A DNA stretch of 27,654 nt from a virus. Both the position numbers and the translations under genes were made by a program. The notes below the pieces were generated by a model that worked only from the letters and a program-made list of their open reading frames with translations, was not told the DNA's origin and did no database searches. Numbering within the stretch: the first letter of the stretch is position 1; the number at the start of each line of letters is the position of its first letter. The stretch covers positions 1 through 27,654 of the IMG/VR virus record IMGVR_UViG_3300046004_001612; one strand, given 5' to 3'. Positions 1 through 27,654 of this stretch are shown here, piece after piece.

Positions 1-1
1 T

Positions 2-2137
2 CTACTACAAAATAATGAGATTAGTGGGTTATCTACTGATGATATTATTGTATATAGAAAGAAGCTACTTGAGAAATATTTAGGAGCAGATTTACACTAT
101 ATAGATACTAGTAATAACACTACTGTAGCAGGTATATTAGTTAGAGCTGAAACACCTTCTAATAATATTAATAATTTACAGCAAGCAAATACAGCTGCTG
201 TGCAGTCTAATGAAGCAATATTACTCAGAAATTTAGGATTATTTTTTAATACTGATAGTCAGGGTATATTTCAATTAAACGCCAATAATTTTACGTATAG
301 TATTGATTATACTAAACTCGAGCCCGATAAAATTTATATATTCCCTGATCCTAACAAATACGGGAACGTAACGATTAATAACCAAATAGATTATCCGTTA
401 ATATACATCTATGATTATAGATATGATGTAAATAATGTATCGAGTGGATTTGCAAGCGGAGTACCTAAAATAAACAGTAGTGATCAAACATTCTCTCCTT
501 ATTATGCTTCAGAGCAGTCATATACTCAATCTATAACAAATGATATAAATTTAAATTTTAGTGATTTATACAATAAAGGTTATATAACAGCATTACAGTA
601 TGATGTATATGGTAATAGCTATGCATTATTTAAAGATGAGTTAGGACATACCTTTAAACCGGTAGAAACTCTAGAAGATGAAGCTATTAAAAGTTTACTA
701 CTTGACGGTCACGTATTTCGAGATGATATAGAAGGTGTAAATTTTAATTATAGCACTGTTTCTGTAGTCGGTGACACTTTTAGAAGCGGTCTATCAACTA
801 ATACAATTGAAATAGGGAGTTTAAGTTCGAATAGCTATTCATCTTTCAGTCCACCTTATTATACACTATTCTTTAGAGAATTTACACCATATATAGAATT
901 ATTACAAAGTTCAAGAAATATAATACCAAAAATTAGAGATGCAGGCGAATTTACATTTGCAGATAATGTAGCATTACCTGATAGTTATTTTACAAGTAGT
1001 TCAAGCTATGATGCTGGTAATTACTACTATAATGAATTAGCTGAGGGTGGAGTTATAAGCTTAGATCCTCTGTTACGAGTGATAGACACATCAACAACAT
1101 TATCTGCATCTTTTGGTTACGATGTACGGCTTGTTTTATCTGCCACTAATGTTGAAGAATATAATTGCGGCTATTATAGCGATGAAGTGATTATATTAAA
1201 TGATAATATCTATAGAGATCAAATTCCGTTTATTAACACTGTTCCTGATTATGGGTTAACAATACTATCTACTATATCAGGTATAAATGAATTAAAGATA
1301 CAGGCTGAAAAAGATCGACTACAAGGTAGTATTTTTGTACAACAAGGTACAAGTACTTTATCTACACCTATATCTACTGCTCTGTCTAATACGTTTAGTA
1401 AGTATAGCGCATCAGTAAAAACAGAAGTATATACTGCGGCTAAGAGCTTAGAGATTTATTATAATACAATCTGTATAGAAACACCTAATTATCTTGTTTT
1501 TGATAAAGTTCTGTATGAAGATGGTAGTTTTCAAAAACCATCTACTTCTAATCTTGTATATTCGATTAGCTCAAGCTCTACTTTACAGGCGTTTTCTAAT
1601 AGATTGTTTATTGAAAAGGATAAAACAGTTACATTCTGTGTTATGTATCCAAGGATACAGTCTCTATCAGGTCTTATAACAGAAAATACTGTTGAAAACA
1701 GTATTAAAATTTATAATAATAACAATAAAATTTTTATACCAGATATATATCAATATAACATTACTGATAATATTACTGAGAAAATATTCCCATTCACTTC
1801 TCAAATACCTAGTATATCAAGTGCGTTTACTCTATCTTCTGAGTTTAACAGTGAAACAAACTTTAATATAGTAAGAATTCAAAAACCTATACTAACTTAT
1901 AATTCACTAAACGATATATATAAGTTAACTTATATATGTATTGATAATAACAATCTTTTCCATCTACTTGATTACAGCTTTAAAATTGATCAAAATAAAG
2001 TTGTTACGTTTATTGATTGTAAGTATTATGATCATAATAATACTGTAAGGACGTCAGATTTTGTTAATTTTACGTTTGCAACTATAAAATCTAATTTAGG
2101 TACATATGCTTTATCCGGAAATCAAATCATAATATGA
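2..2137 (+). CDS. Large virion structural protein, 5' truncated by window edge
   Basis: The frame is open from base 2 without a stop, so the gene begins left of the window; the first in-frame GTG (position 200) is not needed as a start. The visible part is about 711 residues, rich in Asn, Ser, Thr and Tyr, with no cysteine-rich or enzymatic motif, signal peptide or membrane segment. The composition and the run of beta-prone segments fit a phage tail or baseplate-associated structural protein. I do not recognise a family. Its stop overlaps the next start (ATGA at 2134), so the two are probably translationally coupled. The place at the head of a late tail-fibre block supports a virion role; the exact part of the particle is unknown. 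Confidence 0.75.
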   Translation, partial: LLQNNEISGLSTDDIIVYRKKLLEKYLGADLHYIDTSNNTTVAGILVRAETPSNNINNLQQANTAAVQSNEAILLRNLGLFFNTDSQGIFQLNANNFTYSIDYTKLEPDKIYIFPDPNKYGNVTINNQIDYPLIYIYDYRYDVNNVSSGFASGVPKINSSDQTFSPYYASEQSYTQSITNDINLNFSDLYNKGYITALQYDVYGNSYALFKDELGHTFKPVETLEDEAIKSLLLDGHVFRDDIEGVNFNYSTVSVVGDTFRSGLSTNTIEIGSLSSNSYSSFSPPYYTLFFREFTPYIELLQSSRNIIPKIRDAGEFTFADNVALPDSYFTSSSSYDAGNYYYNELAEGGVISLDPLLRVIDTSTTLSASFGYDVRLVLSATNVEEYNCGYYSDEVIILNDNIYRDQIPFINTVPDYGLTILSTISGINELKIQAEKDRLQGSIFVQQGTSTLSTPISTALSNTFSKYSASVKTEVYTAAKSLEIYYNTICIETPNYLVFDKVLYEDGSFQKPSTSNLVYSISSSSTLQAFSNRLFIEKDKTVTFCVMYPRIQSLSGLITENTVENSIKIYNNNNKIFIPDIYQYNITDNITEKIFPFTSQIPSISSAFTLSSEFNSETNFNIVRIQKPILTYNSLNDIYKLTYICIDNNNLFHLLDYSFKIDQNKVVTFIDCKYYDHNNTVRTSDFVNFTFATIKSNLGTYALSGNQIII

Positions 2138-2757
2138 AAAATATTAGTATATATTACAATTTAACAAGTACTACAGGAGATAGGCAGAGTATACTACCTG
2201 TCGTTTCTGTTAAAGGTAAGACTACAATAACGTTTGTACTTACTGGTATAAATGAATCGCGTAATTACGCTACTTATCTCACTATTAACTACGGTGATTC
2301 GACTGAGAGTATCAATGTGCAGAAAGATTTAGTATACGATTATAAGAATAAAAGTATTTTTAATGAAGTTCTCTTTGATAAAGCAGGAGGCACAATAATG
2401 AGTACATATGAAAATATATATTCAAATGAGACATCAAACTTTAACAGTCCTCTTACAGCTCAGTTTTTAATTACCTTTAGAGACGGCAGTAAGACATTAT
2501 TTATACAGCCACTTAATATATATAACGCATCGTATTATGATGAAATCGGTGAATTGAGTATAACTAATAGTCAGATATCTCCGCTATCTACGAGTAATAC
2601 ATTTATTAACTTTGAAGGTAAGTTAAATAAACAAACATACGTCGGTATTTTACTATCATCGACATTAGAAGATTACTATCAGTTAGTTGATCAGAGTAGT
2701 ACATACTACCTAGTATCACCACAAGATAGTTACGTATATCCTACTCATTCAGTATAA
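2134..2757 (+). CDS. Small beta-rich virion-associated protein, function unknown
   Basis: A 207-residue protein starting with ATG inside the ATGA overlap with the preceding structural gene. Residues about 20-60 look like an Ig/PKD-type beta-sandwich (alternating hydrophobics around TTITFVLTGI and an INYGDST turn), and the rest is also Ser/Thr/Tyr-rich and beta-prone. There are no catalytic motifs. Tight coupling to the large upstream protein suggests a partner or chaperone for the same tail substructure. This is inferred from position and composition only; no family was recognised with certainty. Confidence 0.65.
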   Translation: MKNISIYYNLTSTTGDRQSILPVVSVKGKTTITFVLTGINESRNYATYLTINYGDSTESINVQKDLVYDYKNKSIFNEVLFDKAGGTIMSTYENIYSNETSNFNSPLTAQFLITFRDGSKTLFIQPLNIYNASYYDEIGELSITNSQISPLSTSNTFINFEGKLNKQTYVGILLSSTLEDYYQLVDQSSTYYLVSPQDSYVYPTHSV

Positions 2758-2794
2758 CTTATACATACTCTCGACTAAATAAAATTATAACACA

Positions 2795-4501
2795 ATGCCA
2801 TTAGCTAATACACCATTACCACTCTCTACTGATGCTTGGGCACTAGTAACTGCAGCAAATAACACGGAGATTAGATCTACCATAGGCTTAGGTGGTTCTA
2901 GAAACAATGAACGCAATGTGCAGACACAGGCACAGCTTCAAGCCGCATTTGCAGAGGCTGGTGCTTTGATTATCTACGTACGAGCAGATATTACTTTAAG
3001 TACCGTTTTAACGATGGGCTCCGATAAGACCTTAGTTATGGATAACTTCCGTTTTATACAGGGAGTTTCTGGTGGTCTTATCCTTATGGGAGTAGTTGTG
3101 GCAGATCGTCGCTGCATCTTCTCCGGATTTCAACCAGGAGAAATTTCTGGCAGCTTTGGTCAAGCGGCAGTCTTTCCTGAGTGGTGGGGTCTTACTGATG
3201 GTTATCACGATATTGCAATCAATTGTGCGGTAAAAGCTAGTCGTTTGGCTACTAGTGGATTTGGTCTTAAGGTCTCGTTAGCAGCACGTGTTTACGATGT
3301 ATCTGCTCCTATTGACTTATCAAGCACAGCAGTTACACTAGAGGGAGCAGGATCTAATCTTACTTTCGTACGAGCAACCACTGCATGGACACCGACATGG
3401 ATTAAGGCCGAAGTATGGGGAGCAGCCGGAGATCCTGCAAACCATGCGGCAATGATTTGGATTGGTGCTGGGCTTGGTAGTAGTAGTAGCTACCGTACTA
3501 AGGTCAAAGGGATGGAGATTGAATGTTACAATGCTTCATACACTCACCGAGCTGACGGCTTAAAGAGAGTCTCAGGTATCTCATCACAGACTGGAGTAGA
3601 AGAGTGCTCTGTCATTACCGACGTACAGATTTCCAATGCCTCAGGATTTGGTATTGGGTTCTGTCGACACAAAGCACCTGGAGGCTCGTTTGCCGCAGCA
3701 ACAGTCAACGGGTTAGATATTTCATCATCTTGGATTACTGGTGCCACATTTACAGATTTTTATGGGCTGTATTTCTCACAATGGACGAACAACTGTACTG
3801 TTCGTAATGTTACAACGGATCTAGGTCTTGCTAAGTCTATTAGCTCTCAGTATGGTACGAATACCTCACCCGCTAATGGGGGATCCGATACGACTGTAAT
3901 TGGAACAACGATATATCCAACACCAGCATGGATTTGCACTTATCCGCACACAGCTATCTATGCGGCTGGATATCTCACCTTGAGCGACATTCATATTGAG
4001 GGATCGGTAATTGGTGTTTTCATTCCTGAGACAGATGGCGCTAGTAATGTGGTCGCGACTAATGTTAAGGGTTTCGCTCTAATGGATCGAGCTCGTAGCG
4101 CAGTCTATGAACTTGATGGAAAGAGTGGTGCTGAACCTCCTACAAACACAGACGTATACGGTTACGGTTGTGTTGTTCTGATTGCTGGTCGTAGTGAAGC
4201 ATTAGCATATCCTACATTAAACTGGAAGGGCTGCGCAACTTTGACTGCTATTAGTACTGATGGTAGTTGCTGCTATCTTATGCGTGATGCTGCTTACGGC
4301 ATCCACCGATCCATGTATGGTATGGGTCAGTTTCCTCTCGGAGGCCTTGGAGGTCGTTTCTCCTTTTATACTAGAGGAAATATTTATTCCAGATCAACTA
4401 CTAGTCCTTACGACTACATAGACGGTGGAACTTACGATCCAGCTAACCCATCAAGCGCGCAAAGCACGTCTCGTACTTTCTTCATCGGTCCAATATACTG
4501 A
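2795..4501 (+). CDS. Pectate-lyase-like beta-helix tailspike
   Basis: A 568-residue protein with the layout of phage tailspikes. A short N-terminal linker (WALVTAANNTEIRSTIGLG) is followed by a segment at about 40-125 resembling the start of pectate-lyase-superfamily tailspikes, with an FPEWWG motif near residues 128-133. A long repetitive region rich in short beta strands and Asn/Gly/Ser turns then fits a right-handed parallel beta-helix. Such proteins trimerise and bind or cut host surface polysaccharide. The base composition differs sharply from its neighbours: 33 of 60 bases are G or C at 3421-3480, against 11 of 60 at 5041-5100 in the next gene. The flanking spacers are AT-rich again. 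This suggests acquisition of a host-range cassette from a higher-GC phage. The catalytic residues and the substrate cannot be named from the sequence. Confidence 0.8.
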   Translation: MPLANTPLPLSTDAWALVTAANNTEIRSTIGLGGSRNNERNVQTQAQLQAAFAEAGALIIYVRADITLSTVLTMGSDKTLVMDNFRFIQGVSGGLILMGVVVADRRCIFSGFQPGEISGSFGQAAVFPEWWGLTDGYHDIAINCAVKASRLATSGFGLKVSLAARVYDVSAPIDLSSTAVTLEGAGSNLTFVRATTAWTPTWIKAEVWGAAGDPANHAAMIWIGAGLGSSSSYRTKVKGMEIECYNASYTHRADGLKRVSGISSQTGVEECSVITDVQISNASGFGIGFCRHKAPGGSFAAATVNGLDISSSWITGATFTDFYGLYFSQWTNNCTVRNVTTDLGLAKSISSQYGTNTSPANGGSDTTVIGTTIYPTPAWICTYPHTAIYAAGYLTLSDIHIEGSVIGVFIPETDGASNVVATNVKGFALMDRARSAVYELDGKSGAEPPTNTDVYGYGCVVLIAGRSEALAYPTLNWKGCATLTAISTDGSCCYLMRDAAYGIHRSMYGMGQFPLGGLGGRFSFYTRGNIYSRSTTSPYDYIDGGTYDPANPSSAQSTSRTFFIGPIY

Positions 4502-4582
4502 ACAGTACAGCTATAGATTTTAGAATACTATAGTACGTTATCTTATAATTTATAGAGTAACCTATTGTTTTAAGTTTTGGTT

Positions 4583-4590
4583 ATTAAATA
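4583..4590 (+). promoter_or_regulatory. Late-promoter-like box (ATTAAATA)
   Basis: ATTAAATA lies 6 nt before the GTG start at 4597. It is a variant of the T4/cyanophage late box NATAAATA. It lies in the 95-nt gap after the tailspike gene, which otherwise holds only weak AT-rich dyads. Confidence 0.4.
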
Positions 4591-4596
4591 ATTAAA

Positions 4597-7500
4597 GTGA
4601 CTACTCTTCAAAAATATAGCGTTTCATCTATATATACGCCTTTTGCTGTATATAGCGATCCATTCTTTTCGTATAAACAAAGAAGTATTTCTTATGAAGA
4701 AGGTTTTAAATTCACAGAGATAGATGCACTTTCTGGTGTCTATGATAGTTCTATAAACAACTATACATCTCATTACTTAACTGGCAAAAAAAATATTAGT
4801 GATATTTTTAGGATACTCACAAAAGAAGATACAATTAACACTTTAACAACGTCGTTAATTTTTGATAGCTTAAATTCATCTAGAGATTTACAAGTTAACA
4901 AGTGTTTATATACCTTTAAACAGAGTACTTCTTCATATAGAGATGATATTAAACCAGCAGGTGTATATGCTATACCTATTAATATTGTTGATAATAGTGC
5001 TATTTTTGAATTAGAGTTTATAAACGGTAAATATGTAAGAATAAAGCATAATAATGGAATAGCAGATTATTATTTAAATTACACTAATAATAGTATTTGT
5101 TTTTATAATTATGAAAGTAATCCACAGACGATAACAGATGAAAGAAATGATATGTTTACGTTTGAAATAGACGATAGTGGATATTTAACTCTATATAAAA
5201 ATATTAGTAGTAATGATACACGTGTCTTAATATATGATAATGATAAACTATCTTTTGATACTGTTAAAGAGGGTAAAGTAATTTCTAGAGTTAATAGTTT
5301 AATTAAAATAGATTATAACTATAAAAGTATACAATATAAATCAGGCACAAGCTGGATAACATATGATACTACTCGTATAAATGACTTAATAGCTAATGAG
5401 GAAAAGAGTGTATATGACTTAAAATCTCAATATTTACTACATACTAATTACAATACTTCTTTAAGTACTATTGATTTAAATTATGTTACATTAAACAATC
5501 AGCGATCAGAGAAAAATTATATAAAGAGTGGTACAAACATGCTTATAGGTAATGTAAATCACCCTGATGTAGATTTTCGGGAATATACTAGTATATTCAC
5601 AGGTAATGATCAAGAAGGTGGAAATAGCAAGATAGCATTAAATTATGTTTTCTATAATAAAGATATAATAATACAAAATGGTACAGATACATTTTTTAAA
5701 GCACCATCAAGTATATATCCTTACGATAAGGTTAATATAAATGACACAGATTTTGTGCAAAATGGGAGTTTAGGAGGTACATCACCGCTTGTTTCAGATA
5801 AGATTTATGTAAATCAAAAGTATACTACACAGAATAATAATGGTAGATATATGTGTACTTGGTTATCAGCAGAAAATCCTGGATCATACGGTATATGGGT
5901 AGACAGATATTATGATGAGAGTGCCAATGTAGATACTCCTATAATAGATTATAAAAGCTCTTTAGCTATAGAACCTAATGTTTCATATAAATACGAACGT
6001 TTAGGAGAAGCAGATGTTAATAATTTAATTAATAATAGTAATCCTATTGCGAATGGGTTCCCGTTTATATATGATATAAACAATGTTCAATCAGCGTATA
6101 CCGGTACTGAAGTAATATATGACGGTACGAATTATAGCAAATACTTAGTTGCAGCAGAGGTGAATAAAACTAATCAATTTACAATATCGTTTGATATTTA
6201 TATTCAGCCTGATAAAGACTACGGATTTCAGCTACTCGGTAATAAAACAAACGCTGGATTTGGTGTTAGAAACAATCAAATTATAACACCGTTTATATAT
6301 ACATATAGTGGTAATACGCTATATGTATATAATAGTGATTATACTTTAATAACAACGAGTGTATTTAGCTCAGATATAAAAGATATTATTATATATGAAC
6401 CTCTACAAGACTTTTTTGTAATATGTACAGGTGGTCGAATATATAAGTTAAACGCTCAAGCAAATAAAATAAAATTCGAAACAATCCCTAATCTTAATAA
6501 TTATATTAATTATTTACAAGAAAAAGATAGAATTACATTCTTAACTTCGAGTTCAGGTAGCTGCATAGAGGTTGATCTTAAGACATTACAACCAACTACC
6601 GTATCGAATGCCATATCGTTTGACAATTATAGGGATACAAATTACGATTATGCAAAGAGCTTAATTAGATATAATGATACTTTATTATACTTACCTGGTG
6701 AAAGGGTAAAGTATGAAGGATATGGTTCAAATTATATATTTTATACTGTACGTGACGCTAATCTTATAAAGCATAATTTACTTAATAATGAAGCTGAGGT
6801 GTTTCTTATTAGTCAGAGTAGAATTACTGACTTTAATATAGATAGTAATAAAAATATATACATAGGTCATAATAATAAGATTAGTGTATATACTACGCTA
6901 AGACAGTTTGTGTCTTCTTATGCTCTATCAGCTTATAGTCCTGTATTATCTGCTGGTGGTAAGATTTTAAATATTGACTTTGGTAAAGAATATACACCCA
7001 CATCAACTAATACATACGTTACCAACTTAGTAGCAGATCCTAATAATAATTTAAATGTTATTAAGTATAATACTACTGGTAACGCGTCAGTAGTATTTGC
7101 TAAATTAAGCGGAACAGGCAAGTATAGTGAATATAATAGTTTAACAGCAAGAAGATATACTCAAACTAATTACAACTACTTTAATAATATATACAAGCCT
7201 AAAAATATTAGCTTTGAATTAACATTAACTAATTATCTATCAAGTGAAGATATATTAGATACAAGTATAAATTTTGATACGTCTAATATTGATACTGGGT
7301 ACCATACTCTAACATATAGATTTGATTCATTACAAGGAAACATTACGTTATTTGTAAATGGTACAAGTTACACAACAATAAACGTATCACCAGGTAAATA
7401 TAAAATACAAAATATATTTAACGATGATTTATTTATTGGTACAACAGGCTTCTTTAACGGGATTGATCTTGCAACATATCTTAGACAACCTGGATATTAC

Positions 7501-7833
7501 TTTACTAAAGATTTTAGAATAAAAAATCTATTCATATATAATCGTCCAGTATCTAATGATACTGTTGCTGCTCTTACATTATTAGGTAAGAAAATTGATC
7601 AGTTAGTACTATCTATGCCAGCTGGTCAACGTAATAATCTCGAGCAGGTAGAAAGATTCTTTAAATTCTCACAAACGAATTCAAGTAAGCTTATTGATAT
7701 ATATATTAAAAACTTAAATATTACTAATATTGATTTTCGTAATAATATTATAAATAATATTTTAGCACAAGCAACTTCTTTACTACCTATTGGAGTAGCA
7801 ATAAACAACATAAACTTTGTAGATTATAAATGA
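4597..7833 (+). CDS. Giant tail/baseplate protein with LamG-like C-terminal region
   Basis: A 1078-residue virion protein, very Asn/Tyr-rich. Residues about 500-810 contain repeated short strands of the type seen in beta-propellers (for example IYKLNAQANK and NIYIGHNNKISVY). Residues about 820-985 look like a concanavalin/LamG-type domain, with HTLTYRFDS, NITLFVNGTSY, GTTGFFNGID and IKNLFIYNRPVS. The C-terminal 80 residues (VERFFKFSQTNSSKL onward) are helical and may be an attachment module. The GTG start at 4597 is chosen because a late-type box sits 6 nt upstream and no ATG precedes the conserved-looking N-terminus. The stop overlaps the next start (ATGA), so the two large proteins are probably made together. 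Likely role: baseplate or fibre structure with carbohydrate binding. Domain calls are by eye. Confidence 0.75.
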   Translation: MTTLQKYSVSSIYTPFAVYSDPFFSYKQRSISYEEGFKFTEIDALSGVYDSSINNYTSHYLTGKKNISDIFRILTKEDTINTLTTSLIFDSLNSSRDLQVNKCLYTFKQSTSSYRDDIKPAGVYAIPINIVDNSAIFELEFINGKYVRIKHNNGIADYYLNYTNNSICFYNYESNPQTITDERNDMFTFEIDDSGYLTLYKNISSNDTRVLIYDNDKLSFDTVKEGKVISRVNSLIKIDYNYKSIQYKSGTSWITYDTTRINDLIANEEKSVYDLKSQYLLHTNYNTSLSTIDLNYVTLNNQRSEKNYIKSGTNMLIGNVNHPDVDFREYTSIFTGNDQEGGNSKIALNYVFYNKDIIIQNGTDTFFKAPSSIYPYDKVNINDTDFVQNGSLGGTSPLVSDKIYVNQKYTTQNNNGRYMCTWLSAENPGSYGIWVDRYYDESANVDTPIIDYKSSLAIEPNVSYKYERLGEADVNNLINNSNPIANGFPFIYDINNVQSAYTGTEVIYDGTNYSKYLVAAEVNKTNQFTISFDIYIQPDKDYGFQLLGNKTNAGFGVRNNQIITPFIYTYSGNTLYVYNSDYTLITTSVFSSDIKDIIIYEPLQDFFVICTGGRIYKLNAQANKIKFETIPNLNNYINYLQEKDRITFLTSSSGSCIEVDLKTLQPTTVSNAISFDNYRDTNYDYAKSLIRYNDTLLYLPGERVKYEGYGSNYIFYTVRDANLIKHNLLNNEAEVFLISQSRITDFNIDSNKNIYIGHNNKISVYTTLRQFVSSYALSAYSPVLSAGGKILNIDFGKEYTPTSTNTYVTNLVADPNNNLNVIKYNTTGNASVVFAKLSGTGKYSEYNSLTARRYTQTNYNYFNNIYKPKNISFELTLTNYLSSEDILDTSINFDTSNIDTGYHTLTYRFDSLQGNITLFVNGTSYTTINVSPGKYKIQNIFNDDLFIGTTGFFNGIDLATYLRQPGYYFTKDFRIKNLFIYNRPVSNDTVAALTLLGKKIDQLVLSMPAGQRNNLEQVERFFKFSQTNSSKLIDIYIKNLNITNIDFRNNIINNILAQATSLLPIGVAINNINFVDYK

Positions 7834-9716
7834 TAAATTATACTAAATATAAAAAATTCTACACTTATGGAGGTGAGTTTTTACTAGATGGAGAGAATTA
7901 TATAGGTGAAGTGGAGATAAATGACGGAGATGTACATACATATCTAACTAATTATCCGCTTGATGTTCAGCAGTCATTCGCATCAGATATATTATTATCT
8001 GAATTAACATATGATAGACTAATATCTGATACAATTGCCTTACCTTATACATTAGATGATATAAGTGTAGGAGCTAATGATTATCTAACTTACAATCTTA
8101 TTAGTAATAAATTGCAGAAGTTGCATATAAATAATTCATATGTTTACTCTAGAATGTTTATTCCCAACAACGATTTACCTTCTTCTAGTAATGTCAGATT
8201 CATCGGACTATCAGGAATAGGTGATAGTCAGCTGTCTGCGACAAGGTTAGATCTGTATGATAACTATAATGAGACAATTCGGTTTAATAATAATCCTAAT
8301 TTTATAGATCTTGGTAATATTGTACATTGTGTATCAAAGCAGTACGAAGACAATATAGATAACTTTACTATATTTGGTATAACAAGTAGTAGTTTTGTAA
8401 GCTTATCTACTAATGGTATTGAAACAAACTATATAGAGATATCAAATAAAATAGAGACAGTAGAAAACGAGTTAACATTTGGAAAGCTAGAAAATATATG
8501 CTTAAATGATACTCACATATTTATATCAGACTCAGTTAATAATGTAATTATCAAATATGAGGTTGCTGGATACTATACTAACGATAGAGTATTAGCTAAT
8601 AAGCGTAACTTAATAGAATTAATAGGCGGAACAGGTAGTAGTACAGATCCTTCAAGATTTAATGCACCTACTTTTGTATGTTGTAATAATAGTGATCTAC
8701 TAGTGTATGATTCTGGTAACTATGTATGTAAAGTATTTAGTACTGAGTTTAATTATAAATTACGGATAGCTGGTCCACGATTTAAGAGTGAACCTTTAGC
8801 AGCAGCGGAGTATGATAAGTTAGAAAATAGACTTTATGTGTTAACATATTATAAAGATACATTAAAAGTCTATATTTATAATAGTGAGTATAAGTTACAG
8901 GAAACATATGTGTTGGATGAAAAGCTAACACAGGGTGAAAAAGTTAATAACATATCTTTCTCTAACAGTAATAACAACTATTGGCATATTTGTACTAACT
9001 TTAATGTTTATCAGCATTTAAAGAATCGACCCGATAAAATTGTAGGTAGATATCAAGCTAAACGTCTGTTTATAGAAGATGGTGATACTACTGAAACCAC
9101 TAATATATGGAATTATGTTGAAATACCATTTAAAAATGCTAATTTTTTATGGAATAAATTATCACCAGGTGGAGTAGTAGAGGATTCAGCATTTTTGAGT
9201 AATAGTTTTAAGAGTCTTAATATTATGGAGACATCATCAAGCTATGACAACGTAATCTTGCTTACTCCGTCTAGAATTTACATTTTTGATGAACCTTATA
9301 TATTTAAACGAGTAACAAAAGCTGAGAATTATGTAAATTATGGAATTAATAATTTTTCGCTCTCACCGCATGAATATATCCAAGCATCTACAATAAATAA
9401 AGAAGTTTATAAAATTGTTAGTGATTTACTAACAATTCAAAACAACTTATTAGGTAGATTTACCGGTTATTATGATTCTCGAAATATATTTACATTAACA
9501 GATTATAACTATAATATAGATTTAAGTAGTTTACCGATTATAGAACAAAATCAGTATTATATACATGAAAATGAAAAGAATATATTAGGTGTAGTCAATC
9601 GTATGTTATCAAATATCTATAAGTTGCAGTATGAATTAGTTAATATAACTAATACCGATTACGGCAATAAACTTACACCTATATTCACATTATCAGGTAC
9701 ATTAGTAATAGATTAA
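7830..9716 (+). CDS. Large tail/baseplate protein with NHL-like propeller region
   Basis: A 628-residue protein whose ATG lies in the ATGA overlap with the 1078-residue gene. The N-terminal 130 residues are a compact mixed region (YGGEFLLDGENYIGEV, then IALPYTLDDI). Residues about 215-300 resemble NHL/SMP-30-type propeller blades, with ENICLNDTHIFISDSVNN, then an LIGGTGSS segment and LLVYDSGNYVCKVF. Further blade-like repeats run to about 500, and the last 100 residues are helical. Beta-propellers in phage tails usually serve as scaffolds or glycan-binding surfaces. No enzyme motif is visible. Coupling to the preceding gene suggests they assemble in the same tail-tip or baseplate structure. 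Confidence 0.72.
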   Translation: MINYTKYKKFYTYGGEFLLDGENYIGEVEINDGDVHTYLTNYPLDVQQSFASDILLSELTYDRLISDTIALPYTLDDISVGANDYLTYNLISNKLQKLHINNSYVYSRMFIPNNDLPSSSNVRFIGLSGIGDSQLSATRLDLYDNYNETIRFNNNPNFIDLGNIVHCVSKQYEDNIDNFTIFGITSSSFVSLSTNGIETNYIEISNKIETVENELTFGKLENICLNDTHIFISDSVNNVIIKYEVAGYYTNDRVLANKRNLIELIGGTGSSTDPSRFNAPTFVCCNNSDLLVYDSGNYVCKVFSTEFNYKLRIAGPRFKSEPLAAAEYDKLENRLYVLTYYKDTLKVYIYNSEYKLQETYVLDEKLTQGEKVNNISFSNSNNNYWHICTNFNVYQHLKNRPDKIVGRYQAKRLFIEDGDTTETTNIWNYVEIPFKNANFLWNKLSPGGVVEDSAFLSNSFKSLNIMETSSSYDNVILLTPSRIYIFDEPYIFKRVTKAENYVNYGINNFSLSPHEYIQASTINKEVYKIVSDLLTIQNNLLGRFTGYYDSRNIFTLTDYNYNIDLSSLPIIEQNQYYIHENEKNILGVVNRMLSNIYKLQYELVNITNTDYGNKLTPIFTLSGTLVID

Positions 9717-9720
9717 ATGT

Positions 9721-9728
9721 ATTAAATA
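9721..9728 (+). promoter_or_regulatory. Late-promoter-like box (ATTAAATA)
   Basis: ATTAAATA is followed by exactly 5 nt (ACTGT) and then the ATG at 9734. There is no Shine-Dalgarno sequence. Same arrangement as at 13603, 17963 and 27601. Confidence 0.45.
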
Positions 9729-9733
9729 ACTGT

Positions 9734-10609
9734 ATGGCAACCATTAACACACCGCAACTTACCAATACTAACATTAGTGATACATATCTAGGGGTATTGC
9801 ACGCAAGAGGAGTACCTCTATCAGCTACAGGACAAACAAAAATTCATGACGGTTCCGGTGAAATATCAGCTTTATCTCTAGGTAGACAAAATAACGGAGT
9901 AAGTGTAACAGGAGTACTTTCTGGTAACGCTATTGTTAAAGGTAATTCATTGGTTGCTAATGACTTGACTATGCCGAGAATAGATACCGGCAATAATGGC
10001 GATATTGTAATTCGATCTGGTGCCGGTACTCTTGCTTTATCTGGATTTAGTAATGTATTTAATTCTGTTTACGGTTCTTACCCTGATGGTGTTTATGTAA
10101 ATCCAAAAATTACAGTAGCAAATGGATTAATAACTAATATTGAGTCAAGTCCATCAGTAGTATTAATACCTACTCCTACGGCTTTATTTACTTATGAAAA
10201 TAATCCGTCCATTAATACTATTTTAAACGGTCTCAATCAAGGAGGAACATACTTTATAACTGATGCATTTAATTGGGGCGGACTTAATACAGCTGTACCT
10301 CCACCTCGATACGCTATTATTAAAACAAACCTTATATTAGAGTCGAGAGCTGCTGATTTTACGATTGATGTGTATTTAGATGGTAAATGGATAGCTTATG
10401 GTCGAGTAAGAGAGGATCGGAATGACCTTGGAGTTGATACAATGGTTGATTCAAACCAACAATTTTGTATATTACCTTTAACTAATGATCCAATACCTGT
10501 ATTAGCTTCATCTTATTTTCAATTTAAAGTGACGAAGCTAGACGGATCCACTCAAGGCAATTTTAATGGAGCTTCTTTATACGTTACATTAGAAGGATGG
10601 GTGTATTAG
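9734..10609 (+). CDS. Tail-fibre-like structural protein
   Basis: A 291-residue protein with repeats of Gly/Ser/Asn-rich beta strands in its first 140 residues (for example SVTGVLSGNAIVKGNSL and NGDIVIRSGAGTLALSG), typical of fibrous phage tail proteins. A globular-looking C-terminal part follows, ending in the strand YVTLEGWVY. That end resembles the hydrophobic final strands of the next two fibre genes, which suggests a trimerising or receptor-binding tip. No Mtd-type N-terminal domain or collar domain is present. It stands in a run of three separately promoted fibre genes, so it is probably a short tail fibre or its adaptor. The exact position in the virion is not shown by the sequence. 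Confidence 0.68.
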   Translation: MATINTPQLTNTNISDTYLGVLHARGVPLSATGQTKIHDGSGEISALSLGRQNNGVSVTGVLSGNAIVKGNSLVANDLTMPRIDTGNNGDIVIRSGAGTLALSGFSNVFNSVYGSYPDGVYVNPKITVANGLITNIESSPSVVLIPTPTALFTYENNPSINTILNGLNQGGTYFITDAFNWGGLNTAVPPPRYAIIKTNLILESRAADFTIDVYLDGKWIAYGRVREDRNDLGVDTMVDSNQQFCILPLTNDPIPVLASSYFQFKVTKLDGSTQGNFNGASLYVTLEGWVY

Positions 10610-10617
10610 CATCTTAC

Positions 10618-10632
10618 AATAAATAATAAATA
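10618..10632 (+). promoter_or_regulatory. Tandem late-type boxes (two overlapping AATAAATA)
   Basis: AATAAATA occurs at 10618-10625 and again at 10625-10632, sharing one A, just before the ATG at 10634. The first copy leaves 8 nt to the start codon and the second leaves 1. Both match the NATAAATA late consensus of T4-like phages. Confidence 0.5.
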
Positions 10633-10633
10633 T

Positions 10634-11722
10634 ATGCCTGATATAACGATTGTAAAGTTAAAAATAAGACGTGGTTCTAATGCGCAACGCCAGAGTGTTA
10701 TATTAGAGCAAGGAGAATTAGGATATGCAACGGATACAAAGCGGGTATTTGTCGGTGATGGCGTAATTTTAGGAGGAACAGCAGTAGGTAATATTGCACA
10801 TCCGCCCGGAACAACTACTAATTACAGGTTAACTCGTTCAACTGCTGTAGTGGGGGACATAGTTAAAGATCAAAGGTTATTATATCAGCTTACAAGCTCA
10901 GATTATACTCAGACCGGCTCATGGACTTTGTTAAGCCCTTCACCTGATAATTTAACCTTACAATATAATACTAATAATGAGTTAATTATTAAGAATAATG
11001 GCATAACTGGCATTAAATTTGATAGTACAGCAGCATATTATCGTGGAGGTCTAGTTGCTACTACGAATAATGGTCTATCTGCAGATGTTGATAACAGTAC
11101 TATTGTATTAAATGCTTATAATAATTATAAATTAGCAGTTGGAGTTTTAAATGCTGGTAATATATCGAGTTCAGTTTTAGGTAAAGGTTTAGAAGGAGGT
11201 AGCGGCAGTGTTATAAATGTTAACGAAGATCCTTCTATGTTTGGTTATAATGGATCTAATCAACTTACATTAACAGCTTTACCTCCAGGTATTGTAACAA
11301 CAACCTCATTAAGTAGTGGTAGTATTGGGGCTGGTTTATCAATAGCTAGTAATCAACTTATATCTACATTGCAGTCTGTAGATAATACGTCCTTAGAACT
11401 GGTGTCAGGTGCTGTTAAGTTAAAATCCATTACAACTGCTGGTACAACTGCATTTGAAAATGTAACTTATAATACATATGGGCAAATATTAAGTACTTCT
11501 TCTGTAGTGTATGAAAATTTATCTGGTAAAAATACAGGTACATCAGCACTATTTAACGGATATATTGATCAAGACACATTTACTAATCAAACACTACTAA
11601 CTGCAATGTCTGCAAACCCTGCTAATCCAGCAATATGGTCAACTGTAACATTAAGCTCAGCTGGATTTATGACGTTAGCTACTACTATGGGTAGAGTAGC
11701 TATACCTATCTTTAGTTATTAA
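10634..11722 (+). CDS. Tail fibre with Mtd-like N-terminal domain
   Basis: A 362-residue fibre protein. Residues about 7-52 form a domain with the pattern RRGSNAQRQ, GELGYATDT, FVGDG and GG. This pattern is widespread at phage fibre N-termini and resembles the N-terminal domain of the Bordetella phage major tropism determinant. The same domain occurs in the next gene, with 27 of 47 aligned residues identical, so both proteins probably dock to the same site. The middle is Gly/Ser/Asn-rich and beta-prone, and residues about 170-185 (LNAGNISSSVLGKGLEGG) also resemble a segment of the next gene. The C-terminus ends in a hydrophobic strand (GRVAIPIFSY). Late-type boxes precede the ATG. No enzyme motif is seen. 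Confidence 0.78.
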   Translation: MPDITIVKLKIRRGSNAQRQSVILEQGELGYATDTKRVFVGDGVILGGTAVGNIAHPPGTTTNYRLTRSTAVVGDIVKDQRLLYQLTSSDYTQTGSWTLLSPSPDNLTLQYNTNNELIIKNNGITGIKFDSTAAYYRGGLVATTNNGLSADVDNSTIVLNAYNNYKLAVGVLNAGNISSSVLGKGLEGGSGSVINVNEDPSMFGYNGSNQLTLTALPPGIVTTTSLSSGSIGAGLSIASNQLISTLQSVDNTSLELVSGAVKLKSITTAGTTAFENVTYNTYGQILSTSSVVYENLSGKNTGTSALFNGYIDQDTFTNQTLLTAMSANPANPAIWSTVTLSSAGFMTLATTMGRVAIPIFSY

Positions 11723-11733
11723 TATATAATTTT

Positions 11734-13449
11734 ATGCCGAAAAAAATAGAAATTCTCGAAAATACTCTGTTAAAACTACTCGTACGTAGAGGATCAGATG
11801 TAGATAGACAGCAAGTTGTATTATCAGAAGGTGAATTAGGATATACTACTGATACAGAACGGTTATATGTAGGTGATAATCAAAATCCAGGCGGTAATGT
11901 AGTAGGAAACCTCTTTAAAGGGTCAGTTGCAGATATCACAACATTATCTAATGTAGTTAGTGGAGATTTGGCATACTCCACGACTACAAGTAAGCTATAT
12001 AGATTAAAATATAGCGATAGTTCTAATTTAGCAAACTGGGAAGAGGTTGGAGGAGTTTATTCTGCTACTAATAATAGTATTGTTGTATCTAGTAATAATA
12101 CTATTAGTGTTGGCACTCTGTCTGCAGGTAACTTCTCTTTAAATGCCTTAGGAAATTCACTTGAACTTGATGCTAACAATAAAATATCTCTCAGCTCTAC
12201 TAATATTAAGACAAACAGTGTATCTACATATGATTCATCTTATTTAAAATTACCTGCAGGATTATCGATTAATTCGATTGATTATAACTGGCCAACTGGA
12301 GGAGTTGGTTCAGAATTAGTATTAACAACAGATATTAATGGTAATTTACAATGGAAACCGTCATTAGTTAATACAACATTATTTGTTACTGGTACTGCAG
12401 GTCAAATACCAGTAGGTACCATAATGCCGTTTGTATCAGCTGCTAATGCTCCAACAGGTTGGTTACTATGTAACGGTCAATTAGTATTAGGTTCTTCTTA
12501 TCCTTACTTATCTGCTGTTATTAAAACAACATTTGGAGGTAGTGCTACAAGTTTTAATGTACCTAATTTAATTAATAAGACAATATATGGTGTATCAAAT
12601 GATCCAGGTAGTTCAACTGTATACTCCCTTTGTGCTAAAACAACAAATATTGGTACCTTAAGTGCGACAGGCATGTTGTATATTATTAAAGCTGTGCCTG
12701 ATAAGATTGTACAGTCAACATTTACAGTTAATAATGGATTAACAGCAACTGTAAATGGTGTACCATTTACAGGAACCGCAGTATCTACTTTATCTGGTAA
12801 TTTAGCTGTAGGCTTACCTATTCTAGGTGAAGGAGGCATAGTTAGGAGTAAAGATGAAGACTTTGTGTTTGATATATATGGTCGGGTAACCGGCACTATA
12901 ACAGGTTCGTACACTAATGCTGGAGCTGTAACAGCATTAGCGCCACAAAATACTGAATTTGTCAATCATACATCACCTATAGTATTCTTTAAATCACCAG
13001 TAACTATATATCAAAAAGATGTAGGTCCAACAGGTAATACACTATATTCGTTTAGTACAGTGGTTACTGCATATCCATATATTACAGGTATAACAAACGG
13101 TATGGCAACATACACTTATCTTGCTACCGGATCCGCCGTTGCTCCTGCAGCATCAGTACCATATAATGCTAAGAATTTAATTATTCAGACATCTATAAGT
13201 AAGCATGCATGGGGTGCCGAGACTTTAGCTGCAGTTTATGCTGCTTTAAATACTAGTTTAACAGGTACTTCTAGTGAGTATCTATTAGCTACTTGTAGAG
13301 CTCAAGGAAGTTACGATCATCAAACTACTACAACACAGACATTTATTCCTTTATCTGCAAATAATGCAAATAATTTGATATTTACTCTTAGAATGCCAGC
13401 AAATCATATGTTTGATGCAACAATAAAAATCGTAGGATATACACTATGA
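11734..13449 (+). CDS. Tail fibre with Mtd-like N-terminus and phage tail-collar domain
   Basis: A 571-residue protein. Residues about 11-57 repeat the N-terminal docking domain of the preceding gene (RRGSDVDRQ, GELGYTTDT, YVGD). Residues about 224-285 are a clear phage tail-collar domain: IPVGTIMPFVSAANAPTGWL, then LCNGQLVLG, YPYLSAVI and FNVPNL. Collar domains occur in T4 gp12-type short fibres and many receptor-binding fibres. The C-terminal 280 residues are beta-rich without an obvious family and end in IKIVGYTL. Upstream, AATATATA lies 5 nt before the ATG, a degenerate version of the boxes at neighbouring genes. The stop overlaps the next small ORF. The likely role is a receptor-binding or short tail fibre. 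Confidence 0.85.
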   Translation: MPKKIEILENTLLKLLVRRGSDVDRQQVVLSEGELGYTTDTERLYVGDNQNPGGNVVGNLFKGSVADITTLSNVVSGDLAYSTTTSKLYRLKYSDSSNLANWEEVGGVYSATNNSIVVSSNNTISVGTLSAGNFSLNALGNSLELDANNKISLSSTNIKTNSVSTYDSSYLKLPAGLSINSIDYNWPTGGVGSELVLTTDINGNLQWKPSLVNTTLFVTGTAGQIPVGTIMPFVSAANAPTGWLLCNGQLVLGSSYPYLSAVIKTTFGGSATSFNVPNLINKTIYGVSNDPGSSTVYSLCAKTTNIGTLSATGMLYIIKAVPDKIVQSTFTVNNGLTATVNGVPFTGTAVSTLSGNLAVGLPILGEGGIVRSKDEDFVFDIYGRVTGTITGSYTNAGAVTALAPQNTEFVNHTSPIVFFKSPVTIYQKDVGPTGNTLYSFSTVVTAYPYITGITNGMATYTYLATGSAVAPAASVPYNAKNLIIQTSISKHAWGAETLAAVYAALNTSLTGTSSEYLLATCRAQGSYDHQTTTTQTFIPLSANNANNLIFTLRMPANHMFDATIKIVGYTL

Positions 13450-13607
13450 ACGAAGTAACAATAGAGAGTATTAATCTTGAGGATATTATCCTTATTCACG
13501 ACTGTTTATTAACCTGTACCTTCCAAGTTAAAGATTATGAGAAATTACAAGAAGTTCAAAAAATCATAAAAAAACTAGAAGAAGCTATAACAGAGATATC
13601 TTTATAA
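13446..13607 (+). CDS. Small hypothetical protein (53 aa)
   Basis: An ATG in an ATGA overlap with the collar-fibre gene opens a 53-residue frame ending at TAA 13605-13607. The product begins MNEVTIESINLEDIILIHD. Its C-terminal half (YEKLQEVQKIIKKLEEAITE) is a predicted amphipathic helix, possibly a coiled coil. It is the only gene here with a Shine-Dalgarno-like AGGA, 8 nt upstream. The overlap suggests co-translation with the fibre, so a fibre-assembly or trimerisation helper is possible. This is inference from position; no family is recognised. Confidence 0.55.
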   Translation: MNEVTIESINLEDIILIHDCLLTCTFQVKDYEKLQEVQKIIKKLEEAITEISL

Positions 13608-13610
13608 ATA
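13603..13610 (+). promoter_or_regulatory. Perfect late promoter box TATAAATA
   Basis: This matches the T4 late consensus exactly and is followed by 5 nt (ACTAT) and the GTG at 13616. T4-type late transcription starts about 6 nt after the box, so the transcript would begin at the start codon. The box overlaps the end of the 53-aa gene. Confidence 0.6.
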
Positions 13611-13615
13611 ACTAT

Positions 13616-13828
13616 GTGGTTATTAAAAGTCGCGTAGTAGCATTGGGAGAAGAATTTACTGACTCTCTTATTGTGGATCCAAAGCGAGGTAGTATTGTAA
13701 TTAATTTAAAAGTTGAGTTATTTAAGACTTTAGTTAAGGAATATAAAAAACTTAACTACAAATTAGTTCACTCTAGCAGCTTTCCTGAATCTAATACTGT
13801 TACATGCGTGTTTATAAAAGATTCTTAA
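13616..13828 (+). CDS. Small hypothetical protein (70 aa)
   Basis: A 70-residue frame starting MVIKSRVVALGEEFTDSLIV. The GTG at 13616 is preferred because a perfect TATAAATA box ends exactly 5 nt before it, the same geometry as three other genes in the window. An ATG two bases upstream lies in another frame. The protein mixes strand-like and helical segments (INLKVELFKTLVKEYKKLNY) with no membrane segment or cysteine motif apart from one Cys. It sits between the fibre genes and a lectin-like gene and is presumably late. No function can be assigned. Confidence 0.55.
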   Translation: MVIKSRVVALGEEFTDSLIVDPKRGSIVINLKVELFKTLVKEYKKLNYKLVHSSSFPESNTVTCVFIKDS

Positions 13829-13836
13829 ATTAAATA
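13829..13836 (+). promoter_or_regulatory. Late-promoter-like box (ATTAAATA)
   Basis: ATTAAATA begins at the base after the previous stop codon and leaves 6 nt to the ATG at 13843, matching the spacing at 4583-4597. Confidence 0.4.
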
Positions 13837-13842
13837 TGATAT

Positions 13843-15093
13843 ATGGAGCATCCGATTAGTAATTCTAATACGAAAGTTATTCAATTTTTTGAAAAAGACT
13901 TTACACCGTATTCTGATATCGTCTGGTCATTTGATTACTATGTCACAAATTTAGCAGCAAATTCTAATTTAGGATTTTGTGTATTTTTACAAGATTCTTA
14001 TAATTTACCTCTTTCATCGTATCAAGGCGGTAATAGCACAATAGATCTAGGATATTCAGGATTATCAGCTAAAAATACAACCTGGACGATTGCTTCGTCA
14101 TTAAGTGCAGGGCTTTCTGGCGCTTTAATAGGTGTAGGTTTTGATAGTACAGGTAGTTTTGCTGTATCGGCTACTTCTAGCTCGACTGTATTACGTGATG
14201 GAGTTTCAGACAATCAACGTATTAATAATTCCGTCTCTATAAGAGGAGCAGCTCCGTATTATAAGTATAATGAATACAATGTTAATCGTGCATTATCAGC
14301 TTATAATTTTAACGTTTTAGATAGTACTAAAAAAACAATCAGAGCAAGATTAGGTAACGTTGGTAGAACACTATATGTAGATTATCGATATTCTGCTGAC
14401 GAAGATTTTATAAATATTATAACGCAAGATGTTGCATTTACAATTGCCCCTAGCAGTAGGATAAGACCCGGAATAACCTTCGCTACGCAGGTCTCTAGTA
14501 GTCCTAGTGTACCTAGAGTCTTTTTTAGTAATCTAACGGTAGAAGGTAAATCTGAGAGTCCTACACTACAGTATGGTAATGCATTTCAACAGTTAACAAC
14601 CTTTGCTTTAAATACTACTGCTTGTTTAATCTCAGGATGTCCATATGTTGATCCAATACTAGTAACGCCAGCTGCTTTACCTAAATTATTACTCGTAGAT
14701 CCTAGCGTCGTAATTAATAGTGACAATATTGAACAATCAATTGATACTGCTGATATTTCTCTGCATCTTAAATACGCTAAAAATGGCGGTTATGGGTTAA
14801 ATGCAAATATGTCTATATCTGCTACATCTTATGACTACTTTAATTTCGGATATAAATTAAATATAACAGGACCTTGTACGAGTACCTCTCTATATAGAAC
14901 GGATTATTTCAATTATGCGTCTGCAGATAATTCGTTACTGTTATCACTAACTAGTTTTGATGTAAGTAGTAAGTGGCAATTAGTAACCAACTCAGGTATA
15001 TATTATAGTAATAATAATATCAGACCAGTAGGTACATATTCAAGTGCGTCTACCTTATTAACAACTTTCGCTATTACATACGCAAATGAATAA
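13843..15093 (+). CDS. L-type-lectin-like virion protein
   Basis: A 416-residue protein. Residues about 24-235 have the order of strands expected for a legume/L-type lectin (concanavalin-like) fold: VWSFDYYV, LGFCVFLQD (43-51), DLGYSGL (68-74), GALIGVGFDSTG (93-104) and NSVSIRG (129-135). A later half holds RARLGNVGRTLYVDYRY, then RIRPGITFATQVSS and VFFSNLTVEG. Proteins of this kind occur in virions of aquatic T4-like phages and are thought to bind glycans. The C-terminal 180 residues are a second beta-rich domain of unknown type, with a Cys pair near 260-266 (CLISGC). A late-type box precedes the ATG, and the end overlaps the next gene by 8 nt. Probable role: glycan recognition on the particle surface or tail; the ligand is unknown. 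Confidence 0.68.
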   Translation: MEHPISNSNTKVIQFFEKDFTPYSDIVWSFDYYVTNLAANSNLGFCVFLQDSYNLPLSSYQGGNSTIDLGYSGLSAKNTTWTIASSLSAGLSGALIGVGFDSTGSFAVSATSSSTVLRDGVSDNQRINNSVSIRGAAPYYKYNEYNVNRALSAYNFNVLDSTKKTIRARLGNVGRTLYVDYRYSADEDFINIITQDVAFTIAPSSRIRPGITFATQVSSSPSVPRVFFSNLTVEGKSESPTLQYGNAFQQLTTFALNTTACLISGCPYVDPILVTPAALPKLLLVDPSVVINSDNIEQSIDTADISLHLKYAKNGGYGLNANMSISATSYDYFNFGYKLNITGPCTSTSLYRTDYFNYASADNSLLLSLTSFDVSSKWQLVTNSGIYYSNNNIRPVGTYSSASTLLTTFAITYANE

Positions 15094-16114
15094 ATTAGAC
15101 TTTAACATAGGATTAGTAGGAGAGTATAAGGTAAAAATTACCAATAACAATGCTATAAAATTTGAAAGTGAATGGAGTAGGAATACTATCCTTTCTGGAG
15201 GATTAGTTTCTTTATATAACAACAATATTACTGATCTATTAGGCTATGTAGATTTCGGAACAAGTACTGATTTACAAGGGTCCTTAGGATATAAGCTTTC
15301 TGGTATTATTACACCGCAATCTGATAGTAACTTTATTAATGTTCAACGGACTACAGCGAATACCTATTACGAAAATTTAAGCACAGTCATACATTACAAT
15401 GTATATAGTACTATACCAGCAGCTGCAGATTTAGAATTAAATGAATTTGGTATAAAGAGTACTATAAATTCTAGTTCTTTTGCAAGGAATGTATTTGCTG
15501 AACCTATTTTATTAAGTAAAAACGATAGTCTGGAATTTATATACAGACTTAAATTAAATTGGAATACAAGCAGTAAAACATCTTTACAATTTGATACATT
15601 AGATAATTACACATACTATGTACCTATTACAAGTCAAGTATATCAAGTACCTTATGATGATAGAACATATAAATCTGGCAGTAAAATAATTCTTAGTAAA
15701 AATAATGAAAAGCTTCCACAGTTTGGTCGTAATTATCCTAACCCTGTAGTTTACGGCATAATAAATAAGCCATATTCTACTTTTAGTTCTACAGAATTAG
15801 GCGGTTCTATTAATAATACCACTCGTACATATACAGTATCAACAGCTTTTTATAATATATCCTCTACTCCACTCGGTATTTATAAAGATATTAATTCTTT
15901 GTTATTAACACGGGATGATACAGTAGATAAAGCGAGTAAATTCTTTATATCAAGATTAAAATTTCCGCTTGTATTATATCGTACACCTACTGCTAATTTT
16001 ACCTCACTCAATATTAACTGCGAGTGTTGTGAACCAACTGATATCTATACAGTAAGTTCAAGTTACGCAAACTTTTTTACTTACTATATAAATTATAGTT
16101 GGTCTGAAGCTTAA
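15086..16114 (+). CDS. Phage tail/virion structural protein
   Basis: A 342-residue protein starting MNKLDFNIGLVGEYKVKIT, with the ATG inside the end of the lectin-like gene. The first 130 residues follow a pattern common to phage tail proteins: GEYKVKI, then SGGLVSL, LGYVDFGTS and LELNEFGIKS. The remainder is beta-rich, with a CECCEP cluster near residue 310 that could be a metal or disulphide site. It is the last gene of the + strand structural block. Its TAA and the stop of the convergent glycosyltransferase share the palindrome TTAA (16111-16114). Virion role inferred from composition and context. Confidence 0.65.
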   Translation: MNKLDFNIGLVGEYKVKITNNNAIKFESEWSRNTILSGGLVSLYNNNITDLLGYVDFGTSTDLQGSLGYKLSGIITPQSDSNFINVQRTTANTYYENLSTVIHYNVYSTIPAAADLELNEFGIKSTINSSSFARNVFAEPILLSKNDSLEFIYRLKLNWNTSSKTSLQFDTLDNYTYYVPITSQVYQVPYDDRTYKSGSKIILSKNNEKLPQFGRNYPNPVVYGIINKPYSTFSSTELGGSINNTTRTYTVSTAFYNISSTPLGIYKDINSLLLTRDDTVDKASKFFISRLKFPLVLYRTPTANFTSLNINCECCEPTDIYTVSSSYANFFTYYINYSWSEA

Positions 16115-16929
16115 GCAAATAAACAAGCAAAGTAATATTCCCAGAGCTTATAATATTTAAGATACACGCCTGAAGTGTATATGTTTTTATTCCACGGCTT
16201 ATACTCAGCTCCTGTAAAGTGAATAATAGATTGTTGTGATGGAATATATTTAACGTACGGTTGACAGTTATATTTCCCAGGAATAGATTGATACTCTTGA
16301 TCGTATAAATTTAAAATAATCTCGTCATTGGTATACTCGCCATTATTTCGCTCGAATATATCTCTTATAAAATGAGCATATTCTTGTATATTAAATTTAT
16401 ATACATCATATACACAAACACCAGCATTAAATGTACTTTTATTTGCATTTGCAAGACTTAACAGGTTAGGAGAATTACTAAAATTTAAAATATGCTTATA
16501 TAAAAGCACATCTGTAGAAACAGCTGCAATTCCTTTATTAGATGTCGTAATATTAGAGTATAAATTACTAATATCAGAATTAAAAATTAATGTATCTACA
16601 TCTAACCATACAAGTCGATCATTTTTATGTCGCTCTAGGGTAGGTATTACTAATCGATCTAAAGTAGCGAGACTAATCCATTCATGATTAGTTCCTGCTA
16701 CATCAATATTAAAAGTTTCACTAAAGCTAGGTATTACATTTACATGTACTTGACCAAAAAAGTTAAATAATTGAGGAAACTTACTCAGAGTATCTAATAT
16801 ACACTCTTTTGCATACTGAGTTGTTGTATATATGTAGAAAGTATACTTTAATTTTAAGGCATACAAGGCAAAAATATTAACTAAACTATAACGCCACTGA
16901 TTGTCATCAGTAATAGTAACAAATTTCAT
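16111..16929 (-). CDS. GT8-type glycosyltransferase
   Basis: A 272-residue protein with the hallmarks of GT-A fold family 8 (glycogenin/LgtC-like) enzymes, which move a sugar from a nucleotide-sugar to an acceptor. It has MKFVTITDDNQW at the N-terminus (donor-binding start), a DVD metal-binding motif at 110-112 in LVWLDVDTLIF, FNAGVCVYD at 167-175, NDEIILNLYDQ at 201-211, and IIHFTGAEYKPW near 235-246. The ATG at 16929 is chosen over an upstream in-frame TTG (16962). It begins the conserved GT8 N-terminus and avoids a 26-nt overlap with the preceding gene. It is last in a late-type operon (17944 to 16111), so it may glycosylate tail or capsid proteins or host surface glycans as virions form. 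Acceptor and donor are unknown. Confidence 0.82.
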   Translation of the reverse strand: MKFVTITDDNQWRYSLVNIFALYALKLKYTFYIYTTTQYAKECILDTLSKFPQLFNFFGQVHVNVIPSFSETFNIDVAGTNHEWISLATLDRLVIPTLERHKNDRLVWLDVDTLIFNSDISNLYSNITTSNKGIAAVSTDVLLYKHILNFSNSPNLLSLANANKSTFNAGVCVYDVYKFNIQEYAHFIRDIFERNNGEYTNDEIILNLYDQEYQSIPGKYNCQPYVKYIPSQQSIIHFTGAEYKPWNKNIYTSGVYLKYYKLWEYYFACLFA

Positions 16930-16936
16930 ATCAGTC

Positions 16937-17179
16937 TTAAATATTTCCGAGTAAAGTTTCAACAGTTAAGTCATGTTTCATAGAATGGAAACGTTCATCA
17001 ATATAGTTTTGAATTGCAAGAGGTTTAATCCAATTATCATTACTAGCTTTAATATTCCGCTCTTCACATGCTCTAGAAATAACATCTAACCCCTCTACTA
17101 AACACATCCACCGAACAAATTCATCGAATTGCATTGTCTTTGTAGTACCATCTTTTAAATCAAAACTAAACTGTTTCAT
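16937..17179 (-). CDS. Hypothetical protein (80 aa)
   Basis: An 80-residue soluble protein starting MKQFSFDLKDGTTKTMQFDE. An N-terminal beta hairpin is followed by helices (FVRWMCLVEGLDVISRACEE, then IQNYIDERFHSMKHDL). It lies 7 nt after the zinc-ribbon gene and 7 nt before the GT8 start, so it is part of the same transcript. There are no recognisable motifs and no family is known to me. It may assist the glycosyltransferase or the membrane protein, but this rests on position alone. Confidence 0.6.
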   Translation of the reverse strand: MKQFSFDLKDGTTKTMQFDEFVRWMCLVEGLDVISRACEERNIKASNDNWIKPLAIQNYIDERFHSMKHDLTVETLLGNI

Positions 17180-17186
17180 ATAGATA

Positions 17187-17618
17187 TTATACGTTAGTTC
17201 GTTTTAGTTTATCAAATATAGGCTCTATATTCTCGAGATTGATTGGCTCTGTTACTAAGACTATACTGACTTCTGGAGTAACTTTAAGTTTATTGTTACA
17301 TTTACTACAATTAACTATTAACTCTTCATCCATAAAGAGCACAATAGGTATTGTATTATTACCACAAGGGCAATCAATCTGAACTTCTTGCCTAGCTACT
17401 AAAGTATCCAGATTAGTAGTTAGTTCATTTACGTTAGCTGTTAGAGATTCAGCTAACGTTGTTTTATTAAAAAATAAATTAATGTAATAGAAGATAAGAA
17501 ACTGTACAATAGTAGCTAATAAAAATATTTCTGTAAACCCTAAAATGGTTCGAAGTGCAAAGCCAGCGGCTGTACTGACGCAAGCGGTGATTAGTAGAGA
17601 TTTAAGAATAAAAGTCAT
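17187..17618 (-). CDS. Two-TM membrane protein with C-terminal zinc ribbon
   Basis: A 143-residue protein with two hydrophobic segments at about 4-27 and 29-50, separated by a very short turn (GFTE), followed by a helical stretch (51-80). A zinc-ribbon-like knuckle pair follows: CPCG at 83-86 and CSKC at 104-107. The acidic/hydrophobic tail is about 30 residues. The hairpin topology would place the ribbon on one side of the inner membrane, most simply the cytoplasm. Its ATG shares one base with the upstream stop (TAATG). It is expressed from a late-type promoter with the GT8 gene. No phage family is recognised by eye. A holin is conceivable from the two hydrophobic segments, but the ribbon is atypical of holins. 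Confidence 0.65.
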   Translation of the reverse strand: MTFILKSLLITACVSTAAGFALRTILGFTEIFLLATIVQFLIFYYINLFFNKTTLAESLTANVNELTTNLDTLVARQEVQIDCPCGNNTIPIVLFMDEELIVNCSKCNNKLKVTPEVSIVLVTEPINLENIEPIFDKLKRTNV

Positions 17619-17944
17619 TATAATGACATTATAGATAGATGATAGGATAAATCAACTATCTCTTTATTTATATTATCAATTTTACTCTTTATAATGTCTA
17701 GTTTTTCAGAATTTGCGGTAACATTATTAGCGGTTTGATCGACTATACCTTTTGCCTGTATCATAGATACATATATACTACCTAATATGTCTGTAAGTTT
17801 TGGTAGTGGTTCAGGTAACGTTTTTGGAGCTTTACTATTATTCTCTTCATCTTGTATAATCTTGTAACTGCCTGGAGAAATATCCTGTTTAAAAATAGGA
17901 TTATTTGATTTAGATATACTATACGGATTTTGAGAAATATTCAC
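17618..17944 (-). CDS. Hypothetical protein (108 aa), C-terminal coiled coil
   Basis: A 108-residue protein, Pro/Ser/Asn-rich and probably disordered for the first 45 residues. Two helices then follow, with the last 40 residues (NSEKLDIIKSKIDNINKEI) in heptad-like spacing. The GTG at 17944 is the start because a GATAAATA box lies exactly 5 nt upstream, and the nearby ATG is out of frame and immediately stopped. It is the first gene of the late - strand operon and diverges from the 145-aa gene at 17976. A small structural or scaffold-like role is possible. No family recognised. Confidence 0.58.
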   Translation of the reverse strand: MNISQNPYSISKSNNPIFKQDISPGSYKIIQDEENNSKAPKTLPEPLPKLTDILGSIYVSMIQAKGIVDQTANNVTANSEKLDIIKSKIDNINKEIVDLSYHLSIMSL

Positions 17945-17949
17945 ATAAT

Positions 17950-17957
17950 TATTTATC
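17950..17957 (-). promoter_or_regulatory. Late promoter box GATAAATA
   Basis: On the - strand GATAAATA is followed by 5 nt (ATTAT) and the GTG at 17944. The 5-nt spacer is identical to the one before the ATG at 27614. It is divergent from the + strand box at 17963-17970, only 5 bp away. Confidence 0.58.
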
Positions 17958-17962
17958 TTAAG

Positions 17963-17970
17963 AATAAATA
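17963..17970 (+). promoter_or_regulatory. Late promoter box AATAAATA
   Basis: AATAAATA is followed by exactly 5 nt (TTCAT) and the ATG at 17976. With the opposing box at 17950-17957 it forms a compact divergent late promoter pair. Confidence 0.58.
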
Positions 17971-17975
17971 TTCAT

Positions 17976-18413
17976 ATGAATAAGTTTCAAAATAGATTTT
18001 TCCAGCATATCATAGAGCAAGACAATGAGCGCGAGGCTATGGAAGCTTCTTTAGATAAAAATACAAATCCAACTGATTTTGATGTTAATACCGTACCTGG
18101 TAATAATGAAGTTGCAGATTTAACTCGACAAGCTGCACAAGCATCAGCAGCACAAACGGTAGAAATGATTACTCAGATGGAAGAATGGGCAGCGGAGTGT
18201 GGAAGATTTGTTGAATATTTAAACGGACCATCGAATCCAAACTCTCTTATAAAAATATTAGGACGAGCAGAACCTAAAACTATTATGGATGTAGTGAAGA
18301 CTAAATCAGCGTCAGACATTACAGCTTTAGCCGGAGAGTTAGCAGGTTTTAGGAATTTTCTTATCGCGCAGATCGACATCGCACCTTCTAGTACTCAGTT
18401 GCAAGGTATTTAG
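17976..18413 (+). CDS. Hypothetical late protein (145 aa)
   Basis: A 145-residue, mostly helical soluble protein starting MNKFQNRFFQHIIEQDNERE. The acidic N-terminal third is followed by an Ala/Gln-rich helix (LTRQAAQASAAQ), a WAAECGRFVEYLNG helix and a C-terminal helical domain. Its own late-type box suggests a virion or morphogenesis role. It is the only + strand gene inside a - strand region. It is convergent with the primase and overlaps the primase 3' end by 26 nt. A strong + strand terminator lies 42 nt beyond its stop, inside the primase gene. No family recognised. Confidence 0.65.
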   Translation: MNKFQNRFFQHIIEQDNEREAMEASLDKNTNPTDFDVNTVPGNNEVADLTRQAAQASAAQTVEMITQMEEWAAECGRFVEYLNGPSNPNSLIKILGRAEPKTIMDVVKTKSASDITALAGELAGFRNFLIAQIDIAPSSTQLQGI

Positions 18414-19452
18414 CGGTAGTTAAACCTCTAAATTTAGCAATTTCAGTTAATTTTAAAATTCCTACAATACCACTGTAGGAATTTTTTTGTATAAATTCCT
18501 CTTTTATTTCATTTAACTTTCCTCGAATGGCTATATCGTTAAAGTCCTTGAAATTCTTACCGATTTTTTCAGGCCAAATAAAAACTCTTTCACCTTGATC
18601 AAGTAATACTCTTGATTTAGTAAAACTCGCATTATCTATCCATTGCGAGTCAAGAACCCATATTTTACTTTGTAATTTAAGCACTGTATCGAGTTGTTCT
18701 TGTTGTCTAGGTGTAAAAGAGTTTTTACCCTCTGTAATACCTGCAACAGCTACGCTATTTTTGGTAAAAAACGCATTTAAAGGACCTTCAAAGATATAAA
18801 CATAGTCGCTATTAATATCAACCTTGTTAATATTGAATAAAGTCTTCTCAGCATTGATTCTTGATAGATACTTAGGTTTCTTTTTGTTATCGTAAGATAA
18901 TATTGTACGTGACTGATAAAACTCTATGTCATTATGCTCATTTACAAATGGTATCACTAGTCTATTTTTATGAGTATAGTCTGTTAAAGAGATATACAAG
19001 TTATCAGGTCGATTTATAGCTACATCTAAACGTCTTTGCTTAATAATTTGAAGACATACTCGTAAAGTATCATTATCTTTATAATATTCAAGCTGATTAC
19101 TATCTGATAAGTTAATACTATCTTGAGGTAATGTACCACTCTTAACTTTCTGCACTACTGCAGTTGGAGCGTCAGTTAGAGTCGGTACAAACTCTTTAGC
19201 TTCTTCATATACTTCTGTAGGCGTACAACCTGAAGCCTCGCAAATCCATTTAGTAGGCTTACTTGACCATCCGCAGTTATGACAAAAGATATTATCTTTT
19301 TCTGGTAGGTAATAACAGCGACGCTTCTTACCAGATGATGTACCTTCTCTACATATCGGACAACCGCATTGGTAAGTATTATTAAACTTGTTATACTTAG
19401 GATAATAACCAAGCTCATAAAACTTTAAAATAACATAATCTTTAGGTAACAT
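18388..19452 (-). CDS. DNA primase, T4 gp61-like (CHC2 zinc finger plus TOPRIM)
   Basis: A 354-residue primase that makes RNA primers for lagging-strand synthesis and works with the gp41-type helicase. The N-terminal zinc-binding domain shows CPIC at 31-34 and CHNCG at 57-61, with R/K-rich residues between (GKKRRCYYLP). The TOPRIM region has YIFEGPLNAFF (219-229, catalytic Glu 222), WVLDSQ (Asp 268) and FKDFNDIAI (DxxD at 303-306). T4 gp61 is 342 residues, so the length fits. The ATG shares one base with the nuclease stop (TAATG). The last part of the gene carries, on the opposite strand, a terminator for the convergent gene. Confidence 0.92.
   Translation of the reverse strand: MLPKDYVILKFYELGYYPKYNKFNNTYQCGCPICREGTSSGKKRRCYYLPEKDNIFCHNCGWSSKPTKWICEASGCTPTEVYEEAKEFVPTLTDAPTAVVQKVKSGTLPQDSINLSDSNQLEYYKDNDTLRVCLQIIKQRRLDVAINRPDNLYISLTDYTHKNRLVIPFVNEHNDIEFYQSRTILSYDNKKKPKYLSRINAEKTLFNINKVDINSDYVYIFEGPLNAFFTKNSVAVAGITEGKNSFTPRQQEQLDTVLKLQSKIWVLDSQWIDNASFTKSRVLLDQGERVFIWPEKIGKNFKDFNDIAIRGKLNEIKEEFIQKNSYSGIVGILKLTEIAKFRGLTTAKYLATEY
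18455..18488 (+). terminator. Rho-independent terminator for the 145-aa gene
   Basis: A perfect 12-bp stem (18455-18466 with 18474-18485), a 7-nt loop (ATACCAC) and a run of seven T (18482-18488) on the + strand. It lies 42 nt after the stop of the convergent + strand gene and inside the 3' coding part of the primase. Confidence 0.8.
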
Positions 19453-20312
19453 TAGCTAAACATTGATGTTAGCTTAGACTTTAAGAAAAACAAGTTATAC
19501 CATTTAGTTTTATTTTTTGTAATGCTAAATAGTTCTCTTTCATTACACATATCCATAAATTTATCCCAATCAGGATCAATGACATCTTTAAGCTGATCTG
19601 CATAGTAGGTCATCTCTCTTTCCATAGTAGAGTATTTAGATAGCGAGAAGATTTCTTGATTTCGATTAAAGATCTCTTTTTGCTCTTCATTTAGTTCAAT
19701 AGATCCTTTAAGATATTTTTGAATCGTAACTTTACCAAACTTAGGCACTCCTGATACATTATCTGACTTATCACCACTTAAACATTTAGCTATCATCCAT
19801 TCTTTAGTATTAGGGTAGCCTGTCTTTGCTGCGAAGTTATGGATATTAATTTCTTCTTTACGGATAGGATCAAACCAAACAATATTTTCATTAACTAACT
19901 GTAGAAAATCCTTATCTACAGACAAGATTTTTTTATGACCAGGAGTTTCTTTACAGATATATGCAATAACATCATCCGCTTCTAACTCTCGTGGAAAGAT
20001 AGACTTAATAGATAGACAGGTAAACAGCTGTTTAATAATCTCATTATTTTGATGAGGTGAAATATCATTAGATCGATTACCTTTATATTCAGTAAGCATT
20101 GTCTTACGAACATTAGCCTCATAGTCAGGCTTTTCATCCCAGGCAGCGTAAATAGCATTTGGCACATACGCACCTGCGTATGAAAAGATAGCATTTAAGG
20201 TTAAAAAGATATGGAAATTATTAACTAGATCTGGTGTCTCTGTTAATCTATTTTTAGCGATCCAATATGTGCGATGAATTAAATTATTACCGTCAATTAC
20301 TAATGTTTTCAT
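19452..20312 (-). CDS. rnh: 5'-3' exonuclease / RNase H (FEN family, T4 Rnh-like)
   Basis: A 286-residue structure-specific nuclease that removes RNA primers and flaps during lagging-strand maturation. Metal-binding acidic residues are all present: IDGNN (Asp 7), AAWDEKPDYE (58-64 region), ELEADDVIAY (Glu 109, Glu 111, Asp 113, Asp 114), SVDKDFLQL (Asp 133, Asp 135) and GDKSDNVSGVPKFG (Asp 181, Asp 184, helix-hairpin-helix start). T4 RNase H is 305 residues. It overlaps the preceding small gene by 20 nt and the primase by 1 nt, so nuclease and primase are co-translated. It could equally be annotated as a Pol I-type 5' exonuclease domain. Confidence 0.92.
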   Translation of the reverse strand: MKTLVIDGNNLIHRTYWIAKNRLTETPDLVNNFHIFLTLNAIFSYAGAYVPNAIYAAWDEKPDYEANVRKTMLTEYKGNRSNDISPHQNNEIIKQLFTCLSIKSIFPRELEADDVIAYICKETPGHKKILSVDKDFLQLVNENIVWFDPIRKEEINIHNFAAKTGYPNTKEWMIAKCLSGDKSDNVSGVPKFGKVTIQKYLKGSIELNEEQKEIFNRNQEIFSLSKYSTMEREMTYYADQLKDVIDPDWDKFMDMCNERELFSITKNKTKWYNLFFLKSKLTSMFS

Positions 20313-20580
20313 TTGTTTCGTTGTATATATATTGAGCTTTTGCTACCTCGTAAATTTCTTTAAGAGTAACTTCTACAAACTCAAGTATACCCAAGTTCAT
20401 TCCGGAATCAAAGGATTTTATTGGAATAGCTCGATTAATATTTTTAGGCATAGATAAAAATAAATAGTTATCATCCTTTTTATCTATATATATGAACATC
20501 TCGCCTACATAATCTCCATGTAGACATGCAAATATGCTTTTTTGTGTTGGTACTACTTTTTTAGGTATCTTAATTGCCAT
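20293..20580 (-). CDS. Hypothetical protein (95 aa)
   Basis: A 95-residue basic protein starting MAIKIPKKVVPTQKSIFACL. The ATG at 20580 is preferred over an in-frame TTG at 20592 because the TTG would fall in the T-run of the terminator just upstream. Alternating strands (VGEMFIYIDK, NYLFLSMPK, AIPIKSF) suggest a small beta-barrel, followed by a C-terminal helix. It heads the nuclease/primase unit and overlaps the nuclease start by 20 nt, so an auxiliary nucleic-acid role is possible. No known family recognised. Confidence 0.62.
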   Translation of the reverse strand: MAIKIPKKVVPTQKSIFACLHGDYVGEMFIYIDKKDDNYLFLSMPKNINRAIPIKSFDSGMNLGILEFVEVTLKEIYEVAKAQYIYNETNENISN

Positions 20581-20590
20581 ATTTTTGATC

Positions 20591-20630
20591 AAAAAAAACT
20601 GCTACAATAAAAAGATATTGTAGCAGTTTT
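20591..20630 (-). terminator. Strong Rho-independent terminator after the clamp unit
   Basis: A perfect 14-bp inverted repeat (20595-20608 with 20617-20630) with an 8-nt loop. On the - strand it is followed by eight consecutive T (20598 down to 20591). It separates the ssb-clamp unit from the gene at 20580, which begins only 10 nt later. Confidence 0.85.
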
Positions 20631-20641
20631 ATATATTTGTA

Positions 20642-20956
20642 TTATTTTCGCTGCTGTACTCCTGCTTCAAGCAACATGGTTACTACTACTTCAATAGAGT
20701 CAGTTTTAATAAAGATATTTCTATTAAAAAGCTGATTACCATCAGAAAACTCAAACAATATTTCACCAGCATGGTTTTTATTTTCATAGCAAGTAATATA
20801 AATTGAAGCTCCACCCGGATCTACTAACACCGTCCACTTGCGTGGGTCAGCACTAGAATAATTTTGAAATATCTTAAAGGTAGTAAATTGATTATCTTTA
20901 AGTCGCTTTAAGAAATAACTAGGTGTTGATAGTTTATTTTTTGTATGTTTATTCAT
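20642..20956 (-). CDS. Hypothetical protein (104 aa) downstream of clamp
   Basis: A 104-residue protein starting MNKHTKNKLSTPSYFLKRLK. An N-terminal basic helix is followed by a small alpha/beta domain (SADPRKWTVLVDPGGASIYI, then TCYENK, ILFEFSDGNQLF and IFIKTDSIEVVVTMLLEAG). The DPR-W-V-DP arrangement looks like a conserved core, but I cannot name the family. Its ATG overlaps the clamp stop (ATGA) and a terminator follows its own stop, so it is the last gene of the ssb/clamp transcript. A role at the replication fork or in clamp-dependent transcription is possible from position only. Confidence 0.65.
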   Translation of the reverse strand: MNKHTKNKLSTPSYFLKRLKDNQFTTFKIFQNYSSADPRKWTVLVDPGGASIYITCYENKNHAGEILFEFSDGNQLFNRNIFIKTDSIEVVVTMLLEAGVQQRK

Positions 20957-21678
20957 TGAGTAAGAGAAGTGATAACATAAGACAATTTGGTAGTATTAAT
21001 TGCTGTATTAATAATAATAACACCATGCTTAGTGTTAATATTTACAGACACCTCATCACTAAGCAATGTTAGAAGTCTAATATTTTCAAAGTTAATCGGT
21101 ATCGGAGCAAGAGTAATATCAGTCTCACCTAACGACATTACATAAGAGTCAGTATTATGTCTTGCCTTGTCAGTTAACTCAGCTACTAATCGACCCTCTT
21201 CAGTATACAAATAAACCTTATTAGTCTCAGTTGCAAAAGTACTTCCCTTTATAATGGTTTGTATTTGCTGCTTTGTCAATTTAAAGCTTACATCAAAGGT
21301 AAAGTTCTTAATTTTATCTATACTAAGAGCAGGCTTACTTAGAAAACCATCATCAAAAAGATGATACTTAAACTTAATATTTGAATCTTTATATTCAAGA
21401 TTGTTATTATTAAGAGTAAATTCTAGATCAGCACAATTAATTGTATCTAAAACTCGTACTAACTTTTTACTATCAGGTATATTTAGATTAGTATTATACT
21501 CTGAAGAGCATTCACGCTCTCCGAATAATATTAAGGTATTATTCGGAGAGGATGTGATAACTGATATTTTATCTGTAGTTACTTCTGCAATAAATGAATC
21601 ATTTACTTTTGCAAAAGAATCTATAAACTTTATAAATTCAGCCCTGCTCTTTAGCTTTAGATTTCGCTGTTTTGACAT
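20953..21678 (-). CDS. DNA polymerase sliding clamp, gp45-like
   Basis: A 241-residue protein matching the length (T4 gp45 is 228) and secondary structure of the trimeric T4-type clamp. It has an N-terminal helix (SRAEFIKFIDSFAKVNDSF), strands with LNIPDSKKLVRVLDTI, a middle FKYHLFDDGFLSKP segment, then a second helix-strand half (FKLTKQQIQTIIKGSTFATE) ending in VIIINTAINTTKLSYVI. The clamp tethers the polymerase and, in T4, activates late promoters together with gp33 and gp55. That connects it to the late boxes in this window. The ATG at 21678 is chosen over a TTG at 21699, cutting the overlap with the upstream gene to 41 nt. The match is divergent and by eye. Confidence 0.72.
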   Translation of the reverse strand: MSKQRNLKLKSRAEFIKFIDSFAKVNDSFIAEVTTDKISVITSSPNNTLILFGERECSSEYNTNLNIPDSKKLVRVLDTINCADLEFTLNNNNLEYKDSNIKFKYHLFDDGFLSKPALSIDKIKNFTFDVSFKLTKQQIQTIIKGSTFATETNKVYLYTEEGRLVAELTDKARHNTDSYVMSLGETDITLAPIPINFENIRLLTLLSDEVSVNINTKHGVIIINTAINTTKLSYVITSLTQ

Positions 21679-22054
21679 TAGATGATGGTTGTTTATCAAG
21701 TATAGTAGCGATATTCTCTAAAGCTACTTGTATATTTGTTAAAACCTTAATTAACTTTTTATTATCGTCGCTAGTAATAATAGGTACTACTGGTGGAGGA
21801 CTAGTAATTGGAGGAGCAGCAACTACCTCAGCTACAATAGGTATGTTCTGAGGTTGAGGAGGAATCCATTGAGGCGGCGGCGCAGCAGGTGCCTGCGTCG
21901 GGGTAGCCATTACTTGCTCAAATTGTTGTTTTAGCTGTTCACTTACAGGTCGTAAATTACCAGCGTGACTAACAATATCACGATCAGTCTTAAGAGCTTG
22001 TCCATATGTTACTCCCATAAACTGGAGTAAAGTCTGTTTTTCTTCTGGTGTCAT
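21638..22054 (-). CDS. Proline-rich linker protein between ssb and clamp (138 aa)
   Basis: A 138-residue protein in three parts. A helical N-terminal domain (1-50, starting MTPEEKQTLLQFMGVTYGQA) is followed by a Pro/Ala-rich linker (about 51-92, with APPPQWIPPQPQN and SPPPVVPI), then a C-terminal helix (NKKLIKVLTNIQVALENIAT) with a basic tail. The design suggests a tether between two binding partners. It lies 1 nt after the ssb stop and overlaps the clamp start by 41 nt, so it is embedded in the core replication operon. No enzyme motif or known family is visible. Confidence 0.65.
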   Translation of the reverse strand: MTPEEKQTLLQFMGVTYGQALKTDRDIVSHAGNLRPVSEQLKQQFEQVMATPTQAPAAPPPQWIPPQPQNIPIVAEVVAAPPITSPPPVVPIITSDDNKKLIKVLTNIQVALENIATILDKQPSSNVKTAKSKAKEQG

Positions 22055-22055
22055 A

Positions 22056-22901
22056 TTAGAGGTCTTTTAGAAGGTTATCGAGATCGTCGTCAATATTGTA
22101 TTCATTTAGATCCTTAAAGTCGCTTGTGGATTGACTAGTAGGGTTAGTAAATACAGTAGGAGCTACTACAGCAGGAGCTGCAGGTTTATCAAGCTTAACA
22201 TACACGTGCTCGTCTACCATTTGTTTAAGTTCGTCAAAGGATTTAACAGTAAATACATCTTTAAGAGTATTAACACTATCATAAATCTTTTGCTGCTCAT
22301 CTTCCGATAGCTTAAGTTTACCTGCAGCAGTAAAGCGTGAAGAGACATAAGACGGATAATCGCCTTGCTGTTCTACTTTAATCTTCAGATTAACACCTTC
22401 AGGTCCTAGATCAAACACTCGCTCTACACCATACTCTTCAGCATCTTCACCCTCAATTGCTTCAAGGATAATTTTCTGAAGTTGTTTACCATATCGAAGA
22501 ATTTTAACTTTACCGTTATTTTCAGGATTAGCTGGATCGTCAATAACATATACATTTACAAGCCATTTCTCGGAACGACGAACAGCTTCCATTTTTGACT
22601 TTTCGTCGTCAGTACCAGTACGCTTTGCTCTAAAGCGTTCCTCAGAGATTGGATCTCTCTCACCAAAGGTTTGAGGACTAATAGCTTGAACATAAGCACC
22701 AGTAGCAAAGGAATTCCACCCATGAACATAATAGTGAAGGAAAGTATCAGCAGGAGACTTACTATCAGGTAGTAATCTAACCGTATAGGTATTACCTACA
22801 GCAGTTTTCATAATTTCATTATAGAGACCACTACCTCCGCTTTTATCAGTATTTTTATTTAGAGCGGCTTTAATTGATTGAAACATTGTTGAGTTTAGCA
22901 T
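22056..22901 (-). CDS. Single-stranded DNA-binding protein, T4 gp32-like
   Basis: A 281-residue protein (T4 gp32 is 301) that coats ssDNA at forks and recruits loader and helicase. It has an MFQSIKAALNKN N-terminus (residues 6-17), a core with VRLLPDSK, YYVHGW (His 60) and WLVNVYVIDDPANPENNGKV (113-132), then ILRYGKQL. A C-terminal Ala/Pro linker leads to an acidic tail (NIDDDLDNLLKDL), the usual partner-binding tip. The protein has no cysteine at all, so the T4 zinc site (one His, three Cys) is lost; ISPQTFGERDPISEERF occupies the equivalent region. The ATG at 22901 is used; an ATG at 22886 would give a start closer to T4 gp32. It has its own promoter and an A/C-only leader. Confidence 0.88.
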   Translation of the reverse strand: MLNSTMFQSIKAALNKNTDKSGGSGLYNEIMKTAVGNTYTVRLLPDSKSPADTFLHYYVHGWNSFATGAYVQAISPQTFGERDPISEERFRAKRTGTDDEKSKMEAVRRSEKWLVNVYVIDDPANPENNGKVKILRYGKQLQKIILEAIEGEDAEEYGVERVFDLGPEGVNLKIKVEQQGDYPSYVSSRFTAAGKLKLSEDEQQKIYDSVNTLKDVFTVKSFDELKQMVDEHVYVKLDKPAAPAVVAPTVFTNPTSQSTSDFKDLNEYNIDDDLDNLLKDL

Positions 22902-22907
22902 ATTATT

Positions 22908-22965
22908 GGTTTTTTGTTTTTTTGGTTTTTGTTGTTTTTTGGTTTTAATATATCAATTGATATAT
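22908..22965 (-). promoter_or_regulatory. ssb mRNA leader: palindrome plus A/C-only tract
   Basis: On the - strand an 18-nt perfect palindrome (22965-22948) can form a 7-bp hairpin with an AATT loop. It is followed, after one base, by 39 nt (22946-22908) made only of A and C, arranged as A-runs punctuated by C or CC. The ATG lies 6 nt beyond. This is an unstructured single-stranded leader directly before the gene of a ssDNA/RNA-binding protein. It resembles in layout the T4 gene 32 translational operator, which is a folded element followed by an unstructured stretch. Confidence 0.5.
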
Positions 22966-22969
22966 ATAA

Positions 22970-22997
22970 ATTATATAGCAGTTCATTCGCTTTTCAA
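22970..22997 (-). promoter_or_regulatory. Sigma70-like promoter of ssb
   Basis: On the - strand TTGAAA (22997-22992), a 16-nt spacer and TATAAT (22975-22970). The predicted start is near 22963, at the edge of the palindrome, giving a leader of about 60 nt. The -35 lies inside the 3' end of the gp59-like gene. Confidence 0.6.
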
Positions 22998-23630
22998 TAG
23001 TTTCTTTTCTACTATTTGAAGTGCTGTTCGAACGATTGTTTTTAGGTTATTTGATTTAATAAATAAAGAGCGAGTAGTATTGTAAGTAGTAAAAAAATCG
23101 TTAATAATAAAATTAGTTATACTTTTATCATATTTATTGATAATACTATCAATTGCTAATCCTTGAAGTACATAAAAGTTAATTTTATGATCTTTTAAAT
23201 GTTGTATAACTAAAGGAGTTGAGCCATTATATCGTGTTTTGTAATCATTAAGAGACAAGTTATTAAGTTTACAGAATTTATAAATAAAAGAGCAAACATC
23301 TTTGCAGTTATTTATCACATCTATATTATCAGGGTTCTCAACTTCTTTTTTCTTTTTGTATTCTGTATAGCATATAATCGCCTTACGTGTTACATAAAAT
23401 TTAATGTCGAAGTATGCTGTATCAGTGAATATTTTATACGGTGCGATAAAAAAATCTGTATAATTAATATTATGATTTGAATTAAAAAAAGACTCTAATT
23501 TTTGAAGACATAAAAGAGTAGTGTCGTCTATTTTTGTAAAGTCTTCTCTCAGTCTATATGGTTTGTTTTGACTTTTACGGGAAGCTGTTTGAAAGAAATT
23601 ATATATTAATTTTTGCTTTTCGCTAATCAT
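22983..23630 (-). CDS. Putative helicase loader, gp59-like
   Basis: A 215-residue protein (T4 gp59 is 217). No strong motif exists, but the order of features follows gp59 as I recall it. YTDFFIAPYKIFTDTAYFDIK (47-67 region) lies where T4 has the DNA-binding segment around SDAAYQKRRDK. The C-terminal half, DVCSFIYKFCKLNNLSL, then STPLVIQHLKDHKINFYVLQ and IDSIINKYDKS, parallels the gp59 C-domain (IYYFSKK, FKLLQSNIISFETFILLDS, NIIDKHDEQ). It sits directly upstream of ssb, as gene 59 sits by gene 32 in T4. gp59 loads gp41 onto gp32-coated DNA, and both partners are encoded here. Its ATG overlaps the previous stop (ATGA). Assigned from memory of the family plus position. Confidence 0.55.
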   Translation of the reverse strand: MISEKQKLIYNFFQTASRKSQNKPYRLREDFTKIDDTTLLCLQKLESFFNSNHNINYTDFFIAPYKIFTDTAYFDIKFYVTRKAIICYTEYKKKKEVENPDNIDVINNCKDVCSFIYKFCKLNNLSLNDYKTRYNGSTPLVIQHLKDHKINFYVLQGLAIDSIINKYDKSITNFIINDFFTTYNTTRSLFIKSNNLKTIVRTALQIVEKKLLKSE

Positions 23631-23923
23631 AGTTTAAGATTTGTATTCACATTCAAGAATCTAGTTACATACTTACTAACAGAAATTAAAGGATCGTACT
23701 TTATAAATAACATAACTAATTCATAATTAGTATCTATACATAATAGCTCCTTTAAAATATTACGCAAGCGTTCTTCTTGTAAAACGATTAAAAAAATGTT
23801 TTGTATGCTTAATTTCTTATTTTTTATTAAACTACATAAGGTGCAGAAAGATAATAGAAGATGTTCTGTTTCATCTTGAATTATATTCTGAGATGGCTGC
23901 TCTGCTTGGTTGATAATCAGCAT
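23627..23923 (-). CDS. Small helical protein (98 aa) in the gp33 position
   Basis: A 98-residue, Leu/Ile-rich, helical protein starting MLIINQAEQPSQNIIQDETE. It overlaps the DHH gene by 7 nt and the gp59-like gene by 3 nt. In T4, gene 33 (late-transcription co-activator, 112 residues, binds RNA polymerase and the clamp) lies next to gene 59. The position, size, helical content and presence of late boxes make a gp33-like role worth testing. However, I see no convincing motif, and the C-terminus (NVNTNLKL) is only loosely like the hydrophobic clamp-binding tail. Confidence 0.55.
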   Translation of the reverse strand: MLIINQAEQPSQNIIQDETEHLLLSFCTLCSLIKNKKLSIQNIFLIVLQEERLRNILKELLCIDTNYELVMLFIKYDPLISVSKYVTRFLNVNTNLKL

Positions 23924-24831
23924 GATATTAACGTGGTTGTAAATTTAAGGAATGTATCAGTTATTTTACCACCAGCAGCAGCTTCATGACCACCACCATC
24001 ACAGAGTTTTTCTGCAATAATATTTAACTTTACATCACTGTCGCGTGATCGTCGAAAAGACACATTTTTTGTATTAGGATTAATTACAATTACAATATCA
24101 GTTTTATATTTCTTTAAAGTAAAGTGCGCTACTTCATTAATAGCATGAGTAGCAAAACAACCTATAACACTATAGTTCTTTATGTTACCTTTAAAGTACT
24201 CTGAGGACTGTAGTTGATCTTTAAGTTTATTAAAATATAACTTAATAATGTTCTTCTCGAGAATAGTAAAAGGTCTTAATCCATTCTCAAAGTTAGTAAT
24301 GAAAGAATTTACTCTCGGAGTTTTATATGATCCATAAATAGCATTTAAACTTAAAGAATCCTTATGCTTTAATTTATAGCAGTCATAATCGTTAACAGCA
24401 TCTAGTAAATCTAAAAATTCAGGGGTAATAAAGCTCTTTGTTTCTGTTGCTGATTCAATTTGATAAACTCTTCGTATAACAGCCACTGAAGAGGTGTCTA
24501 TATCAATAATAGCTTTAGCTTGTTTGTATCTATCTTTAATATCGAAATGAGATTTGTGATGGTCGATAATTCTTACGTTATATTGATCTACTAAGTTAAG
24601 TATAGAATCAGGAATATGATGATCAACAATAAAGATTCTATTAAAAGTTTCTTTTAGATCAATTTTTGATTGCGCTATTGTCCATTTTTCAAATTCTCTT
24701 TCAAAGAGACTATCATTAATTTCCTTTATTTCAATAAAACAATCTTTATATGCTGACTCGTATATCTTTTTCAGTAATAGAGCACTACACGCTCCGTCGA
24801 GATCGTTATCAGTCCATATACATATTTTCAT
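23917..24831 (-). CDS. DHH-family phosphoesterase (NrnA/RecJ-like)
   Basis: A 304-residue two-domain DHH phosphoesterase. Motif I is TDNDLDG (Asp 8, 10, 12), VDHH is at 69-72 and the signature IIDHH at 88-92. IDIDTSSVAVIR (109-120) and VNDYD (146-150) complete the metal site. The DHHA1 domain ends with VSFRRSRDSDVKLN and the substrate-binding GGGHEAAAGG (279-288). Length and domain set fit oligoribonuclease/pAp-phosphatase (NrnA) types better than full RecJ. It would degrade short RNA/DNA oligonucleotides or remove nucleotides from 5' ends during phage nucleic-acid turnover. It lies 30 nt after the helicase gene, with a GCTAAATA box 6 nt before its ATG. Confidence 0.85.
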   Translation of the reverse strand: MKICIWTDNDLDGACSALLLKKIYESAYKDCFIEIKEINDSLFEREFEKWTIAQSKIDLKETFNRIFIVDHHIPDSILNLVDQYNVRIIDHHKSHFDIKDRYKQAKAIIDIDTSSVAVIRRVYQIESATETKSFITPEFLDLLDAVNDYDCYKLKHKDSLSLNAIYGSYKTPRVNSFITNFENGLRPFTILEKNIIKLYFNKLKDQLQSSEYFKGNIKNYSVIGCFATHAINEVAHFTLKKYKTDIVIVINPNTKNVSFRRSRDSDVKLNIIAEKLCDGGGHEAAAGGKITDTFLKFTTTLISC

Positions 24832-24837
24832 TAATAT

Positions 24838-24845
24838 TATTTAGC
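24838..24845 (-). promoter_or_regulatory. Late-like box (GCTAAATA) before the DHH gene
   Basis: On the - strand GCTAAATA is followed by 6 nt (ATATTA) and the ATG at 24831. It departs from NATAAATA in the second and third positions but keeps the spacing. Confidence 0.3.
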
Positions 24846-24861
24846 AATCATATATTAATTA

Positions 24862-26181
24862 TCAACGAGCGAAGGCGGATAAAGCATTATATGTATCATC
24901 TTCGTCATCAAGGCTAACTAGATCGTCTGCTTGCGTTACCGTAAGAGTAGTATAATCAATTCGCATGGGTTGAGTATGACCTCTTGAACCATATCGATTC
25001 TTCATCATACCTAACCGAATAACACCTAACTCTTGATCTTCGGGATTTTGAAAGATCGATACAATAACGTCAGCAGTCGCAGCTAATCCAATCGACTCAG
25101 AAATAGTCTCCATACCTGGATCTGCTTGACCGAAAGCAGTTCTCCCTAGCTGAGTAGCTGAAATAATAGGACAGTTAAAAACGTAACTTAACGCTCGAAT
25201 TTGCTCTGTAATATGCTTAATTCTCTCATATGAGTTATTACCTACAGTAGTATGAAGAAGATTTAAGTAATCTAATACAATAGCATCTATTCTACAACCC
25301 GTATCAGTAATCTTCTTTACGAATGCACTAATTTGATTAGCAGTAATGGTAGCAGGAGGAAATTCCTTAATTAATATAGTACCATTAGTCTTCTCTTTAT
25401 TTTCTTTAATAGCAGTACGTAAAGCATGCGGATTATTTGCAAGATCTTTAAGAGGTATCTTTGAGATATTCGAACATAAACGTTTAGCATAGAGAAGTTC
25501 AGACATCTCTAGAGTAATTAGCAAAACGTTCTTATTCTGATTTGCAATATTAGTAGCTATATTACCTAGAAAGATAGACTTACCAATATTCGTCTCACCA
25601 GCAAATACATAAAGAGCTTTACCTTGCTCAAGAAACCCTCCTCCTAGAGTTTCATCAAGCCATTCCCATGTAGAAGGTATAGTTCCATTAACAGTACTTA
25701 AGTCTTCAATAATAGCTTCGATATTATTATATAGATCAATACCTTTATCCGTTATTAGACTGATATTACATGCTTTTTCAAACTTATCTAATGCTACTGT
25801 AGTATCAACATTACCTTTAGCAATATCAGTAGCGATATTAAGCATAGTATGATATACAGCTTTCTCTTTAAGAAATCTCTCTGTATTATAATACAACTCA
25901 TCTTTATTTAGATTTTTATCTATTTCACTAAATGAATATACAATATTTTTAAAAGCAGTTTTTAATTCTTCAGTTACTAAATATGATTTGATTTCTGTAA
26001 TATTAGGAATTTTCTGTCTCTTTACATAAAACTCTTTAATGATATTAAAAACATCAGCAATATTTGTTGACTTAAAGTATTCAGGATTTACAAAGTCAAG
26101 AATAGAAGCTAAATATCCAGCATCTGTTAGAGATTTATAAATAATGACGTTTTCAAAAAAGTCTAAATCCAGTTTGACCAT
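24862..26181 (-). CDS. Replicative DNA helicase, DnaB/gp41-like
   Basis: A 439-residue hexameric 5'-3' helicase of the DnaB/T4 gp41 family. The helical N-terminal domain covers 1-140. The RecA-like domain has Walker A GETNIGKS at 195-202, the catalytic-Glu motif LITLEMSE (Glu 225), Walker B IDAIVLDYLNLL (Asp 304), the sensor SATQLGR (Gln 344) and MMKNRYG near 392-398 before the arginine-finger region. It unwinds the fork and drives primer synthesis with the gp61-like primase encoded downstream. Acidic residues dominate the C-terminal 25. An extended -10 promoter (TGGTATAAT) lies 5 nt before the ATG. Confidence 0.95.
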   Translation of the reverse strand: MVKLDLDFFENVIIYKSLTDAGYLASILDFVNPEYFKSTNIADVFNIIKEFYVKRQKIPNITEIKSYLVTEELKTAFKNIVYSFSEIDKNLNKDELYYNTERFLKEKAVYHTMLNIATDIAKGNVDTTVALDKFEKACNISLITDKGIDLYNNIEAIIEDLSTVNGTIPSTWEWLDETLGGGFLEQGKALYVFAGETNIGKSIFLGNIATNIANQNKNVLLITLEMSELLYAKRLCSNISKIPLKDLANNPHALRTAIKENKEKTNGTILIKEFPPATITANQISAFVKKITDTGCRIDAIVLDYLNLLHTTVGNNSYERIKHITEQIRALSYVFNCPIISATQLGRTAFGQADPGMETISESIGLAATADVIVSIFQNPEDQELGVIRLGMMKNRYGSRGHTQPMRIDYTTLTVTQADDLVSLDDEDDTYNALSAFAR

Positions 26182-26186
26182 ATTAT

Positions 26187-26195
26187 ATTATACCA
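26187..26195 (-). promoter_or_regulatory. Extended -10 promoter of the helicase gene
   Basis: On the - strand TGGTATAAT ends 5 nt before the ATG at 26181, so transcription would begin at or next to the start codon. No -35 is seen. No T4 MotA-type box is recognisable upstream. Confidence 0.45.
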
Positions 26196-26210
26196 GTGTT
26201 CGTTTAGTCT

Positions 26211-26873
26211 TTATTTTGTATTATTAGGCTGCCATTTATTAAGAAACCAATCTTGACCTAAATTAAACTCATTAGTAATTTCTGCAAGACCAGGTGATTT
26301 ATGAGTAATTAAAATATCACTAACGCCAAGTTTAAACTTTGCTTTATTACATTCTAGGCTGTAATTTAGATCATAAAAATGAAACTTAGATGGACAAGAT
26401 TCATCAAATCTCACCTTAGTAAATACTTCTTTCTTAATAGATAAAAATACACCGTCGAGTAATAATACTCGTGCAGGATATTCTCCAAAACTAGTCATAC
26501 GTTTTGAGTTAGCATCACCGTGTGCTACAGCACCTCTGCAGTTTTTTAATGACTCTCTACCACCACCTAATAAGTGCCATAGAGCTGGTTTCTGTAATTT
26601 ACATTCAGTTGTACCAGCTACTCCTAAGACGTCGTATTTCTTATGTAGGTTTATTAATCGGTCTTCAAAATCAGCAGATTCAATAATAACATCATCATGA
26701 CATAATACTAAATAATCAACATTTTCTTGAATAGCAAAATCTATAGCTTTATTATATACTACAGCTAATGCATCAGTATTATCCTCTTTAAAAAAGAAAG
26801 AGGCTTTGCGGTGATTGTAAAGAAGTGTATCTTCTTTTTTACCTTTAGTTGCGGAAAATAAGAAACTACTCAT
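26211..26873 (-). CDS. Glycosyltransferase, StrF-like GT-A fold
   Basis: A 220-residue protein resembling the StrF-type group of family-2-like glycosyltransferases. It has an N-terminal strand-helix start (AVVYNKAIDFAIQ) and a YLVLCHDDVII motif with HDD at 59-61 (nucleotide-sugar/metal site). GVAGTTE follows at 84-90, then VLLLDGVFLSIKKEV (136-150), RFDESCPSKFHFYDLNYSLE (155-174) and a histidine near the end (ITHKSPG). It would transfer a sugar to an unknown acceptor, perhaps phage virion protein, phage DNA or host surface. Its ATG overlaps the amidotransferase stop (ATGA), so the two are coupled. It lacks membrane segments. Confidence 0.8.
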   Translation of the reverse strand: MSSFLFSATKGKKEDTLLYNHRKASFFFKEDNTDALAVVYNKAIDFAIQENVDYLVLCHDDVIIESADFEDRLINLHKKYDVLGVAGTTECKLQKPALWHLLGGGRESLKNCRGAVAHGDANSKRMTSFGEYPARVLLLDGVFLSIKKEVFTKVRFDESCPSKFHFYDLNYSLECNKAKFKLGVSDILITHKSPGLAEITNEFNLGQDWFLNKWQPNNTK

Positions 26874-27535
26874 ACAAAAAGAAATGGTGATTTGGTTTTA
26901 AATTCTTCAATTGGCTCCCAACCTTCAAAATCTCGGAGCATCATAATTTGACCTTCAGGTAGTAGTTCGAAGCCTTTCCCCTTTATTGTAGAGAAGTCAC
27001 ATTTATCATTATAATGTAGAATAGATCCTTGTCTAGCAATATATACATCATTTGCATCTGTATCTACTATAGCGAGAGCAAAAGTACCTTCAAGTAACTC
27101 TAATACTTTACGTATAATTAGAGGTGCATAAAAATAACCGTCAGTTTGTTCAGTAAAGTGTTGAAGTAATCCAGAAATAATTGATGTATCTACTGTATTA
27201 GTACTTCGTGGAATATATTTTTCTTTAAGCTCTTTCCAATTAGAAATTACACCATTATGTACAACAGCCCACGATAACGCTTCAAAAGGATGAGTATGTT
27301 CCATCTTAAATTCACGATTTGCAGAGGTAGGTGATTGATTATGACTAATATAATAATCACATTTATCACTCAATTGTAATTTATCGAAATTAATACAACC
27401 AGGTTGTTTAATTATTGTTTGACTATTACCTTCTTTAAGACAAATTAAGCCACTTGCGAAGTTACCTCTCTCCACATTAGCTTGATATAAGACTTCTAAT
27501 TTACTTAGATTGTTTGTTCCAGATATTCCACACAT
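26870..27535 (-). CDS. Stand-alone class II glutamine amidotransferase
   Basis: A 221-residue N-terminal-nucleophile amidotransferase. The ORF begins MCGISG, giving catalytic Cys 2 after Met removal. Further family features are ISHNQSPTSANREF, the oxyanion-hole and substrate motif VVHNGVISNW, TSIISGLL with an LLEGTFALAIVD core, and YIARQGS. It would release ammonia from glutamine. The length covers only the glutaminase domain; no synthetase partner domain (GlmS, PurF or AsnB type) is fused. Ammonia could serve amino-sugar formation, which would fit the coupled glycosyltransferase. Where many relatives have His-x-Arg in the glutamine site, this has SHNQ. An AT-rich 78-nt region with TATAAT-like sequences precedes the ATG. 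Confidence 0.85.
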   Translation of the reverse strand: MCGISGTNNLSKLEVLYQANVERGNFASGLICLKEGNSQTIIKQPGCINFDKLQLSDKCDYYISHNQSPTSANREFKMEHTHPFEALSWAVVHNGVISNWKELKEKYIPRSTNTVDTSIISGLLQHFTEQTDGYFYAPLIIRKVLELLEGTFALAIVDTDANDVYIARQGSILHYNDKCDFSTIKGKGFELLPEGQIMMLRDFEGWEPIEEFKTKSPFLFV

Positions 27536-27600
27536 ATATATACTATTATATTATAACCTCTATAAAATACTACTTATACCTTATAAAAAAAGATAGATTA

Positions 27601-27608
27601 TATAAATA
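27601..27608 (+). promoter_or_regulatory. Perfect late promoter box TATAAATA
   Basis: TATAAATA is followed by 5 nt (ATTAT) and the ATG at 27614. It lies in the 78-nt divergent region between the amidotransferase gene and the + strand gene at the right edge. Confidence 0.62.
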
Positions 27609-27613
27609 ATTAT

Positions 27614-27654
27614 ATGTTAAGTTTTTCTGATTTATATAAGCGTATGGATTTAGT
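27614..27654 (+). CDS. Start of a late gene, cut by right window edge
   Basis: The ATG at 27614 opens a frame reading MLSFSDLYKRMDL that continues past the end of the window. It is supported by the perfect TATAAATA box 5 nt upstream and the absence of a stop in the 13 visible codons. Too little is visible to name the product. Its late promoter suggests a virion or morphogenesis gene. Confidence 0.55.
   Translation, partial: MLSFSDLYKRMDL

Follow-up and report, generated by a model that had tools for sequence, protein, structure and literature searches.

The stretch of DNA analyzed here (the window) is a virus record of 27,654 bases, representing a contig fragment derived from a metagenome. 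The virus is an AT-rich T4-like phage infecting bacteria, and the window encodes T4-type replication genes (DNA primase, DnaB-like helicase, single-strand binding protein, clamp and exonuclease). Its left half encodes tail proteins, for which family matches are few, and includes the gene of a putative tailspike (the spike), located between the flanking genes U1 and D1 (Table 1). In relatives, this position lies a few genes 3' of gp25- and gp6-like baseplate wedge genes, while fibres with Mtd_N and collar domains are encoded downstream in the window. Contigs and loci compared with the window are indicated by L numbers.

Table 1 Features of the spike locus (positions refer to the window unless a contig is named)
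Feature	Position	Strand	Remarks
U2, second upstream flank gene	200..2137	+	frame open to left window edge, so incomplete
U1, upstream flank gene	2134..2757	+	207 aa; conserved through residue ~173
U1 C-terminal extension ("tail")	2653..2757	+	~34 aa; non-homologous to its counterpart in close relatives; missing from 40/42 empty-slot relatives
TAAATAA, late-promoter-like motif	2776..2782	+	19 nt 5' of spike start
Spike gene	2795..4501	+	568 aa; body (residues ~37-568) foreign by homology and codon use
Short N-terminal anchor-like piece of spike	2795..2902	+	36 codons; native-like codon usage; ends IRSTIGLGG
Downstream edge of swapped stretch	4539..4596	+	close-relative homology resumes, just 5' of D1
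D1, downstream flank gene	4597..7833	+	1078 aa; 89% identical in close relatives
D2, flank gene after D1	7830-9716
Long-U1 homologues	L011:9938-10582, L013:8938-9588, L022:166-3129, L023, L088

Neither U1 nor D1 gave a convincing PHROG or Pfam family match, and D1 and the 44-aa N-terminal piece had no match in named phages. Relatives of U2 are encoded by two large contigs (L079 and L088) which also carry a T4 portal, a gene that was found in none of the six shorter related records examined together with them. Two more candidate receptor-binding proteins with Mtd_N domains are encoded at 10634-11722 and 11734-13449, the second having in addition a tail collar domain. At 16111-16962 on the minus strand there is an ORF which by eye is small and glycosyltransferase-like, which has no PHROG match, and which is similar to an ORF 3' of the tail genes in L026:21868-22671. 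In L014:10423-14575, D1 is apparently present in two frames, split at an STTT repeat run, the cause being a misassembly, slippage or a genuine frameshift. The motif TAAATAA is found 5-19 nt 5' of seven gene starts including that of the spike (at 2776, 4585, 9723, 10620 and 13605 on the plus strand, and at 17949-17955 and 24837-24843 on the minus strand), its total of 32 occurrences in the window being at chance level (29.5). It looks like the core of a T4-type late promoter, judged against the T4 late promoter consensus.

The first-pass annotation, made from the sequence of the window, described the spike as a self-contained beta-helix protein, which is likely rather than proven. The beta-helix family PF20585 scores 17.3 bits in the window protein, under its cut-off of 24.3 bits; it is matched below an E value of 1 in four of the seven family members, and the distant L103 homologue just reaches 24.5 bits. 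Structure models predicted from four and seven sequences were poor (pLDDT 45), being confident only at residues ~40-100, and the matches returned by a fold search from them are weak hints for that reason. Many of these weak Foldseek matches are to beta-helix lyases and tailspikes; E values against the PDB are at least 0.011, and one BFVD match (1.6e-4) bears the name right handed beta helix region. As to glycan binding or cleavage, acidic and other polar residues are conserved across seven homologues. The spike is located among tail genes and its homologues carry tail-fibre N-termini, that of the L002 homologue matching the phrog_1640 tail protein with an E value of 2.2e-8. The spike is probably a protein with a right-handed beta-helix, which would bind a surface polysaccharide and probably cleave it.

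The gene stands out as a GC-rich island in an AT-rich genome, as the first-pass annotation had proposed: recounting reproduced its three G+C values exactly (26 of 60 at 2941-3000, 33 of 60 at 3421-3480 and 11 of 60 at 5041-5100), and the spike gene has a G+C content of 45.5%, versus 30.8% for the rest of the window. Among 450 windows of 1707 bp lying wholly outside the gene, none exceeds 36.1%, the highest value. At third codon positions, the G+C fraction (GC3) of the spike is 0.333, versus a mean of 0.196 (sd 0.030, range 0.154-0.259; z 4.6) over the 19 remaining genes that encode 150 aa or more.

Homologues of the spike were detected in eight contigs at 41-59% identity (tblastn), with weaker matches in 11 more loci, and no homologue was found among 50,697 named phage records, nor a match among solved structures; scans of contigs with spike patterns gave no match either, an absence which is weak since the patterns are short. 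The G+C content of the homologue loci is 54-61% in seven of the eight contigs and 41.9% in L101 (the G+C figures leave out L105-L109 and L111-L113, and L104 was left out of the spike table since no open frame covers the position tested). A T7-type head-tail connector, indicative of a podovirus type, is present in four of the ten records tested (L002, L003, L015 and L018). Similarity to the window spike begins at residue 36-42, the exceptions being L016 and L017, for which a weaker N-terminal stretch also aligns, and the N-termini of the homologues differ among L002/L003/L015/L018, L004, L016/L017, L101, L103 and L110. In a tree of ten cores, the window spike groups with L015 (support 96/97) inside a clade with L002, L003 and L004 (93/97), all of 54-58% G+C, with L101 placed outside. 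The spike homologue at L104:6001-7869, located in a 192-kb T4-portal contig, is not covered by one continuous open frame where tested, in contrast to its near relative L103, and may be broken. An origin of the nearest homologues in the same phage lineage, which had been named as evidence against capture, is thus not what is observed: they belong to other lineages of 54-61% G+C. The capture of a receptor-binding or depolymerase-type gene from another phage group is supported; its recency, argued from an unadjusted composition, is not. As for direction, a common donor pool fits as well as transfer from a podovirus to the T4-like phage.

With respect to age, the core has a similar G+C fraction at its first and second codon positions across the higher-G+C family members (0.49-0.54), and it is the third positions that differ. 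Core GC3 is 0.340 in the window spike, versus 0.537 in L002, 0.570 in L004, 0.627 in L015 and 0.689 in L016, with 0.346 in L101, 0.167 in L110 and 0.191 in the other genes of the recipient. Across 313 codons specifying the same residue, the third position is G or C in L002 and A or T in the window in 106 cases, the reverse being true in 39. The nearest homologue is only 62% identical in the core alignment, and the third positions lie midway between those of the high-GC relatives and those of the phage (~0.19), so that the earlier proposal of a capture too recent for composition to have adjusted is not supported. Either the spike has moved well over half way to native GC3, or the donor was a mid-GC phage (~42% G+C) like that of L101. 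The latter would permit a very recent, unadjusted capture from a donor of ~42-45% G+C, for which amelioration would be unneeded. In L101, a 173-kb contig, the homologue has nearly the values of the window spike (44.1% G+C, GC3 0.339), and among the codon backgrounds tried that of L101 fits the window spike best, if weakly (0.043, versus 0.010 for its own phage). Against this, the tree groups the window spike with the 54-58% G+C phages, and the L101 spike is only 42% identical (tblastn), so that we consider such a capture rather unlikely.

An elevated G+C content may also arise without any transfer, purely as an effect of the richness of spikes and fibres in glycine, alanine and threonine. Much of the island is of this kind: the spike protein rewritten in the phage's own codons already has a G+C content of 40.4%, and therefore about 65% of the G+C excess is due to amino-acid composition, as is usual for fibre genes, only the remainder pointing to a foreign origin. 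As a control, seven relatives were examined in which the slot is filled or U1 is extended (of two near-duplicates among them, not both were tabulated). Their main slot genes have 36-44% G+C within loci of 30-40%, that is, above their own loci, and a GC3 within -0.09 to +0.04 of the native expectation: +0.016 and +0.035 for the 950-aa and 1422-aa ORFs of close relatives, -0.012 for the L013 fibre and +0.042 for its 141-aa neighbor, +0.024 for the 517-aa ORF of L022, -0.042 for the 601-aa ORF of L023, +0.020 for the 261-aa ORF of L071, and -0.087 for the 318-aa ORF of L088. A 58-aa ORF in L023, at +0.223, is an exception too short to weigh. Similarly, the spike homologue of L110, an AT-rich T4-portal phage (locus 31.5% G+C), is fully native in its GC3 of 0.174. 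As a high G+C content is ordinary in slot genes, with GC3 near expectation, the foreign signal lies in codon use and not in raw G+C. In the window spike, 188 of 567 codons end in G or C, where native codon usage would give 111 (sd 8.4; maximum of 2000 simulations 139), an excess in GC3 of +0.136 (~5 sd) which is unique to this gene among the main slot ORFs compared. Together with the absence of the gene from close relatives, this excess largely refutes protein composition as the sole cause, which we regard as improbable.

All contigs found to be closely related, three in number, are 85-89% nucleotide-identical to the window on both flanks, and in place of the window spike have ORFs of 950 or 1422 aa, which are 69% identical to each other over 873 aligned residues before diverging, and which have no significant similarity to the window spike. 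The composition shift had been reported to coincide with the gene limits, and the composition edges do fit these within ~60 bp, but homology to the three contigs ends earlier, at 2653 inside U1, and is regained at 4539 (two contigs) or 4566 (one contig). In addition, the first 36 spike codons are native-like in usage (codon log-likelihood 0.299 versus -0.009, permutation p 0.0088), only 2 of 532 sliding windows being as high. No spike homologue was found in seven related records (the three close relatives and four others), among which there was no positive control, though the same search tool recovered the spike in the window's own record. Against capture, the first-pass annotation had set the case in which all close relatives share the gene with the same composition; here, three of three carry other, unrelated spikes.

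Wider relatives were gathered via D1 (44 loci) and U2 (34 loci). In the 51 distinct contigs having both U1 and D1, the gap between these genes is empty (17-54 nt) in 42 and filled in nine, with different genes, the U1-D1 position therefore being a host-recognition slot that is usually empty and variably filled. Outside these 51 are L071, in which no D1 was found, and 20 loci with U2 only, which have no U1 match and are not classifiable. Absence in relatives does not by itself polarize the swap, and this spike could in principle be ancestral in the slot and have been replaced in the close relatives; however, the slot is empty in the nearest outgroup (L066, 49% identical in U2) and in most others, and the spike body, with its foreign GC3, is more likely to have arrived late, making this order of events highly improbable. 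An island created by chimeric assembly of two viruses from the same metagenome is scarcely credible despite the metagenomic source of the contig and the sharp edges, as it needs two joins exactly where relatives also vary, and the spike frame is intact, with a native-type TAAATAA and native codon use in its first 36 codons.

The explanation that we favor, with a probability of roughly 0.85, is that a horizontally captured tailspike, putatively a beta-helix glycan-binder and intermediate in GC3, occupies a slot in the baseplate cluster of an AT-rich T4-like phage. Present at this place with its own composition, the spike is absent from the locus in three of three close relatives, which have it swapped for other genes, and its nearest homologues are in other lineages, on different anchors. 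The spike would be made late in infection, probably from its own TAAATAA-type late promoter, and would trimerize, as is usual for tailspikes. The short N-terminus would fasten it to the baseplate region, where the U1 tail may be the point of attachment; the spike would then bind, and likely cleave, a host surface glycan, such that its exchange would change the host or the glycan recognized. Following capture there would have been partial amelioration, unless the gene originated in a phage of ~42% G+C.

The anchor piece of the spike is not common to its closest homologues, which have other N-termini. An anchor common to the window spike and those of the close relatives was considered and rejected, their N-termini being dissimilar (p 0.36). 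A resemblance does exist between the window anchor and the start of a different L015 protein (p 0.0005), a pair picked after the motif IRSAIGLG had been spotted. In two phages with spike homologues, other ORFs (L004:2638-3609 and L015:10946-11905) have an N-terminal motif ending IRSAIGLG, compared with IRSTIGLG in the window. As the motif is also present in the L004 ORF and the L015 pair was chosen post hoc, the window anchor may represent a motif common to fibres in general and perhaps not native, native usage over 36 codons being weak evidence.

The length of U1 tracks the state of the slot. Where the slot is empty, U1 has 161-179 aa in 40 of 42 contigs (the exceptions being L026 with 193 aa and L066 with 211 aa), and where it is filled, U1 has at least 207 aa in nine of nine (Fisher p 1.8e-8, not corrected for relatedness); counted by D1 cluster (n=20), a long U1 is found in five of five filled versus two of 15 empty cases. 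In the window and in its close relatives, U1 homology stops at the point where U1 itself terminates in empty-slot relatives. In L022 and L052, U1 is extended to a 987-aa protein; in L022, this gene (L022:166-3129) is followed by a 517-aa ORF (L022:3185-4738), both with long TPTPTQT-type repeats, and then by several minus-strand ORFs before D1, the arrangement being the same in L052. Between the two close-relative types, the tail has three base differences in 123, all synonymous, versus 20 of 173 residues changed in the U1 body, and their spikes differ beyond the N-terminal part. Identity is also raised just around the tail in this comparison, and the low tail divergence may reflect recent recombination rather than selection. 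Random read-through would, by a rough base-composition estimate, reach the next stop after ~12 codons, which is shorter than the tails.

These patterns suggest the U1 tail as a candidate docking site that holds the spike. It is conceivable, though on balance doubtful, that U1 acts as a socket and that each spike gene is exchanged as a unit with a matching C-terminal U1 tail. Counter to docking, the tails are without a detectable common motif and two empty-slot contigs have a long U1. A docking motif seen by eye in the tails (Y-x-x-x-S/A-P ... P-T) was rejected, local alignments being no better than shuffles (p 0.35, 0.12 and 0.19), and nucleotide similarity between the upstream edge pieces was not significant (p 0.46). 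A U1-like tail was not found described in the literature searched, which is not proof of its being unpublished. Should the U1 tail serve for docking, it would provide a sequence rule by which an extra spike could be recognized in uncultured T4-like phages and its place of attachment predicted, and this second observation, of a tail tracking slot filling, may matter more than the captured spike. The spike itself is a clear natural example of one body present in T4-like and T7-like phages over a range of ~30-60% G+C, for which the exchange locus is seen in close relatives in both the filled and the refilled state, and it serves as a warning that a G+C contrast of fibre genes is not evidence of transfer unless corrected for amino-acid composition.

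Several elements of this locus are already established: spike domains exchanged between genera and between morphotypes (PMC10408124 and PMC10579305), second spikes docked by peptides (PMC6872550), and hypervariable host-recognition regions of aquatic T4-like phages (PMC7029224). In the tailspikes of E. coli phages (PMC10408124), the receptor-binding domain is exchanged across genera while the anchor is genus-specific, and the exchange edges are, as here, near the anchor end and in the noncoding stretch after the gene. The E. coli phages have conserved DNA motifs flanking the domain, in contrast to the upstream edge pieces described above, and the present transfer involves T4-like phages on one side and podovirus-type phages on the other, whose G+C contents differ greatly. 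Alteromonas phages (PMC10579305) likewise have one host-recognition module common to morphologically distinct phages; there, a cognate chaperone moves with the fibre, whereas no chaperone-like ORF adjoins the window spike. The Klebsiella anchor-branch depolymerases (PMC6872550) offer a parallel in that a short peptide at the N-terminus of a second spike can join it to another virion protein equipped with a docking domain. There, docking takes place on the T4 gp10-like domain of another receptor-binding protein, and here the candidate is the short C-terminal tail of U1; a T4 gp10-like docking domain with a conserved N-terminal peptide was not found, given the absence of family matches for U1 and D1 and of similarity among tails and spike N-termini. 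Lastly, pelagimyophages, which are AT-rich aquatic T4-like phages, have a hypervariable host-recognition region within their structural genes (PMC7029224); the island there is tens of kb in size and located between VrlC and gp14, whereas the position described here is a single-gene slot between two genes of the baseplate region.
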